A stretch of DNA of 64,000 nt from a virus. Under the pieces are notes generated by a model. The model was not told the origin of the DNA. It searched no databases and saw only the letters and a program-made list of their open reading frames with translations. How positions within the stretch are numbered: the first letter of the stretch is position 1; each line of letters begins with the position of its first letter. The position numbers were made by a program, and so were the translations under genes. The DNA is taken from the IMG/VR virus record IMGVR_UViG_3300032298_001038, positions 124,001-188,000 of that record; one strand, given 5' to 3'. Below, one piece after another: positions 1 to 64,000 of this stretch.

Positions 1-325
1 CGTCAAACGCGACGTTGTGTCCGGCCGGAATTAACCGCGCCTTGCCAGACTTGCGAATCATCGCCTCGATGTACGAGCAGAGTTGATTGCTGGCCTCTTG
101 CGCGGGGATCGCCGTGGCGTCGTGTTCAGCGATGTTGATTTTGTTCACGGAGAGCGCGCCTGCTGTAAGCGCATACTCTTCGTGCTTGATCTTCAAATAA
201 AGCCCGTGTTCGCCGTTATCGCGGGGAATGATATTAAAATCTGGATCGACGCAAATCGCAGACACAGTAAGCAAACTGTGCTGCGGCGTCAGACCGCCTG
301 TTTCCGTGTCGACGAACAGGTACAT
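1..325 (-). CDS. DnaQ-like 3'-5' exonuclease, partial (C-terminus beyond left edge)
   Basis: Translating the minus strand from an ATG at 325 gives 108 residues that run off the window. Residues 4-8 read FVDTE, the DxE of exonuclease motif I in DEDD-family nucleases, and residues 102-108 read GHNVAFD, the motif II pattern (H-N-x-x-F-D). Motif III would lie outside. The start overlaps the stop of the upstream gene by one base (TAATG). Members of this family proofread DNA or degrade RNA/DNA ends; which applies here cannot be seen. The family call is fairly firm, the substrate unknown. Confidence 0.8.
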   Translation of the reverse strand, partial: MYLFVDTETGGLTPQHSLLTVSAICVDPDFNIIPRDNGEHGLYLKIKHEEYALTAGALSVNKINIAEHDATAIPAQEASNQLCSYIEAMIRKSGKARLIPAGHNVAFD

Positions 326-600
326 TAGTTGAAGTGCTCTTCGGTTTCTTCGGGGTTGCCCTCAAACCCCACAAACTCACCACCTTCTTCGTTGAAGATG
401 ATGCCGGGCGTTGTCTGCGCCGGGATGTCTTCCGCGGCAGCGTGGGCGGCACGAAGCAGCAACGCGTATATCTCGTCACCATGCTCCTTGCCGAACCTCA
501 TGCATAAAAGCCCACGTACAGACAGATAAGCCTCGTACGGCTCAAAACCGTCGGCTGTCGGTTCGTAGTCATCAAAATCAGCAAAATCTGCGTTTGTCAT
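325..600 (-). CDS. Small acidic protein of unknown function
   Basis: 91 aa from the ATG at 600; a GTG at 606 is an alternative start. It is acidic, with N-terminal repeats of Asp/Phe (ADFADFDDYE), and has no signal peptide, membrane segment or recognised domain. It sits between the 379-aa unknown gene upstream (7 nt gap) and the exonuclease gene downstream (1 nt overlap), so it is probably co-transcribed and translationally coupled with both. Confidence 0.65.
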   Translation of the reverse strand: MTNADFADFDDYEPTADGFEPYEAYLSVRGLLCMRFGKEHGDEIYALLLRAAHAAAEDIPAQTTPGIIFNEEGGEFVGFEGNPEETEEHFN

Positions 601-606
601 AACCAC

Positions 607-1746
607 TCAAAAAATAACGGTGAGTGAAATCAATCGGTCTTTCAACGGGAACAAATACACTCCGCGCAAAGAGTAGAGGCGCGGAGTTTCGTGGCGCATG
701 AGCACGATGTCTTCACCCGTCTCGGTTTCCCGAACAAGGCGTGCAGTGCTGTATGGGCCGAGAGTATCTTGGTTGGCGTCTAACACAACAAGAAGATCAG
801 TCTCGGGAATCGGAAACCGAACTGTCGCCCCTACGGGACCAGTTGCGCCGGTGACGCCGATCCTAACAGATTCTCGACCCATGTCAAACACGTGTTCAAG
901 TGCCGCGATGTCTTCAACATCAGCAACCGCTTGCACGATTGGCTTGAGCGGTTTGCCTAAGTTACCAGCCGCAATGTATTCAAACTGCGGCTTTGAAATC
1001 ACAGCGTAAATATCCAGTTGCTGTGCAACTACGCACAACGCAAGAAACAACGCCGTCGGAATATCTGGGCACAGTACTTCTGTTTTTACAATGCGCAGAT
1101 GTTCGTAGTCTTTGGGCACACAAACAAACTCGCCGCTTTCGAGCAGCACGAAATACCGGTTCGTGCCGTTGTCAAAAGCCAGCCCGCGAATTTCTGGCCC
1201 GCGCTGCGAGTTGCCAAGTGTCGCCGAAAAGTACACCAACTTTGCGTCTAACTTAGAAAGCACGTCGTCGGTAATATTTTCCGGTTCAAATACTCGCTTC
1301 ACGAGCCAGTGGTTAAAAAGTTCCGGGGGCGCCGCCGGTTTCTTAGCCGGGGCAGCATCCTCGGCTAGTTCGTCCGCAAGGCTCTGTACCAGTTCTTGCA
1401 GCGTTTCTTCGGTCAGCGGCTTCTCGCGCCCCATCAGGCCGATAAACGCCAACAGACTTGCCAGCAAGATTTCCGGGACCATTTCAGCCGGCACGCCGCT
1501 CTTGGTCACGATGGCTTTGTACTTTTCAGATAACAAAGCCTTGGTAATAGAAAAGGGAATTCGACTCCATTCGATCTCGGGCAGGCTCGCCAATAACTCG
1601 GCGATTGCAAACCCGGTGTTGCAGGACTTCGAGTGCCGAAGAAGTTCTACAAGGCCGGCCGTCAGAAATAACTTGTCCGCCGGCGGATGGCCAGAGATGT
1701 TCTCTAGAAAACTGTTAAACGGTTCTGTCAGGTGATTGTCGCTCAT
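607..1746 (-). CDS. Unknown 379-aa protein
   Basis: 379 aa from an ATG at 1746, overlapping the end of the XRE-type gene by 32 nt. The N-terminal half is mostly helical in character, followed by an Ala/Pro/Lys-rich linker at about residues 132-142. The C-terminal half is beta-rich and includes a short Gly-x-y run ([10 protein letters not shown]). No catalytic motif was recognised. It may be a partner of the regulator upstream, but that rests only on gene order. Confidence 0.7.
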   Translation of the reverse strand: MSDNHLTEPFNSFLENISGHPPADKLFLTAGLVELLRHSKSCNTGFAIAELLASLPEIEWSRIPFSITKALLSEKYKAIVTKSGVPAEMVPEILLASLLAFIGLMGREKPLTEETLQELVQSLADELAEDAAPAKKPAAPPELFNHWLVKRVFEPENITDDVLSKLDAKLVYFSATLGNSQRGPEIRGLAFDNGTNRYFVLLESGEFVCVPKDYEHLRIVKTEVLCPDIPTALFLALCVVAQQLDIYAVISKPQFEYIAAGNLGKPLKPIVQAVADVEDIAALEHVFDMGRESVRIGVTGATGPVGATVRFPIPETDLLVVLDANQDTLGPYSTARLVRETETGEDIVLMRHETPRLYSLRGVYLFPLKDRLISLTVIF

Positions 1747-2944
1747 TGGTAATTTTGCCCGCGTACACGTCGTTGCATGTTTGAAATAACTGACTGAACG
1801 TCGTTATTGTTGGTTGGTCTAAAAAGATGACGTGACCGCCGCGGATTTGAATCTCTGTTTGAAGGGTGTCGTCCGGCTTTGAAAACAGAACGAATGTGAA
1901 TCCAGTCTGGTGCGGCTCGACCATCCGAAGCGTTTCAAGGCGCTCCAAAAACAGTCGCACTCCGCGCTGACACTCGCCGGCGACGATCATCACGCCGCCG
2001 GGAGTGCCAAAAAAGTTTCGAAGTTGTTCGGTGTAGGCGAATAGGTCTACGTATGCCGCGGCGCCAACAGCGGCGCCAATCTCAGCGCCACGAATGTTAG
2101 GCGCGGTGTGCCGGCCGATCTCGCCAATCTCGGCGGCTACAAGGGCTGGCAGCCCCAAATCAAGTACGCCGGCTAGCAGACTCTTCTGCCTGTCAGCGTC
2201 AGCGGCAAAGCCAACGAGGCCAATCGCCTCTCCGTAGCCCATTCCGCGCTCGGCAGCAAAGCGAGCAACGGAATTGATATCAATAGGCGGCTGCGGGTGC
2301 GCAGCGTAGACGTCGTGCGACGCCGCGGTCAGCGTAGCGATTAGAAAGTCTACGTATTGCGCCTGAAAAAACGGCAGCAGTATTTGCGCCAGCGGGACGC
2401 CGGTTGATTCGTTACCTAAAAAAAAACCAACTGGTTTTTTGTTTGCATGCGCCAAATACACAACCCTAGCAGCGTCTTCGTAGGGTTTTACATCTTGGAT
2501 GGCGGGTTCTGTAAACGATACGCGCTCCGGCGGAAAAAACTCAGTGCCGGGATTGTGTGTGACAGCGTCAAACAAACAGAGGTTGCTGCGCATCTGCGGC
2601 GGCAATGACAGCCGGTCTGGTTCGCCAGCAGGAAGTTCCATAATGTTGCCGACGCCGCACAGCAACCACTCCGCGCGGATACCGATCTTGGTCACGATCT
2701 GCGCGGCCATGTTGATCGACAGCCGCGAATGGCCGTAGAGCACGCGGTACATGTGGCGGTAGCAGACACCAGCCGCTGCGGCCATCGCGTGTGAATCACC
2801 GTGGAACAACGCGTTGCATGCATATGCAAGTCGGGCTTTGACGGCAGGATACTCGTGCCAAACCTGCCTCTTGTTCTGCCCGTACTTTTCCATGGCGGCT
2901 TTATCGCGCCGCACACGGTTTTTACGCCCGCTTTTGTTGACCAT
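1715..2944 (-). CDS. XRE/Cro-type helix-turn-helix protein with large C-terminal domain
   Basis: 409 aa from the ATG at 2944, which has AGGA 6 nt upstream; a longer reading frame exists but runs into the preceding gene. The N-terminus is very basic (NKSGRKNRVRRDK). Residues about 40-95 resemble a Cro/CI-type DNA-binding domain: an Ala-rich helix, YRHMYRVLYGHSRLS in the recognition-helix position, then IRAEWLLCGVG, close to the 'WLLtGxG' ending common in phage repressors. The remaining 300 residues were not recognised. The role is probably transcriptional regulation; the fused domain may sense a ligand or oligomerise. Confidence 0.6.
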   Translation of the reverse strand: MVNKSGRKNRVRRDKAAMEKYGQNKRQVWHEYPAVKARLAYACNALFHGDSHAMAAAAGVCYRHMYRVLYGHSRLSINMAAQIVTKIGIRAEWLLCGVGNIMELPAGEPDRLSLPPQMRSNLCLFDAVTHNPGTEFFPPERVSFTEPAIQDVKPYEDAARVVYLAHANKKPVGFFLGNESTGVPLAQILLPFFQAQYVDFLIATLTAASHDVYAAHPQPPIDINSVARFAAERGMGYGEAIGLVGFAADADRQKSLLAGVLDLGLPALVAAEIGEIGRHTAPNIRGAEIGAAVGAAAYVDLFAYTEQLRNFFGTPGGVMIVAGECQRGVRLFLERLETLRMVEPHQTGFTFVLFSKPDDTLQTEIQIRGGHVIFLDQPTITTFSQLFQTCNDVYAGKITNERQSPDRTV

Positions 2945-3995
2945 TGTTTTCCTGTCGCTCTTGATCTTGCTGCCGCATCTTCTTGAGCAACCCGCTCCCC
3001 GCGCTTCTAAACTTGCCGTAGCCGCCAATCATGCGCTGCTTGGCCGTAGCGTTCAATGCCGCCGCGGTCAGGTCAATGTCTTCAGTCAACAGTTCTGACG
3101 GATAGCGCAAAAACGACAGCATTAACGTGTCGAGTTTATTTTCTGTCTCGTCCAGCCATCGCTCCTGCCAGTTCTTACCGCCAGACAACAACAACCGTTT
3201 GTGCTTCAAGATTTTTGTGCCACGGAAATTGATGCGCTCAACGGGTGACTTTTGCTCGGGCAGCGAAACAAACAGTTGCCGAAACTGGAGCCGCCAACCG
3301 CCGTCGACCGGGATAGGCACAAGCCGCCAGTACGCAGCAACTGTGTTGCGATGTATACGCAATTGCCGACTACGTTGTTGGATCAGCCGTTTGTATCTCT
3401 GCGTTTCACGCTGGATGATGAGCAGCGCTTCGGCCGCGTCGTCGGCACTGGCGTGGTTTGTCGAAGATATACGCGGCGCCGGAACAAACTGCTCGGTGAT
3501 GTACGGTGTCACGTAAATGCGTCCTGCGGCTCCTTGCCGAAGAAACGCGTTAATCACCAGCCGCATCTGCTGGTACTGCCGCATGGCGACTGCGCACCAA
3601 CACGACGGGCAGAAGTTCGAGTGCCCGCACGATTTAAACTTGCGGACGTTCTGCAACGCCGGCGGATATATCATCACCGTTGGGCAACAACTGGCGCACA
3701 GTTCAAACGCGCCAATAGCCCGCTGGGCGTCAAAGTAATGTTGATTTGGAATAATGCCGCGAACGAGAAAGTACTTATCGTACTTGGCCAGTTCGTAAGC
3801 ACGCGTTAAAAACTGCACGCGGCGAAAGTTAACACACGCCCGCATCGTTGGCAGGCTGTGGTCGCCGTCAGGCAAATCGTACGTGGCGGCGATGGCGGCA
3901 AGACACGGATTGCGGGACCGATAGCCGACAATAGGCAACGACCACCGCACAGCCTTTTGATAGGCGCTGTCGAAAACATCGAGTCCGACGGACAT
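2922..3995 (-). CDS. Zinc-motif protein, possibly replication-initiator-like
   Basis: 357 aa from the ATG at 3995, which overlaps the previous stop by one base. Around residue 120 it has KSCGHSNFCPSCWCAVAMRQ, a C-x-H-x3-C-x2-C cluster, followed soon after by a strand RIYVTPYI. A compact Cys/His cluster just before a beta strand occurs in some plasmid replication proteins, but no catalytic HUH or tyrosine motif could be confirmed. The C-terminus is Gln/Arg-rich and basic. Nucleic-acid binding is likely; the replication role is speculative. Confidence 0.6.
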   Translation of the reverse strand: MSVGLDVFDSAYQKAVRWSLPIVGYRSRNPCLAAIAATYDLPDGDHSLPTMRACVNFRRVQFLTRAYELAKYDKYFLVRGIIPNQHYFDAQRAIGAFELCASCCPTVMIYPPALQNVRKFKSCGHSNFCPSCWCAVAMRQYQQMRLVINAFLRQGAAGRIYVTPYITEQFVPAPRISSTNHASADDAAEALLIIQRETQRYKRLIQQRSRQLRIHRNTVAAYWRLVPIPVDGGWRLQFRQLFVSLPEQKSPVERINFRGTKILKHKRLLLSGGKNWQERWLDETENKLDTLMLSFLRYPSELLTEDIDLTAAALNATAKQRMIGGYGKFRSAGSGLLKKMRQQDQERQENNGQQKRA

Positions 3996-4477
3996 CACGC
4001 ATTCTCCGGCGCATCCGGAGGAGGCGTTTCAACCGGGGCGACCTCGGCCTCGGCAGCCAGCGACGCCTTGATGTGCTCCATGCGATCGCGAATAAGAGTC
4101 GCCGCAGCGTCAGCGCTTTCAACTTCAACAAACGGAAGTTTCTCTTGCAGATGCTTCCATTTTGTCTCGCCTACGCCGGCTACGTTAATCTCCCCGACTT
4201 TCGCCGCGGCAAACTCGTCTAACGTGGCGATTGCAATCGCATCGGCGCGATTCTGGAATACGATGATTTGGTTTTCTTTAGTCGAGAAGAAACTGGTGCC
4301 CTTCTCGTCCGTGATGACATAGCGCACCGGAACTTCACCGGTGTCAATGTAGTGCGTTTTCTTGCCCGGCGCGTCCGGTTGCTGTACGGCGTTAGGTGAG
4401 CAGCAGTACTTGTACTTCGTGCCGCTGCCGCAAATACAGCGGTCATTACGACGGGTTCCAATCCCGCGCTTGAGCAT
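3995..4477 (-). CDS. SEC-C motif protein
   Basis: 160 aa. The ATG at 4477 is chosen because GGAGG lies about 6 nt upstream and the zinc motif begins right after it. Residues 10-26 read RNDRCICGSGTKYKYCC, the classic SEC-C zinc-binding pattern (CxC...CC) found at the end of SecA and in many small proteins. The rest is mixed alpha/beta with an acidic, Pro-rich C-terminus. SEC-C domains bind zinc and often mediate protein contacts; the partner here is unknown. It begins a cluster that runs down to the left edge. Confidence 0.8.
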   Translation of the reverse strand: MLKRGIGTRRNDRCICGSGTKYKYCCSPNAVQQPDAPGKKTHYIDTGEVPVRYVITDEKGTSFFSTKENQIIVFQNRADAIAIATLDEFAAAKVGEINVAGVGETKWKHLQEKLPFVEVESADAAATLIRDRMEHIKASLAAEAEVAPVETPPPDAPENA

Positions 4478-4666
4478 GTGAGCCTCCGTGCTTTGGCGAA
4501 GAGCATAGCCTACCGAGTAGACCAAAAAGGTCAAGTCAGGTATTTCCCGAGAAAAACGGGGGTAATCTGAAAAATGACGCAGATTTTTTTTTGACGCAAG
4601 TCCTTGTCTTATCGCGGGTTACGGCAAAAAAATCTTCAAAAATGTTCGTTTTGACCGAACTACTTC
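4478..4666 (-). promoter_or_regulatory. Intergenic leader upstream of the SEC-C cluster
   Basis: 189 bp without a gene. It is AT-rich and holds several small dyads: CCCG/CGGG around 4547-4560, AATCTG/CAGATT followed by a T run near 4565-4590, and the weak terminator at 4633-4660. The promoter for the cluster starting at 4477 should lie here, but no convincing -35/-10 pair with normal spacing was found. Confidence 0.4.
4633..4660 (-). terminator. Weak intrinsic terminator candidate
   Basis: On the minus strand GTTCG, a 7-nt loop and CGAAC form a 5-bp stem followed by ATTTTT and, further on, seven T. It is directly downstream of the 65-aa gene ending at 4667. The stem is short, so efficiency is uncertain. 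Confidence 0.4.
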
Positions 4667-4680
4667 CTACTTCGTAGGAA
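4664..4680 (-). other. Hairpin containing a stop codon
   Basis: TTCCTAC and GTAGGAA form a perfect 7-bp stem with a 3-nt loop. The TAG stop (4667-4669) of the 65-aa gene lies in the stem. It is one of at least four cluster-end genes in the window whose stop codon sits in a hairpin. Confidence 0.6.
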
Positions 4681-4864
4681 AGAGACTCCCGTCTGGGGAA
4701 GAGGCAGAAGGCGATTCAGATGCCTTCGTGATTCGTTTGATCGCATTCAGGGATTCTTCAACCTGAAGCGTCAAACCTAGTAACCCGTACTTCAGTCCGG
4801 TCAAAACGCTTTCAACCTGCTCTAGGTCTGATTTTGATATCATTCCCGACTTTCTAGCGGTCAC
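4667..4864 (-). CDS. Small unknown protein, probably coiled coil
   Basis: 65 aa. After a short basic N-terminus the sequence has heptad-like hydrophobic spacing (LEQVESVLTGLKYGLLGLTL) and ends in a Ser/Pro-rich tail, suggesting a short oligomerising helix. The start overlaps the upstream stop (ATGA), so translation is probably coupled. It is the last gene of its cluster. Confidence 0.6.
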   Translation of the reverse strand: MTARKSGMISKSDLEQVESVLTGLKYGLLGLTLQVEESLNAIKRITKASESPSASSPDGSLFPTK

Positions 4865-5190
4865 GTTGCGCCTGCTGGTTCTTCTTCGTGATCAGGTAAT
4901 TCTACTTCTGGCAACACGTCGAAAATCGAAGAGTCCATGTCCAGAATAATCTGCGTCATGTCGGGCACTGTATTTCTAGGTACCGCGATAATGCAACGGA
5001 CATGAGGGTCACACGGAACACCAGCCTTGTGCTCGTGCATCATCGTAAACATGATGGGGAAATATTTGTCGTCAGGGAGCGCGTCAATCAAAGACTCAGG
5101 CAACGTCCGATTGTATTTCAAGACGTTGTGCGAAATATGATTGATGAGTTTCAGGTAGTGCTTGTCGAGGTATTTAACTTTGCGGGGCAT
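4861..5190 (-). CDS. Unknown 109-aa protein
   Basis: 109 aa with a basic, aromatic N-terminal third (KVKYLDKHYLK) and an acidic C-terminus (PEVELPDHEEEP). No domain recognised. It overlaps both neighbours by 1-4 nt and belongs to the cluster 5948-4667. Confidence 0.6.
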   Translation of the reverse strand: MPRKVKYLDKHYLKLINHISHNVLKYNRTLPESLIDALPDDKYFPIMFTMMHEHKAGVPCDPHVRCIIAVPRNTVPDMTQIILDMDSSIFDVLPEVELPDHEEEPAGAT

Positions 5191-5450
5191 TAGCGTTGTC
5201 TGGCCTTCTGGGCTTCGTGAAACTTGAGAACAGCATCGGCCGCTTGTTGCGCTTCGGAAGAGTTGTAGCCTTCCTGCTTAAAGCGCTCAGTTGCGTACCG
5301 GTGCTCAAACGATCCGCGATCAACGGATGGCGAAGTCGTGGTGCTGCTAGTCGAAGGGCCGCCGGTGATGGCGTTTATAATTGCTGTAATCCCGACGATA
5401 ATCAGCACGAAAAACCAAATACCGCTGTTTCCGCTGTTGTTTTGGCTCAT
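5190..5450 (-). CDS. Small single-pass membrane protein
   Basis: 86 aa. Residues about 11-29 (IWFFVLIIVGITAIINAIT) form one membrane segment, then a Ser/Thr-rich linker and a charged helix (SSEAQQAADAVLKFHEAQKA). AGGA lies 6 nt before the ATG. The function is unknown; small membrane proteins beside a second one (5823-5948) could act on the host envelope, but nothing shows this directly. Confidence 0.65.
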   Translation of the reverse strand: MSQNNSGNSGIWFFVLIIVGITAIINAITGGPSTSSTTTSPSVDRGSFEHRYATERFKQEGYNSSEAQQAADAVLKFHEAQKARQR

Positions 5451-5460
5451 ACTTATTCCT

Positions 5461-5826
5461 TTACATTTCTGAGAAAATACCGGTTTGAGAACTGTACGCG
5501 TATTGCCTAATTTCTACGCGGTGCGATTTGTAAAACGATAGTCTTTCGTTTTCTGCTTCAGTGCGTCGGGCGCGCACTTCTGCTGCCCGTTCTGCAATCT
5601 CTTCGGGCGTGGGGTCGACGATCTTGGTATTCGGCGACCGTCTTGGAACGTGCGTGCGCCGCGGTAATTTGTTTCGCCGAGCGAATTCTTGCAGCGCGGC
5701 GTGTGTTACTTTTAACTTTTTGGCTATTTCTTCTGTCGGCAACTCTCCGTGCCACCACCGTAACACATCTAGTAGCACAATTTTATTAGTACGTTTTTTC
5801 GGCGAATCCGTGCCCGGAACGTTCAT
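5461..5826 (-). CDS. Helix-turn-helix protein
   Basis: 121 aa. Residues about 18-55 read as an HTH: VLRWWHGELPTEEIAKKLKV then THAALQEFARRNKLPRR, the pattern of DNA-binding domains such as GcrA or resolvase C-termini. The rest is Arg/Glu-rich helix. It is probably a small DNA-binding regulator. Its ATG overlaps the stop of the 41-aa membrane gene (ATGA). Confidence 0.65.
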   Translation of the reverse strand: MNVPGTDSPKKRTNKIVLLDVLRWWHGELPTEEIAKKLKVTHAALQEFARRNKLPRRTHVPRRSPNTKIVDPTPEEIAERAAEVRARRTEAENERLSFYKSHRVEIRQYAYSSQTGIFSEM

Positions 5827-5948
5827 AAATCCTCAAAACGGCCAAAGAGGTGACCGAACAAAATAATCACCGCTATCAGCAACATTACGCCCAGCGTGTT
5901 TACTGGGCCGTTTGTTACGTTAACGGCGCTTGCCAGAAATGGCGACAT
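5823..5948 (-). CDS. 41-aa single-pass membrane peptide
   Basis: ATG at 5948, TGA at 5823-5825. The product has one strong hydrophobic segment (about residues 19-31, LGVMLLIAVIILF) followed by a short charged tail ending RFEDL. The stop overlaps the next start as ATGA, which supports it being real. No clear ribosome site was found; a TTG three codons upstream is an alternative start. Confidence 0.6.
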   Translation of the reverse strand: MSPFLASAVNVTNGPVNTLGVMLLIAVIILFGHLFGRFEDL

Positions 5949-5989
5949 GGCGGGCAAGAATAACGCCGCGCGCCAAAAACCACAAGGGG

Positions 5990-6199
5990 TTAGTCGTCGA
6001 ACCTGACGCGCCCGTTTTGGCCGACAACGCGCTTGTGGAGATAGTCCGGCAGGTCAGGATCGATTAGTCCGGCGAGCACGGAGAGCGCGTTGAACGCCGT
6101 CTCGTTGATGCCGTGTTCGTCTTCCAGTAATGCGTTTGCCAAAATCTTGAACAGTATGGCAAGTGGATTGCGGTCAATTGCCAGTTTTCTTTTGGGCAT
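5990..6199 (-). CDS. Small unknown protein
   Basis: 69 aa, basic N-terminus (PKRKLAIDRN) then an amphipathic helix (LAILFKILANALLEDEHG). Its start lies 26 nt inside the end of the upstream gene. No domain recognised. Confidence 0.55.
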   Translation of the reverse strand: MPKRKLAIDRNPLAILFKILANALLEDEHGINETAFNALSVLAGLIDPDLPDYLHKRVVGQNGRVRFDD

Positions 6200-6464
6200 T
6201 GTCGTTTTCGCTTTCCATTACGACATCCCAGCCAATGTGCGCAAAATTTTGCTTGGTAGCCAAAAAGTCGCCGTTGTCTACGAAACCAAGACTGGTGCAA
6301 ACCAGCCGCTTGTTCGTGTGGTCAATGCGAAACGTGGTTCCTGAGCGAGGAATACCCCATACGCCGCCGTCTTTGATCGTGCGGACAAGATTCTCGCACC
6401 ACGCAATTACGGCTGGCGACGGCGTGTCATCTGGATTGATGTTGAGTTCGTTGAATGCGACCAT
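6174..6464 (-). CDS. Unknown 96-aa protein
   Basis: 96 aa. The centre is beta-like (GIPRSGTTFRIDHTNKRLVC). Start and preceding stop overlap by one base (TAATG). It follows the two tandem paralogues and may belong with them; no function visible. Confidence 0.6.
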   Translation of the reverse strand: MVAFNELNINPDDTPSPAVIAWCENLVRTIKDGGVWGIPRSGTTFRIDHTNKRLVCTSLGFVDNGDFLATKQNFAHIGWDVVMESENDNAQKKTGN

Positions 6465-6997
6465 TAGATAGGCTGGAGTTGGCGCCGGTTGAAATGGGTT
6501 TCGCGGGCCTGATTCGCCTGCGAGTTAGATAACTTATCAGCGACCGCTTGGGGGTCGCACACTTTGGCAATGTACTCGATGAACGAGTCGAGCCACGGGC
6601 CGGCGGGTTCGGCCGATCGGACCTCGGAGAGCGAGTACGAGCCGTTGGCGCTGTACAGGTAAAGCATGCGGCTGCTGTCTTTGTCTTCGGTGCACCACCA
6701 GCGCGGGCCGCTGCCGGAGGAACCGCCCCACGATGAAAAAGACATCTCTGACACACGTTTGCTTCGTGCGTCGCAGTGCTGATATGTGCATTCGGCAAAC
6801 TGCTTTTTGTACAGGCGCTGCTGGCTGTCCAAACTCAGCGGCAAATCGGCAAATTCGATAAAGATATCTGTGAGGCCAGACGTCATGAACGCGGTGATCT
6901 CGCGTTCGCGTTTGGCGGCGGCCTGCTGTCGGGCGCGCTCGTTTTCGTTGATTACGCGCTGCTGGAGCGCAAAAACTCGGGCAAGTGCTTCGCTCAT
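6464..6997 (-). CDS. Unknown protein, paralogue of the adjacent upstream gene
   Basis: 177 aa. It starts MSEALARVFALQQRVINENE, a helical segment with many Arg/Glu, and carries WLDSFIEYIAKVCDPQAV near the C-terminus. The gene upstream (6994-7539) has the same architecture: MSDVLRRVAAVHRERFAKAE and FVDSFIKWLSKYITPQML at matching positions. The two probably arose by tandem duplication and then diverged; this copy has an extra Gly/Ser-rich stretch in the middle. Function unknown. Confidence 0.65.
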   Translation of the reverse strand: MSEALARVFALQQRVINENERARQQAAAKREREITAFMTSGLTDIFIEFADLPLSLDSQQRLYKKQFAECTYQHCDARSKRVSEMSFSSWGGSSGSGPRWWCTEDKDSSRMLYLYSANGSYSLSEVRSAEPAGPWLDSFIEYIAKVCDPQAVADKLSNSQANQARETHFNRRQLQPI

Positions 6998-7539
6998 GTC
7001 TCTGCCAGTTGAAGGATTTTGCGGGAACGTTTCACGACGCTGGGCGTTTCAAGGTCGATGTCCATGTCGACCAGCATCTGTGGAGTGATGTACTTGGACA
7101 ACCACTTGATAAACGAATCAACAAACCTTTTTTTGGCGTCGGCTTGGTCTTGCGTGACGCAGAAATTGTCTTTGCCGGCTACCACGCGGTAATAAATATG
7201 TTTAGGGCCGGCGTCGTTTTCTGTGGCGCTGTTATCTTCAACAACCCACTCGCACTGGGTGTTATTTTTGCCGTACACCGTCAGCCCGGTGTTTTGGATA
7301 TTTTCAATCGCCGTCGGATCGACCAAATCGCCAAGCGTGATTGTCAGGCTGTCGAGAATTTCGGGGACGGGGTTTGGGATTTTAATATTTTTGACTTCGT
7401 CCCACATTTCCGGCAGGCCAGTGTCTTTGAAATAAGCCTGTACGCGAACCAATTTCTTTTTGGCGTCTAGGCGCTTTTTTTCTGCTTTGGCAAATCGTTC
7501 GCGGTGCACGGCGGCAACGCGACGAAGAACGTCACTCAT
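6994..7539 (-). CDS. Unknown protein, paralogue of the adjacent downstream gene
   Basis: 181 aa, with a charged N-terminal helix (AKAEKKRLDAKKKLVRVQ), a beta-rich centre and a C-terminal FVDSFIKWLSKYITP helix shared with its neighbour. It overlaps both neighbours by 4 nt (ATGA), so the pair is translated together. The shared ends and different middles suggest two versions of one scaffold. Confidence 0.65.
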   Translation of the reverse strand: MSDVLRRVAAVHRERFAKAEKKRLDAKKKLVRVQAYFKDTGLPEMWDEVKNIKIPNPVPEILDSLTITLGDLVDPTAIENIQNTGLTVYGKNNTQCEWVVEDNSATENDAGPKHIYYRVVAGKDNFCVTQDQADAKKRFVDSFIKWLSKYITPQMLVDMDIDLETPSVVKRSRKILQLAET

Positions 7540-8033
7540 GTCATAGTCCTTTGCGCGGAAAACAGTCGGCCCATGCCTTCTTCTCGTCTAACCATTTGTT
7601 CTATGAGTTCTCGCTTTTCTCGTCCTCCGCCGCCGAATCTGAAGTCGATCCAGCGGTCGGGGGAGTATCCTCGCCACTCGATGTCGACAGTCTTTTTGTT
7701 GACTTTGGTGACGACGTAGTAGGCGCATCCGTCGCCCACAGGAGTTGTAAACATCTTGCCGACATGCATCCCGGCCGGAAGACTGCGTGAGTATGTGAGG
7801 GCCGCGTTTCTTTCTCGTTCGATGAAGTCATGATATTCGTCTAATGGGTTGAATGTCGGGCGGATGTCCGTAAGCGCGTCAACGTTTAACACGTAGCGGT
7901 CAGGGGTAACCGCGTCGTCGACAATGACCTGCTGCCCGTCGTTGTAATACTGAATTGACGCTTGACTAAACCGGTCGGCGACGCCGTAACACCACTTGTT
8001 CTTTTGCCGGTCGTACCACTTGACGTAATACAT
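7536..8033 (-). CDS. Unknown 165-aa protein
   Basis: The ATG at 8033 follows the upstream stop directly; a GTG at 8054 would add seven residues and overlap the upstream gene. The sequence is rich in Tyr/Trp (MYYVKWYDRQKNKWCYGVAD) and has a Gly-rich loop (RFGGGGREK). No known family recognised. It precedes the two paralogues in one run. Confidence 0.6.
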   Translation of the reverse strand: MYYVKWYDRQKNKWCYGVADRFSQASIQYYNDGQQVIVDDAVTPDRYVLNVDALTDIRPTFNPLDEYHDFIERERNAALTYSRSLPAGMHVGKMFTTPVGDGCAYYVVTKVNKKTVDIEWRGYSPDRWIDFRFGGGGREKRELIEQMVRREEGMGRLFSAQRTMT

Positions 8034-8034
8034 G

Positions 8035-8496
8035 TCAGGAATCGGCGTTGACACGTTTAGTCATCTCCTCTCGAAGTTGATCGATGACGACAAGGTGGTG
8101 CGCCACTTCTTTGCGCGCGAGAGTGCGCAGCATTTTCTTATCCCACGCGCCGTCAAGCGGCAGGGCTTCCGGCCACGACACGGACTCCTCGGCATAACCG
8201 GGATCAAATCCGGCTTGCGCGTACATGTCTTTCTGATATTGCAAATACAGCCCTTCAACCTTGTCGCGGTCGACGTGGTCTGGCGCCGTGTCGTCTTCGG
8301 ATTCGAAGGCGAGCAGGTCGTCGCGAGCGTTGAGCAGTTCTCGAACAAGAGCGGCTTCAAAGCCGTGCTCCTGCTCGAAACTGCAAACAAAAACCTTAGT
8401 GATGAACGCCTCAAGATCGTCGACGGTGATTTCGTCGTCGCCTCCAAGGCGGTTCATCATGTAGCCAATTTTGTCAATTGACACATCCGGGTGCAT
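8035..8496 (-). CDS. Unknown acidic 153-aa protein
   Basis: The ATG at 8496 is preceded by AGG 7 nt upstream; it starts 23 nt inside the previous gene. The protein is helical and acidic (LGGDDEITVDDLEAFITKVF, an EF-hand-like rhythm without a proven calcium loop). No catalytic motif recognised. Confidence 0.6.
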   Translation of the reverse strand: MHPDVSIDKIGYMMNRLGGDDEITVDDLEAFITKVFVCSFEQEHGFEAALVRELLNARDDLLAFESEDDTAPDHVDRDKVEGLYLQYQKDMYAQAGFDPGYAEESVSWPEALPLDGAWDKKMLRTLARKEVAHHLVVIDQLREEMTKRVNADS

Positions 8497-8692
8497 TGTT
8501 TGCCTTTTCACTAAATGCTGTCTTGTACAGTACAAGACTGGTCGCCGGCCAAACGACACCCACAACGAGTACCGTAGTCGGCCAGAACCCCAACCCGGTC
8601 GCGCTGCCGAGAATGTTCAGCAGGTTGACGCAGGAGTTGAGGACAAAATCAATAGCAGGAATATTGGTATAGGACATGACACTAACTTTCAT
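8474..8692 (-). CDS. Small membrane protein
   Basis: 72 aa. Residues about 12-56 are almost entirely hydrophobic and could form two short membrane segments (FVLNSCVNLLNILGSATGLG and PTTVLVVGVVWPATSLVLY). AAGGGG precedes the ATG at 8692; a second ATG lies 15 nt further in. A holin-like or envelope role is possible but unsupported. Confidence 0.55.
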   Translation of the reverse strand: MKVSVMSYTNIPAIDFVLNSCVNLLNILGSATGLGFWPTTVLVVGVVWPATSLVLYKTAFSEKANNAPGCVN

Positions 8693-8720
8693 ATGCCCCT
8701 TGCGGGACGTTTAATAAGCG

Positions 8721-8739
8721 GCCGATACACTCTATCGGC
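8721..8739 (-). terminator. Hairpin after the Api92-like gene
   Basis: GCCGATA and TATCGGC form a perfect 7-bp stem with a 5-nt loop, 12 nt after the stop of the gene ending at 8751. There is no real T run, so it may stabilise the 3' end or act as a weak terminator. Confidence 0.35.
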
Positions 8740-8750
8740 ATCGCGATCGA

Positions 8751-9386
8751 CTAGGCGTCATCCGACTGGCAGTCGGTCGCTTTCTTGTTTTGTTCTGCAA
8801 ACCACTCTTCTTGCTGCGCTGCTGCTTCAAACAAGTTGAAGGCTTCGCAGAGGCTGCTTGGAATATTGTCGCCAAGCCATTCCTGCGTGAAGTTAGTGAT
8901 ATTGAACGTGCGGTCATTGTGGTTTGCGTAAATGCCGCAGAAGCCCATTCCGGGTTCGAAGTAGTACGCCTTCACGCGGAAGCCGGCGGTGTTTTCGAGA
9001 TACGCGTAAAAACCGGTGGGCGGACCCCACGCGGTATCAAAGCCAAGGCGCACACATCTGCGGCCGCGGTCGTCAGTCTCGACTTGCGCGGGGTTGCTGC
9101 CGTCTTCTAGGCCAAAGTCCCATTTGGTGCCCCAGTTGTCGCAGCACCAGTCGTACCAGTCTTTGGCGCCGTGCTTTGTTATGTTCTCGGCTTGCTTCTT
9201 TTCAAGTTCAATTTGCTCCGGCGAGCCGGGCTGCCCTACGCAGCCAGACACTGTATTGCGCAGGTCAGCAGGGCACGGCCAAAGCGTGCTCATTGTGCCG
9301 CCGGAGTTATAGGCGGCGACGAGCCGCTGAAGTTCTTTTTCGTCGTCGTGCCAGAATGTTACAGAGTTTGAGCACCAGTTAGGCAT
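8751..9386 (-). CDS. Api92-like / DUF1281-type protein
   Basis: 211 aa from the ATG at 9386 (AAGG 7 nt upstream). The N-terminus MPNWCSNSVTFWHDDEKELQ matches the 'MPNWCxN' opening of the Api92-like family found in phages and mobile elements. Downstream motifs (WYDWCCDNWGTKWDFG and FDTAWGPPTGFY) fit the same family, in which a ferredoxin-like fold is described. The molecular role of the family is not established. It is the last gene before a 58-nt gap with a hairpin. Confidence 0.75.
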   Translation of the reverse strand: MPNWCSNSVTFWHDDEKELQRLVAAYNSGGTMSTLWPCPADLRNTVSGCVGQPGSPEQIELEKKQAENITKHGAKDWYDWCCDNWGTKWDFGLEDGSNPAQVETDDRGRRCVRLGFDTAWGPPTGFYAYLENTAGFRVKAYYFEPGMGFCGIYANHNDRTFNITNFTQEWLGDNIPSSLCEAFNLFEAAAQQEEWFAEQNKKATDCQSDDA

Positions 9387-9816
9387 GAGCAACCTTTTTT
9401 GCTGGAACTTTTTGCGCGTTGGCCTTGCGCAGGTCAAGCGGCCCCAGATTTACTTGCCACGTTTCTGCGGCCCACCGCAATATCTTTCTGCGATCGGCGT
9501 CATCATCTACCGCCCGCGTTCGGATGCTCCAGCGGTTGTGCCCCTCCAGTTCTACCGTGAAAAAGCCGCAGGCATGGATGCGCTCCGCAATTTTTTGCGG
9601 GCATTCGAACATCACGTAGAAACCTTGCGGGTGCCCTTCGCAACTGAAAAGCGGAGTTGCGCCAAGTTGCTCTAGCATGAGCACAAAATAGTTCACGCCC
9701 GGGTCAATACGTTCAACGGTATAGAACGGCACAACCGGCGGACGGCGATATACGTACAGTTTTCGCGCAGCGTCCCAAATGTTCGGTTTCTTCTTTTGTT
9801 TTGTCTTAGTTGCCAT
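9379..9816 (-). CDS. Unknown 145-aa protein with FSCEGHP motif
   Basis: The ATG at 9816 begins MATKTKQKKK, a basic tail; an upstream ATG at 9834 would overlap the previous gene. The core VNYFVLMLEQLGATPLFSCE and the following GHPQGFYVMFEC look like a compact alpha/beta domain with conserved Cys/His. It overlaps the next gene by 8 nt. Function unknown. Confidence 0.6.
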   Translation of the reverse strand: MATKTKQKKKPNIWDAARKLYVYRRPPVVPFYTVERIDPGVNYFVLMLEQLGATPLFSCEGHPQGFYVMFECPQKIAERIHACGFFTVELEGHNRWSIRTRAVDDDADRRKILRWAAETWQVNLGPLDLRKANAQKVPAKKVAHA

Positions 9817-9823
9817 TCGTAGG

Positions 9824-10198
9824 CTAGACGCCAACTGCGGCGTCTTGCTGCTCCAGTTCTTTTTCTAGGTTTTTGCCGCGGCCAAACATCCACGAATGCT
9901 CGGGCTTAATGCATTCAAACCAGTCGGCCATCGTGGGAATAAGCCCAAGGTCTTCTTTTACGTGCTGTTCGCCGATGTAGCGCACGGGAACGACGCGGCC
10001 GTCAGAGTTCGTGATCGTCGTTCCAAATATCTTTTCCGCCATGAAAATGCCCTCGCTGTGGTGGCGCAGAGCGCGGTGACGGAAGTCAGCCATATGGGCT
10101 TTGGATTCATCAAACCAGTCGTGGATCGGCTGGTAGTCTTCGACGCAGCCGCCCCATTTCTGTACAGAAGAGAGCGCGTGGTGATAAGGGTGCGCCAT
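9824..10198 (-). CDS. DUF6915-like protein
   Basis: 124 aa. It opens MAHPYHHALSSVQKWGG and contains IHDWFDESKAHMADFRHRAL, RHHSEGIFMAEKIFG and VPVRYIGEQHVKEDLG, a highly conserved His-rich small protein seen in many bacteria and phages (DUF6915 from memory). The many His could bind metal. It is coupled to the upstream gene by a one-base overlap. Biochemical function not known. Confidence 0.7.
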   Translation of the reverse strand: MAHPYHHALSSVQKWGGCVEDYQPIHDWFDESKAHMADFRHRALRHHSEGIFMAEKIFGTTITNSDGRVVPVRYIGEQHVKEDLGLIPTMADWFECIKPEHSWMFGRGKNLEKELEQQDAAVGV

Positions 10199-10482
10199 TA
10201 TTCCTTGTCTTCAAGGTGTTTGTAGTCGCCCGCGGAGGTGTCGCCGGCAAAGCGATCTTCGATGGCGCGAAAACAATCTCGTCGTTCGCTGGCTTCGTGC
10301 ACGCCGGGAAATAACCGATCAATGGCCGCGGCAATATGCACTCCTGCACACCAACCGATATTGGCCTGTTCACCGGCAGTCCAAAACAGTTTTTCTTGTA
10401 CTGTTTCTTCCATTATTTCGTCGTAGTGCATTAACGACAATTTAACGGTAAACAGTTTGTCGCATTCAATGTTGTCTGCCAT
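10198..10482 (-). CDS. Unknown acidic 94-aa protein
   Basis: 94 aa, acidic, with a central hydrophobic helix (GWCAGVHIAAAIDRLF). No known family recognised. One-base overlaps link it to both neighbours in the long small-gene run 12964-8751. Confidence 0.55.
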   Translation of the reverse strand: MADNIECDKLFTVKLSLMHYDEIMEETVQEKLFWTAGEQANIGWCAGVHIAAAIDRLFPGVHEASERRDCFRAIEDRFAGDTSAGDYKHLEDKE

Positions 10483-10700
10483 TATTCACCCGTCGGCCCT
10501 GTGTAGAGTTCGAGCAATTCGCGGATATCGTCATGCGTATAGGACCAGTCCATTTTTCGCTCGACCCGTTCTGCGGCTTCCGCCCATACATCGTCGTCGG
10601 CGCGTTGAAACTGATCGGCAAACCACCACGCGGCAATGATATTTTTGACGCCGCTTTTCTTGGCGGCTTTTAGTTCTTTGATGGCCTCGTCAACTGTCAT
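10482..10700 (-). CDS. Small helical unknown protein
   Basis: 72 aa, entirely helical in character (VDEAIKELKAAKKSGVKNII, then Trp-rich AAWWFADQF). Its ATG overlaps the preceding stop. No function visible. Confidence 0.55.
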   Translation of the reverse strand: MTVDEAIKELKAAKKSGVKNIIAAWWFADQFQRADDDVWAEAAERVERKMDWSYTHDDIRELLELYTGPTGE

Positions 10701-11047
10701 GCTGTGCCAGCCTTTTCGACGAGGTGCTTATGCAGCGCTTCCTGATAAATGCGGGCCTGAAACCCGCGGCCAAACTTGACGTCGTGCGGCAGTTCAAAAT
10801 CTCGCACCATGCTTTCCAGCGCGTCGAGGCCGTAGATGCCTCGCATCTGGTTGACAGGTGTACCGTCCGGCCCGCTGATGGTGTGCTTCGGGTCGCTGAA
10901 GTCGCTTTCGTAAATGTTGGTGCAGCGGTCGACTAATTCCTGCGGCACGCCCACTTCAATAAACGCTTCTGGCTTGAAAATCGTATGCCCGTCGCAAATG
11001 TCAGCGGCGGCGAGCACGATCTTGGGATCAATTTCAGTCCACTTCAA
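10697..11047 (-). CDS. Unknown 116-aa protein with TTG start
   Basis: No ATG or GTG precedes the conserved-looking N-terminus, so a TTG at 11047 with GAGG about 9 nt upstream is the likely start; it overlaps the previous gene by 14 nt. The sequence KIVLAAADICDGHTIFKPEA and LDALESMVRDFELPHDVKFG suggests a compact helical protein. No family recognised. Confidence 0.55.
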   Translation of the reverse strand: MKWTEIDPKIVLAAADICDGHTIFKPEAFIEVGVPQELVDRCTNIYESDFSDPKHTISGPDGTPVNQMRGIYGLDALESMVRDFELPHDVKFGRGFQARIYQEALHKHLVEKAGTA

Positions 11048-11267
11048 GGTCTTGTTCCTCCCGGAATTCTTCTACGTCATCGTGCGTCGCGTAGCACGAA
11101 GACAAAGCGTTACAGTCTTCAAAACCTCGGGCGTAGATATCTACCGCGACGCCTTCGTCAGTTTTCTTGATATAGACCGAAAAGTCTCGACCGACACCGA
11201 CCCACGTGGACTCGGCTGCGGAAGACATTTCGGCGTCAGTTTCTTCATTCAGCCGGACTCTCTTCAT
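11034..11267 (-). CDS. Small unknown protein
   Basis: 77 aa, beta-rich in the centre (WVGVGRDFSVYIKKTDEGVA), with an acidic helical end (THDDVEEFREEQDLEVD). It overlaps both neighbours. Function unknown. Confidence 0.5.
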   Translation of the reverse strand: MKRVRLNEETDAEMSSAAESTWVGVGRDFSVYIKKTDEGVAVDIYARGFEDCNALSSCYATHDDVEEFREEQDLEVD

Positions 11268-11478
11268 TTTCGTCTGTTACTTCGAGAAGGAATTCTGGAA
11301 TGTCTTCACGTTTTGCGGCGGGGTCGTACTCGACGGTGATGTGCGCGGGTACTTCGTCGTACTTGACGGCGTTCATGACGTCTTCAAAGACGCACTGTTT
11401 TGCCTCGTCAACCATTTCTTGATTGTCGAGATCAACTACGTAGTTGACTTTGAATGAAACACGGCCAAGTCTAGACAT
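11245..11478 (-). CDS. Small unknown protein
   Basis: 77 aa, beginning with a strand RVSFKVNYVVDLDNQEMVDE, a compact alpha/beta pattern with an acidic C-terminus. AGGG lies about 7 nt upstream of the ATG. Function unknown. Confidence 0.5.
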   Translation of the reverse strand: MSRLGRVSFKVNYVVDLDNQEMVDEAKQCVFEDVMNAVKYDEVPAHITVEYDPAAKREDIPEFLLEVTDENEESPAE

Positions 11479-11722
11479 AGACTGCCCTATCTATTTCTTT
11501 GGTGTCGTTGATAATCTGCCCGCTACGGTCTTCTTGCCAGCAACGCCACTCTTCGTGACCGCGTTCGCGTCCTTCGTGACTGTAAATTTTGCGCAAACGT
11601 TTAAATGCGCGTTTGGCTGCGGCAAGAGAAAAATGCTTTGATATTTTGCGTTTTCGGTTTGTGCCAAAGTTTGTGTACGTGGCGTATTCCCACGCCCACA
11701 TTGATCGTCCGCGTACGCTCAT
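11471..11722 (-). CDS. Small basic protein
   Basis: 83 aa. The middle is Lys/Arg-rich (NRKRKISKHFSLAAAKRAFK), consistent with nucleic-acid binding, although no named domain is seen. The stop overlaps the next gene by 8 nt. Confidence 0.5.
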   Translation of the reverse strand: MSVRGRSMWAWEYATYTNFGTNRKRKISKHFSLAAAKRAFKRLRKIYSHEGRERGHEEWRCWQEDRSGQIINDTKEIDRAVYV

Positions 11723-11724
11723 CG

Positions 11725-12228
11725 TTAGTACGTAAAGTTTTCGGTTCTGACTTCGGTGTATCGTTCGTTGTGCTCGATTGTGATCTTTTCGTCGGCGATA
11801 GTAACGGCAATGTCGCCGTAACTGCCCGAATCGATTTCCCAGCCGCCGGGAAGCAGCGCAAAAAGGTCGTCAACAAAGTTGTCGCACGCCTCGCGGGTAA
11901 TGAGGCTGTTTGGTTCTTTGGTGACCTTCTCTACCCAGCGATTCCAGTCGTTTCTGATTTCTTGCGACGTAACGGCGGGATTATTTGAGTGTTGTACGTT
12001 GGCTTCAATTTGCGCCGGCGTCATGTACGACACGACGCTGATTGTCTCAAGATCGCCGGAATCGCCGCAGCCGTCGTAGTACGCTTCGACGCGAATAACA
12101 TTATGCGCGGAAAGAAGTTTGCAGAATTGTTTGATGCTTTCAACCATGTCGTTGCGTGTTTTTTTCGGGTTGCGGAGCCAGTCAAATATTTGGTCGACGC
12201 TTTGCCGCGGGGCTGGTTCTTCTGCCAT
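11725..12228 (-). CDS. DUF6878-like protein
   Basis: 167 aa. VEAYYDGCGDSGDLETISV in the first half and GGWEIDSGSYGDIAVTIADE plus ITIEHNERY in the second half match a conserved small-protein pattern seen in phages and plasmids (DUF6878 from memory). The acidic Gly/Ser loops may bind a cation. Its molecular role is not known. Neighbouring genes are separated by 2-3 nt. Confidence 0.6.
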   Translation of the reverse strand: MAEEPAPRQSVDQIFDWLRNPKKTRNDMVESIKQFCKLLSAHNVIRVEAYYDGCGDSGDLETISVVSYMTPAQIEANVQHSNNPAVTSQEIRNDWNRWVEKVTKEPNSLITREACDNFVDDLFALLPGGWEIDSGSYGDIAVTIADEKITIEHNERYTEVRTENFTY

Positions 12229-12231
12229 TAA

Positions 12232-12735
12232 TTAGTAAGATGCGTAAACGGTGCACGGTTTTCCTGTCTCCTGCTCCTTCTGTTCCGCCAGCGCGACAAA
12301 GTCTCGAAACGACTGTACGACTTTTTGGGCGTACTCCGGGCCGTCGTCAGGGTACAAATTTGAACAACGCGCGTAACAGGCTTCCTCGACGGTCATAGGC
12401 GTCGTCAGCCCGCTCATGACCGGCCCGTCAATAACCACGCCCGATTGCTTCATGAGTTCAGATAACAAAACCGCGACGTTGTGACCGCCATCCTTGCCTG
12501 TCGCCGGCTCTGTAACGGATGTCAGGCGTTCGCGCAAAATAGCGGCTGGAATTTCAGCCTCGCAGTTGTCGGCTTCGAACGCTTCGCGGACGAGGATTTT
12601 GGTGGCGTACGGCCCGCCGTGATAAGACTCGCGGAGATAGCCGACACTGCCAGACGTCGTATCGAAGCCGGTGTACTGGCGTTTCTGGTCTTCTTCCGTC
12701 ATCCCATCCCACTTGAGGTAGATGTCGATTCCCAT
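12232..12735 (-). CDS. Conserved unknown protein (MGIDIY family)
   Basis: 167 aa. MGIDIYLKWDGMTEEDQKRQ, then VGYLRESYHGGPYATKILVR and a C-terminal QETGKPCTVYASY resemble a conserved hypothetical family met in phages and bacteria; no function is assigned. Soluble, no signal peptide. Confidence 0.6.
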   Translation of the reverse strand: MGIDIYLKWDGMTEEDQKRQYTGFDTTSGSVGYLRESYHGGPYATKILVREAFEADNCEAEIPAAILRERLTSVTEPATGKDGGHNVAVLLSELMKQSGVVIDGPVMSGLTTPMTVEEACYARCSNLYPDDGPEYAQKVVQSFRDFVALAEQKEQETGKPCTVYASY

Positions 12736-12736
12736 G

Positions 12737-12964
12737 TTACTTGGCCTTTAAGTGCTTAAGTGCGTCGGTCCAATTAGCCTTTTCGCCGTCGTAAACGCTC
12801 ATGGCGCTATCGCTGTTTGTGCGCAGGTGAATAATTTTCTTGTTGTCAAACTTCTCGGCGGCGATGGCGGCAGCAAGAACTTCTTCAACGCTGTCGCGAT
12901 CCGGTGCGCAGATGACAAATTCTTTGTTGACACTTTCGGTAATGTGCACATTGAAGTAGGGCAT
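12737..12964 (-). CDS. Small unknown protein
   Basis: 75 aa with beta-alpha-beta character (YFNVHITESVNKEFVICAPD). AGAGG is 6 nt upstream of the ATG at 12964. It is the first gene after the strong terminator at 12979-13016, so it should have its own promoter or depend on readthrough. Confidence 0.55.
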   Translation of the reverse strand: MPYFNVHITESVNKEFVICAPDRDSVEEVLAAAIAAEKFDNKKIIHLRTNSDSAMSVYDGEKANWTDALKHLKAK

Positions 12965-12978
12965 TTTTTCCTCTGTAT

Positions 12979-13016
12979 AAAAAAGGAGGGCGCCGAGTAC
13001 ATACCCGACGCCCTCC
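12979..13016 (-). terminator. Strong intrinsic terminator
   Basis: On the minus strand GGAGGGCG pairs perfectly with CGCCCTCC (8 bp, extended by further pairs) and is followed at once by six T. It lies after the secreted-protein gene ending at 13041 and just before the next start at 12964. Confidence 0.85.
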
Positions 13017-13040
13017 GTGGCGGTGATTAATTACGACAAA

Positions 13041-13382
13041 TCAGCGGCAGTTGCAGCAGCCGCGGCGAGCGCGGACAACCCGCACCGGCGCCTTGACCAC
13101 CTGCACCGGCACCTCGACGACAGCGCGAGTCACCTCACGCGTCCGCTCGATCGTGCGGCCGAACAGGCCCTGACGGCACGACGAGCGGCAAGACCGCTCC
13201 GTGGTGCAGGTTCCGTTCTCGCACGTTGTTACCGTCGCCGGGGCGGACACGATGTCTGCCTGCGAGGTAGCCGCCGCAGTGGGCTGGCCGTGGTTGAGAA
13301 CGCTAGGGGCGTTGTTGGCGGCATCCTCTCCGCGGACAACACTGCAAGCACACAGAACAAACGCGATAAATGCGTAACGCAT
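13041..13382 (-). CDS. Small secreted protein with basic Val/Arg tail and Cys end
   Basis: 113 aa. The N-terminus MRYAFIAFVLCACSVVRG is a short signal peptide; a Cys near its end leaves open a lipoprotein. The mature part has a Ser/Ala/Thr stretch with a CENGTC...C...C cluster, then repeats of Val, Arg and Pro (VVEVPVQVVKAPVRVVRARR) ending GCCNCR. Short exported proteins of this composition are familiar from planctomycetes, so this may be host-derived and act at the cell envelope. It is flanked by a hairpin upstream and a strong terminator downstream, so it is probably a single-gene unit. Confidence 0.65.
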   Translation of the reverse strand: MRYAFIAFVLCACSVVRGEDAANNAPSVLNHGQPTAAATSQADIVSAPATVTTCENGTCTTERSCRSSCRQGLFGRTIERTREVTRAVVEVPVQVVKAPVRVVRARRGCCNCR

Positions 13383-13402
13383 TTAATCCTCTTCCTTGTT
13401 AG

Positions 13403-13418
13403 GTAGGCAAAAGCCTAC
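13403..13418 (-). terminator. Short hairpin between clusters
   Basis: GTAGGC TTTT GCCTAC, a perfect 6-bp stem with a 4-nt loop, 3 nt after the stop of the gene ending at 13422. No T run follows. Confidence 0.3.
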
Positions 13419-13421
13419 GGG

Positions 13422-13784
13422 TCAATCGTCCCAATCATCCTCGTCCGGCTCGACGCACATTTGGTCGAGACCGCACGACTCAATCTGCCGGCGGAGTCGG
13501 TTGTCTTTGCTGAGCATCGACAAGAACCAATCCTCCAGCAGTTTGATTTCGTTTTCGGTTGGAGGCCGCTGCGGCAAGTCTTCCAACTTTATAGTTTTGC
13601 ATTCGGCACCGGTCACGATAGCGTGCGCGTCGTGGCTCGGATAACCGTCTCCGTTGTAGTCATAACGGCAACCCGGGTCACCGGGATCGTAGTCGAATTC
13701 GACATTGAACTCAAACGTGCCCGGTTTTCCTAGGGGGTTTTCGCCGTCATCGTCGTCGATATCCCACGGAATCCAGTTGGTCAT
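13422..13784 (-). CDS. Acidic unknown protein
   Basis: 120 aa from the ATG at 13784, whose TGATG overlap with the upstream stop supports this start over a longer frame. It is very acidic at both ends (DIDDDDGENP and VEPDEDDWDD) and has a Gly/Asp/Tyr-rich middle (YDPGDPGCRYDYNGDGYPSH) that resembles calcium-binding loops. Function unknown. Confidence 0.6.
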   Translation of the reverse strand: MTNWIPWDIDDDDGENPLGKPGTFEFNVEFDYDPGDPGCRYDYNGDGYPSHDAHAIVTGAECKTIKLEDLPQRPPTENEIKLLEDWFLSMLSKDNRLRRQIESCGLDQMCVEPDEDDWDD

Positions 13785-14044
13785 TCGACCACCTGCACAT
13801 GTTCGTTGCGCATCTTTTGGTTGAGCCACGCTTCCTCGGCCGCAAGGGCGTCGGCGCGCGATGCAAACCCGTCTACGCGCGGGCCGCCGACTGGCGCAAG
13901 GTCGATATACCATGTGCCGGGTTTGTGCTGGTCTGGTTCGACGTGGCTGGCGCGCTTGATGTCGAGTGCTCCAAGTTCTGCCAGCGCGATGCTTTCACCG
14001 TATAGGCACTGCGCTGAACCGTCGGGGCGGAAGTATAGGTTCAT
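13781..14044 (-). CDS. Conserved small protein of unknown function
   Basis: 87 aa. MNLYFRPDGSAQCLYGESIA, IKRASHVEPDQHKPGTWYID and LAPVGGPRVDGFASRADALA match a widespread conserved hypothetical in phages and proteobacteria. The ATG overlaps the stop of the beta-helix gene (ATGA). Confidence 0.65.
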   Translation of the reverse strand: MNLYFRPDGSAQCLYGESIALAELGALDIKRASHVEPDQHKPGTWYIDLAPVGGPRVDGFASRADALAAEEAWLNQKMRNEHVQVVE

Positions 14045-15051
14045 GACGTGGCCTCTTGCAAGCGCATAAGTCGCCGCGGTCCGGCGGGTTCTGCGGAAAT
14101 TCGTCGGGCTGGGAAGTTGGCAACTTGGCCATTTGGCATAATCTGGGCAGCACCAAGTCGGCCGCCGTATTGTGCCAGCAGGTTTAAATAGTTTTGCAAA
14201 CTTGCCCGCGTGCGAAATTCTTGATGCTGAAACACGCTGCGCTGGTTTAGCGTAACAATATTGTCAGCCATGGTGTGGTAATCGCCGTACTCAACAGAAA
14301 AGATAGAGTGAATCAGCACGACGTGATCTCGCAGCACAATCGGGTACGAAATAGACGACTGATCGGCGACTACGGCAAAGTCTCGCAAATTAACGGCCGC
14401 GGTCTGGTGGTGATTGTTGATCTGGCTACGGATTAGTTGGGCTTGATTTTCAACCAGCGCGCGGCCGCGAATGATGCCGTGGATGACAGAGCAATCGCCT
14501 TTAATCTCGATCATGCCGACGGACCCGCCGTCTAGCGTGCTGCGCACAACCAGCGCATTGCCGCCGATACGGACGTCGCCCGTCATCGTCGTTGAAAATA
14601 CTTGCGCGCTTTCGTTTACGTACGCCGTGTGATAAAGCCGGCTTGTACCAGACACGTGCGCTTGACCAAAAATGCGCGCGTTGCCCTCAACGATTGTCGT
14701 GTCGCGTACAACTGCTTTGCCGTATATCTGGCCGCTGTTGCGCAGCGTAACGCCGCCCGATACGACGGCGCTGCCAGAAATACGGGACGTGCCTTCGAGG
14801 CGCACAGGCCCCTTGACTGTCGCGCGGTTAAATATCTCGCATCGCCGGCCGATATAAACACAGTCGTCGACTGCCGCGGTGTCTGCAACCCAGCCGCCGC
14901 CGTTGTCGTGCTTGTGCGCGGGCACGCGGCCAGAACCGTCTTTGAAATCGTGTTTTGGCTGCCTTGGTTTTCGTTTCTTGATAACCTTTATTTCCTCCAA
15001 CTGCTCAATTGGAGGTGTGATTACAGGAGGTGCTTCTACGATTTCTGTCAT
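14041..15051 (-). CDS. Left-handed beta-helix (hexapeptide-like) protein
   Basis: 336 aa. After a basic, disordered N-terminus (KKRKPRQPKHDF) residues about 50-220 are built of short repeats with a hydrophobic residue every six positions (GWVADTAAVDDCVYIGRRCE, then ATVKGPVRLEGTSRISGSAV), the pattern of left-handed beta-helix proteins such as YdcK and bacterial acyltransferases. No catalytic His is obvious, so it may be a structural or binding protein. The ATG at 15051 is preferred over a TTG at 15057. It is the second gene of the run that starts at 16560. Confidence 0.7.
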   Translation of the reverse strand: MTEIVEAPPVITPPIEQLEEIKVIKKRKPRQPKHDFKDGSGRVPAHKHDNGGGWVADTAAVDDCVYIGRRCEIFNRATVKGPVRLEGTSRISGSAVVSGGVTLRNSGQIYGKAVVRDTTIVEGNARIFGQAHVSGTSRLYHTAYVNESAQVFSTTMTGDVRIGGNALVVRSTLDGGSVGMIEIKGDCSVIHGIIRGRALVENQAQLIRSQINNHHQTAAVNLRDFAVVADQSSISYPIVLRDHVVLIHSIFSVEYGDYHTMADNIVTLNQRSVFQHQEFRTRASLQNYLNLLAQYGGRLGAAQIMPNGQVANFPARRISAEPAGPRRLMRLQEATS

Positions 15052-15053
15052 TT

Positions 15054-16004
15054 TCAACTCATGGGCAGCACGCGCCGCCTCGGGGCATTCGTGATCAAAC
15101 TGTCCAGCGCCGTCTTGACCGTCGTCATCTGCTGCGTCAGGTTCTGCCGCAGGTCATTGTTTTTGCGCAAGTCCTTGGCGTCGATGCCAGCGACAAGGTC
15201 ATTTGCCTGCTGAATCAACCCTTCCAACTGCGCGTTGGATCGCACGTTCATGCGGCGGAAGTTTTCATAGAACTCCTTGAAGTTCTCAATCGCCGACGCC
15301 TTGAACGTCTTTTTAGTACCATCAGGCTCGTCGGTCAGCCGCTCGACCAGATGCGCGATCATTTCCTGCAACTGCTCAGCAAACGCGTTTTCGGCCATGA
15401 TAACCGCAGTCTCGAACCGCTGCTGAACCCGTGACTGCTCCTGCGTGTACAACTCGGGGTTGAACGTCATCAGGTAGTTCGGCGGCTCGACAGGCGGATA
15501 CTCCCATTTGATATCAAAGACGCCTTCAAGGGTAGGCGGGTAGTCGTTGGGATTAAACAGGTCACCCAGTTTTTCCCGTGCCGCTTCCTTGATGGACTCG
15601 TACTCCAACTGGAGGTTGGCAGCCGCTGCGGCAAGTTGCTCCTTGAACTCCCGCATCTTCGCTTCAAATGCTGCGATCTCGTCTTGCTTGATCAACCGAA
15701 TACCTTCCTGCGGATAGGGCAGGGTCATGCTGCGCCAATAACTCGACGCCTGACTCTTGATTGCGGTCAGGACGCGGTAGGTGTTGTTCTTGGTGTCGAT
15801 CAGCCGCTTGGACGCGGTAACCAGATCAGTGGCCGCGTGAAAAGTATCGGCCGCCTGCTTGGTCTGCGTGTCGGACAACTTGCGCTGCGTGCCCAGCCAC
15901 GAGAACGACAACTTGACGGCGCCCATCGTCTGGCGCAGTTCATTCGCCGTTTCGACGACACCTTCGTTCGCTACTTCAATCGTGTTTTCTGTTTCTGTTG
16001 ACAT
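15054..16004 (-). CDS. Unknown coiled-coil-rich protein
   Basis: 316 aa from the ATG at 16004, 2 nt after the previous stop; a longer frame upstream only shadows the zinc gene. It is almost wholly helical, with long stretches rich in Glu/Gln/Ala (FEAKMREFKEQLAAAAANLQ) and a C-terminal helix. The segment LSFSWLGTQRKLSDTQTKQA looks conserved but was not matched to a family. It could be an oligomeric DNA- or replication-associated protein; no catalytic motif seen. Confidence 0.6.
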   Translation of the reverse strand: MSTETENTIEVANEGVVETANELRQTMGAVKLSFSWLGTQRKLSDTQTKQAADTFHAATDLVTASKRLIDTKNNTYRVLTAIKSQASSYWRSMTLPYPQEGIRLIKQDEIAAFEAKMREFKEQLAAAAANLQLEYESIKEAAREKLGDLFNPNDYPPTLEGVFDIKWEYPPVEPPNYLMTFNPELYTQEQSRVQQRFETAVIMAENAFAEQLQEMIAHLVERLTDEPDGTKKTFKASAIENFKEFYENFRRMNVRSNAQLEGLIQQANDLVAGIDAKDLRKNNDLRQNLTQQMTTVKTALDSLITNAPRRRVLPMS

Positions 16005-16006
16005 GT

Positions 16007-16222
16007 TTAGTTGAGTTTCGTCCTTTGTCGTGGCGTTAAATTTTCGTGCGGAGGTTTGTGCGACGGTTGCGGGGCCACTATGCGCCCACACGCCAACTCC
16101 AAATAACAGTCTTTGCACTTTGGCTGTCCGTCAATTTTCCATGCCGGATCAGGCCGGCACTGGTCGTCGCTTTCGTCAATAATCTCGCCGCACGATGTGC
16201 AGATTGTTTTTGGAAGTGCCAT
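16007..16222 (-). CDS. Small zinc-ribbon protein
   Basis: 71 aa with two CxxC pairs (TICTSCGE and PKCKDCYLE) about 26 residues apart, a typical zinc ribbon, and a basic C-terminus (RQRTKLN). It probably binds nucleic acid or protein. Confidence 0.65.
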   Translation of the reverse strand: MALPKTICTSCGEIIDESDDQCRPDPAWKIDGQPKCKDCYLELACGRIVAPQPSHKPPHENLTPRQRTKLN

Positions 16223-16248
16223 GTTCGCGTTACTGCGGGATGAGTGTG

Positions 16249-16560
16249 TTAATCTTTCACGTGTTGTGAGGGTCGTTCAGACGCGTTTGGTAAACCAAAC
16301 GATTTCATCTTCTCGTCCCAGTTTTCATATTCGCCCTCGCGGCGCATCTTGCGGCCAATGCGCGCTACGCCCTCGTTGACGCTTTCTGGCGCAACAGGGC
16401 GGCGAATGTCTAGGACTTGCTCATCTGGCAGGTCGTCGATCACCGCTTGAACGGCTGTCCAGTCTTCGCCGTCAATGAACGCCATCGTGGCGGTGCCTAA
16501 GCGGTTTGGGTAGAGGATAACCGCGTATCCGTCTTCAAGCATCTTGTCAATGTCAGACAT
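16249..16560 (-). CDS. Unknown 103-aa protein downstream of the hairpin array
   Basis: 103 aa, acidic N-terminal half and a charged C-terminal half. GGAG lies 7 nt before the ATG at 16560. It begins the minus-strand run just after the hairpin array at 16578-16844, so any regulation by that array would act on this gene first. No domain recognised. Confidence 0.6.
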   Translation of the reverse strand: MSDIDKMLEDGYAVILYPNRLGTATMAFIDGEDWTAVQAVIDDLPDEQVLDIRRPVAPESVNEGVARIGRKMRREGEYENWDEKMKSFGLPNASERPSQHVKD

Positions 16561-16913
16561 AGTCGTCTCCGGAATTTTGACTGCCGTTACGCGGCAGTCA
16601 GTACGGGCGCCGGCGCTGTGTCATGTTTTTTTGCAACAAAACTCGACATTGGGCCGACCAGATTGACTGCCGTCACGTGGCAGTCAAAATTGACTGCCGT
16701 CACGTGGCAGTCAAAAATCGACTCCCGGGTTTGGGGGAGTCTGACTCCCGGTTTTGCCGGAGTCAAAATTGACTGCCGGGTTTGGGGGAGTCTGACTCCC
16801 GGTTTTGCCGGAGTCAAAATTGACTGCCGTCACGTGGCAGTCAAAGTTTGCTTTTCGGTCGCTTTTCACTCGCTTTTCACTTCGTAGTGAAATCGCAAGG
16901 ATTAGCGAAAAAC
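16561..16913. other. 353-bp intergenic region
   Basis: The region between the AAA+ gene end and the next start. Besides the hairpin array it holds a further hairpin at 16875-16892 (TTTCAC/GTGAAA, on the side of the AAA+ gene end) and the sequence 16601-16662, in which no structure was seen. No promoter with normal spacing was identified. Confidence 0.6.
16578..16844. repeat. Array of eight tandem palindromic hairpins
   Basis: Eight inverted repeats in 267 bp. Three copies of TTGACTGCC-7 nt-GGCAGTCAA lie at 16663-16687, 16690-16714 and 16820-16844, and a variant at 16578-16600. Two copies of TGACTCC-10 nt-GGAGTCA lie at 16742-16765 and 16793-16816. GACTCCC-8 nt-GGGAGTC is at 16720-16741, and a hybrid at 16771-16792 has the left arm of one type and the right arm of the other. 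A 51-nt unit (16718-16768 and 16769-16819) is tandemly duplicated with two differences. Most units are joined by AAAAT. No credible protein is encoded. Confidence 0.9.
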
Positions 16914-16925
16914 TCAGTTTTCGCT
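16904..16925 (-). other. Hairpin with stop codon in its loop
   Basis: AGCGAAAA and TTTTCGCT form a perfect 8-bp stem with a 6-nt loop that contains the TGA (16914-16916) of the AAA+ gene. On the minus strand the 3' arm begins with TTTTT, so it could also aid termination. Confidence 0.65.
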
Positions 16926-18407
16926 CGGGGAAGCGGAAATCTTACGGCGACCGCTTGCGACGGGCGCCGGACGGGCTTTTCCCACGCGCGAGTACAACCC
17001 CGGGTTATCCGCCGACAGGCACCGACCCTCGGCCCACTTGCGCAGGCTTTCGATCTGCTCGGCGCTGGTCACAGCCACCGGCACGACGTTCTGGGCCGCC
17101 TCGATGAGCGGGATGTCCAGAAGCGCCGCCAGACGGCAGCACGACTTGATCTCGGCACCAGTCCAGTTGGTATCGTCCGGACGCTGCTGCGCTTTGTCGA
17201 TGCCGAAGTGATTTAGATAGATATCCCAGATACGCTGCCGCTGGTCGTCGCCGGGCAGGTCGACGAAGAACACGCCGTCGAAACGCTCGGCTCGGGCGAA
17301 CGGCGCCGGCAACTGGCTGGCGTCGTTACAGGTGCCGATGAAGAACACGTCCGACGTGTGGTCGTTGAGCCACGTCAGGAGCGTACCGAACAGCCGGGCA
17401 GAGACGCCGCTGTCGGTCTGGCCGGACGAACCGACGCCAGCAAGACCCTTCTCGATCTCGTCGACGAACAGCACGCACGGCGCCATGGCGTCGACCTGCT
17501 TGAGGGCGCGCCGCATGTTGCCCTCGGACTCGCCCACGAACTTGCCCATCAGGCTGCCGAAGTCGAGCATCACGGTCGGGCGGCCGACCTCGTTGCCCAG
17601 CGCTTTGGCGAACTGGGACTTGCCGCAGCCCGGAGGCGACAGCAGCAGCACGCCCTTGGGTCGCTTATCGACGTTCTTTTCACCCTGCCGCTTCATGGCG
17701 CGGATGCAAAACTGCTTGAGGTTTTCGAGGCCGCCAAGGTTCTCGAAGTTGGCGTCGCCGCGATACAGAGTCATGGTGCCGCTCTTTTCGAGCGTCTGCG
17801 CCTTGATACCCCAGATCGTGTCCGGCTCCAACTTGTTGTTGCGCACCAGCGAAAGCGCGTAGGCGTTCTCGGCCTCCTGCCGGGTCAAGCCGCGGGAGGC
17901 GTCAACAACGCTGCCCACCTGTTCGTCGGTCGGCTTCTCAAACGCCGAACCCTCGCCGAACAGATCGTTGCAGATGTCCTTCAACTGCGTCTCGTCCGGC
18001 AGTTCGTGATGAACGACCGTAAACAACTTCTCGATCTCGGGCTGAAGCGCAACCGTCGGCGCAACGATCACAACGTAACGGCCCTCACCCTTGCCGCGGA
18101 CAACGCGGTTGGCCAGCGCCTGCAAAACCTCGGGGTTGGGCAGGTACCGGTGGAAGTTCTTGAGCACGAGAATCTGCGTCTCGTTTGTCTTGGGCAGGTC
18201 CATCGACCGGATCGCCTGAAGCGGGCCGGGTGCGGCGACCATACCGCTTTCCAACTGCTGGTCGATATCCCAGACGTCGAAGCCCCACTTGCGCTCTTCG
18301 GCCAGCGCACGAATAGTCTTAACAGCGTCGTCGCACTCCAGCGACTCGACCCAAACGCCGGAAAAGCCGGCGCACACAAGTTCTTTAATTTCTTTTTCGA
18401 GAGACAC
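16914..18407 (-). CDS. Ycf46-like AAA+ ATPase
   Basis: 497 aa from a GTG at 18407 with AAGG 7 nt upstream. The N-terminal 230 residues are the RecA-like but non-catalytic region typical of Ycf46-type proteins. The AAA+ core follows: Walker A SPPGCGKS at 257-264, Walker B CVLFVDEIEK at 311-320, sensor 1 FIGTCND at 356-362 and the second region of homology RAERFDGVFFVDLP at 372-385. The C-terminal tail is basic and Pro/Ser-rich. It would remodel a protein or nucleic-acid complex using ATP. It is encoded with DUF2997 and DUF1257 proteins, a combination known from planctomycetes and cyanobacteria. Its stop codon sits in a hairpin loop. Confidence 0.85.
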   Translation of the reverse strand: MSLEKEIKELVCAGFSGVWVESLECDDAVKTIRALAEERKWGFDVWDIDQQLESGMVAAPGPLQAIRSMDLPKTNETQILVLKNFHRYLPNPEVLQALANRVVRGKGEGRYVVIVAPTVALQPEIEKLFTVVHHELPDETQLKDICNDLFGEGSAFEKPTDEQVGSVVDASRGLTRQEAENAYALSLVRNNKLEPDTIWGIKAQTLEKSGTMTLYRGDANFENLGGLENLKQFCIRAMKRQGEKNVDKRPKGVLLLSPPGCGKSQFAKALGNEVGRPTVMLDFGSLMGKFVGESEGNMRRALKQVDAMAPCVLFVDEIEKGLAGVGSSGQTDSGVSARLFGTLLTWLNDHTSDVFFIGTCNDASQLPAPFARAERFDGVFFVDLPGDDQRQRIWDIYLNHFGIDKAQQRPDDTNWTGAEIKSCCRLAALLDIPLIEAAQNVVPVAVTSAEQIESLRKWAEGRCLSADNPGLYSRVGKARPAPVASGRRKISASPSEN

Positions 18408-18825
18408 GCTTTGCCTTCTTTGTTATGTTCTTTTTGGGTGCAACACGCGCCTGTTTCTTGACAGGCGCATTAATACGATCAACCCGCGCCGCGACGAACT
18501 CTTCGCCCTCGTCTGTCGCGCCGGTCATATCAAGTTTTCCAAGTTTCTCGCGCAATGCACGAAGAACTTCGGTGGCTATTCCTTGTCGACGATGCTGCTC
18601 GTCAACGTGGACCCACTCGACGTACAGGCTGTACGGGTTGGGCCATAAAACCACTTCGCATACTGGGCGGGGCGGCGAGTCGTAGTTGCGACCCCACACC
18701 GTAAATAACTCGCGCGGATACCCTGCATTAGGGTTGCGCACGACGCAGTGGTGAAAGATATCAAAACGTTTAGTTTGGATGAACGGACTGTACCCGCCAG
18801 TGAACGGCGAGAAATCCGGTTTCAT
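18385..18825 (-). CDS. GNAT-like acetyltransferase
   Basis: 146 aa from the ATG at 18825; an ATG at 18855 is an alternative. Residues 69-90 read YVEWVHVDEQHRRQGIATEV, the motif A acetyl-CoA loop of GNAT enzymes (Q/R-x-x-G-x-A). The last 25 residues are strongly basic (KKQARVAPKKNITKKAKR), suggesting nucleic-acid or acidic-protein binding. The gene lies inside the DUF1257/DUF2997/AAA+ operon and overlaps the AAA+ gene by 23 nt, so its substrate may be a component of that system; this is inference. Confidence 0.7.
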   Translation of the reverse strand: MKPDFSPFTGGYSPFIQTKRFDIFHHCVVRNPNAGYPRELFTVWGRNYDSPPRPVCEVVLWPNPYSLYVEWVHVDEQHRRQGIATEVLRALREKLGKLDMTGATDEGEEFVAARVDRINAPVKKQARVAPKKNITKKAKRVSRKRN

Positions 18826-18826
18826 C

Positions 18827-19018
18827 TCAGTTTTGGGTTTCAATCTGCTGCTCATTGGACGCCGCGTAGTAATCGCCGGTCAGGGTCTCGTCCGTCTTGG
18901 CGCCCAGAGCCTGCTCCAGCGCCCGCGACGCCTCCTGACACGAACTGCCGGTGAAGCCGAACGTCTCAATCTTGGTCTCGCCCGTGGGCGACACAACAAC
19001 CTGAATGGTCTTACTCAT
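18827..19018 (-). CDS. DUF2997 protein
   Basis: 63 aa. MSKTIQVVVSPTGETKIETF and GSSCQEASRALEQALGAKTD match DUF2997, a very small protein usually encoded beside DUF1257 and a Ycf46-type ATPase. The central SSC with conserved Cys may be functional. No biochemical role is established. Confidence 0.85.
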   Translation of the reverse strand: MSKTIQVVVSPTGETKIETFGFTGSSCQEASRALEQALGAKTDETLTGDYYAASNEQQIETQN

Positions 19019-19021
19019 GTA

Positions 19022-19387
19022 TCAAGCCTCTACCGTGATGTTAAGTTTGATCGAACCGTCGGGCAGCGTCTCTTCGTAAACCGAGTAACCACCCTTCTGT
19101 GCCTCGTAAATCGCCTTTTCGACCGCGTACGCTTGAAGAAACTTATCGAGTTCTTCCTGCTTACCCCAGTTGCCGTTGTAATTGTCGTAAGCCGCGGCTC
19201 CGGTTTCCGTATTGAACACGGCGGGGTACGACCAGCCGGGCAACCTGACCGCGAGACCATCGGCGGATTGACCAGCAAATAATACATGATGACCGGCGAC
19301 GGGCTGCTCAAGGCCAAGGCGCTTGCAGGCCGACATTACGGCCGTCGCGTCACGAACTTCAGTTTTGATTTGTACGATGTGTGACAT
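19022..19387 (-). CDS. DUF1257 (Ycf35-like) protein
   Basis: 121 aa. MSHIVQIKTEVRDATAVMSA, the central GWSYPAVFNTETGAAAYDNY, and the C-terminal IKLNITVEA are the DUF1257/Ycf35 pattern. This is the first recognised gene of the AAA+ operon and lies 3 nt upstream of DUF2997. Family members occur in cyanobacteria, plastids and planctomycetes; their function is unclear. Confidence 0.85.
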   Translation of the reverse strand: MSHIVQIKTEVRDATAVMSACKRLGLEQPVAGHHVLFAGQSADGLAVRLPGWSYPAVFNTETGAAAYDNYNGNWGKQEELDKFLQAYAVEKAIYEAQKGGYSVYEETLPDGSIKLNITVEA

Positions 19388-19399
19388 GTGTTATGTGTG

Positions 19400-19633
19400 T
19401 TAGCAGGTGACAATGACTTCGGCTTTTGTTTCGACCCACACGTGAGCGCCGCAACTCAGTGGCTTTTCCGGCGAATAAATAGCATTAGCCGGTCCTTTGA
19501 TTTCCAGTTTTTCGACAGGGTATGACTTGTTGCGCCACTGCACTGTGATAACGTTGTTTCGTTCGCCTTTGGTTTTGTTTCGGCGAATCATGTGCTGATT
19601 TACGTGAATTCGTTTTATCGTGCCGCGGGGCAT
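19400..19633 (-). CDS. Conserved small basic protein
   Basis: 77 aa if it begins at MPRGTIKRIHVNQHMIRRNK (ATG at 19633); a longer frame to 19738 is possible. The sequence has beta-strand character (NVITVQWRNKSYPVEKLEIK) and ends CGAHVWVETKAEVIVTC. A similar short protein with the IHVNQH motif is widespread; its role is unknown. It lies 12 nt upstream of the DUF1257 gene and may belong to that operon. Confidence 0.6.
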   Translation of the reverse strand: MPRGTIKRIHVNQHMIRRNKTKGERNNVITVQWRNKSYPVEKLEIKGPANAIYSPEKPLSCGAHVWVETKAEVIVTC

Positions 19634-19758
19634 AATGATCGTGCGCCCGGGCGTAAGTTTTTCGCGCCGCACAAAGCGGCAAATAGTAGCAGGCACGTTA
19701 TGGCCTCCGGATTTGGCGCGACCAGAGTGGTCTCGCACGGGCGCAAGCGCGCCTAGAT

Positions 19759-19813
19759 GCCTACCCGCCCGGAGCCGGCCGCAGCGCAGCGACCGACCCC
19801 GTGGGCGGGAGGC
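19759..19813. ncRNA. GC-rich structured intergenic element A
   Basis: The outer arms GCCTACCCGCCC (19759-19770) and GGGCGGGAGGC (19803-19813) pair over 11 bp with one bulged A. They enclose CGGCCGC/GCGACCG (19776-19782 with 19789-19795, one mismatch) with a 6-nt loop. It lies between the acidic DNA-binding gene and the small gene at 19400. There is no T run. Whether it is transcribed is unknown. Confidence 0.45.
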
Positions 19814-19821
19814 TAGACAAA

Positions 19822-20730
19822 TCAGTTACCGAACGTCTGAGACAACTGCTCAGCCGCGGTCAGGATGCGGCCAGCAGCCTGAAAAGAACCGCCGCAGGCT
19901 TCAACAAAAGCCTCGGCAGCCTGCAACTGCGACATCGGCACCTTGAAGCCGTTCGCGGTTGTGGGCCGGGCTTTGTTGGCCTCGCGGCGCGGTGCTGCGG
20001 TCGGCGCAGCCGCCGTGGTGACATCACGCTTCTTGGCCTTCAGGGCCGACCGGCTCTTCTCGGGCGTCGACGCAGTCGCCGTGGTCGCCGCAGGACGGCC
20101 ACGAGTCTTGCCGCCCAGTCCGGCTTTCTTCAGCAACTGGCTGACCTGCGCCGGGCTGACCGTGATCTTTTTCTTAGCCAGCGTATCGACGATGTCCTTG
20201 CCACGAAGCGACTCACCGACCTTGTGCCGGCGAGCAATCTCAGCCCGAACGTGATCCGACAAACTCATCTTTTCTGCCATGACAACATCATCCTCAGTGG
20301 TATCGGAGACTTCCTCGTCTCCGGCTTCTTCTTCGTCGTCAGCCACAGCGGTGACGACCTCTGCATCGTCTTCGACAACGTTCTGACTTTCGTCATCGAC
20401 GTCGCCATCCTCGTAATCCGGTTCTTCATCGTCGGCTTCGTCTTCTTCGGCTTCTTCGTCGCCGTCGTCATCGTCGCCTTCGAGTTCGCCGGTTACTTCG
20501 GACGCGTCTTCTGCTTCGACAGCCGCGAGTTCGTCATCATCGACGTCTGCGCTGGCCAACTCGGCATCGACATCTATTTCTTCGTCGTCCATGACATCGT
20601 CTGAATTGGTCATCTTCCCTGTAACCTTTTCCGTGGCTGGCTTGGAAGTTGGCTGCTTCGTAGTTGGAAGCGGCTTGCCCCACAAGTTGGTCGGACTGAT
20701 GAGTCCACCAGTCGACAATTTCTTTGCCAT
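19822..20730 (-). CDS. Acidic protein with basic putative DNA-binding tail
   Basis: 302 aa. Residues about 45-150 are an Asp/Glu-rich region. Residues about 152-206 (MSLSDHVRAEIARRHKVGES, then GKDIVDTLAKKKITVSPAQV) form a small helical, winged-helix-like domain of a type common in planctomycete proteins. The C-terminal part is Ala/Lys/Arg-rich, then a final helix (QLQAAEAFVEACGGSFQAAG). It is probably DNA-binding; the acidic stretch might mimic DNA or keep it soluble. This domain supports a planctomycete-like host. It is the first gene of its cluster. Confidence 0.65.
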   Translation of the reverse strand: MAKKLSTGGLISPTNLWGKPLPTTKQPTSKPATEKVTGKMTNSDDVMDDEEIDVDAELASADVDDDELAAVEAEDASEVTGELEGDDDDGDEEAEEDEADDEEPDYEDGDVDDESQNVVEDDAEVVTAVADDEEEAGDEEVSDTTEDDVVMAEKMSLSDHVRAEIARRHKVGESLRGKDIVDTLAKKKITVSPAQVSQLLKKAGLGGKTRGRPAATTATASTPEKSRSALKAKKRDVTTAAAPTAAPRREANKARPTTANGFKVPMSQLQAAEAFVEACGGSFQAAGRILTAAEQLSQTFGN

Positions 20731-20876
20731 AAATCCTCTCTCCAGTAACGCGCCGACGCCGACCGTTTCGGGTCTTTAAACGCGTCTTGAATGCACGATA
20801 TACGGGGGGAAAGAAAAATCAATCCCCCTGTCAATTTTTTTCTGCGGCGCAATGAAAACCGGCTGAAAAGCGAGCG
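20731..20876 (-). promoter_or_regulatory. Intergenic region upstream of the acidic DNA-binding gene
   Basis: 146 bp. On the minus strand a perfect TTGACA (20834-20829) and a TATATC (20802-20797) are 26 bp apart, and the spacer itself is a GGGGG/CCCCC hairpin. Standard spacing is 16-18 bp, so this is a promoter only if something brings the boxes closer. The hairpin of the next entry is at its right end. Confidence 0.3.
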
Positions 20877-20888
20877 TTAGCCGCTTTT
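20866..20888 (-). other. Hairpin with stop codon in its loop
   Basis: AAAAGCG and CGCTTTT form a perfect 7-bp stem with a 9-nt loop that includes the TAA (20877-20879) of the diphosphohydrolase-like gene. The 3' arm ends CTTTT on the minus strand. Confidence 0.6.
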
Positions 20889-21353
20889 GCCGAGAATCGT
20901 TTTCCGCAACTTCTCGATTTCGTCAGCCGTGCTGACGGCGAAGATTCCGGGGGCGACTTCCTCTCCCGCAATATCGATCGCTGCGGGTGGTGTCGTGGGC
21001 GCCGAAGCCCCCGGCGGAATAGTGCAGTTTGCTCCGCGGAGCCACTGCTGATTTAACTCGGGCCACTGTTCCATAGAGTGGATGGCGCCGAGAAGATTCC
21101 AAGCGGCGTGCGCGAGATGATCTTCGCTTCTATCGCCGCCGAGAAACTTGTAGACATGCGCAATTGCGTGATTGAGCAGGTCGGTGACGGGCATGCCGTT
21201 TTCCCAGTTAAACTGGCCAAACTTCGCAGCACCCTCAGCGTATGTTTCTGCTAACCGTCGCAACCCGATCGGCGTGATCAGGTCGTAACGTGTTTGCTCG
21301 CAGTCGGCGCTGCGAACTGCGCCTGTGTCATACTCACGGCGTTCTTGCGTCAT
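20877..21353 (-). CDS. dATP/dGTP diphosphohydrolase-like protein (DUF5664 type)
   Basis: 158 aa from the ATG at 21353, with AGGAAG 8 nt upstream. Motifs in order: YDTGAVRSADCEQTRYDLI, EGAAKFGQFNWENGMP (about 40-55) and DRSEDHLAHAAWN (74-86), the pattern of the phage dATP/dGTP diphosphohydrolase domain with acidic metal-binding residues. Such enzymes hydrolyse dNTPs and in some phages shape the nucleotide pool for modified DNA. No base-modification genes are seen in this window, so that role is open. Confidence 0.7.
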   Translation of the reverse strand: MTQERREYDTGAVRSADCEQTRYDLITPIGLRRLAETYAEGAAKFGQFNWENGMPVTDLLNHAIAHVYKFLGGDRSEDHLAHAAWNLLGAIHSMEQWPELNQQWLRGANCTIPPGASAPTTPPAAIDIAGEEVAPGIFAVSTADEIEKLRKTILGKSG

Positions 21354-21645
21354 TGGTTTCTTCCTGAAACGCAAAATAAAGTCGCGGCGTGTCGATGAAG
21401 GCCACGGTGCCGCGGGTGCCGTCGGCCTTTTTAATTACATGCACATACGGCGGATCGAAGTGCGAAACTTCGAAAACTTCCATGAGTTCGTCGTTAGACC
21501 AGACAGGGTTATTTGTCCGCGCCAGCGCGGCCTTTGCCTCGTCTGAACTCATGTGCGCGTATTGCGCCGCCAAAATGCGCGCTACGCCCTGCTGGGACGC
21601 GACGATTTCAATATCTGTATTTGGCGCAATCTTCGTCTTATCCAT
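21334..21645 (-). CDS. Unknown 103-aa protein
   Basis: From the ATG at 21645, overlapping the upstream stop by 8 nt. Contains IEIVASQQGVARILAAQYAH and a C-terminal VAFIDTPRLYFAFQEE. No known domain. It overlaps the diphosphohydrolase gene by 20 nt. Confidence 0.55.
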   Translation of the reverse strand: MDKTKIAPNTDIEIVASQQGVARILAAQYAHMSSDEAKAALARTNNPVWSNDELMEVFEVSHFDPPYVHVIKKADGTRGTVAFIDTPRLYFAFQEETNDARTP

Positions 21646-22036
21646 TTGTTGTTGGATTGTCTTGCTTTGGCAAATTGTTGATGGTCTCTGTGCGTTCTTT
21701 GATTGTTTCGGCCAGTTGCGCCGCGTACGTGTCAAACATCTTGATCTGATTAATCAGGTCTCGGTTGACTTCTACGTTGAACGCCGCGAGGCGTGTCAGC
21801 AGGCGCAGCAGGCTCGCCATGTACGGCGGCGTCGCATCGCGAAGCCGCAGCAAACCAGACGGAGCGTTTTCGGGCTGGTTGACCCAGAGCGGGATGAGTG
21901 CAATTCCGTGCAGTTCCGGCACCTTGGTCAGCGCTTCAACTGTGAACGCTTCTACGAGTTTGAAAAACTCGGCGTCAAACGGTAAACGAGTTTGAACGGC
22001 TGCGTTTTCAGTGGCTGGGGCCGGTTGGGCTTCCAT
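21638..22036 (-). CDS. Unknown helical protein
   Basis: 132 aa from the ATG at 22036 (GGAG 6 nt upstream). Helical with conserved-looking FFKLVEAFTVEALTKVPELH and LLRLLTRLAAFNVEVNRDLI. Possibly oligomeric. Function unknown. Confidence 0.6.
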   Translation of the reverse strand: MEAQPAPATENAAVQTRLPFDAEFFKLVEAFTVEALTKVPELHGIALIPLWVNQPENAPSGLLRLRDATPPYMASLLRLLTRLAAFNVEVNRDLINQIKMFDTYAAQLAETIKERTETINNLPKQDNPTTNG

Positions 22037-22049
22037 GCTTTTCTCCAAA

Positions 22050-22400
22050 TTAAAGGATGGGGGGATCGTATCGCATTCGGCTCGGCACAAGGCCGTCGAT
22101 TAAGTTTCCGATTCGTGTTGCGGCCAAACCGTACACCACGACGCGAACGAGTGCGGCTATCGTACCGCCGAACGTGTCGCCTGCCAAGAGGAGCAGGAAC
22201 AAGTAGATTGGGATATGATAACTCTTGCAAAACGGGCACATAATGAGTTCCCACAGGCGACCCTTTGCCGACTCCGGCGCTGAGACGTCCTGCCACGCCT
22301 GCACGTACGCGCGGGCGGTTTCAAATATGGAACCCTTGTGCCAGACCTCGATGATTGCGCCGGAAGCAAACACGACTGCAACGAAGTCGAGCGCGTTCAT
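22050..22400 (-). CDS. Membrane protein, three predicted segments
   Basis: 116 aa. Hydrophobic segments at about 5-22, 65-80 and 82-98. Between the first two lies CPFCKSYHIP, a CxxC motif close to the 'CPFC' of DUF1360-type membrane proteins. AAGGG lies 8 nt before the ATG. It is followed at once by another small membrane gene; envelope or lysis roles are possible but unproven. Confidence 0.6.
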   Translation of the reverse strand: MNALDFVAVVFASGAIIEVWHKGSIFETARAYVQAWQDVSAPESAKGRLWELIMCPFCKSYHIPIYLFLLLLAGDTFGGTIAALVRVVVYGLAATRIGNLIDGLVPSRMRYDPPIL

Positions 22401-22592
22401 TTATGAACCCTTTCGCTTGCGGGAATTTTCTCCGCGTTTAATAGCATTGGTAGCGACCAGCATAAAATAGCAAGCGACAAGCGCCGCCAGCATGCTGTAG
22501 CCGCCAACAGTGTATGAACTAATCAGACCGCCGGCTAGAACAAACGCGGCGATCTGAACAAAAGTCTTGTTGACGTCTGGGCTGTCACTCAT
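22401..22592 (-). CDS. Small membrane protein
   Basis: 63 aa with two close hydrophobic segments (VQIAAFVLAGGLISS and SMLAALVACYFMLVA) and a basic C-terminus (KRGENSRKRKG), a topology met in class II holins. The holin idea rests only on topology. It overlaps the upstream gene by 4 nt. Confidence 0.55.
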   Translation of the reverse strand: MSDSPDVNKTFVQIAAFVLAGGLISSYTVGGYSMLAALVACYFMLVATNAIKRGENSRKRKGS

Positions 22593-22819
22593 TGATCACA
22601 TTCTGTGCAAACCCCGCTAGGCCATGGTTGCGTCTTTCCTCCGTCGACGTACTTTCGTGCGTACAGGAATTTGGGCAGGGGCAATGGTGCCTCTAATTTT
22701 AGATGATTTACAGGGTTATCGGGCAGGTACGCTTGAGGAGCCGGGCCGCGCAACGTATTCTGGTACGCAGGCAGTCGGCGCTCCATGTAGAGTTTTGCGC
22801 TTTTTCCGAATTGTGGCAT
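22589..22819 (-). CDS. Small unknown protein
   Basis: 76 aa from the ATG at 22819 (GGAG 7 nt upstream); a longer frame to 22891 overlaps the previous gene. Basic, Pro-rich (LRGPAPQAYLPDNPVNHLKL), ending with two Cys. No domain recognised. Confidence 0.5.
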   Translation of the reverse strand: MPQFGKSAKLYMERRLPAYQNTLRGPAPQAYLPDNPVNHLKLEAPLPLPKFLYARKYVDGGKTQPWPSGVCTECDQ

Positions 22820-22878
22820 AGTGTACTCCAATACAGCGGCAAGATACTGTTTAGTATACTCGCCGCTGCACGTCGGAA

Positions 22879-23085
22879 CTACGCCCGCCATTCGCGGTAC
22901 GCTTGAAATAAACGAACGCCGGTAAGTATGAGCAAAACAAAAGTTTTGGAAACTACTTCAAAGACTAACCCGCACAAGTAGTTGACGCCATCTTCCAACC
23001 ACTGCAATTCAGGCTCGTCATCTGGTAAGTTTCTGTTACCGGGCTGTTCGTAAGGCACAATTATCCGACCGTCATAATCGCGCAT
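22879..23085 (-). CDS. Small single-pass membrane protein, divergent from terminase
   Basis: 68 aa from the ATG at 23085. One hydrophobic segment near the C-terminus (LVFEVVSKTFVLLILTGVRL). AGGT lies 7 nt upstream, inside the terminase gene. Its start codon abuts that of the terminase (CATATG), so its promoter must lie within terminase. Confidence 0.55.
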   Translation of the reverse strand: MRDYDGRIIVPYEQPGNRNLPDDEPELQWLEDGVNYLCGLVFEVVSKTFVLLILTGVRLFQAYREWRA

Positions 23086-25011
23086 ATGGCACCTAATAGT
23101 ACGCAGGACTTGCCTGCAAATAACACAGCAGCGATCGAAGTCGCGAATCTTGGCGTTCGGTCGCTGCTGGAAGAACTGGCGTCGATTAACGCCACGGATC
23201 AGAAAGCCGCGCAAGCACGCTGTCGCGTGTTAGGTGCTCTTGCGCAGCAACGTGTATTTTCGTCTTTAGAGCCGCTACTGCCGTTGGTGTTGAACCTAAA
23301 CGGTAAGCCGTACACTCTAGATAATCACTACCCGTTTTCCCCACTTTTTCGTTGCCTGACACCGAAGAATCAGGTGTGGTGCACGGGCCGTCAGGTGTCG
23401 AAGTCTACGAGTCTGGCCGCGCACGGCGTTGTGGTGGCGAACTCCATTCCGTTTTTCAAAACGTTGTTCATCACGCCGTTGTACGAGCAGATTCGTCGGT
23501 TTTCAAATAACTATGTCCGACCTTTCATCGATCAATCACCAGTAAAGGTGTTATGGTCAGGCACGACGACCGAAAACTCAGTTCTGCAACGTTCGTTCAA
23601 AAACAACTCAATGATGTTGTTCTCATTTGCGTTGCTTGACGCTGACCGCGTCCGTGGTGTGTCTGCTGACCGTGTGTGCATCGACGAAGTGCAGGACATG
23701 GACCCCGATCACGTTCCTATCATTCAAGAAACCATGTCGTACTCCAAATGGGGGACCATGTATTTCACAGGAACGCCGAAGACCTTCGACAATTTAATTT
23801 ACGGTTTGTATAAACGTTCGTCGCAAGCGGAATGGTTTATACCGTGTCACTCGTGCCGGCACTGGAACATCCCGGCGCTCGAACACGATCTTGACGCGAT
23901 GATTGGCCCGTGGTCGCCGCACATTAGCGAGAAGTATCCCGGCACCGTGTGCGCAAAGTGTCAAAAACCCATCAGCCCGCGGCACGGTCGGTGGGTGCAT
24001 CGCTATCCTGAGCGGCGTTGGCAGTTTGCCGGCTACCACGTTCCGCAGATTATCTTGCCGCTGCACTTCTCCGATCCCGACAAGTGGACGACGCTGCTGT
24101 TGAAGCGCGAAGGCTTTGGCAACATGACGCAGGCCCAGTTCTACAACGAAGTCATGGGCGAGAGTATTGACACTGGTCAAAAACTCGTCAGTGAGACTGA
24201 TTTAAAGGGCGCGTGCTTGTTGAAGTGGGAGAACAAGAAAGAACCAGACCCACAATGCTATCAAAACCTGATGAAGTACCGGCACCGCGTCTTGGCAATC
24301 GACTGGGGCGGTGGCGGCGAAGAAGGCGTTAGTTTCACCGCGATTGCCGTGATGGGTTTTTTACCAGACGGCAGAATCGATGTGTTGTGGGGCAAACGCC
24401 TGCTCATCGGCGGTGATCATTTGCAGGAAGCCATCGAGTGCATGAAGTGGTGCAACAAGTTTAAGTGCGATCTTGTAGCCCACGACTATACCGGCGCCGG
24501 CACCGTGCGCGAGACGGTGATGGTGCAGGCCGGTTTCAATCTTGACCGCGTCATGGCAATGCGTCTCGTCCGCTCAGCAGCGCAAGACATCATTGTCTAC
24601 AAAGAGCCGACACCGATTAATCATCGGCAGCATTACAGCCTCGACAAGACGCGCAGTCTGCTGTACACATGCCAAGCGATCAAAATGAAACAACTGCGAT
24701 TTTTTCAATACGACTGGTCATCGCAAGATGCGCCCGGAATTGTTGCTGACTTTCTGGCGTTGGTCGAAAACAAGACAGAGTCGCGACTTGGCGGCGACAT
24801 CTATACTATTACGCGCAACACGCTGCTGACTGACGACTTTGCGCAGGCTGTCAATCTTGGTGCGTGCGCGTTGTGGCACGTGTGCCAAGCGTGGCCTAAT
24901 TTTGCGCAACTGGCCGGCGTCGGGCGGATTACCGCAAAACAGGTGGCACAAGAACGCGACATTGACTGGGCCGACGACTCTATCGGCAACAGTTACTTTG
25001 GCGGTTATTAA
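23086..25011 (+). CDS. terL: Terminase large subunit
   Basis: 641 aa. ATPase part: Walker A-like GRQVSKST at 101-108 (a deviant form common in phage terminases) and Walker B RVCIDEVQDMD at 196-206. A zinc cluster follows (C254, C257, C289, C292) as in lambda gpA-type terminases. The nuclease part has LAIDWGGGG (about 403-411), VAHDYTGAG (about 465) and LTDDF near 577, giving the acidic triad. It packages DNA into proheads using ATP and cuts concatemers. No ribosome site is obvious. It lies as a single plus-strand gene between minus-strand clusters; no small subunit was recognised beside it. Confidence 0.9.
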   Translation: MAPNSTQDLPANNTAAIEVANLGVRSLLEELASINATDQKAAQARCRVLGALAQQRVFSSLEPLLPLVLNLNGKPYTLDNHYPFSPLFRCLTPKNQVWCTGRQVSKSTSLAAHGVVVANSIPFFKTLFITPLYEQIRRFSNNYVRPFIDQSPVKVLWSGTTTENSVLQRSFKNNSMMLFSFALLDADRVRGVSADRVCIDEVQDMDPDHVPIIQETMSYSKWGTMYFTGTPKTFDNLIYGLYKRSSQAEWFIPCHSCRHWNIPALEHDLDAMIGPWSPHISEKYPGTVCAKCQKPISPRHGRWVHRYPERRWQFAGYHVPQIILPLHFSDPDKWTTLLLKREGFGNMTQAQFYNEVMGESIDTGQKLVSETDLKGACLLKWENKKEPDPQCYQNLMKYRHRVLAIDWGGGGEEGVSFTAIAVMGFLPDGRIDVLWGKRLLIGGDHLQEAIECMKWCNKFKCDLVAHDYTGAGTVRETVMVQAGFNLDRVMAMRLVRSAAQDIIVYKEPTPINHRQHYSLDKTRSLLYTCQAIKMKQLRFFQYDWSSQDAPGIVADFLALVENKTESRLGGDIYTITRNTLLTDDFAQAVNLGACALWHVCQAWPNFAQLAGVGRITAKQVAQERDIDWADDSIGNSYFGGY

Positions 25012-25355
25012 TACAACCGCCAGCAGTAGTCTTTTAATTTTGCACGAAGACGGGCGATGTCGCGAATTGGGCAACTCTCGATTGCTCGAACGACTGCCAA
25101 CGCCTGATCGTGCAACGCGTTCGCAGCCTCCGAACAGTCCATGCTGCTCGCGTACAGTTGCCAATTTTCTCCGTCGCGCGGAATGGCCGGTGCACTACCT
25201 TTTACCGCGTCGTCTACAATTTTCTGAAAAACGCCGTCTGGCTCAGTGTCGTAGGCGCCGAACTCCCTGTACTTTTTTTGGACGGCTTCAAACTTTTTGA
25301 TTTCTTCGGCTACGGCTTCAACTATTGTTTTCTCTTGCGTGTCTGATTTCGTCAA
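25008..25355 (-). CDS. Unknown charged protein
   Basis: 115 aa, helical, with an N-terminal charged segment (EEIKKFEAVQKKYREFGAYD) and a helix with several Arg at the end. Its end overlaps the terminase stop by 4 nt in convergent orientation, and its start overlaps the next gene by 38 nt. Function unknown. Confidence 0.55.
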   Translation of the reverse strand: MTKSDTQEKTIVEAVAEEIKKFEAVQKKYREFGAYDTEPDGVFQKIVDDAVKGSAPAIPRDGENWQLYASSMDCSEAANALHDQALAVVRAIESCPIRDIARLRAKLKDYCWRLY

Positions 25356-25761
25356 CTTTCTGCTTCCCCTCGTCGGTAACGGAGAATGTAAAATCGTTAT
25401 TGTCTACGTCATACTGGCAGTCTAGCAGGTTTTGTTTTACGCCTTCTTGCAAGACGTTCGACATAATGCGATCCATGAGCGCGGCGAGCAGTTCATTTAT
25501 CTTTTTCTTGGCTTCTTCTTTCGTGTCACCGCCAACGGCGTAACCGTCATCGCTCACAAAACTGTGCTCTCGGACAATATTCTCGGCCTCCTGTAACGAC
25601 AAATACTGATGCTTTGTCTTTGCTTCGTCGTCGTTTGCGGGTGTTTCGTTTAGCCGAGAGATAAATCGCCCGTACATAATCAGCGCGGCGTCGCGCACTG
25701 CTGGAATAGTGCTGAGTTCAAACCGCGCGTCGGTGTCGCTGTAGTCGCTGTCGTCAAACAA
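25318..25761 (-). CDS. Unknown acidic helical protein
   Basis: 147 aa, helical, acidic N-terminus. No recognised motif. Overlaps both neighbours. Confidence 0.55.
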   Translation of the reverse strand: MFDDSDYSDTDARFELSTIPAVRDAALIMYGRFISRLNETPANDDEAKTKHQYLSLQEAENIVREHSFVSDDGYAVGGDTKEEAKKKINELLAALMDRIMSNVLQEGVKQNLLDCQYDVDNNDFTFSVTDEGKQKVDEIRHARENNS

Positions 25762-26071
25762 CGTTCGCCGCCTCTAACCGCGCAGCGGCAATGGCCGCGT
25801 CATACGCGCCCTTGGCGAGAATGCGCGCCCGCACGGCGTCGCGCTGCCGCTCAAGATACGTCTGATACTCGCTGTCTGTGTTTACGACCGCCTCGGCAGA
25901 CGAAAACGAGTGCGGCTTGCCGGTAAACGAATTGTCACCGGCTTTCATGATGCGCTCAATTGCCGTCAACTTGACGTTTGCCCGCGCGTCTTCAAGCGCC
26001 TGTTCGTGCGCGACAGCGTCGGCAAGATTTCTAGCGGCGGCATTGATTGCGGCAACAAAGTTATTTGTCAT
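25754..26071 (-). CDS. Unknown Ala-rich protein
   Basis: 105 aa, very Ala-rich and helical at both ends (AAINAAARNLADAVAHEQAL and YDAAIAAARLEAANVV). No function visible. It overlaps the preceding gene by 11 nt. Confidence 0.55.
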   Translation of the reverse strand: MTNNFVAAINAAARNLADAVAHEQALEDARANVKLTAIERIMKAGDNSFTGKPHSFSSAEAVVNTDSEYQTYLERQRDAVRARILAKGAYDAAIAAARLEAANVV

Positions 26072-26282
26072 AGTTTTTTAGGTCTTTCTTTGCCTGAAGT
26101 TCTTTTGCTGTTGGAATACGTTTCGGAAATTTTTCTGGGTGGCACAACTGGCACGACGCCTTGTTGCATCCGTTATGTGTTTTTCGAAACCTACCGGGCT
26201 TGTCGTATTCGTATCCGTTGATCTGCCGCGATTCTTCGCGGCGCCGGTCGATAATGTGTTTTTCTTCGTGGTATCGTTTCAT
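26061..26282 (-). CDS. Small Cys/His protein (conserved family)
   Basis: 73 aa, basic, with NGCNKASCQLCHPEKFPKR near the centre, C-x4-C-x2-C-H, a pattern found in a widespread small family of bacteria and phages with no assigned function, possibly zinc-binding. It is followed upstream by a tRNA gene. Confidence 0.6.
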   Translation of the reverse strand: MKRYHEEKHIIDRRREESRQINGYEYDKPGRFRKTHNGCNKASCQLCHPEKFPKRIPTAKELQAKKDLKNYDK

Positions 26283-26304
26283 GTTGCGGTTCCATTAGGG
26301 CAAA

Positions 26305-26376
26305 GCCGGTGGTCGGAGTCGAACCGACGACAGGCAGTTTACAAAACTGCTACTCTACCAACTGAGTTACACCGGC
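26305..26376 (-). tRNA. tRNA-Thr (anticodon TGT)
   Basis: The minus strand folds into a full cloverleaf: a 7-bp acceptor stem GCCGGTG/CACCGGC, D stem ACTC/GAGT, anticodon stem GCAGT/ACTGC with loop TTTGTAA, and T stem GTCGG/CCGAC with TTCGACT. The anticodon TGT reads ACA. CCA is not encoded. Confidence 0.9.
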
Positions 26377-26384
26377 TAATGTGT

Positions 26385-26624
26385 TTACGGTTTGATTTTT
26401 TGTTGCTTCAACGCGCTGATGTATTTTACTACGTCGTCAAAACAGTCTTCGCACAACTCCATTCTGCACGTATCGCCGTCTTTTCGACTTGTGTAGCCCC
26501 ATGTAGCGCAGAGCGTAGCGCATTCGTAATCGTCGAGTATTGTTTTGCAACTTTTTTCGCACACGTCGCAAAATATGTCGACGAGCGCGAGATGCGTTTG
26601 CTGCTGTTTTTCATATTTTTTCAT
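26385..26624 (-). CDS. Small Cys-rich protein
   Basis: 79 aa from the ATG at 26624. Contains DIFCDVCEKSCKTI, then ECATLCATWGY and MELCEDCFDDVV, a zinc-ribbon-like arrangement of paired Cys. A similar small protein is widespread in phages. Overlaps the glycosylase-like gene by 4 nt. Confidence 0.6.
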   Translation of the reverse strand: MKKYEKQQQTHLALVDIFCDVCEKSCKTILDDYECATLCATWGYTSRKDGDTCRMELCEDCFDDVVKYISALKQQKIKP

Positions 26625-27088
26625 GTGGCTTCTTGTGTTATTTGCACGGGCCAAAAGTACGGGAGATAGATCGGGTCATCCCAGCCGAACTGGGAATAAT
26701 GCCTCAAATCCTTGCGCAATAGACTGCTGCGATGAGACGCGTGCAGTTCCGGCGAGCCGAACCATGCGGGGTAGCGGTTGACGTCGATTGTGGGCCGGAG
26801 CCGAGAGTATGCCGTTACGAACTCGTTCTCTAGCCGATCCTTAAATCCCCGCGACGTCCATTCGCGGCAAACTACGATTGCGTATACCAGAAGCGCAATC
26901 TCGTGTCCAGCCCACATCAAAACAGCGGGGTGGTGCTGCCAGCCTTTTTTGCCGGGCCTATGCTCGCCGATGGGTACGCCGCAGCAAAGCAAAATCTGCT
27001 TACACTCGACGCGTTGTTTTCCAAGGCGTTTGTTATCGAGGCATTTTGCCGATCTCCTAAAACTCGGGAGAGGCAAAAATGTTTGCAT
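26621..27088 (-). CDS. Pyrimidine-dimer DNA glycosylase-like protein (MSMEG_6728 type)
   Basis: 155 aa. MQTFLPLPSF then CLDNKRLGKQRVECKQIL (16-33) and HHPAVLMWAG (52-61) match the conserved small family that includes T4 DenV-related pyrimidine-dimer glycosylases. Catalysis in DenV uses the N-terminal amine; the N-terminal residues here fit a protein that keeps its start at MQTF. It may repair UV damage, but the exact activity is inferred. Confidence 0.65.
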   Translation of the reverse strand: MQTFLPLPSFRRSAKCLDNKRLGKQRVECKQILLCCGVPIGEHRPGKKGWQHHPAVLMWAGHEIALLVYAIVVCREWTSRGFKDRLENEFVTAYSRLRPTIDVNRYPAWFGSPELHASHRSSLLRKDLRHYSQFGWDDPIYLPYFWPVQITQEAT

Positions 27089-27090
27089 TA

Positions 27091-27435
27091 TTAGTTTTTG
27101 TCGTAGTCTTTGTCGTCAAAATCTTCTTCATAACTAGGGTCGTCATCTTCTTCGTCCCAATCTTCTTCGTCATCGTCGTCGTCGCCTGACCAATCTTCGT
27201 CCTCTTCTACTTCTTCGTCGTCGTCTTCCCACTCTTCATCGTCGTCCTCGTCGTCGTCGATATAAAAGTTGGGCGTTGGAATGTTTAAATCTGAATCGTC
27301 ATCGTCGTCGTCGTCCTCGTCGGCGTTGTCATCGCTTACGAATTCCCACTCTTTTTCAATGAAATCTTCGTCGTAATTGTCGTCGCGACGGTTACGTACG
27401 TTCGAGCCAGAAAATAACAATCCGACGTAAGTCAT
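27091..27435 (-). CDS. Extremely acidic protein
   Basis: 114 aa of which a large fraction after residue 20 is Asp/Glu, in runs such as DDNADEDDDDDDDSD and EDDDEEVEEDEDW, with only a few Tyr and Trp. It may mimic DNA and bind DNA-binding proteins, or be disordered. It lies 1-2 nt from the primase-like gene. The low complexity makes homology by eye unsafe, but the frame is open and properly placed. Confidence 0.6.
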   Translation of the reverse strand: MTYVGLLFSGSNVRNRRDDNYDEDFIEKEWEFVSDDNADEDDDDDDDSDLNIPTPNFYIDDDEDDDEEWEDDDEEVEEDEDWSGDDDDDEEDWDEEDDDPSYEEDFDDKDYDKN

Positions 27436-27436
27436 A

Positions 27437-30085
27437 TTAACCAGTCTCTTTTTCCAGCGACTCTCCTGACGGAATAAGAAATTGATCGCACCAGTCTTTG
27501 TTAACTAGTACGCCTTGCATATTGTGTACGACTTCTTCGCCCGCGTAAACGCCGTCCTGTTGCAGCAAATCTATTATCGCCAACCAGTTAGGGCCGACGC
27601 TACGCTCTGTATAAAAATAACGATCAATGGCCCGTCGATTCAACCACCAATGGTCTTTTTTGCGTAAAATATAGTCATTGGTTTGCCGGCTATTTCTGGG
27701 TACCGGTAAAACCGTTAGTTTTTCGGCCGAAATGGCTCTGTTTAGTTCGCGCGCGAGTTCGGTGTGGGCAGAAGAGGCGTAGGCCATGAGGCTTTGGGCG
27801 TGCGCTAAATTGAACGCTACGCCGTATGTTTCGCTCATCCACGCGTGTAAGTCGTTGAGCACAGTTGCGTGGATGTTGTCTACGCGGCTGAATATGTTCA
27901 GCCGGTTTTTTAACGCGCGCTGAATGTACGCTGGCAAGACGTACCGCAGCGGGTCGAGGTCGTATTGCAGATTTGTTGGCGCGGCTTTTATCGCCTGCCA
28001 GCCGTAACTGAGGCCGCTGGTGGCCGGCGGTTGTTGCAGCCGTAAAAATAGCGGCCGATTAAAGTACTTCGGGACGTGCGGGTTAAACACGTCGTCGTTG
28101 AACGCGCTGTAGCCTAGAACCGGCCACGTCGCGGTTGCGGTAATGCTATTTAAAAAGTGATGCGAGTTTTTGCGCTGGAGCACTGTCGTTTGTTCGCCGG
28201 CACAACCCAAGGCCTCGCCGACGCGCTGGGCAACGTCGAAGTTTTGGCACGAAATTGCTGTGGCGATATAGTCTTTGCGCATAATCGGCGCGACGAGGTT
28301 GCCTAGCGCCGCGGCGGTGAACGCCCACACGAACGAGTTTTCATGGGCGGGCGTCAACAGGTCGCGAAGCGGCAGCGGTGCAATTGGCGCTGGTTCTGGA
28401 AACACCTTGGCCGTCTTGCGCGACGTCCAGCCTTGTGCCGGCTGTATTTCGCCGGCGTGGGTTAGTTCGTATTTGGCAAAGCGAAACGTGTGCGTATTTT
28501 CGTCCCACCCAGACTTGGTCGCCACGTTTACGAGTTTGGGCGGGCGCAACTGCATCGCGATCATATGGCTGCTTCTGTTCCACGAGCGGTCAAAAATGAC
28601 CAACTTGCCGTGTGGCGCCATGACTGTCGCAGCATATGCCAACAAACCCATACGTTCAATTCGCTTGGCAGAGTCTGTAAACGTGTACTCTTGATTGTCC
28701 ATGTACACGCTGCCGGAGTACATCTTGTCGCCGGTATCGGCTTGCAACACTTTGGCGATAGTTACCCGCGCATTTGATATTTGCTGCCCCATTTGATTCC
28801 ACCACCCCGTGTCTCGCTCAATTACGATTCGCCGTCGACCTGTTCTGGTCGGAGCAGCGAGCGACATTTTGACCGCGGCGAGTACGCGGTCTTTAAAGTC
28901 TTTTGAAAACTGTGCTGCGTGCCGCTCAAGAAACAGGCTAAGTTTGTCGTGCGGCACAGTGAGTCGCTGCATGAACGCTTGCGCGTTAAGTTCGCTGACA
29001 CCGATGGTCGCGTCAATTAACGCTTTTTGCCACGTTTTGGCGTTGACGCGCATAGCGCTGAGCCGCCCCATGATTGCGTGGTCGACGGCTTTACCGTACG
29101 GTTTTGTGACCCGGTTGGACGGCGGCACCGCAGCGGCGTAGCCCTTGGCGTTGCAGGCGCGGCTGATGAGTTCTGGTGTGGCTACGGCGCCGTGGAATAT
29201 TCTGCCGCCGTTTGGTAATGCCGCCCATGTTGCGCCGTAACTTTCGGCCTCTGGACCGCTATAACTGGCCGCCAGCGGTAAGGTCTGCATGTGGCGCGCG
29301 AGATAATCGCACTGTGTTTGCAGCACCCAGAGCGGGTCGTCGGACACAAACTGGGTGCCTTTGAGCATTTCCGGCGCAGAGCCAATGACTTCTTTGAGCA
29401 GAAAATACCCGGCTTCGGGTTTTTGCCGGCGGTAGCCGGACAGCCCAATAAACACCTGCTTAGATTCGTTGATGTCGTTGTATTGCAACAACAAGAACCC
29501 GGTTAATCTTCCGGGCAGGTCATAAAAAGGAAATACAAGAGCGGCCCCACCGTCGCGTAATCGAGGCGGTTTCGCTCTTCCCATTTCCGCACAAACTTTT
29601 GCAATTTGGTCATAGTGCGCGACCCCTACAAGGCCGTAACATCCGTCAATTTCACTCCTGACACCAAACTCTCTAAGCCGGCAGGCGATAACGTCATCGC
29701 CATGATTCCAGACCTGAGATTCCGCGTCGAACCAGAAGTTCTCAGCGGCTTTTTGTTTAGCCAAAGCCCGGTCATAATCGCCAATTACCCTGTTCGCGTC
29801 GTTTTCCGTAATAATGCCGGAATCGCTGAATTTTGTGAGGGTATTTGGTAAACTTAGATTCCAGATATTGGCCCCAAACGTTATGATATCCCCGTGGGCT
29901 GAGCAGGCCGTACAGTTCAACCACAGGCCGTCTGTTAAAATATCATCGAAAACGTGAAGCGTGTTTTGCTGACAATGCGGGCATTGTAAAATTGCTGGGA
30001 AGACCGGCTTTTCCAACGACAGCCCCAAAACGGCTAAAGCGCGCAAATGGTTGTGTCGGCGAATTAAACAAGCAGGAAAACCCAT
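27437..30085 (-). CDS. Primase-like protein with CHC2-type zinc ribbon
   Basis: 882 aa. The N-terminus has C35-x2-C38 ... C58-x2-C61, a zinc ribbon with the spacing of DnaG-type primases. Residues 181-197 (AALVFPFYDLPGRLTGF) match the 'P-x-D-x-x-G-r-x-x-G' segment seen between the zinc domain and Toprim core. The remaining 650 residues were not recognised; no Walker A motif was found, so a fused active helicase is unlikely. It probably makes primers or initiates replication. GGAG lies 6 nt before the ATG; the start overlaps that of the divergent plus-strand gene. Confidence 0.6.
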   Translation of the reverse strand: MGFPACLIRRHNHLRALAVLGLSLEKPVFPAILQCPHCQQNTLHVFDDILTDGLWLNCTACSAHGDIITFGANIWNLSLPNTLTKFSDSGIITENDANRVIGDYDRALAKQKAAENFWFDAESQVWNHGDDVIACRLREFGVRSEIDGCYGLVGVAHYDQIAKVCAEMGRAKPPRLRDGGAALVFPFYDLPGRLTGFLLLQYNDINESKQVFIGLSGYRRQKPEAGYFLLKEVIGSAPEMLKGTQFVSDDPLWVLQTQCDYLARHMQTLPLAASYSGPEAESYGATWAALPNGGRIFHGAVATPELISRACNAKGYAAAVPPSNRVTKPYGKAVDHAIMGRLSAMRVNAKTWQKALIDATIGVSELNAQAFMQRLTVPHDKLSLFLERHAAQFSKDFKDRVLAAVKMSLAAPTRTGRRRIVIERDTGWWNQMGQQISNARVTIAKVLQADTGDKMYSGSVYMDNQEYTFTDSAKRIERMGLLAYAATVMAPHGKLVIFDRSWNRSSHMIAMQLRPPKLVNVATKSGWDENTHTFRFAKYELTHAGEIQPAQGWTSRKTAKVFPEPAPIAPLPLRDLLTPAHENSFVWAFTAAALGNLVAPIMRKDYIATAISCQNFDVAQRVGEALGCAGEQTTVLQRKNSHHFLNSITATATWPVLGYSAFNDDVFNPHVPKYFNRPLFLRLQQPPATSGLSYGWQAIKAAPTNLQYDLDPLRYVLPAYIQRALKNRLNIFSRVDNIHATVLNDLHAWMSETYGVAFNLAHAQSLMAYASSAHTELARELNRAISAEKLTVLPVPRNSRQTNDYILRKKDHWWLNRRAIDRYFYTERSVGPNWLAIIDLLQQDGVYAGEEVVHNMQGVLVNKDWCDQFLIPSGESLEKETG

Positions 30086-31256
30086 GACAACTCCGCTCGA
30101 TCAAACACAGGACGTGGCCGGACGCGAAACGCACCGGCTGACTACGCTTTTTGCTTGCCCTGATTTTGTTAAGTCTGCTTCGGCTGAGCGGACACACGGC
30201 GACAGCACACTGCCGCGCCACATGTACGCCGATCAATACAATAAACTTTATCCGTGTCATTCCGCGGCTGCAACATGGCTGTCCGCCCTTCACTTTGCCG
30301 ACAAGCGTGCGTCGTTTAACGAAAAGCGCGCCGACGAGATTCATTCCCGCATCGTTGCGGCGGCTAAGTTTTTCGGAATCCTTGGCGCGGTAAATGAACT
30401 CGAAGAGAAGGTTGCGGCTGTCAACGTTGACGACCTCAACAATCTTTCTGACGACAATTTCGCTATCGTGTGGGCGGCTGACGCAGGCGCGAAAGAACGG
30501 CACTGGCCGCTGCGTAACGCGACTGAGGTCAAGTTCGCCGCTGAACATTTTAACACGTATCGCGATGAGTTCGTATTCGAAGACCGCCAGAAGGTGGCTG
30601 AAAAGATTCTCGTCAAGGCTGCCGAGTATGGCGCCGACATTGGCGATCACGAGCATGTGCTGTCGTTATCGGCTGGCTTCGGCGCTTGCGCCGCGAGTGT
30701 TGCCGGCGACATGCTGCGCAAGCGGGCGGCGCTTGTACAGCGCAGCAACAGCCCCGCGGCAGTTGAGATGTTGAAGTTGGCCGCTGTCGTCGAGAGCAAC
30801 CCTGAAAACGCGCGCGAGCAAGAGATGCGTTTGAAGTTAGCCGCCGCCGTCGACGAGTTCGACCGCGTCAATCACCTCGACCGGCTGTATGACGCCGGCG
30901 GGTTGCCGCGTCCTGAAGAAGTGTTGTTCGCCGTGACCGAGAAGGTTGCGAACGATTTCATGCGCGCCAACGTCGAGACGACTACGGGCAATGTGTATGC
31001 GCTGGACGATCTGGAGAAACTGGCGCTGGAGCAGGTGCGTGAGTGGCTTGGCGACGATTTCGCCGACGCCGTGACTGCTGGCGGCGTCTACCTCGACCGC
31101 GACAAGTTGGCCGCGATTGTGCCGACGTTGGATCGCGGTATGGCGTCGATGCTGGACCGGCTGATGCAAGAGAACAAGATCGCGGCTGTCGTGCAGACAA
31201 AAGCCGCCGAGTGCTTACTGCCGCTCGAAAAATTGTTCGAACTTGCAGCCGAGTGA
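30084..31256 (+). CDS. Unknown, possible virion or replication-associated protein
   Basis: 390 aa from the ATG at 30084, with AGGA 7 nt upstream. It is soluble and helical, with conserved-looking LFACPDFVKSASAERTHGD and ADQYNKLYPCHSAAATWLSA near the N-terminus. The rest is Ala/Glu-rich helix. No catalytic motif recognised. It is the first gene of a plus-strand unit with the 122-aa membrane gene and tRNA-Met. Confidence 0.6.
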   Translation: MTTPLDQTQDVAGRETHRLTTLFACPDFVKSASAERTHGDSTLPRHMYADQYNKLYPCHSAAATWLSALHFADKRASFNEKRADEIHSRIVAAAKFFGILGAVNELEEKVAAVNVDDLNNLSDDNFAIVWAADAGAKERHWPLRNATEVKFAAEHFNTYRDEFVFEDRQKVAEKILVKAAEYGADIGDHEHVLSLSAGFGACAASVAGDMLRKRAALVQRSNSPAAVEMLKLAAVVESNPENAREQEMRLKLAAAVDEFDRVNHLDRLYDAGGLPRPEEVLFAVTEKVANDFMRANVETTTGNVYALDDLEKLALEQVREWLGDDFADAVTAGGVYLDRDKLAAIVPTLDRGMASMLDRLMQENKIAAVVQTKAAECLLPLEKLFELAAE

Positions 31257-31271
31257 CGTTTCGGCTATATT
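31243..31271 (+). promoter_or_regulatory. Sigma70-type promoter
   Basis: TTGCAG (31243-31248), a 17-bp spacer and TATATT (31266-31271). It overlaps the end of the 390-aa gene and lies 37 nt upstream of the next ATG at 31309, so it could drive the membrane gene and the tRNA-Met. Confidence 0.65.
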
Positions 31272-31308
31272 CCCGCGCGGTCTGGGTTCATCAACCAAGG
31301 GGAATATT

Positions 31309-31677
31309 ATGCAGAGCCTCAACAAGTGGCTTGTGTCTATTTGTTTCAGCGTAGTCGTTATTTTGGCGCAGGTGATCGTCACGCAGTACATGGTGATCTC
31401 CGGTTTGCGCACGCAATTGGATTACACCAAGACTGCGCAGCGCATCGCGGGCGATCAAATTGCCGACATGATGTACGAGTTGTCGCGGGTGCGGAGCGAA
31501 CGAGACTCGAACGACACGCAAAAGTTTGTTGAGGGCGTAGTCGCTGCGATTGAGCGGCGCGATGAGTTCAGCGCTATCTGGCACGACGGTTACAGCCGCG
31601 GGACGGAGGTGCAACAATACGTCGCCGAACTAGACGACAAACGGACCACCACGTATACTAAAGACCAGAAGAAATAA
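31309..31677 (+). CDS. Single-pass membrane protein with charged helical tail
   Basis: 122 aa from the ATG at 31309, with AAGGGG 7 nt upstream. An N-terminal membrane segment (LVSICFSVVVILAQVIVT) is followed by a charged, probably coiled-coil region. This inner-membrane-anchored layout is like an i-spanin, but no partner was recognised, so that is speculation. It ends 4 nt before the tRNA-Met gene. Confidence 0.6.
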   Translation: MQSLNKWLVSICFSVVVILAQVIVTQYMVISGLRTQLDYTKTAQRIAGDQIADMMYELSRVRSERDSNDTQKFVEGVVAAIERRDEFSAIWHDGYSRGTEVQQYVAELDDKRTTTYTKDQKK

Positions 31678-31681
31678 CTGA

Positions 31682-31759
31682 CGTGGAGTGGAGAAGCCCG
31701 GTCATCTCGTTGGCCTCATAAGCCAAAGAACGCTGGTTCAAATCCAGCCTCCACCACCA
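31682..31759 (+). tRNA. tRNA-Met (CAT), initiator-like
   Basis: Cloverleaf on the plus strand: acceptor CGTGGAG/CTCCACC, with position 1 C opposite C (mismatch 1-72, the hallmark of bacterial initiator tRNA), D stem GAGA/TCTC (A11-T24), anticodon stem TTGGC/GCCAA with three G-C pairs next to loop CTCATAA, and T stem GCTGG/CCAGC. The 3' CCA is encoded (31757-31759). These features favour initiator tRNA over elongator tRNA-Met. Confidence 0.85.
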
Positions 31760-31789
31760 GATTGGTGTCCCGGCAGGGTCACCCTTTGA

Positions 31790-31815
31790 GCCTCGCCTTC
31801 GGGCGGGGCTTTTTT
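31790..31815 (+). terminator. Intrinsic terminator after tRNA-Met
   Basis: GCCTCGCC TTCG GGCGGGGC forms an 8-bp stem with a stable TTCG loop and one G-T pair, followed by six T. It ends the plus-strand unit 31309-31759. Confidence 0.9.
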
Positions 31816-32041
31816 ATTTGCCCGGGACACAATCAAGCAGCGCCGATCGCGCCGCCAGCAATGCCGAAAATGTTGCGTTTAACATATTGTACGACACGCG
31901 ATCCATTTCTGGTTTGCAAATAAGTTCGCCGAGTTCTTCGTGGGCGGAGTGTATAAGTTCAAAAAGGGAAATTCGTTGTTTCTTCTGAAACTCTTTCTCC
32001 CGTTTTTCGTATGCTTTCTCTAGGTGACTTTTCTTGGCCAA
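31814..32041 (-). CDS. Small charged helical protein
   Basis: 75 aa, basic N-terminal helix (EKAYEKREKEFQKKQR), then an amphipathic helix. It overlaps the end of the upstream gene by 83 nt in another frame, so one of the two ends may be mis-called; both frames were kept. Its stop abuts the terminator of the plus strand. Confidence 0.45.
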   Translation of the reverse strand: MAKKSHLEKAYEKREKEFQKKQRISLFELIHSAHEELGELICKPEMDRVSYNMLNATFSALLAARSALLDCVPGK

Positions 32042-32273
32042 AGATTATCGCCCGCAGCCGCGACAAAAGACTTCGTCGCGAGGGCGTCTCCTGTGCAGGT
32101 TTGCGATCCGCCAACATGGCTGGATCAAGATTTTGAGACGTTAAACGTGCGTCTTCTTCTGCTAAGCGCATCTCGACGTATTCGAGCCATGCGTGATATT
32201 CTTCCTCGCCATTACGGTAGTACTCGTCTGGCGGTAGATAAGGATCATTCGGCAGCCGGTCGTTCCAGCCCAC
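31959..32273 (-). CDS. Small unknown protein (MGWNDRLP family)
   Basis: 104 aa from a GTG at 32273 with GGAGG 6 nt upstream. RLPNDPYLPPDEYYRNGEEE and MRLAEEDARLTSQNLDPAML resemble a small conserved protein family; function unknown. It overlaps csrA by 29 nt and the downstream gene by 83 nt. Confidence 0.55.
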   Translation of the reverse strand: MGWNDRLPNDPYLPPDEYYRNGEEEYHAWLEYVEMRLAEEDARLTSQNLDPAMLADRKPAQETPSRRSLLSRLRAIIFGQEKSPRESIRKTGERVSEETTNFPF

Positions 32274-32448
32274 GAAAAGCCTCCTCTTGGGTTAAAAGTT
32301 CGTGGCGGCTAATAATGATATCGGGGTCGGCGGTGAAACCGAGTCTGACCTTGTCGCCCACGATCTGTACGACCTTGACGACTATCGTCCGACCCTCTGG
32401 TGTTTTGATAACAATATCCTCATCATGCTTTCGAGATAGCACTAACAC
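32245..32448 (-). CDS. csrA: Carbon storage regulator CsrA
   Basis: 67 aa from a GTG at 32448 with AAGG 7 nt upstream. MLVLSRKHDEDIVI, VKVVQIVGDKVRLGFTADPD and IISRHELL are the conserved CsrA fold, with L4, R6 and R48 (the usual R44 position) present. CsrA dimers bind GGA-containing RNA hairpins and block or stabilise mRNA. A phage copy could retune host or phage translation. GTG starts are common in this cluster. Confidence 0.9.
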   Translation of the reverse strand: MLVLSRKHDEDIVIKTPEGRTIVVKVVQIVGDKVRLGFTADPDIIISRHELLTQEEAFRGLERPAAE

Positions 32449-32459
32449 GGTATGGCCTT

Positions 32460-33131
32460 TCAGCCCGCGGCTTGCTCCAACATCTTCACGACGGAATCAG
32501 CGGCGCCATTGGTGAGCGACAGCGCTCGCAGTTGCGCGGCGAGAAGTTTTGTCTTGAGCCGAATGGATTGGTTGATGTCCTGCTTCTTGCCTTCCTCAAA
32601 ATCATATACAGCGTTGAACATCGCGGGGTCGTCAGAGAAATCCCCGATGCTCGGCGATACCCGGGCCGATCGCAGGGCGATGCGCAGGATGTCCGGAGGA
32701 TTGATCAAACCCTCGCTGTCCAGCACTGTGCCGATATAGGCCCGTATTTCGTCGGTAAACGGCTCTGCTTGGCTTTCTTCAGGCGGGTAGATCAGCAGGG
32801 CCTCTGTGATGCCCCACGCCGCCTCTTCGGCGTCTGCGGGGTCCCAAGAGGCGGGGTCGTAGGTGTCGCCGCCCAGAACGTTGCAGAACGCGATAAAATC
32901 GGGCAGGGACCGGTAGAAGCGGTCGGTGGTCAGAATCTGGATCGCCACCATCAACTTGTCGAGCGACAGTTGGGGCAGATCGACGTCGAACTCTTCTTCG
33001 ACCTCAAGCGCGATCGTGGTCGGGTCCCACGTCAGCGCCTCCGTCCCGAACCGATCCAAAAACATTGTCAGCAGAACCGAGGCAAATGTTTCCCTGCTCG
33101 TCCACGCTTCCTGCATTATGCTTTTCGACAT
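32460..33131 (-). CDS. Unknown acidic 223-aa protein
   Basis: 223 aa, acidic, helical, no recognised domain. The upstream gene runs 128 nt into it in another frame. Confidence 0.55.
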   Translation of the reverse strand: MSKSIMQEAWTSRETFASVLLTMFLDRFGTEALTWDPTTIALEVEEEFDVDLPQLSLDKLMVAIQILTTDRFYRSLPDFIAFCNVLGGDTYDPASWDPADAEEAAWGITEALLIYPPEESQAEPFTDEIRAYIGTVLDSEGLINPPDILRIALRSARVSPSIGDFSDDPAMFNAVYDFEEGKKQDINQSIRLKTKLLAAQLRALSLTNGAADSVVKMLEQAAG

Positions 33132-33594
33132 TTAACCCGCTCCTGTTCTCAATTAATAGCCGACCGCGACGGTACAGTTCACTTAGATTGTACCCGATCG
33201 ACTCCATGGGCGGATGCGGTAGTTGCTGCTCGTCGTCACCCGTATCGAGGTCTAAAAACCCTGTACGGCCGGTCCACGTGCAGTACTGGCTGTCGGCAAA
33301 CATTAACTGGTTTAACTGATTGAACAGTTCTGGTTCGGAGTACAGCCCCGACCATAATTCGGTCAGGATGGCTGTCTTTTGCTCGGGCCGTAAAAACGCC
33401 AATTTTTCAAACAGGTCTGCGGTCAATAAGAACAGCAGTACATGGTTTTCCACGTCGGCGTCGTCGGCTAACGGTTGCGCCCGTAAAACCGTGGTGAACA
33501 GATTGCGGATTTGCAACTTGCTGAGTTTTAGGACCCGTGTTATCATGCCCAGCGTCAGTTTCTTTTCACCGCTGGAGGTTTCCATGGTTTCCAT
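33004..33594 (-). CDS. Unknown protein divergent from the 91-aa plus-strand gene
   Basis: 196 aa from the ATG at 33594; a longer frame upstream is only the shadow of the plus-strand gene. Residues 1-50 are helical and basic (KKLTLGMITRVLKLSKLQIR), then LLFLLTADLFEKLAFLRPEQ. The last 40 residues overlap the next gene and look unlike its own earlier sequence, so a lost stop or frameshift is possible. Function unknown. Confidence 0.5.
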   Translation of the reverse strand: METMETSSGEKKLTLGMITRVLKLSKLQIRNLFTTVLRAQPLADDADVENHVLLFLLTADLFEKLAFLRPEQKTAILTELWSGLYSEPELFNQLNQLMFADSQYCTWTGRTGFLDLDTGDDEQQLPHPPMESIGYNLSELYRRGRLLIENRSGLNVEKHNAGSVDEQGNICLGSADNVFGSVRDGGADVGPDHDRA

Positions 33595-33859
33595 TCTTGA
33601 TGATCTTTCCAAGGTTACGCAAGGCCGCGCCGACTTTGTTGTCGAGGGTAATACTATCGAAGAATTACTGGACGCGTCTACCGCGCACCTTGTTGTAAAG
33701 AAGGCGGCTGAACTTGGGTTTAACCGCCCGGGCGTGTCGAACTCCGGCGGGCCGTACCCTGTCGACGCTGAAGGTAAGTCTGACGACGATTTGCTGATGG
33801 GCAAGCGCACGATCGCGGCTTACCGTCGCGACTTTACCGTGCTCGCGGCTCTTCTTTAA
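33584..33859 (+). CDS. Small plus-strand unknown protein
   Basis: 91 aa from the ATG at 33584, with GGAGG 5 nt upstream (33574-33578). Contains LDDLSKVTQGRADFVVEGNT and ELGFNRPGVSNSGGPYPVDA. The first 11 nt overlap the divergent gene's start. It ends 4 nt inside the convergent minus gene. No domain recognised. Confidence 0.6.
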   Translation: MVSILDDLSKVTQGRADFVVEGNTIEELLDASTAHLVVKKAAELGFNRPGVSNSGGPYPVDAEGKSDDDLLMGKRTIAAYRRDFTVLAALL

Positions 33860-34338
33860 TCTTCGCCTTCCGGGCCGAACGTCATCAGATGCGCGATTCT
33901 GGCGGCATAGAAATCTGCCACCATTGAAGATATCTTCTTGAACCGCGCGAGCATTTCCGGGACTATCGTGTCCCTGAACTCCTTGTTGACGACGGCCCGG
34001 AGGGCGTCTCGCGCCTCTTGCGAGTATTTAGCGTCGGCGCACTTCTGCGCGGCGCTGCGCACAGCCGTGCTGTTGTCCAGCATGACCTGCACGAACTTCG
34101 GGTTTACGAATTCGACGTTAAAACCATATTGGTCGACGAGTGCTTGCGCTTCGGCAACCTCGAAAACAGAGCGCCCCGGCCAGACATCCGTCTTTGTCGA
34201 ATCTTTGCTTGGATACCGCAGCCGGTCCATCGACCAGCCGAACGCGGCAATGTCGTCATTTGGCTGCGCCATTTCGAAGGGCGGCTTTTTGGTCGGCTCT
34301 TTCTTGTCGATTTTTCTGCTGAGTTTTGACTTGGCCAT
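33856..34338 (-). CDS. Unknown 160-aa protein
   Basis: Basic N-terminus (KSKLSRKIDKKEPTKKPPFE), then helical. FDxxxR-type motifs were not found. It follows the large hairpin at 34379-34435 and may be regulated by it. No known domain. Confidence 0.55.
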   Translation of the reverse strand: MAKSKLSRKIDKKEPTKKPPFEMAQPNDDIAAFGWSMDRLRYPSKDSTKTDVWPGRSVFEVAEAQALVDQYGFNVEFVNPKFVQVMLDNSTAVRSAAQKCADAKYSQEARDALRAVVNKEFRDTIVPEMLARFKKISSMVADFYAARIAHLMTFGPEGED

Positions 34339-34378
34339 TTTCTGATATCTAAGGGAAAGTGCGAATAGCGAAAACCCC

Positions 34379-34435
34379 GGCGGCTACGTAGCACGAAACA
34401 TACCTTGTGGGTGATGTTTCGGCTACGTAGCCGCC
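34379..34435. other. Large 22-bp inverted repeat
   Basis: GGCGGCTACGTAGC-CGAAACAT (34379-34401, with one extra A) pairs with ATGTTTCG-GCTACGTAGCCGCC (34414-34435): 22 bp with one bulge around a 12-nt loop. It lies upstream of the gene starting at 34338, and no T run follows on either strand. Confidence 0.8.
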
Positions 34436-34441
34436 ATGATG

Positions 34442-34463
34442 TCGCTCCGGATTACCGGAGCGA
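34442..34463 (-). other. Hairpin with stop codon in its loop
   Basis: TCGCTCCGG and CCGGAGCGA form a perfect 9-bp stem around a 4-nt loop. The TAA (34452-34454) of the 126-aa gene lies in that loop. Confidence 0.7.
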
Positions 34464-34832
34464 AGCCGTGCAGGCGATATAAGCGTCGCGCTGGGCGACC
34501 GCTTCGGCGTACTCGTTGTACGGCCGTCCGTTGAAACCGTACGGATCGTCGGTTTCGATATCGAGCACGTCATTCCGCATCAAGGCGGCAATGTACTCGT
34601 GGTAGTAGCCGGCAATGACGCCGCGCAGTTTGGGAAGAGTCACTTCCATGATCTCTTCCTTCCAGAACTGAATACGCCCCCACTCGTCATCGGGGAACAG
34701 GCGCACGGCTTCAGCCTCGCGCTGCTCGATGACACGATCAAACAACTTGATCGCGTGCTCGGGGACAATCACGAATTCGGGACGCTTGAAGACCCGGCCC
34801 AGAATCGCTTGCTTCGTCGCTGCGACAGACAT
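34452..34832 (-). CDS. Unknown 126-aa protein
   Basis: 126 aa, helical, with FKRPEFVIVPEHAIKLFDRV and an acidic end part. GGAG is 9 nt upstream of the ATG. It is bounded by structured DNA on both sides, so it is likely a single-gene unit. Function unknown. Confidence 0.6.
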   Translation of the reverse strand: MSVAATKQAILGRVFKRPEFVIVPEHAIKLFDRVIEQREAEAVRLFPDDEWGRIQFWKEEIMEVTLPKLRGVIAGYYHEYIAALMRNDVLDIETDDPYGFNGRPYNEYAEAVAQRDAYIACTASLR

Positions 34833-34855
34833 GCGGCAAACTCCACGGGGTTGTA

Positions 34856-34888
34856 GTTGCGCACTCCCATAACAATAGGGGGTGCAAC
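34856..34888 (-). promoter_or_regulatory. Leader inverted repeat
   Basis: GTTGC(G)CACTCCC and GGGGGTGCAAC pair around a 9-nt loop with one bulge, 24 nt upstream of the ATG at 34832. It could be an operator or a leader RNA hairpin. Confidence 0.4.
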
Positions 34889-34927
34889 TAATATGCCCGG
34901 TTTTTGCCGAGAATTTAGCAACTGCAA

Positions 34928-34994
34928 CTACCGCCCGCCCTAGCCGCTAAACGCAGCGGACACCGCCTGAAGCGAACGTTCGGGCGAGCGGTAG
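34928..34994. ncRNA. Branched structured intergenic element B
   Basis: The outer arms CTACCGCCCGCCC (34928-34940) and GGGCGAGCGGTAG (34982-34994) pair at 12 of 13 positions. They enclose CCGCT/AGCGG (34944-34948 with 34955-34959) and, at the edge, the 10-bp palindrome CGAACGTTCG. The layout is like element A at 19759-19813. Function and transcription are unknown. Confidence 0.5.
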
Positions 34995-35024
34995 AAGATC
35001 GCAACCTACGCGTGGCAGGTGCGG

Positions 35025-35327
35025 CTAGAACGTCATTTGCACGGTCTGGCCGGCGTTGTTGACGTAGACAATTCGCAACTGCTCCGCGCCGAAGTGCTTC
35101 TTTAACTCAGCCTTTTTTTCGGGGCTAAGCGCGGCCAAGCACATCTTGATCTTGGCGAGTTCTTCTCGCTGTTTTACTTGGCGTTTGCGAGCGCACGAAC
35201 CGCAGCCGCCATTTTTAGCCGTGAAGATATTTTTTTTATTGGTGAAGCACGGAATCGAGTCGGCCAACGTTTTGTTAGCCAGCATCGATAGAATTGTGCT
35301 GTCTTCGATTACGACAATGCTGGGCAT
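35025..35327 (-). CDS. Small Lys/Cys-rich protein
   Basis: 100 aa, starting after a perfect AAGGAGG 6 nt upstream. A Cys-x2-Cys (GGCGSCARKRQ) in the middle with several Lys suggests a small nucleic-acid-binding protein; the rest is helical (ALSPEKKAELKKHFGAEQLR). Last gene of the virion cluster; function not known. Confidence 0.6.
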   Translation of the reverse strand: MPSIVVIEDSTILSMLANKTLADSIPCFTNKKNIFTAKNGGCGSCARKRQVKQREELAKIKMCLAALSPEKKAELKKHFGAEQLRIVYVNNAGQTVQMTF

Positions 35328-35342
35328 AAGCGCCTCCTTGCG

Positions 35343-36167
35343 CTATTCGGTTTCTACGTGCGCGCCAATCCAGACGTCTCCGCCGGGTTGCAATTCGTCG
35401 GCGATATCAAGTGTGTTTTTCAGGATTTGAATGTCTTCAAGCACGGCGTTCACGAATGCGCGGACTTCCTCGCGAGAACGGAGAAACACGTCAACGTAAT
35501 TCGTGCGGAGCCATGCGGGGCGGCTGTTCGGCGTGGCTTCGTCTTCTGGGTACTCTTCGAGATCAACGGACGAGCACACGTGGTCAAACGTGGCGACTTG
35601 TTCGTCTGCACCCGGAGCGACAGGCAGCATCTGATACGCGAAAATCTTAGTCGGCATCAGCGTGGCTTCAGGGGCTTCGATGCGCACCCGGATGCCGTCA
35701 ATGTCGTTTATGAAGTACCGACTGGTCGACCATTGAATGTGAATGTTGCGCTCGGACACGATAGCCATCGTCGGCTTGGGGTCAATGTCGCGGTCATAGA
35801 AATTGAGCGTGAGCGTGTCTTCAAGCCATACGGCGCCGGCGGAAGATTGTGCAAGTTCCGCGAGCGCTTCTGGTGTGGTCATGTTGACGTTGAGTGGCGA
35901 GTTGAGAATTCGCACGCGCAACGTAACCGGGCCAGTCGTTGTCGATTTGATATAGCCGACTGACAAGCCTTCGTTGTTTGTCAGGCTAGGTTGTACAATC
36001 TCGACGCCCTCGCGGTCAGCGACAATCTCTGCCTGCATGCCTTCCATCGGCAAGTTTTCGGTGTCCTTGACGCGAACCTTGACTGAAGCCCCATCGAGGC
36101 CGTTAGCCAAAATAAGCGGCCGGTTACCGTAAAATATGCGCGAAAGCGTGGGGCTAATTTGTCTCAT
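35343..36167 (-). CDS. Virion protein with Ig-like domain
   Basis: 274 aa. Residues about 25-90 (VKVRVKDTENLPMEGMQAEI, GLSVGYIKSTTTGPVTLRVR) match a bacterial Ig-like (Big_1-type) fold, common in phage tail and capsid decorations. It belongs to the fibre group and is probably on the virion surface. Confidence 0.6.
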   Translation of the reverse strand: MRQISPTLSRIFYGNRPLILANGLDGASVKVRVKDTENLPMEGMQAEIVADREGVEIVQPSLTNNEGLSVGYIKSTTTGPVTLRVRILNSPLNVNMTTPEALAELAQSSAGAVWLEDTLTLNFYDRDIDPKPTMAIVSERNIHIQWSTSRYFINDIDGIRVRIEAPEATLMPTKIFAYQMLPVAPGADEQVATFDHVCSSVDLEEYPEDEATPNSRPAWLRTNYVDVFLRSREEVRAFVNAVLEDIQILKNTLDIADELQPGGDVWIGAHVETE

Positions 36168-36550
36168 TGCGCTACCGTTTCTGTCGATTCTTTGTCTATG
36201 AGTATTGTGTACGTTTTGTCGCCGTAGATGATGTTTACGCCTAATCCGTCGACGTCGATGTCATCTTGTTTGCGGCTTATAAACCGGATGAAGTTTCGTA
36301 CCATGTCGTGATTGGTTTTGTTTGCCGTTTCCAGCGTCGACAAAAGTAGCGTCAAACACGGCGCGGCCCATGAGTGGTCTACGCGGCACGAGCAACCCTT
36401 TTTTTTGACCTCTTCTTGATATGCGTCGCGGCATTGCTGAATATCGCCGCGCATAAATTCGAACGCGTGGTTCTTGGCTAGAAACTCGTCCGTGAAAACC
36501 GCGCGCGCAAGAGTGTCATGAGAAAGAGAGAATCGACCTGTAATACCCAT
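36164..36550 (-). CDS. Unknown 128-aa protein in fibre cluster
   Basis: AGGA lies 7 nt upstream. A KKGCSCRVDHSW segment contributes two Cys, and the C-terminus is beta-rich (GVNIIYGDKTYTILIDKEST). It overlaps the downstream gene by 4 nt and lies 4 nt from the collagen-like gene. Function unknown; possibly a small baseplate or fibre accessory. Confidence 0.55.
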   Translation of the reverse strand: MGITGRFSLSHDTLARAVFTDEFLAKNHAFEFMRGDIQQCRDAYQEEVKKKGCSCRVDHSWAAPCLTLLLSTLETANKTNHDMVRNFIRFISRKQDDIDVDGLGVNIIYGDKTYTILIDKESTETVAQ

Positions 36551-36554
36551 TTTT

Positions 36555-37505
36555 TTATCCTGTTAGAACGTCGAGTATTGCCGCTCTAAGATTAACATTT
36601 GTCTGGATTTCTGCAATTAAAGCACTCGTAAACGCCGGCGTCATAGCCGACGGTCCGGCCGGCCCCGGCACGCCTGTTGCGCCGGCCGGGCCGGTAGAGC
36701 CTGTCGCGCCAACTGGGCCTGCAACGCCCGTAGCGCCAAATTCGCCCGGCGGGCCGCAAATGCCTGTTGCGCCAGTGGGGCCTGTCGTGCCTCGTGGGCC
36801 AGTAGGGCCTGTGGCCCCGGTCGGGCCAGTTGGTCCAGCCGGGCCGGCCGGGCCAGTGGGTCCTGTTGCGCCCGTGGGGCCGGTTACTCCCGTCGGACCT
36901 CGCGGGCCAGTGGGACCACGAGGACCTGTAACACCTGTCGCGCCTGTCGGGCCTTTTGGACCGCTCGGGCCTGTCGGCCCTGTTGCCCCCGTTGCGCCTG
37001 TTGGCCCTGTCGCGCCAGTTGCTCCGGTCGGCCCTGTCGCGCCGGTTGCACCTGTCGGACCTGTTGCGCCAGTAGCGCCGCGAGGACCTGTCGGACCTTT
37101 TGGACCTGTTGGGCCTGTAATGCCTGTTGGGCCTGTCACGCCTGTGGGTCCAGTCATGCCTGTGGGTCCAGTCATGCCTGTTGGGCCTTTTGGCCCGGTA
37201 GCCCCGCTGGCACCAGTCATGCCACGAAGGCCCGTTTGACCTCGCTGCCCCGCTGGGCCAGCCGGGCCGCGTGGCCCTGTTTGACCTCGTTGGCCTTGCG
37301 CGCCTTGAGGACCCGGAGGCCCGGCGCTTGGCGTATTACCGGCACAGCCGCCGCCTAGGCGCATCAAGACGGAACGCTCTACGCGCACAAACGGCGCGGC
37401 ATCATCAGCCGGGACTTGCTGGTTTAAAATAACTATTTCTTCGCCCGGCTGCGGTTTATAGTCCGGCGACAACGGGTCGTTTTGTGGGTTGTTTTCTTCA
37501 GCCAT
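36555..37505 (-). CDS. Collagen-like fibre protein
   Basis: 316 aa. Residues about 62-288 are Gly-x-y repeats with many GPTG and GATG triplets, a collagen-like triple helix, interrupted once near [10 protein letters not shown]. The N-terminal 60 residues are acidic then amphipathic, perhaps an anchor, and the C-terminus ([20 protein letters not shown]) looks like a trimerising helix. Collagen-like fibres occur in many phages and bind host surfaces or stabilise fibres. The antisense strand also encodes a long Pro/Val/Gly frame, a shadow of these repeats. Confidence 0.8.
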
Positions 37506-37527
37506 TTTTCACCACACTTTTGTCCGC

Positions 37528-37533
37528 ATTATA
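37528..37533 (-). promoter_or_regulatory. Extended -10 promoter candidate
   Basis: TGATATAAT on the minus strand: a perfect TATAAT preceded by TG, an extended -10 element, 23 nt upstream of the ATG at 37505. No good -35 box at 17-18 bp. It would serve the collagen-like gene and genes below it. Confidence 0.55.
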
Positions 37534-37551
37534 TCACACTCAAAACGCCGT

Positions 37552-40500
37552 TTAATCCACAATTACCCTAACAGTGTCGTAGGTGACGTACAGTTGATTG
37601 TTTATTAACTGCACGTCAGTTACGACGGTCATAATCGCTGTTGTCGGTTTTGGTCCTGTGGCGCCTTGTACTCCCGTGGCGCCGCTAGCGCCGGTCATGC
37701 CGACGGGACCAGAAAAGCCTTGTAAGCCTGTTGCACCAGTGGGGCCGACTAAGCCTGTTGCGCCTGTTGGGCCTGACGGCCCGGTCGGGCCTTCTGGTCC
37801 CGTTGGTCCCGCTGGCCCTGTTGGTCCTGTTGGCCCGGAGGCGCCCGTCGGGCCTGTAATACCGGTCGGGCCGGTAATGCCGGTTGGTCCCGTCGCGCCC
37901 GTCGCGCCCGTTACGCCAGTAGGGCCTGTAGCCCCTTCGGGTCCAGTTGCCCCTGTCACCCCAGTTGTACCGGTCGGACCGTCAACGCCGGTTGGGCCAG
38001 TTACACCGGTCGCGCCGTTGCACCCGCCGCCGCCACCACCGCCGCTCCCGCCGCTACCGCCGCTGCCACCGCTTGCGCCGCTACCGGCGCTGTCGCACGT
38101 CGCGGTCTTGAGATCGATATCGATGCGATACGTATACCCCTCGCTATCGGAACCCTCACATTTTAGTTTACCTGTACCGAGGTCGCCGTTGTTGACGTAA
38201 ACATCGCCGCCGCAAATCGGCCGCAGCACGCCGAAGTTGTAGTAGTACCAAATTTTAAATAGGCAACAATCGTCCGGGTCCTGTTCGATATTGAATTCGA
38301 GTTTAGACTCGTTTTGTATTTGTACAATGCTTCTTGCGTAAAACGGGACAAACGTGCAACGCGAGTAATCAACTTCAAAGCGGATTTTATCGCACGGTTT
38401 GTAAACTTTTGTCTTATTGTATGTCCATATTTTGAATTCGCACGGCTTGTCTGGGATCGCTTCGATGTATATTTCGAAGTAATCGTCGGGAGCCGCCTCA
38501 TACTCACGGGCGCACGTGTAGATGTACGGATTTACGACCGAGTCCGCGGTTGAGTACGTAAATTTGTAGTCGCACGGTTTGGGAATGCGGAGTTCGGGAA
38601 TGATCTCCCAGCGGCACGGCATACACGGCCCGAGCGGCGGCTTTGGCTCAATTTTGAGTTTGAGCCATGTGTCCGGCGGTGCGGGGCTAACAACGCCGTT
38701 TCGATCAACCCATTCCAGCGGGAAATTCATTTCGCGTGGCCAGATGTCGACATACTCGCACGGCCAGCGGCTCATGTTGTACTTAATTTCGAGTTCTGGC
38801 TTGAACAGCGCTTGCGCCCCGCGGTCGCAGCAGTTGGCCCACGCGTCAGGTTGAGGCTTGAAATCGAGGCGCAAAGTATCCGGTTGAATACCCAGTTTCG
38901 TGTCGCACCAGAGGAGATCGAACTTTATTTTTTGTGGCTCAAACTTGACCTCTTGAACCAACTTGGGAATTGGGATCGCGATTTTGAGGTCGAACAAGAA
39001 GCCGCACACTTCTTGTGCGTCACCTTGCCCGCAGCAGCCGCCGATCGTGACCGTCTCGACTGTGAACGACGACAAGCCGCCGACGGCGCCGCCACCGCCG
39101 CCACCGCCGGCTGCGCACGCAGGCAAAGGAAAACCCGGGACGCACCCACCACCAAAAAAGAACGGCCGCACATCAAGATTTGTGCCGAATACCGGGCACG
39201 CAGGGCGCGGAATCGGGACGTTGATTTCTAAATCAATGTCAAAGTTGCACTCGTCTTCGCTGCGTTTTGTGATCGTGAACTTGTTTTCGGTGCTGACGAG
39301 GCAATCTGCATATTTAGAGTTGACGACAAACGTTGTAATTTCGAAATTAGGACAGGGCGGGACTGGGACGCACAGGTTCAAGTCAATATCGAACGCGCAG
39401 CCGTTTGTCTCGCCGCAATCGCCGGGTGTCTCGCGCGTAGTGATCGTGAACCTATTGCAATTAAATAACTGGTCAACATTTTCTGGCGTGATGTTTTCAA
39501 TGTAGTTGACGTTGAACGAATTGACGTTGAGTTCCGGGCAAGGCGGAGGCGGCGGCAGAGGAACCTCGATCGTCAACTCAAAATCAAACGTGCAATTTTC
39601 CGGAGTTGTAGAGTTGCAGTCTTTCGGCCGCGGCGGCCGGCGAGTAACCGTAAACGTACTGCCGCCGCTCGACGGACACTTCTTTGTGTCATACGTCGTT
39701 TTGACCTCGAACTTCGTGACGTTGATTTCCGGACATGGCGGCCGAGGGATCGGCACAATAATTTCGAGATTGATATCAAAATCGCACTGGTCTGATTCCG
39801 TGCAGTCTTCGCCTTTGGTCACGCGCGGAATGATTTCAAACGTGCTGTTCGACGTGACGCAGTCAGCGTATTGTGTTTTGACTTCGAATTTGCCGACGTT
39901 GATGCTGGGGCACGGCGGGCGCGGTATTGGGACGTTGATTTCGATTTCAAAATCAAATTCGCAGCGATCGGGCGTACGGCAATCTGTTGACGGTATTTTT
40001 CGCTTCGTGATCTCAAACCGATTGCCGGTATTTGCACACTTATCTTCTTTGTCTTCGTAGTAAGTTTTTACGTCAAAAACCTTGACATTTAACTCCGGAC
40101 AAGGCGGCTGCGGGATCGGGATGAAGATTTCTAACTCAATGTCGAAGTCGCACTTATCGCGCTTCTTTGGGTCATCACAGGGCTGCTGTGTGTATTTCCT
40201 CGTGACAACAAAACGATTTTGTCTGTTGCAGGATGTAGCGAAAAAAGCATTTTCGTAGGCACTATTGACTTCAAATTTAACAATGTTGATTTCAGGGCAT
40301 GGCGGGCGAGGAATCGGAATATAAATTTCAAGGTCGATGTCAAAGTTGCACTCGCCCGTATCTTCGCATTCGCTTGGCGGCCGGTGGTTTTTTCGAATCT
40401 CGAAGCGGCTCGGTGGCGGAGGGCATTCGTCGTTGTAGTTTGCATTGACAGAGAACGTATTGATTTCGATCCTAGGGCACGGCGGCCGCGGAATCGGCAC

Positions 40501-41007
40501 GACGAGTTCTAAATCGAATGTGAACTCGCATGTCCCCGGGTCGTTACAATCAATACCGGCGCGTTTTGACGACGTAATTTGAAATCGATTTTGCCCGTCA
40601 GCGATACAGGGTTGGTCGGAAAACCCTGTTGTGAGTTTCAGTTCTCCAACGCGCATCTCCGGGCAGGGCGGCGGCGGCACAAGCACGTTGATATCTATTT
40701 CAGCGTCGAACCGGCACGTATTGTCTGTCGAGCACTTGTCTACCGTGCGTAGAATTTTGAAGTCAACCCGAGACGGCGGTTTGATTGGGCAACTTTTGCT
40801 TTCGTTGTTATACGCAACTGCTATTTTGGACGACGTGACAAATTCTGGGCACGGAACTTCTGGCTCACGCGGAATGATAGGTAATTGGCAATCGAATATC
40901 GGCGGCGGGGTGGGCCGGATTTCACAGGACTCGACAAAATCAAAGTCGACCTTCTCGACTTGATCGCCAATGCCACACTTGTTGTTCGAAAAAAAGAAGT
41001 CGGTCAT
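37552..41007 (-). CDS. Cys/Pro repeat fibre protein with collagen-like C-terminus
   Basis: 1151 aa. From residue about 30 to 640 there are about ten repeats of 60-75 aa with the pattern CPxxxxxxFxVxxxY, then NxFxIxxR, DC...C, FDIDLEI and VPIPRPP. The later half has repeated beta-rich segments (FKPQPD..., CEFKIW...), then a Gly/Ser linker (about 975-997), a collagen-like Gly-x-y part (about 998-1118) and a short C-terminal strand. Cys in each repeat could form disulfides or bind metal. It is probably a fibre or surface protein; the repeat was not recognised from known families. Confidence 0.7.
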
Positions 41008-41019
41008 GTGCGGCTCGCG

Positions 41020-41940
41020 TTAGCAGTTTCCAGCAATATTTACGTTGGATAAAGATATCTTTAACGTGTTCGGGGTATCGGGGTCGATAGTTATGTCGAC
41101 ACCTGTACCGCCGGCGATAGTAATGTCAGGTCCTTGTACGCCGTTTATAGACGACACCAGTTCGTCGCACGCAGGGCCGCCGCTAAAGAACTGGCTGCCT
41201 TCTGGCGGTTGTTCGTCTTCGTAAAACGGCACCTCGCTCCCCGCGGCGCACAATTTGCCGTCGGGACGCTCGCCAAAATTTTGCCCAGCACTAATGTTTA
41301 TTTCGTTTAGCGCGTCGCGTTGTTGAATGATCGCGTTATAGCCTTCTTTGAAACGAATGTTGCCAGTAACGCAGCGCGAATTAATGATGACGGGACGGGT
41401 GACGGTGTTTGCAGGGTCGCACGCTGACCGCGCTTCCGGTCGCGCCATGTTGCCGACGGTGATGGCGCGCAAATAACTTTTTACGAGACTTTGGATGCGC
41501 CCCGGCTCTAGCACAAAATTTTGCGTAAGCGGTGCGGTAGCCGGCGCTGGCATTGCAGCAAGTAAGTCTGTAAGCGGGCCGGTCACGAGAAACCCCGACC
41601 ATGCCGGCTCGATTGCGCAACTGTTAACGTCTTTAACGTACGGCTCTGATTCGACGTGCTCAGATTGCCACTCTTCCGCGTCGACGTCTCGGGTAAAAAC
41701 GAGCGGGTATTCAGCCGCGCCCGGCGCGTCTGTTTGCAGTTCAAACTCAAACGTGTCACCTACGCGACGGACTTCTGTGAGCCACACGCTGTGGGTCGAC
41801 GCGTCGAACTCGCTATCGAGGCCCATGATAATCCCGCAATCAACAACAGCGGAATTAGGCAGTAAATCGGCCTGCCCCACTTTAAAAATAAATGGGTATG
41901 CGCGATACTCGTTATCGTTGTAAAAACCCGGACGAGGCAT
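41020..41940 (-). CDS. Fibre/tail-tip family protein 1
   Basis: 306 aa. N-terminal YRAYPF and central INGVQGPDITIAGG are shared with the four genes upstream, suggesting one family of virion proteins with a common base and variable ends. The C-terminus (DPDTPNTLKISLSNVNIAGN) resembles a fibre tip. Confidence 0.6.
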   Translation of the reverse strand: MPRPGFYNDNEYRAYPFIFKVGQADLLPNSAVVDCGIIMGLDSEFDASTHSVWLTEVRRVGDTFEFELQTDAPGAAEYPLVFTRDVDAEEWQSEHVESEPYVKDVNSCAIEPAWSGFLVTGPLTDLLAAMPAPATAPLTQNFVLEPGRIQSLVKSYLRAITVGNMARPEARSACDPANTVTRPVIINSRCVTGNIRFKEGYNAIIQQRDALNEINISAGQNFGERPDGKLCAAGSEVPFYEDEQPPEGSQFFSGGPACDELVSSINGVQGPDITIAGGTGVDITIDPDTPNTLKISLSNVNIAGNC

Positions 41941-41941
41941 G

Positions 41942-42730
41942 TCATACCACCTTTCGGCCCAACGCGTCGATAAAAATTATGCCGTCTTTGTTTGATACAC
42001 GCAACACAGTGTCTTCTACTTCAAAGCCTGTCGCGGTCAGCGTAAAATTGCCGTACTCGTCGGGCGGGCAGTTATTAATTGTTTTGACAAAATTTTTCGG
42101 TGTAAACCTTTCAAACGGAATGCACACGAAACGATTGAAGAGCGGCACACCGACAATATCGACGCGAATGATTTGATAACCGTTTTGTTCGCCGACGTGC
42201 GTGATGACCACGCCCGCGTCGCCGATAAGCCACAGATCGCCGGTGGTCAAATTTTCTTCCGCAGTTAGAACGCCTCTCACGCCCGGTTCTTGTGCAGGAA
42301 TACACACCGACGAAACAAATTCTGTCGCGGCTGGCTGAAACGTGTATTCGCCCAGACTCCAGCCGGCGAAGAGCACAAGTTTGTCGGCGTTTGCTACAAG
42401 CGCCCCCGCAGGCCGGCCGCGACTATCGGTCAATGTCAGCACGCCGTTTTCCGGCGCCTGAATGGGGTTAGGCACGAACGACGTCGTTGCGCGATTTACA
42501 GCGCCCTCGTCGCCTATCTGTAATGTTATTTTTTGTGGGGCGATCGTGACTTTAGATACGTAAGCCCTGCGACCAGCCCCGATGGCGTATAGCGACGCGT
42601 CAAGAAACGTGTCGCGGGCGATCGCTGTCGTGCCGTCGTCTGCCAGTAGTGTCGCGCTATCGGCAAACGGGTAGCGCGAATCGCTCTGCTCGTCACGAAA
42701 ATCCGGAAATAGTATTCTTGCGCCGCTCAT
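41942..42730 (-). CDS. Fibre/tail-tip family protein 2
   Basis: 262 aa with N-terminal SRYPFADSATLLADDG and the later INNCPPDEYGNFTLTATGFE, both shared motifs of the family. The stop overlaps no gene downstream; the start overlaps the previous stop (ATGA). Confidence 0.6.
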   Translation of the reverse strand: MSGARILFPDFRDEQSDSRYPFADSATLLADDGTTAIARDTFLDASLYAIGAGRRAYVSKVTIAPQKITLQIGDEGAVNRATTSFVPNPIQAPENGVLTLTDSRGRPAGALVANADKLVLFAGWSLGEYTFQPAATEFVSSVCIPAQEPGVRGVLTAEENLTTGDLWLIGDAGVVITHVGEQNGYQIIRVDIVGVPLFNRFVCIPFERFTPKNFVKTINNCPPDEYGNFTLTATGFEVEDTVLRVSNKDGIIFIDALGRKVV

Positions 42731-44343
42731 GACACTTGAAACTTGTTAAAGTAGGCTATGCTGTTACTCGTAAATAGTCCGGCGCGACCGTCGACCGCTT
42801 CGTAGTCCGCCACATTTGTCACTAACGTCGCCACTTGCTGCTCGTCTGTGATGTCGTATAGCGACGCAGTTATTGCCGTCGTCGTGCCGAGTCCCGCGGC
42901 AGTTACAGATATCCTGTACCAGTGCGTTTGATCGACGGTCACATCTAATTGGCTTTCTTTAATTAACGATGTACCGTTATACCTGTAGATTTGCAAGGCA
43001 TTGCTGGCTACGTCGATTATGGCCGCAATGTATTTGGTCTTGCAGCGCCCGTTTTCAGTAACGCGCATATAGTTCACGACGACACCGCCGTTTTGCCGAT
43101 ATCCGCCGCCTGCGGGATGAACCTCAACTGATATTGTGTGGTTATACGCCCAGTCACTCGCGCAACCGCGATAAAGCGCGATATTCAAAGTTCCGCGGCT
43201 CGTCGCTAAATAAGTGTCGTGCACTGTAAAGCCGGTCGCGGGTGGGCAACAAACGGGCGGCGCAGAATAAGACGCCACGTTAAAAGACCCAGACACAACT
43301 TCAAACAACGGCTCATGACACGGGCTGAATGACACGCAAATCGGCAACGCCGGGCACGGTTCGCTGTTTTCTTCGCAAACTACGTCGCGCGGGTCGAACG
43401 GCGGCCAGCAATAATAGTCCGTCTTTGTGTAATTCGGGTCGCACGGGCACTTATCGGTCGGCCTGTCTGTCTTTGGCGGGCGAGCACATGACTCTTCTAG
43501 ACTGCGCGGAGTTGTGATATCCGCACCGCCGCATTCAGCAAACGTCCTGACTGATAACCCGGAGCCAACGGTGATATTTATGTTGCCGTTTACACAGTCG
43601 GGCTGCACGCCGTTGATGCGCTCAATCGGCGTTTTGGGGCACGTGCCGCTTTCGGGCCGCTGCCCGCATGGTCCAAGAAAATACGTCAGAGGATTGAAGA
43701 CAATGCTTGGCGCCTCTGTCGCGAACAAAATAGCCCGGATAGGCTCGTAATTTGTTGTCTGCGTTTGCGGGTCATACTTTGGCAGCCGCTGGTCACTCGG
43801 CAGCAGCGTTTCGTCGATATACGTGGCGGTGACGGGCGGGGCCGCTGTCATGCGCACTAAACCAGATAACGAGGTTCGCAAATCAATTTTGCCAATCGTC
43901 GGGACAGGTAGCGGCCGGTATGGTCTCGCGTTGCGCAAACCAATGTATGTTTGTTCCGGCGTTGAGTAGCGGCCGGAAAAGTCAGTGCTGACACCCGCGC
44001 CGAAAACAACCCAACCGCTGACACCTTCGTGCAGCGCTTCAATCGCGTAGTTGACGTTTGTTGCGACGGGCTTTGATATCGACACCGCCGCGATTGTCGT
44101 GTTGTTGTTTGTGTCGGTCAGCGAGTCCGCGGCACCGAAAACAACGGTCACCAAATTGGGCGAGACTGTAATACCTTGCACGTACAGATACTGCCCAAGC
44201 GTTTCTGGAAACCGGATGTGGCAATCCACAATGATATCTTCACGAATAAAAGCGCCAGCGTCGTCAACGCCGGTGCTTTTATCGTCAAGCGGATATCGCC
44301 GCGACGCTTGCAGGTTGTACCAATTTTGATTGCGAACCGGCAT
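42727..44343 (-). CDS. Fibre/tail-tip family protein 3
   Basis: 538 aa. N-terminal NLQASRRYPLDDKSTG and INGVQPDCVNGNINITVGSG are the shared motifs. A Cys-rich segment (DKCPCDPNYTKTDYYCWPPF) follows; the C-terminal 180 residues look like a lectin or laminin G-type beta sandwich (LNIALYRGCASDWAYNHTIS). It is probably a receptor-binding protein; the target is unknown. Confidence 0.65.
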   Translation of the reverse strand: MPVRNQNWYNLQASRRYPLDDKSTGVDDAGAFIREDIIVDCHIRFPETLGQYLYVQGITVSPNLVTVVFGAADSLTDTNNNTTIAAVSISKPVATNVNYAIEALHEGVSGWVVFGAGVSTDFSGRYSTPEQTYIGLRNARPYRPLPVPTIGKIDLRTSLSGLVRMTAAPPVTATYIDETLLPSDQRLPKYDPQTQTTNYEPIRAILFATEAPSIVFNPLTYFLGPCGQRPESGTCPKTPIERINGVQPDCVNGNINITVGSGLSVRTFAECGGADITTPRSLEESCARPPKTDRPTDKCPCDPNYTKTDYYCWPPFDPRDVVCEENSEPCPALPICVSFSPCHEPLFEVVSGSFNVASYSAPPVCCPPATGFTVHDTYLATSRGTLNIALYRGCASDWAYNHTISVEVHPAGGGYRQNGGVVVNYMRVTENGRCKTKYIAAIIDVASNALQIYRYNGTSLIKESQLDVTVDQTHWYRISVTAAGLGTTTAITASLYDITDEQQVATLVTNVADYEAVDGRAGLFTSNSIAYFNKFQVS

Positions 44344-44356
44344 ACTTTAATCCTCG

Positions 44357-45964
44357 TCAAATAGTTACCGGTATTTCGCAGTCGAGTATTTGGCTGGCTT
44401 CAATAACGGCTGGCGGGTCGGTGGCCTTGCAACCAGCGTTGATTGGGCCATACCTGTCTACACCCGTTAATACGCCGCGAATGGCGTACGGATATTGCGG
44501 ACAAAAGCAAAGTCTAAATTGCGCATACACAGATGCGCCGGCGCCGACAGTAGGAAATCGTACCGAGAAAACGGGCCAGCCGCCGCTGACGTCCGCGCCG
44601 CCGCTGCGGTTGTCGGCCACCATCTTTGTATATTTTGTGTCGAGCCGGACGCCTCCGACCGCAGGCGTTGAAGTAAAATTTACAGTAAGTACGACATTTT
44701 CTGCGCAGTCGTCGCAGTGGTTGCAGTAGAACAACACGACGTCCATGCAGGGGCACGGCTGCGGCACAAGCAACAACTCAAACGGGCGACGATTGCGGCA
44801 GTCGCGACTTTGTTCCCAGCGGTCGATGTTGGATTCGTGAAGCGTCTTAATCTCGGTGACGCGGTCGCCGATGTCGCGATAATAAAAACCTAGTTGCGAC
44901 ATGTACTTTGCCGTGTCGAGATAGTCGGCGCACGCGCAGCACGGGGCGCAATCGGCGCCGACAGCCATGACAGATCGCACAGGTGCGCCGTTCACGTTTT
45001 CGTAATTGTGCGGCGTACTTCCTGTGTATGCCGCAGGCTTTCGTACCCAAAGACAGTCGTTCGCTGTGAGGAAGATGTTGCCAGCGTTGTCCGGTTTGAT
45101 GCCGTTAATCGTTTTAATTTCTTCGCCCGTAATTTCTGGGCATATAGGAATTACTTGATCTTCGCCGGGCGGACATACGTTCGTCGGATCGTCTTCTTCG
45201 CAAATACCGGTAGCGCACAAACCGTATTGCCCCGCGCCGCTGCCCGGACTTACGACAAAAGACACGTCAGTGTTTTTTCTTAAATTGACTGTGGCCGTGT
45301 CAGCCATAGTGATTTCGGTGTTGTGGCCGTTTACAAAACTGACTTTTTCTTTAAACCACGGCGTTATGCAATCTCCGTTTTGTACGCGCATAGCAAGTAT
45401 GCGTTTTGGAATCTTCTCTATCGTCCGCTCGTCGAGCGTTGCGTGCCGCGGGCAATACTGTACTGGGCGCGGCGGCAGTTCGATGTTGTTGTGTACTTTG
45501 TCGTACTTGACGGCGCGGCACACTGCTTCGTTTGGCTTTGTCGTTTTGCGCCACTCGTAAATTGTGTAATAGGCGCCCCACGGTGTTGCCGTGAAGTAGT
45601 CGGCAGTTGTAGAGTCGAAGATGACGCGATCTTCGCTGTCGACAACGAGTAGGTCGGCGGCGTGCGTCGGTGTCGGGATCGCGACGGCTTCTGTCGGTGC
45701 AGCACCGTCAGACCACGCGTCGCCGGTGCCGAAGCCGTACAGCCAGTGAATGCGCAACGGGTTTTGCGCCACAGGCTGCGAACGGTAATAGCCGACGTCA
45801 TCGTATGACAGGTAGAAATCTGCAAATAGATTTTCGACGTCGGCGATAGCGAGTGTTTGTATGCCTGCACCCGGCGATACAAATGGGTAATCTAAACCGC
45901 TTTGCGGCTGGACTACGCCGATGCCGAGTCCGCCGGCGTCTGGATCAGTAGATTGCCCGCTCAT
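44357..45964 (-). CDS. Fibre/tail-tip family protein 4
   Basis: 535 aa, with GLDYPFVSPGAGIQTLAIAD near the N-terminus and INGIKPDNAGNIFLTANDCL. Several CxxC/CC motifs in the C-terminal half. Same family as the neighbours. Confidence 0.6.
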   Translation of the reverse strand: MSGQSTDPDAGGLGIGVVQPQSGLDYPFVSPGAGIQTLAIADVENLFADFYLSYDDVGYYRSQPVAQNPLRIHWLYGFGTGDAWSDGAAPTEAVAIPTPTHAADLLVVDSEDRVIFDSTTADYFTATPWGAYYTIYEWRKTTKPNEAVCRAVKYDKVHNNIELPPRPVQYCPRHATLDERTIEKIPKRILAMRVQNGDCITPWFKEKVSFVNGHNTEITMADTATVNLRKNTDVSFVVSPGSGAGQYGLCATGICEEDDPTNVCPPGEDQVIPICPEITGEEIKTINGIKPDNAGNIFLTANDCLWVRKPAAYTGSTPHNYENVNGAPVRSVMAVGADCAPCCACADYLDTAKYMSQLGFYYRDIGDRVTEIKTLHESNIDRWEQSRDCRNRRPFELLLVPQPCPCMDVVLFYCNHCDDCAENVVLTVNFTSTPAVGGVRLDTKYTKMVADNRSGGADVSGGWPVFSVRFPTVGAGASVYAQFRLCFCPQYPYAIRGVLTGVDRYGPINAGCKATDPPAVIEASQILDCEIPVTI

Positions 45965-45972
45965 GGCGCACC

Positions 45973-46917
45973 TCAGCCTAACCCGCAGCCGCTATCGTTT
46001 AACTTACTGCCAAGTACAACCATAGACATTTGTGAAACTTCAGCGCCAAGACGGCTGACAAAGTTTTGTAATGTCGTAACGCCGCTTGTGAACAATTCGA
46101 GTTGCAGGTTTAACTCGTCAAGTTCTGAGCAGCCGCAGCATGGTTGCGCGCACGTATCTGATAGCGTAAGGCTGTTGGTGCCCGGGGTGACGTCAACACA
46201 CGTGTTCGTGATAATAGTGAACGTACCGTTATCGCTGCACACGCCGTTGATGCAGCGAATGCACAGGCCGTCTTCGGGCACTGGGCATACGCAATCGGCG
46301 TTTAAGTTGGCTCCGTCAATCGCGTCGAAAATGATCTTGGTGTCTTCTTCGGTGTAGGCTACGCTGAGGCGAATATTGCTGCCGGCGACAAGCGTTACGT
46401 CGCCGTAGATGAAGTCTGTGATTTGCGCGTTGTTCTGTACGCGCAATCTAGATACGCCGCGAATAGCCGGCCGAATGACGTCAGGCTCTAGCGCGCCGCC
46501 ATCTCGTGTAAATGTGTAAAAGCCCGGCGGCAGAATGTTGATCTCGTCAAGATTGCCGATAACAACATGCCCGATAGTGTCGTCAAATGCGTCAATACCG
46601 CCGAGCGCATACGACCTGTTTGGCGCAAATGACGCACGCGCGATATTTGCGCCGGCTACATCGACCGCGTCGCCCGTCGGCGGGGCGTACCCAACAATGA
46701 TATTAAAACCTGTCGGGCTTATGAGCAGGTTTTTTAAAAAGAACCGACCAGCGTCAATTTCGTTGGTTGCGCTGATAGGCAGATACATCGCAACGATAAA
46801 GCCGTCGGGCAGCCGAATGACGCCGCGTGTGTCTGTTTTGGTAGCCCAATCGGTCAGCGGATAAGAGCGCTGCGAGTTGTGGTTGAGCCATTGTAAATTC
46901 CAATTTCCAATCGGCAT
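45973..46917 (-). CDS. Fibre/tail-tip family protein 5
   Basis: 314 aa, N-terminal SQRSYPLTDWATKTDT and INGVCSDNGTFTIITNTCV, the shared motifs. The C-terminal end (ELDELNLQLELFTSGVTTLQ) may be a coiled-coil trimeriser. Confidence 0.6.
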   Translation of the reverse strand: MPIGNWNLQWLNHNSQRSYPLTDWATKTDTRGVIRLPDGFIVAMYLPISATNEIDAGRFFLKNLLISPTGFNIIVGYAPPTGDAVDVAGANIARASFAPNRSYALGGIDAFDDTIGHVVIGNLDEINILPPGFYTFTRDGGALEPDVIRPAIRGVSRLRVQNNAQITDFIYGDVTLVAGSNIRLSVAYTEEDTKIIFDAIDGANLNADCVCPVPEDGLCIRCINGVCSDNGTFTIITNTCVDVTPGTNSLTLSDTCAQPCCGCSELDELNLQLELFTSGVTTLQNFVSRLGAEVSQMSMVVLGSKLNDSGCGLG

Positions 46918-46927
46918 GGCTCACCTA

Positions 46928-48898
46928 TCATGTTGGGGCGCTACGCACTATTCCGGCGATGCGGAGTACTCCTACGTCATTATCGTACTGGTCAGAAATA
47001 TCTGACCGGCGTTCGATAGTGACCAACACAGTGTCGCCCGCCTCGACGTCGAACTCGTCGCTGTTGCACTCGACAACGGTGTCAATAAGCAGGGAGCGCG
47101 AAGAGTCAGAAAAGTCTACGTCGGTATCTACGGTCGGCAGCGCTAACGCAGTCGGCACATATTGGCCTGTAACAGTGTTTAATACTCGCGGGCGCGGTAG
47201 CCGGCGATACGACATAAAAAGTTCAGGGAGTAATGCAGCGGATGATGGTGTTCCGCTGCGGCCGAAGAGTCGCACGCGAATCTTCATTTTCAGGCTTTGG
47301 TCTAGGTTGGCTTCAGGTACGTTTAACCTGACGCGCAGCAATGACGACTGTCCGGCTGGGAAGCCCAGATACGGGATGTCCATGTAAAGTCGCTCAACCG
47401 TATCGCTCAACCGAATGATTTGCGGAGAAATTTCGCGCTCAACGAGGTTGTCTGTGTAGTCGACGCGGACAACGCCCTGATGCACAGGCACGTTAGCCGC
47501 CGTAGTGATGCCGAGCGCAGTTTTTTCACCTGCTGTCAAGTTGCGCATGCTTGCTGGCGGGCGTGTGCCGGTAATGACGATAAAGTCCGGCGTTGTTGTT
47601 ACAAGACCTTCGGCGATCCAGCCGCGGGTCAGTTGGTGGCGGTTAACTACGTTTTTGATTACCTGTCCGCCCACGGCTTCTTGCGGCCGAATCTGTAAAT
47701 CAAGATTCAACTTGAGATCGCCCGTGCTGGCCGGCAGATCGTCGCAGTTTGTAATCGCCACAGGGCTGGTAATCAATTCGTCGCCAACCTCGTCGGTATC
47801 GGGCATGAGGCTCGTAACTACAGAGCGATCGTTGCCGAGGAGCATGCGCAGGTATATGACGACGACACGCATGACTTCGCCGCGTGGGCATTCGTCACCC
47901 TCGTTGTTCGGGAAACTGGTGTCGGGGTCGTAATCAGCGGGCCACGGGACGTCGCCGTAGCAATCGCTCATCCACCAGATGCCGTTGACGTCACAAATCG
48001 CAAGGCCGGCTTTACCAAGCGGAATCTCAGTCGCGCCGACAAGTTCTTGACCTTTGTCCCAAATCATGGACACCGACTGAATTGGGATCGGCGGCCACAC
48101 GCGATTTAACGCGTTGTGCTTTTTGATGTTGTAACCAAAAATTGCGCCGGCGGGCGCATACGACGTGCTCGCGTCGTCGGGGTCGCGACGGAAAGTCGGG
48201 TGATTTGCCGGGAGCCAGCCTTGCATTTCCGCGTCGGCGTCTTCGATGACGTGCCGCTGCTGCTCGTCGTCGTCGGTCACGACGGTGTTGGTGCCGGCGG
48301 GTCGCGGCACAAGATCAAACCGGTAGTGCGTGTGCTCTTCGACGTAGTCTCGCGACTGCGGCATGACGATAACGCGCAACTTGTCAGAGCAGTTATCGCG
48401 CGGACCTTGCACGTGGCAGACGACGACGGTGACCGGCGGTTTTTGCTTCGACAACTTGCCGGGTTCGACGGCAGACAAGTAATACTTGCCCGGCGCCACA
48501 TTTGGCCCGACAGAGTTGTCGAGGTTGGCGAACGTCACGAGGCCGCGAAGCACGATGTCAGCGCGGTCGCTGGCTTTCTTCTTGTAGCAGATGCCAACGC
48601 AGTCGCTGGACGGCTGGACTGTAAATACCTGCGTCTCTTGGTCAACCTCGACGGCGACGAGCGCTTTTTCGTAGCGCTGCGTGGTCCAGTTCCAATATAC
48701 CGCGTGACCCTCTTCGACGTCCGGAGAGATGGTAGCGTCAACCTCGAATAACGCGCGGCCGAGTTCGGCTGCGTCGAGGCGGTCTTTTAGATATTCAGTC
48801 CGTTCTTCCAGCGTCCGGTCTGGACGGCTAACGACACCCGCCTGAACGGGTTCCTGCGGCTGAACGTGCTTGATGTTGTGCTGCCAGTTTCCGGACAT
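46928..48898 (-). CDS. Tail or baseplate structural protein
   Basis: 656 aa, N-terminal charged coiled-coil segment then beta-rich repeats (YKKKASDRADIVLRGLVTFA). Placed between the fibre group and the small virion protein at 48921. Probably baseplate-associated; not assigned to a T4 homologue. Confidence 0.55.
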   Translation of the reverse strand: MSGNWQHNIKHVQPQEPVQAGVVSRPDRTLEERTEYLKDRLDAAELGRALFEVDATISPDVEEGHAVYWNWTTQRYEKALVAVEVDQETQVFTVQPSSDCVGICYKKKASDRADIVLRGLVTFANLDNSVGPNVAPGKYYLSAVEPGKLSKQKPPVTVVVCHVQGPRDNCSDKLRVIVMPQSRDYVEEHTHYRFDLVPRPAGTNTVVTDDDEQQRHVIEDADAEMQGWLPANHPTFRRDPDDASTSYAPAGAIFGYNIKKHNALNRVWPPIPIQSVSMIWDKGQELVGATEIPLGKAGLAICDVNGIWWMSDCYGDVPWPADYDPDTSFPNNEGDECPRGEVMRVVVIYLRMLLGNDRSVVTSLMPDTDEVGDELITSPVAITNCDDLPASTGDLKLNLDLQIRPQEAVGGQVIKNVVNRHQLTRGWIAEGLVTTTPDFIVITGTRPPASMRNLTAGEKTALGITTAANVPVHQGVVRVDYTDNLVEREISPQIIRLSDTVERLYMDIPYLGFPAGQSSLLRVRLNVPEANLDQSLKMKIRVRLFGRSGTPSSAALLPELFMSYRRLPRPRVLNTVTGQYVPTALALPTVDTDVDFSDSSRSLLIDTVVECNSDEFDVEAGDTVLVTIERRSDISDQYDNDVGVLRIAGIVRSAPT

Positions 48899-48920
48899 CC
48901 TTGTCCTCCGGCGGTAAATG

Positions 48921-49556
48921 TTATTCGAACGCGATTTCCCACGTTAAGCCGATTTGCGACGAAGCCTCTTTCGTGACTTGATTCTGCGGCAAGAAAGTCG
49001 TGCGCGCAAAAATGACGTCTTTCGTTCGGTCATTAAAGTTGGGGGCCGCAACCAGAGCCGCGGCGAATACCTTGCTTGTGCCGTTGGGGGCACTGTGGCT
49101 GAACATCTTGCCGTGAACGCCGGTCGTGCCGACGCTCTGCACAAAGAATGTTAACTTGTTGAGTTGTTGGTCGACTGGCAGATTAGCCTCGTACCCGGTC
49201 GATACGCCGCCGGCTGGTTCCAGAATCAGCGGGATACGGAGAAAGTCGCGGGTCGGGTTGTCGACCAGCGCGTTGTAGTAACTAATGCCAGTATCGCGGG
49301 CGTTCGTACCCGGAGAAATATCTTGCTCCGGGTCCATCTGGTTTTCGAACTCTAGATACACGGCTGAGATGTGGTAGTTCGGGCGGTCAGGGTTCGGGCG
49401 GTAGCCGATCTGCTTCGCGGCGATAAAGCCCCACGAGTACTGGATTTGATTAGACTGCGCCCCGATCGGGAGTTTTAACCCGGTGGCTTCGTCGACTTGC
49501 CACAACGTAATGTGGCCTTTGACGCCGTCTTTTGCGCAGACCTTATCGTCGCTCAT
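48921..49556 (-). CDS. Virion structural protein
   Basis: 211 aa, soluble and beta-rich, with a YHISAVYLEFENQMDPEQDI segment, sitting in the tail cluster. Likely a small tail or baseplate component; no known family. Confidence 0.55.
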   Translation of the reverse strand: MSDDKVCAKDGVKGHITLWQVDEATGLKLPIGAQSNQIQYSWGFIAAKQIGYRPNPDRPNYHISAVYLEFENQMDPEQDISPGTNARDTGISYYNALVDNPTRDFLRIPLILEPAGGVSTGYEANLPVDQQLNKLTFFVQSVGTTGVHGKMFSHSAPNGTSKVFAAALVAAPNFNDRTKDVIFARTTFLPQNQVTKEASSQIGLTWEIAFE

Positions 49557-49563
49557 GGTTTCC

Positions 49564-51432
49564 TCACTGACACGTACCGGAGAGTTTCGTTAAAAGCGCG
49601 CCTTTGTCTTTTACGTAGTTTTCGTCGACGGTATCCGCCAGCGGCTCGATTCCCTTAAAAGAATCGACCTCAAACGCAACCATCTTTTCAGCGTTAATTC
49701 GTTCGGCTTTGGCCGCCAGTTCAAATATTACAATCATGGCGGTCTGCGGCGGAATCACCTGCCGTAGATGTCTGATATTGTACAATCCCAGCCGATTTTG
49801 TCCCAACGCCGGTACGTCTATTCTGATAACAAAAACGTTGTTTCGCAGCACGTTTTCGATCAAGAATCGCAGGGGGTTTATCGTAGCCGGTAAATTACTC
49901 GCGGTCGGCTCGCCACTGGGCTGTTTGCGCTTATCTAACATGTGCGCCAGCGTGCCCAGTTTCCGGTTTGGCGGTACGCGCACGATTTGCTCGTAATAGC
50001 CCGGAGGGTCTTCAAGCGACGGAACCCACCGATACAGCCAGCCGGTGTCTACGGCCCTGTACACGCGCCCAGACAACCCACGTTCGGGGAATACGGCGAG
50101 GGAGGCGTACGAGATGGGGTTGTAGAAGCAGTCTTCCTTGACGGTCTCAGCGGCCTCTACGCCGCGCATATGCAGTTCGTTAAAAAACCGCTCGACGTCC
50201 GCGGGAAAACCGCCCAGCGGAAATTTTACAAACGTGTAGCCGCTGCGGTGGTTTGGGTCGACTTGTAGCGGTACCGCCTTGTTTTCAAATACAAGGTCGC
50301 CGTAAAAGCACGTAGACAGAAACCCGTTATCGAGCGCCAGCGCGGCCAGTGCTTTTCTGGGCTGGCAAATCTTGTCAGAGTCGAGCAGGATTTCGTCGTC
50401 GTTCTCGGCGGCGATGGTGTTGTAGGCGTCGTCGGACAGGAGCGTGACGATGTCTGGGCGGTCAACAAGTCCTTCGTCCGGCGGCAGGTTTGAGTTGCCG
50501 AAGAAGAACTCACTGATTTCGAAGCCGCGAATCAGTTGTGCGCCGGCAGTAAGTTTTTGCCCGACCGCCACCACGGGGATTGCGGCTTCTTTAAACTTAT
50601 ACACGTTTTTGTCCGTGACAATCAGCAAGCCGGCGGAATCATATTCGACGACGGCTACCGTCTCGACCGGCTCGACGACGATGGGCATGCCGGTGATAGC
50701 CGCCATGGCGAGGTCGAGATTTTTACCGGACATACCTCCCGCGACGAGGCTGCTGAACACCGCGTTGACGAGGTCTTTGTAGTTTTGGCTTGTGCTCAGG
50801 CGAATGCCGAGCGCGTACGCAAATTGGTTAAATACGTATTCGTAATCGTACTTGCCGGCAAAACCCCACAGCACAATCTCTTCGTCTGGTAAGCCATTAA
50901 CTTGCGTTGAGCGCTTAATGATGCTGGGGTTGGCAAACGGGTCTGAGATAAACACAAGCGCATTACGCAATACGTCGATTGTGTAGTCGACGTTCTCTGC
51001 CATTGCAACGGTTGGGAATGTGATCTTGTTAAAGATTTGCGATACGCCGCGTAATTTTGCCGGCAACGGAAACGAGTAGAGTTCGTTCGCCGCGGCTTGG
51101 TCAAACGCGAGGCTAACCACGTTGTCGTTGAATTTACCGAAGTCAACGTCGAAGCGTTCAGTGTTCGTGATCGCGCTATTTAGTTCGCTTTTGCGCAAGA
51201 CGATTGGGATCAGCAGTTCTTCGTGAAATAGCGGGACCTCGTAGCGGCTCATGGCGGCTACAGTCTCCAGCAAGTTTCGGTGCGTCTGCGCTACGGCATA
51301 CGCGGTGGCGTCGGCATACGAATGTATTTGATCGATGCCGGTATACGTACGCGCCCAAAAACTCCCCAGCAAAGATATCAGTATCTTGCTGCGGTCCAGA
51401 TCGGAACCGGGGTATGTGTATTCTGTTTTCAT
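49564..51432 (-). CDS. Tail/baseplate protein following the J-like gene
   Basis: 622 aa. N-terminal helical segment with ILISLLGSFWARTYTGIDQI, then long mixed segments. It lies 7 nt downstream of the baseplate J-like gene, the place of the P2 gpI-type or T4 wedge partner. No direct motif, so the identity is by position. Confidence 0.6.
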   Translation of the reverse strand: MKTEYTYPGSDLDRSKILISLLGSFWARTYTGIDQIHSYADATAYAVAQTHRNLLETVAAMSRYEVPLFHEELLIPIVLRKSELNSAITNTERFDVDFGKFNDNVVSLAFDQAAANELYSFPLPAKLRGVSQIFNKITFPTVAMAENVDYTIDVLRNALVFISDPFANPSIIKRSTQVNGLPDEEIVLWGFAGKYDYEYVFNQFAYALGIRLSTSQNYKDLVNAVFSSLVAGGMSGKNLDLAMAAITGMPIVVEPVETVAVVEYDSAGLLIVTDKNVYKFKEAAIPVVAVGQKLTAGAQLIRGFEISEFFFGNSNLPPDEGLVDRPDIVTLLSDDAYNTIAAENDDEILLDSDKICQPRKALAALALDNGFLSTCFYGDLVFENKAVPLQVDPNHRSGYTFVKFPLGGFPADVERFFNELHMRGVEAAETVKEDCFYNPISYASLAVFPERGLSGRVYRAVDTGWLYRWVPSLEDPPGYYEQIVRVPPNRKLGTLAHMLDKRKQPSGEPTASNLPATINPLRFLIENVLRNNVFVIRIDVPALGQNRLGLYNIRHLRQVIPPQTAMIVIFELAAKAERINAEKMVAFEVDSFKGIEPLADTVDENYVKDKGALLTKLSGTCQ

Positions 51433-51438
51433 CGCTTA

Positions 51439-53088
51439 TCAGACCGCGAATCCAGCAGCGGTGTAGGAGATTGAAACGTCGTCTACACCAGTGACGAATA
51501 CCGTGGTTCGGCCGGTGACCAGCCGTTGCGGGTCGTCCGGTATGACGAGCAATGTGCGGTCGCGCAAATATACGTTTTCGCCGTCTGGGCGCCTGATACG
51601 GCCGAACATATCAATTTCGCCGATGGCTTGCCGGCCCGTTAAAAACTTGTGTGCCGCCGTCGCAATGACAGAAGAGTGTAATTGGCCGCCAAATCCGACG
51701 CCGGCAATCGCGTCTACAACGGCCTGCTTCATCGCTAAAATTGTGGCGTCAGACACGACGTCGTTGTTCTCCGTCCGAATCTCGAATGAAATTTTGGTAA
51801 AGCATGGCACCGCGCTTTTCACAAGGATGTCGGTGGCTCGGGGGCGATTATCTCGCGACGTCATCGTGTCGTGGATGTCGGCGACGAGCGGCATGCCGCG
51901 GGTAGTAATTGTGTACAACGCCTTGCTTTGATTTAGCGTCAAACCAGACGAGAGCGTATCGCTGTCTTCGAAACGAATGATTGCGGTCTGATACCGCGTG
52001 TAAACACCTTCAACAGCGTAAATAATGTCGGGAACGTATGTGATCTGCGCCAAGTCAACGCCACGGGCGTCGGATAGTACCGCGTAGCCGTTACTGGTTT
52101 TGTCCAGTGGCTTGGCGACACGCACAACTTCGTAAAAACCGGGGTGCAGGTCGCGCGGAAGCGGTACTTGCCAGATTGTTCCATTCTCTCCGATGCCGAC
52201 GTACGTTGCTTGCAGCGTGTGCTCTATCGCCTGCGCGTACGGCATCGTTTGTACATAGACGTCAACCTTTCCGCCGCCGGAGATCGGAAACAGGCTGTGC
52301 TGGTCGCGCTGTTGTTCAGGATCGCCGTACCCCAGTATCGAGCAGTGGAGTATGTTTTTGAACGCCGGTTGCGCGCGAATAAATTTTTCGTAACTCTTGC
52401 GGCTGCCGATAGTCGCGGCCGTCAGGCCGAGATCGAGTGTCTGCAAGTATTCTTCGTTTGTAGCCGAATTTTTACCGGACACGAAATCAGACCCCGAAAA
52501 TACTTCAGAAATGTTTCCCGGAATAGAGTTCGAATAAAACTTTGTGCCGCGCCTGATATTGCCGTTTGTACCGGGATCGCGCGCAATAAACGGCACGGTT
52601 GCGGCGTACGTTCCGTCGCCGACATCGACCATGACGCGCTCGTTCGCCGCGGTCGCGATTGAACCGGCTGGAAGTACGATGTATGTGTCGGTAGGCACGA
52701 ATACAACTTCGTCAGCGACATATTCGACATCGCCCGGTAACACGGTGCGGTCGTTCAGCAAAAATACAAACGTCGCGGCGCCGGTCGCTTGTGCGCCCGG
52801 ATTGCGGGTCACGTTAAAGTTCGACAGTACGTGGTCTACGAGTTCGTCTTCAGCCAGCGCTGGATTTTGCGTGATCTGAAGCAGACTGCGGCTCTGCAAA
52901 ATACGGTCGATGTTTTCGCGGACGGCGGTATTCAATACGCTGTTAAAATACAGCACAAGATCGTGAAATACGCCGCGCGTAAGTTCTACGTCCGGATGCC
53001 GTTCTTGCATCAATTGCGCCAATGTCAGCAACGTGTCGGCAACTTTTTCAGGCGCAAGTTCCCGAAGGCTGGATATTCCAAGTGGCAT
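51439..53088 (-). CDS. Baseplate J-like protein
   Basis: 549 aa. Residues about 105-220 (ATGAATFVFLLNDRTVLPGD, VDVGDGTYAATVPFIARDPG, TNGNIRRGTKF) match the baseplate J / T4 gp6-type domain. Such proteins form the wedges of contractile-tail baseplates. This is the strongest evidence for a myovirus. Confidence 0.75.
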   Translation of the reverse strand: MPLGISSLRELAPEKVADTLLTLAQLMQERHPDVELTRGVFHDLVLYFNSVLNTAVRENIDRILQSRSLLQITQNPALAEDELVDHVLSNFNVTRNPGAQATGAATFVFLLNDRTVLPGDVEYVADEVVFVPTDTYIVLPAGSIATAANERVMVDVGDGTYAATVPFIARDPGTNGNIRRGTKFYSNSIPGNISEVFSGSDFVSGKNSATNEEYLQTLDLGLTAATIGSRKSYEKFIRAQPAFKNILHCSILGYGDPEQQRDQHSLFPISGGGKVDVYVQTMPYAQAIEHTLQATYVGIGENGTIWQVPLPRDLHPGFYEVVRVAKPLDKTSNGYAVLSDARGVDLAQITYVPDIIYAVEGVYTRYQTAIIRFEDSDTLSSGLTLNQSKALYTITTRGMPLVADIHDTMTSRDNRPRATDILVKSAVPCFTKISFEIRTENNDVVSDATILAMKQAVVDAIAGVGFGGQLHSSVIATAAHKFLTGRQAIGEIDMFGRIRRPDGENVYLRDRTLLVIPDDPQRLVTGRTTVFVTGVDDVSISYTAAGFAV

Positions 53089-53089
53089 A

Positions 53090-53599
53090 TTAGTCTCGCG
53101 GCACTATTTCTATTGGCAAAACGACTTCGCGCGAATCTCCCGCTAGACTGGTAATTTTAACACCTAACGTCAAAAATACCGCAGTCGTTCCGCTCTTTTG
53201 TGACACATCAAAACCGGGCAAAATAGCCACATTTGTAATCTCGGCGGATTTGAACCGCTCGTCATCTGGCATCTCGTCGGTTTCTTCGGCGCGAAGGTTG
53301 TTTTTGATAGTTAAATCAGCCAGCGCGAATTCTGTGCGAACATTGATCGGCGTTCGGAAGCCGCCGGTACGCGCGACGCGCATAAAGTTGCAGCCGCGCG
53401 CCGGCAAGCCGGGCATTGACCCGCTCTCGGTCATGAATTCAAGAAGCCAACGTTGTGCCAGTTTTTGCGCCGCGGTTGTAATCTGCCCGGACGTATCCTT
53501 ATTAAACAACTCAAGACCAAGCCGCCTCTCGCCGGGGCCGGTCGTGTTCTGTAGGCCAAGATAATCGTATTTGCGGTTGACGTAATCTGATAGCGCCAT
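53090..53599 (-). CDS. Baseplate wedge protein, gp25/W-like candidate
   Basis: 169 aa, directly upstream of the J-like gene, as in T4 and P2 gene order for gp25/gpW. Segments LPARGCNFMRVARTGGFRTP and NVAILPGFDVSQKSGTTAVF are beta-rich. The homology is by position and size. Confidence 0.5.
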   Translation of the reverse strand: MALSDYVNRKYDYLGLQNTTGPGERRLGLELFNKDTSGQITTAAQKLAQRWLLEFMTESGSMPGLPARGCNFMRVARTGGFRTPINVRTEFALADLTIKNNLRAEETDEMPDDERFKSAEITNVAILPGFDVSQKSGTTAVFLTLGVKITSLAGDSREVVLPIEIVPRD

Positions 53600-53602
53600 A
53601 CG

Positions 53603-54067
53603 TCACTCCTTGATGCTGCCGAAGTCGATAGCCGTTTGCACGCCGTCCCTAAAAAACGTAAACAAACTTTTACCCTGCTGGCCGTGACCGTCTAGTCGAC
53701 CATGCATTTGCGACGCGCAGCGGATCATGCTGGCGTGCCTAGTGCGGAACGCGCGCTCTTCTACAGCCATGTAATCAGCCTGCCATTTCATCGCGTGGGC
53801 GTCGCCGTGCGACCCCGCATCGTCGCCCCATTTTCCTACGATCTCTTCCGAATACAATTTGTTGATAGGGTTGCGCTCCCACGCCGGAACGTGCAGCGAC
53901 GGCACGTCGAGCGGGTCATTAAACTCTGGCGGCACGTGCCATTCGCGGTAGGTGTTGTGGTTCCTGAAGTGGTCGGCGAAGTTGCGCGCTTTCTTTTCTA
54001 ACTGCTTGATGCGCTCTTCAAACTTACCGTCAACAACGGCTTTACCCGGACTATCTGGATGACCCAT
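53603..54067 (-). CDS. Unknown protein in baseplate cluster
   Basis: 154 aa, charged, with EERIKQLEKKARNFADHFRN and a His-rich centre. Function not recognised; it lies between the gp25-like candidate and the sigma-like gene. Confidence 0.55.
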   Translation of the reverse strand: MGHPDSPGKAVVDGKFEERIKQLEKKARNFADHFRNHNTYREWHVPPEFNDPLDVPSLHVPAWERNPINKLYSEEIVGKWGDDAGSHGDAHAMKWQADYMAVEERAFRTRHASMIRCASQMHGRLDGHGQQGKSLFTFFRDGVQTAIDFGSIKE

Positions 54068-54076
54068 TGAAGCACC

Positions 54077-54883
54077 TTAAAAGTTGTGTAAATACCGTTG
54101 GTCAATCATCTGTTGAATTTTTGCCGCACGTTGGCTGACGGCGCCCGGGGTAATGTTCAACCGGCGGGCAATGTCTTGTGTCGAAGCGCGGCGCCGACCG
54201 TTGCGCCCTAGCGTCATGTCCATGATGAGTTTATCAGTCGGAGTCAGGTCGCCGTATACGAAATCTAACCACGCGTCAGTTTGTTTCGTGTAGTTCGGCA
54301 ACGTACTGGCGACGTCTGTGTTTGTGGCATCTTCGCTGTCGCCAGATTGCATTGCAGTCATACCCTCAGCGACCGGCTGATTAAACGCACGTATTTTTTT
54401 GATACGGCGTGTTGACAGCCCTGTCATGTCTGCCAGTTCGTCATCAGTCGGGTCTCGGCTCAGGCTGTCGCGAAGTTCGTTCTCTGCTGACGAGAGCCGC
54501 TGAAAATCTAAACCGACTTGCTCTGGAATGTTGATGATGTTTTGTTCTTGCGCGGCTGCTCGGCGCAGGCTCTGAAGTTGCGACAGCAAATGCGTTTTGA
54601 CGTTGCCCTTTTGCGGGTCATATGTGTTTAAAGCCTTTAACGCCATCAGCCGGGCTTTGTTTTTTAACGTTGGGCTTGCGTTCTGCCCTGCGTAACTGCT
54701 GACAGCCGTGTCGATGATTGGTTGCACGGTACCTAGCAGTTGTGTGTTGATTTCAGGCGACGGGGATTTGCGCCACGTGTCAAAGATATCGTCAAACTCG
54801 CGCGACGCTCCGTAACGCGACTGTGTTGAGAACGGCGGTTCGACGTCGCCGAGAATTGACGGTGTGCTTTTCTGCTTTGCCAT
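54077..54883 (-). CDS. Sigma70-family-like protein
   Basis: 268 aa. Residues 76-120 (KARLMALKALNTYDPQKGNV, then HLLSQLQSLRRAA) resemble sigma region 2; 137-165 (LRDSLSRDPTDDELADMTGL) resembles region 3; and 213-262 (LTPTDKLIMDMTLGRNGRRR, ASTQDIARRLNITPGAVSQR) is the region 4 HTH. The gene lies among baseplate genes, so it may be a phage sigma factor for late genes, or a virion protein with a sigma-like fold. No region 1 is present. Confidence 0.6.
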   Translation of the reverse strand: MAKQKSTPSILGDVEPPFSTQSRYGASREFDDIFDTWRKSPSPEINTQLLGTVQPIIDTAVSSYAGQNASPTLKNKARLMALKALNTYDPQKGNVKTHLLSQLQSLRRAAAQEQNIINIPEQVGLDFQRLSSAENELRDSLSRDPTDDELADMTGLSTRRIKKIRAFNQPVAEGMTAMQSGDSEDATNTDVASTLPNYTKQTDAWLDFVYGDLTPTDKLIMDMTLGRNGRRRASTQDIARRLNITPGAVSQRAAKIQQMIDQRYLHNF

Positions 54884-54895
54884 AAGTCACCTACG

Positions 54896-56842
54896 CTATC
54901 CGGTTACGTTGCCGGGGTTAAAAGCCGGCGCGCCGTAGTCTATGGGCGCGTTGGCAGCCGAATTGCCGTCTGGTTCTTGCCCGGCGATCAAAGGGCCTCC
55001 GGGCCACGGACTCCCCGGCGGCATTTCTTTATAGATCGGCGCGCGGGTGCCGACGTAATGCACGCGGCTATCATAGTTATTAATATCGTTTTCTCGCTCA
55101 GTCCTCACGTGACTGAGCGTGAGCGACGTGCCAGCCTGATGCTGTTCCGCGTTGATTGCGAACGACACGTTGACCACGGCGCCGTACATCGGCGTGTTTT
55201 CTTTGCCGATCGCGGTGATAGGCGGCATGATTTTGACAATGCTGCCGGGGGCGATATCGAACCGCAGTTTGCCAGACACTTCGCCGTGACGCTGCCCCAG
55301 AATTGCAGACTTGTACCAATGCGACGCAAATCGGTCGTAAATATTTAATGTCTTTTGGTCAACATCGTCTTTTGATTTGTTGAGATAGGTGTCCTCACAC
55401 TCGCGATGCGGGTCTTTCGCTTCGGGGTTTGGCTGGCTGCCTTTTTGCGGCGCGGCAGTAGATCGCCCTTGGTAATTGAAATGATTTTCCCGCACGTAAC
55501 CCATGGTATAGACAGGGTTGGCTAACCACGCTGGCGGGTCGCGCACAAGGATGTTGCCCCAGTGATGATCGTGATCTTTTGGGTCAACAGGGTACATGCC
55601 GGCGGGCCGGCAATAGCCGTGGATTGGCGCGAGTTTGCCGCCCATCTGAGATTGTGAGCCGTCGGCCTGCGGTGCCCAGTAAATAATGATACTGCTGATC
55701 ATGTGCGCGCAATTTACATTGAAATTGGCGTAGTTGTATTCTTCGCCCGTGATCGTGACGTACGGCGTGTGCAGCCCCGGGAAAAAAGGGATCGCTTGTG
55801 CAAACTCGACAGACGGCGAGATAGCAAACAAGAATGACGGCCCAAGGTCGCCGACAAGTTTGCTCCAGAACGAGTTGTAGCCCATGCCGTCCATGATCAT
55901 GCGGCTGAGGCCGTCGTGTGCCGACAGGCTCATGTACGCGTACGGCTCTCCCCCGTCGAAGCCTTTCAAGTTCAACGGCAAAATGGCTTTGTATTTTTCT
56001 GGCGCCTTGCCCGGCATCCGTCGTAGCGCGTTGATTGCGGCTTCGTTGTTGTCTTTTGGCACCCAACTGGCTAACGCGTCTGGTGCGTCTGACGGCGGCG
56101 GGTCTGGCTCAGATTTGTCTGGTTTTTTGCACTGAAGGCGTGGATGCTTCATTGCGCAAATTGCTTCAAAGATGCGTTTAATAACTTTCTCCCACAGGTC
56201 TGTTTCCATATTCGTTTTTGTAACGATAATGGACTCGTCGCCCGGTGCAGGGTATTTGTTATCAATAAGCGGAATGCCGCGAACGCCCGTACCTCCGCGA
56301 CGAAGAAAACCTTCGCCGGCTTGCGCGCCACCACCGCCAGTAAGATCGGCTACGACGATTTGCGAGGCGGCTTGCGTCAGATCGTGCGGCGTGCCCTGCG
56401 ACCAGTCGCCATTGAGCATGGACGAGCAGTTCAAGTCGTCAAGCCAGTGGATTAAATGAATCGTGTATGTGCAATGGTTGCTCGACCGCTGGTAACCGAT
56501 ACCGGCATAGTAGCCGTCAAAAATAATGTATTTACCGTCTTTTAAGCCGTCGGTAATCGGCGCCTTCAAATAGCCGTCTGTAGACTTGACTTCAAGATAG
56601 ACGAGACAACGGTCTCGCGGCTCTAGTTTTTCGATGACGTCGTGAATCGTGGCGCGCTTTTCGGTGCGCACTTCCAGCCCCGTCGCCACCTCAAGAGATG
56701 CGCTCGGAATTGTATTGAGCGGAAATGAAGCCGCGACACTTACAATATCTTCGAATTTAGTCTCCCCGCCTCGGCGATGTTTGAAAATCGCTTCTAACTT
56801 AAATTCAGTGCGGATGTACGGAGGCTCTAATTGCGACGTCAT
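54896..56842 (-). CDS. Baseplate hub-like protein
   Basis: 648 aa. The N-terminal part (EFKLEAIFKHRRGGETKFED, VSVAASFPLNTIPSASLEVA) is beta-rich as in tail-tip/hub proteins. Contains a Pro-rich linker (SEPDPPPSDAPD) and a C-terminal Gly/Pro tail. The position between the tail proteins and wedge genes favours the hub. Confidence 0.5.
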   Translation of the reverse strand: MTSQLEPPYIRTEFKLEAIFKHRRGGETKFEDIVSVAASFPLNTIPSASLEVATGLEVRTEKRATIHDVIEKLEPRDRCLVYLEVKSTDGYLKAPITDGLKDGKYIIFDGYYAGIGYQRSSNHCTYTIHLIHWLDDLNCSSMLNGDWSQGTPHDLTQAASQIVVADLTGGGGAQAGEGFLRRGGTGVRGIPLIDNKYPAPGDESIIVTKTNMETDLWEKVIKRIFEAICAMKHPRLQCKKPDKSEPDPPPSDAPDALASWVPKDNNEAAINALRRMPGKAPEKYKAILPLNLKGFDGGEPYAYMSLSAHDGLSRMIMDGMGYNSFWSKLVGDLGPSFLFAISPSVEFAQAIPFFPGLHTPYVTITGEEYNYANFNVNCAHMISSIIIYWAPQADGSQSQMGGKLAPIHGYCRPAGMYPVDPKDHDHHWGNILVRDPPAWLANPVYTMGYVRENHFNYQGRSTAAPQKGSQPNPEAKDPHRECEDTYLNKSKDDVDQKTLNIYDRFASHWYKSAILGQRHGEVSGKLRFDIAPGSIVKIMPPITAIGKENTPMYGAVVNVSFAINAEQHQAGTSLTLSHVRTERENDINNYDSRVHYVGTRAPIYKEMPPGSPWPGGPLIAGQEPDGNSAANAPIDYGAPAFNPGNVTG

Positions 56843-57840
56843 TGTCGGCGTAACTCCTCTGTGCGGTAAATCAACGCTAATACGATACCGCCAAGTCTGT
56901 AAACCGGCAACGGATGGTCGAGCCAGAGATTCTTGAACGTCAGATATGGCTCTTCGTTTTTAAAACCAAACAACTCTAAGTTGGCAGGCTCGCCAATCAT
57001 TTCAAGTCCGGGGATTGCTACCGGCAGAATTGGTTCTGGAGTGGCTTTCGTCTCCACAAACCAACGGGCGATAAGTCCTGTCTCCGTTTCGGGCGCTGGT
57101 CCAGACGCAGAATAAACTTCGATCAACGTCAGCGCGTCGTTCTCGCTTGTGATGCGACGCAAGCCGTACGGTTCTGCGGCAAGATACAGATTAAGCCCGG
57201 CAGCATATGTTTCCGCCTGCAAATTCCTGTCGCGTTCGGTCGTAATGAGCGATTCGCCAAGTATCGGCGCACGAAGCGACAACAGCAATTTGATATCTGT
57301 TTGCGGCAACGTCAAAACTGGCGGCGAGTCGAAACTTTGCACCGTCTCAACAACAGCCGGCTGCCGATCGCCGACGCGTTGCAATTTTAATTGCATGATT
57401 AGGTTGCTGTTGGCGTCGAGTGTTTTGTACAGATCGATTGTGTATTGCCGGTGCGCGTGACCCAACGAGTTCAGGGACTTCAGGCTTCCCGTAACAGTGA
57501 ATCGATAAGGTGTGCCGTACGTCCGGTTGATAACGACGCGTTTGCTCGTCGGCTCGAAAAACGGTTTGTTTATCTCTGGCCAGTACGTTACGCGCGGATC
57601 AAATCGGTAAACGTACTCAGCCAATTCTGTCGTGTGCAAATACGACAAGAGTTCACGGCAGCGGTAATTCAAAAAATAGTTGTCAGGCGCCGATCCGAAT
57701 AGCAATTTGCGCACAATACCAAGCGTCGGCGTTAGTTCTACCGGCGTGAATTCGGGCGGTACGTACTCGTACCCAATGTCGCTGTAATGCGTTTTGCGAC
57801 GGGCTTGATTGAGCAGTAATGTTCGCGCGTGGTTGATCAT
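56839..57840 (-). CDS. Tail structural protein
   Basis: 333 aa, a mixture of helix and strand, no signal. FVTGSL- and YLTFKN-type segments. It overlaps the hub-like gene by 4 nt. Probably a tail or baseplate component; no family recognised. Confidence 0.5.
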   Translation of the reverse strand: MINHARTLLLNQARRKTHYSDIGYEYVPPEFTPVELTPTLGIVRKLLFGSAPDNYFLNYRCRELLSYLHTTELAEYVYRFDPRVTYWPEINKPFFEPTSKRVVINRTYGTPYRFTVTGSLKSLNSLGHAHRQYTIDLYKTLDANSNLIMQLKLQRVGDRQPAVVETVQSFDSPPVLTLPQTDIKLLLSLRAPILGESLITTERDRNLQAETYAAGLNLYLAAEPYGLRRITSENDALTLIEVYSASGPAPETETGLIARWFVETKATPEPILPVAIPGLEMIGEPANLELFGFKNEEPYLTFKNLWLDHPLPVYRLGGIVLALIYRTEELRRQ

Positions 57841-57842
57841 GC

Positions 57843-58328
57843 TTATTCTTTTTGCGGCAAGACTTCAAACCGGAGTGTCCAGTACCCGACCGGTCCGGTG
57901 TCGCTTTGGTTTACGTCGAGTTTCATGCCGGTCAAAAACCCGTGTAGTTTGATTGGATCGCCGCTCGGGGCGGTGAGCACAATTTTGAGCGCTTTGCCGC
58001 TGCGCGCTACGGCTTTGTTTTCGTTGTAGTACTTGTATACCTGAAAGATTTTCGAACCTTCTTTTGCGCCGGCGCACGTTTTGAGAAAACCAATGCCGGT
58101 GACGGTCAACATGCCGACGCGATCGCCGAACGAGTAGAAGTACACAAAGTCATTGACGGTGTGCAAAAACTGATAGTTGCCTGACATCTCCAGCGTAATG
58201 CCTTGCAGCACAAATTCATTTGTAAAACTTTTGCCGTCGATTTTGATAGTTAAAAAGTCTTCGTCTTTGCAGCCTTGTCTGGTGACTTCGACGGCGCCGG
58301 TGCACGGCGTAAAAACCATGTTTGCCAT
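57843..58328 (-). CDS. Tail protein, tube-type candidate
   Basis: 161 aa, beta-rich (LQGITLEMSGNYQFLHTVND, IGFLKTCAGAKEGSKIFQVY). It lies just downstream of the tape-measure candidate. Size and beta content fit a tube or hub-domain protein, but not firmly. Confidence 0.5.
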   Translation of the reverse strand: MANMVFTPCTGAVEVTRQGCKDEDFLTIKIDGKSFTNEFVLQGITLEMSGNYQFLHTVNDFVYFYSFGDRVGMLTVTGIGFLKTCAGAKEGSKIFQVYKYYNENKAVARSGKALKIVLTAPSGDPIKLHGFLTGMKLDVNQSDTGPVGYWTLRFEVLPQKE

Positions 58329-58338
58329 AGGTCACCTA

Positions 58339-61300
58339 CTACGTCGATGTTGTGCCGCTGGACGGAAAATTGGCTGCGGGGTCTGGAACTATTGGCGAGC
58401 CATTATTCGGCGGGTTTATCGGACGCTGTCCGATAAGTTCTAGTACGCCTTCGCGCAGATTATTAAAGTTTACAGTACCGGTGACGGTAACCGTACCTGA
58501 GTCGCCACCGCCACCACCCCCGCCTCCTCCGCCGGCGGTCGTAGTTCCAACTTGTTGTTGCGGCGCGGCCGTTGCGGCTGGGTTGACGTTCGCCGACGTT
58601 GTGCCCGACTTGCTTGCCGCTGCCGCCGCGTCTGGTATGGCGCTCGCGGCAGACTGTTCAGCGTTGACAGTGGCCGCGGCCTCAGCCCCGCGGCGGGCCG
58701 CCTCTGTCTGCGATACGTCGCTGCCGGGCGGCATTTGACCGTCTGCGCCCGGCGGTGTTTTAGTTGCCTCTTCCGGCGGTTTGGCTGGCGGATCGGCTGG
58801 TTTGTCTGGTTTTGTCTCTGACGCGTCTTTCGGCCGCGTCTTCTCGTCCATTTCTTTTTGCGCGAGTTCTTCCTTCTTTTTCATTAACTCAGCGCGACGC
58901 TCTTTGTCAGGCGCGTCGTAATCCAGCCAATTGTCCGCGTTGCGTTCTTCAATTGCCGCCAGTTCAGCGTCGACGCCAGCCATGTCGCTCGGCATTGCGG
59001 CGCCGGGCGCTTGTACGGCAGCGGCACCAGCAGCGCCGCCGACGCCTTCAACCTTGTCGGCTTTGATGACCACTGTCGTCGCGTCGATCTCGGCTTTTTC
59101 GACTTTCTGCGCGGCGTCCTTGGCCATCTTGTCCATGTCATACTTGTGCGCCGCGTCTAGACCCATCGCGATTTCGGCGGCCTTCTGTTTTTCGCTCTTG
59201 TCTTTTGATTGCAGACCTTTTTGATAGTCCTCTTCCGACAGCCCCATCTTTTTCAGAATGGCTTCTTTGCTGTCGCCTTCGGTCATGATCGCGTCTTCTA
59301 ACTCTTTGCGATCTTTCGCGCTCATGCCTTTAAACGCGTCATCGATACCCTTCATATTGAACATCGCTGAGACACCGGCACGCAGCGCATCTTTATCTTG
59401 TCCTTTTTCAAACGCCCGCTGCACGGCTTCTACGTTCGCGAGGTCACCTTCCATGCCTTCGAGGGCTTTACCGAGGCTGCCCATTGCACGCGAACGCAAT
59501 TCTTCTTGCGTAAGATACTTGCCGTCTTTTTGACTGCGTTTTGTATCTTTGTACTCTTTGTCAAACTGTGTTTTGTATTTGTCGCTCTTGCGTAAGGCTT
59601 CGCGCTTTTGTTCTTCTGTAAGATGCGCGCCACTCCTTAGACCCGTCGCGGTCGTGTAGGCTTTCTCTAAATCGTCACCCTTCAGATCACCAATTTTCTT
59701 TTCGCGTGCGTCGCCAATTTCTTTGTCGGTGATGATTTGCGTGTCGTCGCTGACATTGCCAAGTTTGCGCAATTCTGCAATGGCTGCGGCATCTCCGCCG
59801 GCGGCTTTTTCAGCCAACGCGTCGACTTGCTTTTTAGTTACCTGATACTTGTCGCGCTCTGTCGCGGCGGTATGCATGCCAGCGCCCATCTCGCCGGCGT
59901 ACTGCCGTAAGACCTCATCGTCGCCAATCGTCGGCGCCATGGTCTTCATGAACTGGTCAAGATTAAATTTTTCACCCTTCTTTCCGATATCAATAAAATA
60001 GTCAGACGCCCGCTGGCCGATGGTCGACTCATAACCGATGGCGCGTTTTTCGGCTTCTGCGCGGGCGGCGGCGTTTCCTGTTTCCAGCATGCCGTACACG
60101 TCGCGGTTATGGCCATACTGCTGCGACATGGCGGCAAGGTTTTGTCCGTATAGATCGAACGCCACCGTGCCCGTATTGGCCACCATTCTGTTTAAGGCAA
60201 GTCTGTCGCCCGTCATTTTTTGCGACATTTCTTCGGCCATTTTTTGCGCAGTAGAGTCGTCTTTTCCTTGGGCTTTAAAGTGCGCGAGCAACTTATCTTT
60301 CATGTTGTTTTTCATGTAGTCCATTTGCGCTTCTGGACCCATGTCGGCTGAGTCGAGCATCATGCCAGTAATAACTTCACTGGCGCCCATGATTTCTCGA
60401 TCGTCCATGCCTTTTATCGTATCTGTCCCTTCCATCATGTGCCGCACAGCGCCTTCGGTCGCAAATGCGCTTAAATTTTGAATTCGTTCGTGCTTTTGCG
60501 TCATGTACCCGGCGCCGGCACGGGCAAACTGTTGCGTTAAAGGATCGTGCAGCGAGGCGTGGAAATCTGCTTCTGTACCGCCCGACGAAATAAGCAAATC
60601 TTGGGCAGCAAATTGCCGACCTTCGCCGATCATTTCGTACAGATTCTTCTTTTCACCGTTGTAGGTGTATGTGCCGTCGGAGTTGGGGTCGTTGTAAGCA
60701 GCCATCGCTGCTTCCATTTCCGTTCCTTTAAACTTGTCCGGGTCCATCGCATAAACGCGAGCCAACGCGGCCATCGACTTGGCGTTGCCCGATGCGTCGC
60801 CTTCTTGCAGCATCTGCATCGTTTGATTTTGGAACTGTTCCTTGCTCATCGTTCCAAACGTATTGCCGCTAAACGCACCGCTATCCATTGCGGCTTTCGT
60901 CATGCCCATCGTGGCGGCCACATTTTGCATCGTGATGCTTGGCGCTAACCCCAGTTGCTGGCCGAGATTGCCAGCAACGGCAGACATCTGCGCCAATTGC
61001 TGCATGCCGGTGCCAGTTTCACGCGCTAACGTCCGCATTTGCCGCAACGTGCTCGCTGCCGCCGCGGGATTCATCTGCCCCATCCCACCCTGCGTTAACT
61101 GATCGAGCGCCGCCATGAGCGCGGGCATCGGGGCGTTGGGATTGCCGTTGTCTCCGAAGATGTTGCGAACTGCGGCGAGAGCGTCTGTGTAGCCTTTTAT
61201 TTTTGACGATGTGCGGCTTGCGTCGACATTACCGGCAAGGGCTTCGCCGCCGGGACCTTGTAAAATTTCTTCGGCAGATTTTGCGCTTTCACCTCGCGCG

Positions 61301-62502
61301 TATTTGTCTGCTTCTGCCTTGGTTGCTTCGAGATTGGCGCGGTAACCGCCCGACACACGATCAAGTTCTTTTTCGCGCTCAGTGGCGTCCATCTCTCGGT
61401 ACTTGCGCCCGGCATCGTCGTCGCGACTTTCGAGGTCTCGGCGCGCCATTGTTTTAGCGAGGCGGTCAAGCGTGGCGTCGTCGAGTTTCGTTTCGGCGAT
61501 AGCGCCAACGCGGTCTTTACCAGAAAGCGCGCCAATGCTTGGCGGCAGAATGCCGCGTTGCGCCAAGTTTTCAGCGACTTGACTAACTTGTCCGGCCATG
61601 AAGCCGTGCATCTCGTCGACAGGCATGCGGTCGGCGCGAGTCTGCATCATACCAATCGACGTCTCGTTGCCCGCGAGCACGCCTGATTCTTTAATCGCGC
61701 GGTCAAACTTCATCAACTCTTTGGCCTGCGTTGCGGCGTCAGTCGCCGTGCCGCCTTGCACATATTTCTCGTACAAACGCCCAACTTCTGTGTCGCCTTT
61801 GTTGCGTAGCCGCGATTCAAGGTCGGAGTCGCCGACGACGGCGCGATCTTCCATGCGAGAAGCCTCGCGCAGGCGTTGCATTGATTTTTCATCGCCAGCG
61901 CGCGCTTTGTCGGCGAGTTTGTTTAAATCGCCTTGCGGCTCGTACAAATGCGAAAACACGCCTGTCGTTAAATCTTCTAACGACTCCGCGTCCATTCGCC
62001 CGCCGCCGCCCGGGTCGCGGCGGAAATAGCCGATGCGATTGATTGTGTTGCCGAGGTTCTGCACGTCGCCTTTGGAGCCGTGCAGCAGCGCCTCGACGTT
62101 TTCAGGCCCCAACGCCATCCCCATGAAACTTTTAACCATGGGGTTATTCAACATGCCGGCGATGTTCGACGCTTGCGACCGATTTAAATCGCTCGGGGCG
62201 TTGTTGGTCACCATTGACCGCAGGCCAAGCAGCCCGGCCGACAGCGAATCATTCTGGGCGCCGGCGAGGTTGTAGGTGGCCGCCTGCGTTTGCTGCTGAT
62301 AGTTCCGCATCGCGAACTGGTCATACAGCGCTTGTCCCGGCATCATGTGCGGCATGAAGTTGCCGGGACCTGCCATCTGCCCCATCAGGGGCATGGCAAA
62401 CATAGATATCAATTGCGACATTTCGGCATTGTTGCCGAATGCAAATTGCCCGGGGTTATACATCCCGGGGTACAGAAACGGCTGTTGTTGTCCGCCCATC
62501 AT
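58339..62502 (-). CDS. Tape-measure or large internal virion protein
   Basis: 1387 aa, the largest protein. The N-terminus is Met/Gln/Asn/Gly-rich (MMGGQQQPFLYPGMYNPGQF), followed by long charged helices rich in Lys/Glu/Ala with many repeated elements. The C-terminus has Pro/Ala linkers and a poly-Gly run. It follows the chaperone-like genes, which is the usual tape-measure position. No clear lytic transglycosylase or membrane segment was seen. Confidence 0.55.
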   Translation of the reverse strand: MMGGQQQPFLYPGMYNPGQFAFGNNAEMSQLISMFAMPLMGQMAGPGNFMPHMMPGQALYDQFAMRNYQQQTQAATYNLAGAQNDSLSAGLLGLRSMVTNNAPSDLNRSQASNIAGMLNNPMVKSFMGMALGPENVEALLHGSKGDVQNLGNTINRIGYFRRDPGGGGRMDAESLEDLTTGVFSHLYEPQGDLNKLADKARAGDEKSMQRLREASRMEDRAVVGDSDLESRLRNKGDTEVGRLYEKYVQGGTATDAATQAKELMKFDRAIKESGVLAGNETSIGMMQTRADRMPVDEMHGFMAGQVSQVAENLAQRGILPPSIGALSGKDRVGAIAETKLDDATLDRLAKTMARRDLESRDDDAGRKYREMDATEREKELDRVSGGYRANLEATKAEADKYARGESAKSAEEILQGPGGEALAGNVDASRTSSKIKGYTDALAAVRNIFGDNGNPNAPMPALMAALDQLTQGGMGQMNPAAAASTLRQMRTLARETGTGMQQLAQMSAVAGNLGQQLGLAPSITMQNVAATMGMTKAAMDSGAFSGNTFGTMSKEQFQNQTMQMLQEGDASGNAKSMAALARVYAMDPDKFKGTEMEAAMAAYNDPNSDGTYTYNGEKKNLYEMIGEGRQFAAQDLLISSGGTEADFHASLHDPLTQQFARAGAGYMTQKHERIQNLSAFATEGAVRHMMEGTDTIKGMDDREIMGASEVITGMMLDSADMGPEAQMDYMKNNMKDKLLAHFKAQGKDDSTAQKMAEEMSQKMTGDRLALNRMVANTGTVAFDLYGQNLAAMSQQYGHNRDVYGMLETGNAAARAEAEKRAIGYESTIGQRASDYFIDIGKKGEKFNLDQFMKTMAPTIGDDEVLRQYAGEMGAGMHTAATERDKYQVTKKQVDALAEKAAGGDAAAIAELRKLGNVSDDTQIITDKEIGDAREKKIGDLKGDDLEKAYTTATGLRSGAHLTEEQKREALRKSDKYKTQFDKEYKDTKRSQKDGKYLTQEELRSRAMGSLGKALEGMEGDLANVEAVQRAFEKGQDKDALRAGVSAMFNMKGIDDAFKGMSAKDRKELEDAIMTEGDSKEAILKKMGLSEEDYQKGLQSKDKSEKQKAAEIAMGLDAAHKYDMDKMAKDAAQKVEKAEIDATTVVIKADKVEGVGGAAGAAAVQAPGAAMPSDMAGVDAELAAIEERNADNWLDYDAPDKERRAELMKKKEELAQKEMDEKTRPKDASETKPDKPADPPAKPPEEATKTPPGADGQMPPGSDVSQTEAARRGAEAAATVNAEQSAASAIPDAAAAASKSGTTSANVNPAATAAPQQQVGTTTAGGGGGGGGGGDSGTVTVTGTVNFNNLREGVLELIGQRPINPPNNGSPIVPDPAANFPSSGTTST

Positions 62503-62906
62503 TGTTGTGGTTTCCCGCCGTCCTGCGCACTACCCTGCCGCCAAATTTTAAACTTTTCAATCATCTTCTTGGTTTCAGGGTCTATTTTACTGTTTTGGTT
62601 GTCTGTTTCGTTGCTTTCGCCCTCTGGTTTCTCTTCTTCGGCTGGTTTGGCTTTCCACGGGAAAATGTTGTCTTGCAGGTCTATTAACGTTTCTCCGGCG
62701 TTCTTTTTGACGTTTGCAAAACTATCTTCCGTCAGCCCGCCGTGGGCCAAATAGGCGCACCAGTGCCGGTGCGTGTGCTCCAGTACGTGCTGGTTCTCAC
62801 GCCGCTGCATTTCCAGCAGCACGAGCCGGTGCTTGATTCGCCAGCGAGTATCCGTGGGATCGGCTCGGGAGTAGTCAACCGCTCCCGATACGGCAGCCCG
62901 CACCAT
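62499..62906 (-). CDS. Short protein between chaperone-like gene and tape measure
   Basis: 135 aa from the ATG at 62906; a TTG at 62933 would overlap the upstream stop. Charged, with ENQHVLEHTHRHWCAYLAHG and an acidic, Glu/Asn-rich C-terminal half. Position and frame (-1 relative to upstream) match the second part of a G/GT-type tail chaperone, so it may be made by frameshift rather than separate start. ATGA overlap with the next gene. Confidence 0.55.
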   Translation of the reverse strand: MVRAAVSGAVDYSRADPTDTRWRIKHRLVLLEMQRRENQHVLEHTHRHWCAYLAHGGLTEDSFANVKKNAGETLIDLQDNIFPWKAKPAEEEKPEGESNETDNQNSKIDPETKKMIEKFKIWRQGSAQDGGKPQQ

Positions 62907-62914
62907 GTAGGCCG

Positions 62915-63919
62915 CTATTCGATCCCGTTCCAAAAACTTGGTTCAAGTGCCATGGCTTCAAGGCCTTCAAGGAGCCTTTGAAATTGTCGGAGGTGCGTGC
63001 CGACAAGGCGCCGAGTTGCTTCTTGAGCCAAGTGTTTATTAACTAAGTCTAACTGTTTGGGCAGGGGCGTGGCGAGCGGTTCGTCGCTATTGCCCTCCCA
63101 CGTCATCTCTTCCATCAACGGGATCGAGGCGATGACCTTGCCTTTGCGGTCGGCGATCGTTTCAAGCGAGCATGCCAGCCGGTAATCCATCATCTGCACA
63201 AACCATTCGGCTTCAGTGGCTACCTTGTTCTTCTGCTGGTCGAGCACGAGTTGGCGATAGATCAACTTGTTCTCTTCAGCCAGCAGGCTGCGGAACGTAA
63301 TGACGATCTTTCCGCCAAACAGTTCGTACTTCTTTTTGAATCGTGCGCCGCCCAACAGCGTCGCAATGAAGTCTTCCTTGTCGCGGTCTGTTGGCATAAC
63401 TTCAAACTTCTGCCGCATGTCCCAGCCGCAGCGCGGGCAATACGCGACAACCGACGGTTTGAACTCTGCCGACTCCGGCGCAGTCGCCTCTTTGTTCTCT
63501 TCAGTTTTTGGCTTTTCTTCTGCGGGCTTTGATTCTTCTGTTTTTTCTTCAGCCGCTACCTGCTCGCGGTCATCGATAATTTGCGGACCTTCTTCCGTTG
63601 CGTTAACGATTTGCTTGTAAACTTCGCTTACGCTTTCGGCCATGTTCTTGGTTTGCTCGTTCAGTTCTTCGTCCTTCTTCTTTTTGCGGCCCAGTTCCTT
63701 GGCCTCTCGAAGCAGGCTTTCAATCTGATTAATCTGCTCTTCAGACATGACACCGCGGTCGATAAGCACATCGTCACGCTTCGACGGCGGCATCATCTCC
63801 TTCATTTTGATCATCAGAGTGCCAAGATCGGCTGGAATCGCTTCGCCGGTTTTCCAGCCAAACTGTTCAAGCGTTTTCTTGGTGAAGTCTGAAACGTACA
63901 CATTATCAACCAGTTCCAT
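62915..63919 (-). CDS. Tail-assembly-chaperone-like protein
   Basis: 334 aa from the ATG at 63919 with AAGGA 7 nt upstream. The N-terminal part is helical; the middle is a Lys/Glu-rich low-complexity linker (EKTEESKPAEEKPKTEENKE); the C-terminal part has YCPRCGWDMRQKFEVMP and KKYELFGGKIVITFRSLLAE, a pattern of phage tail-assembly chaperones. It precedes the tape-measure candidate. A TTTTT run before its stop could allow a -1 shift into the next frame. Confidence 0.6.
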   Translation of the reverse strand: MELVDNVYVSDFTKKTLEQFGWKTGEAIPADLGTLMIKMKEMMPPSKRDDVLIDRGVMSEEQINQIESLLREAKELGRKKKKDEELNEQTKNMAESVSEVYKQIVNATEEGPQIIDDREQVAAEEKTEESKPAEEKPKTEENKEATAPESAEFKPSVVAYCPRCGWDMRQKFEVMPTDRDKEDFIATLLGGARFKKKYELFGGKIVITFRSLLAEENKLIYRQLVLDQQKNKVATEAEWFVQMMDYRLACSLETIADRKGKVIASIPLMEEMTWEGNSDEPLATPLPKQLDLVNKHLAQEATRRLVGTHLRQFQRLLEGLEAMALEPSFWNGIE

Positions 63920-63931
63920 GGCGCATCCTTT

Positions 63932-64000
63932 TTACTTACGCGGAATAATCGGGTAGTAGCCGTTGATGATCTTGTCGTTCGGCGCTTTGAACTCCGGATT
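63932..64000 (-). CDS. Partial gene at right edge (C-terminal end only)
   Basis: 22 codons end in TAA at 63932-63934 (peptide end KAPNDKIINGYYPIIPRK). The rest lies beyond the window. It ends 12 nt before the next start, so it is probably the next tail or capsid gene of the same cluster. Identity cannot be seen. Confidence 0.6.
   Translation of the reverse strand, partial: NPEFKAPNDKIINGYYPIIPRK

Follow-up and report, generated by a model that had tools for sequence, protein, structure and literature searches.

A sigma-70 family gene among baseplate genes

The window, a stretch of 64,000 bases, comprises positions 124001–188000 of a 198,312-base virus record (G000). It contains an ATG-initiated open reading frame of 268 codons that is predicted to encode a sigma factor, flanked by tail genes on the same strand:

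51439–53088, minus strand: baseplate J-like wedge protein, 549 aa (PF04865, 7.4e-8; PHROG 6 baseplate wedge, 9e-13)
53090–53599, minus strand: gp25-like protein, 169 aa, assigned by position only
53603–54067, minus strand: small protein, 154 aa, between the sigma gene and the gp25-like gene
54077–54883, minus strand: predicted sigma-70 family protein, 268 aa
54827–54862, minus strand: N-terminal peptide PSILGDVxxPFS of the sigma protein, residues 8–19
54896–56842, minus strand: hub-like protein, 648 aa, directly upstream of the sigma gene and named by position only

A preliminary description had reported, with no strand given, a 268-residue protein with regions resembling sigma 2, 3 and 4 between hub-like and wedge genes. 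The frame is real and lies on the minus strand (the plus strand of the same interval carries 12 stops), and its surroundings are as described. Profile searches likewise bear out the sigma assignment. The protein matches Pfam Sigma70_r3 (4e-9), TIGR02393 RpoD_Cterm over residues 82–257 (1.8e-10) and PHROG 351 ‘RNA polymerase sigma factor’ (1.7e-9); Pfam Sigma70_r4 scores 7.5e-5, just under its cut-off. A profile of the 36-member sigma family matches solved SigA/RpoD chains at 3.6e-16 across regions 2–4, and every member (36/36) matches both Sigma70_r3 and PHROG 351. Region 2 is the weak part: it is the most diverged, and Pfam Sigma70_r2 is reached by 4 of the 36 members.

The chain is laid out as region 2 (~43–120), region 3 (~121–170), an acidic, finger-like linker (171–198) and region 4 (~198–267). 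An AlphaFold2 model (pLDDT 78) predicts the helices of regions 2, 3 and 4 well, with the linker and the N-terminus disordered. When searched against the PDB, this model retrieves bacterial sigma factors domain by domain with a probability of 1.00; TM-scores over the whole chain are low, reflecting a different placement of the domains. In region 2.3, the bacterial aromatic residues Y430, W433 and W434, which melt the -10 element, are replaced by H, S and Q. These melting aromatics are a feature of primary sigmas, and some sigma-70 family members are without them. The disordered N-terminal peptide PSILGDVxxPFS is conserved in close sigma homologs and replaced in the Arash group of sigmas, and is a candidate packaging or docking tag. 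Judged by sequence and predicted fold, the gene is assigned to the sigma-70 family, with regions 2–4.

Pfam and PHROG searches of the 648-aa hub-like protein returned no match; its gene holds the same place beside the sigma gene in close relatives. The gp25-like gene downstream is conserved in all groups of the lineage, and the sigma gene lies just ahead of the gp25-like/J-like pair in all 68 loci with enough DNA, a placement kept even across sigmas that are only 20–25% alike. A polymerase role alone does not explain this fixed place among baseplate genes; it would fit either plain co-expression with the late genes or loading by way of the tail. An apparent hub–sigma fusion in one locus (L058, a 795-aa frame) was rejected, its N-terminal part being an arginine-rich frame shadow without hub similarity. 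Elsewhere in the record, a 1394-aa tail-tip protein with collagen-like repeats and repeats of the ice-binding beta-roll type is encoded at G000:81748–85932 (L011:1748–5932).

A phage-encoded multisubunit polymerase

G000 also encodes a multisubunit RNA polymerase (RNAP):

G000:20917–25347 (L008:917–5347), minus strand: β-β′N fusion, 1476 aa (Rpb2_3; Rpb2_6, 2e-49; Rpb1_1; Rpb1_2, 7e-24)
G000:18001–19941, minus strand: β′C, 646 aa (Rpb1_5, 4e-22)

Both genes lie outside the window, so the polymerase was invisible to the preliminary description. The ADFDGD active-site motif is intact in the fusion. One β and one β′ set were found in G000, and no alpha-type domain was detected there. Searches of G000 with Sigma70_r4, Sigma70_r2 and the sigma Gp196 of Salmonella phage Arash recovered no second sigma; Sigma70_r2 also misses the known one, so a very diverged second sigma could have escaped. 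Bacterial-type β and β′ are recognizable by profile in this tailed phage, as in the mReC lineage. The mReC phages are tailed, drawn from IMG/VR, endowed with a deeply branching β/β′ polymerase and in several cases jumbo (Weinheimer and Aylward 2020, PMC7481178), and they are very probably the lineage of the window phage. A sigma factor is mentioned nowhere in that work.

In other members the β-β′N fusion is split (1136 + 395 aa in both G044 and G045), while in G040 a single open frame of 2106 aa runs across the region. G000 further encodes a 1049-aa protein in which a uracil-DNA glycosylase superfamily domain precedes a DNA polymerase of family A (G000:108767–111916; L012:8767–11916).

Co-occurrence of sigma and polymerase

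The published phages with this sigma are Salmonella phage Arash and Vibrio phages D69, D181 and D148; a faecal contig gives a weak match. The same four named phages are the only published ones in which the polymerase match covers more than 80% of the fusion. In IMG/VR, 65 loci were found by the sigma profile and at least 80 by the polymerase profile. Of the 39 polymerase records with a length of 100 kb or above, 38 contain the sigma; in the one exception, G038, the tail genes are also unrecognizable. Conversely, the polymerase is present in 25 of 27 sigma records, the two misses being fragments of 107 and 117 kb, and in all 24 of those longer than 120 kb. Eleven further records were reached via the baseplate gene. 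The polymerase is present in 6/6 of those over 160 kb, and four without a polymerase match are 77–102 kb long. Pooling both sets, all 30 sigma records above 120 kb carry the polymerase.

We attempted to separate the sigma–polymerase linkage from the sigma–tail linkage using more distant tail clusters, but both persist in every cluster with DNA of sufficient length; a baseplate alignment of 10 members proved too diverse to be searched. All of this co-occurrence lies in one lineage, so plain common descent could account for it. Both linkages are strong, yet they do not tell a functional tie from shared ancestry.

Charges at the sigma–β′ docking site

Bacterial sigma factors dock through region 2.2 onto the clamp helices of β′, with sigma E407 and β′ R275 as key residues. 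The clamp hairpin is conserved across the aligned phage polymerases, and in the model of the phage β′ it is predicted with high confidence and matches that of bacterial β′. Neither E407 nor R275 is kept in the window phage, where sigma residue 407 is K. The E. coli charges are -1 for sigma 2.2 and +3 for the β′ clamp helix; in 39 environmental pairs the means are +3.1 for the sigma helix and -1.9 for the β′ helix. Sigma 407 is acidic in none of the 39 environmental homologs and basic in 32, sigma 409 is basic in 38, β′ 271 is acidic in all 39 and β′ 274 in 36; these pairs fall into two or three clades, so the charge swap is no statistical test. The Arash/D69 group has intermediate charges and retains E407. 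A salt bridge of the bacterial R275–E407 type was ruled out, R275 being lost in the aligned phage enzymes and the charges swapped instead. The change runs in the direction of a re-wired pair, in which the sigma would bind the phage β′.

A promoter-like motif

The upstream gaps of G000 share a two-part motif, CTAAAT-N16-GCATAT, with 11 exact copies against 0.008 expected. All copies are on the coding strand, mostly 40–250 bases ahead of a gene. One exact copy falls in the window:

34891–34918 (G000:158891–158918), minus strand: CTAAAT-N16-GCATAT (CTAAATTCTCGGCAAAAACCGGGCATAT), 59 bases before a 126-aa gene

Across records, with spacers of 11 to 21 allowed, the motif was found in each of the 12 records tested with a sigma of 61% identity or more, in 65 copies, of which 64 have a spacer of 16 and one a spacer of 17; a reversed control pattern gave one match. 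In the remaining 21 records, with more distant sigmas, the motif is absent, save for two off-spacing matches in one record. Sigma region 4.2 has a helix-turn-helix that hardly varies within the motif-bearing clade. In the full consensus, CTAAAT is followed by W, the middle of the spacer holds an A/T block and GCATAT is preceded by G. The motif can be re-read as CTAAAT-N17-CATATT, with a -35-like CTAAAT and a -10-like CATATT 17 bases apart. It is a candidate promoter that shares the geometry of sigma-70 promoters but differs from them in its letters. The only ties between it and this sigma are phylogenetic range and geometry.

The genes behind the motif are non-structural where they can be named, e.g. 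an ATPase and small membrane proteins. No copy lies upstream of the sigma/baseplate operon, and a scan of the late gaps of G000 for a shared motif found nothing enriched. CTAAAT-N16-GCATAT is the one phage-type promoter motif that was recovered. The possible host-type promoters that the preliminary description placed at 31243 and 37528 were not recovered: a consensus scan misses both, with 2 sites there against 3.5 in shuffled sequence.

The gaps of G000 are also strongly enriched in an 11-base element, TTTAGATATCA, found on the minus strand at G000:2327, 58998, 59873, 60494, 61709, 62355, 62832, 93431 and 197501, with a one-mismatch copy at window positions 34343–34353. It often directly follows a GC-rich hairpin and lies shortly before CTAAAT-N16-GCATAT, and may represent the tail of a terminator or an upstream element of the promoter. 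Arash (OQ632216) has a repeated motif of its own, GGTATAAG / GGTATAAGTAA-GTGTAA, with 30 of 31 sites intergenic. The GGTATAAGTAA-GTGTAA repeat precedes genes of the non-structural strand and has no -35 element; GGTATAAG resembles a host extended -10 element and could be of the host type.

The sigma homolog in Arash virions

Among the closest known systems is Arash, whose sigma, Gp10 (PMC10585845; OQ632216), is homologous to the window sigma and is placed as in the window, with a hydrolase/hub gene on one side and the wedge genes on the other. Its polymerase is likewise split into β-β′N and β′C, and is 32% identical over 97%. The Arash sigma differs in keeping E407, and the phage differs in having another repeated motif and a second, non-virion sigma, Gp196 (L018:4516–5553), encoded among non-structural genes. 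A second annotated sigma of D69, D69_0246 (L019:3798–4574), also lies among non-structural genes.

Mass spectrometry of Arash particles detected the sigma Gp10 (24 unique peptides, 467 spectra), β (Gp206) and β′ (Gp216), all in the virion (PMC10585845). We divided the published spectral counts by protein length. The sigma yields 2.00 spectra per residue, in line with β-β′N (2.31), β′C (2.00) and the helicase Gp217 (2.43), while its wedge neighbors Gp12, Gp13 and Gp14 yield 1.51, 0.98 and 0.66; in unique peptides per residue, Gp10 ranks first of 115. Although spectral counts are crude and the Arash sigma is only ~26% identical to the window sigma, these figures point to a subunit of the polymerase more than to a component of the baseplate. 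The preliminary description had held that a structural role shown by virion proteomics would overturn its sigma reading; the Arash homolog is indeed in the virion, at the level of the polymerase and not of the baseplate. The particle list comprises 116 proteins and includes obvious non-structural enzymes, so carry-over is possible, as its authors acknowledge; Gp196 is missing from this list, though many enzymes were detected (PMC10585845).

Proposed role of the sigma protein

Taking together the homology, the polymerase genes, the tail linkage, the co-occurrence, the presence in Arash virions and the motif, we infer that the protein is probably the promoter-specificity subunit of the phage's own virion-borne multisubunit RNAP, serving early transcription. 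The sigma would be produced late alongside the tail proteins, bind the phage core and be loaded into the particle together with the β-β′N fusion and β′C. The holoenzyme would then enter the cell with the DNA, where the sigma would direct the phage polymerase to CTAAAT-N16-GCATAT promoters ahead of non-structural genes, giving early transcription.

Several features of the locus would also suit a sigma fold put to another use, either as a component of the tail or baseplate or as an adaptor that only holds the polymerase in the particle, with no role in initiation. Adjacency to the wedge genes is invariant (68/68 loci with enough DNA) among sigmas only 20–25% alike, the Arash homolog is found in the virion, region 2.3 carries substitutions at its melting residues, and the conserved, disordered N-terminal peptide could serve as a docking tag. 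We nevertheless regard such a structural role as unlikely: the full chain of regions 2 and 3, linker and region 4 with its helix-turn-helix is kept in the environmental clade, the Arash protein is about as abundant as the polymerase, unlike the neighboring wedge proteins Gp12–14, and a promoter-like motif with the geometry expected for a sigma is distributed along with the sigma clade. It is, in our estimate, quite unlikely that the protein is a late sigma acting with the host core RNAP in the manner of T4 gp55 or SPO1 gp28. The phage has its own polymerase, none of the 39 environmental sigmas is acidic at 407 (32 are basic) in a change that complements the phage β′ helix, the sigma equals the phage polymerase in abundance in Arash particles, and no copy of the motif precedes the late operon. 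These points have to be set against the position of the gene in a late tail operon, the acidic residue that the Arash sigma keeps at the host docking position, and the normal use of the host core by large phages that encode a sigma (PMC7598289, PMC7824862).

The preliminary description had proposed a phage sigma placed so that late transcription amplifies itself. A sigma factor among late structural genes stands, and a self-amplifying late regulator on the host polymerase is disfavored by the phage β and β′, the virion location of the Arash homolog and the motif ahead of non-structural genes. The same phage holoenzyme might instead serve late transcription, its presence in particles being carry-over. 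Manufacture of the sigma with the late genes and the possibility of carry-over raised by the Arash authors (PMC10585845) are in keeping with this, but it is improbable given that the other sigma, Gp196, is undetected in Arash particles despite the many enzymes there, and that the motif precedes non-structural genes such as those for the ATPase and small membrane proteins.

Relation to known transcription systems

A promoter-specificity subunit of a phage-encoded RNAP has parallels in phiKZ gp68 and AR9 gp226, both being phage-encoded specificity subunits of multisubunit phage RNAPs and both having a sigma2-like domain plus a finger (PMC9209446). Those proteins, however, belong to the non-virion RNAP and are without recognizable sigma sequence similarity; AR9 gp226 lacks a helix-turn-helix. 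The homology of the window sigma is clear from sequence. Phages of the phiKZ/AR9 type have two many-subunit polymerases and no sigma homolog, while the window phage has one β/β′ set and a clear sigma. T4 gp55 and other phage sigmas for the host RNAP are, like the window protein, phage-encoded members of the sigma-70 family, but their phages have no multisubunit RNAP of their own and redirect the host core (PMC7598289, PMC7824862). Reviews from 2020, 2021 and 2026 describe phages with multisubunit RNAPs as lacking a sigma homolog and large phages encoding a sigma as using the host core (PMC7598289, PMC7824862, PMC13282480). The Arash paper lists the proteins and does not link the sigma to tail position, promoter or lineage (PMC10585845).

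The two strategies for large phages are exclusive in these reviews, and the window lineage combines an RNAP of its own with a sigma. There is about an even chance that this widespread lineage of large phages packs a complete bacterial-style holoenzyme (β-β′N, β′C and sigma-70) into its particles, with docking charges so re-wired that the enzyme, once injected, is kept apart from host sigma and core and reads a private CTAAAT-N17-CATATT promoter. How a virion RNAP finds its promoters is poorly known, and the lineage offers candidates for the subunit, the promoter and the interface. A true sigma partner would, moreover, be informative about where the deeply branching RNAPs of phages come from: since the sigma is a bacterial factor, descent of the phage RNAP from, or adaptation to, bacterial transcription fits better than a pre-LUCA relic without an initiation factor.
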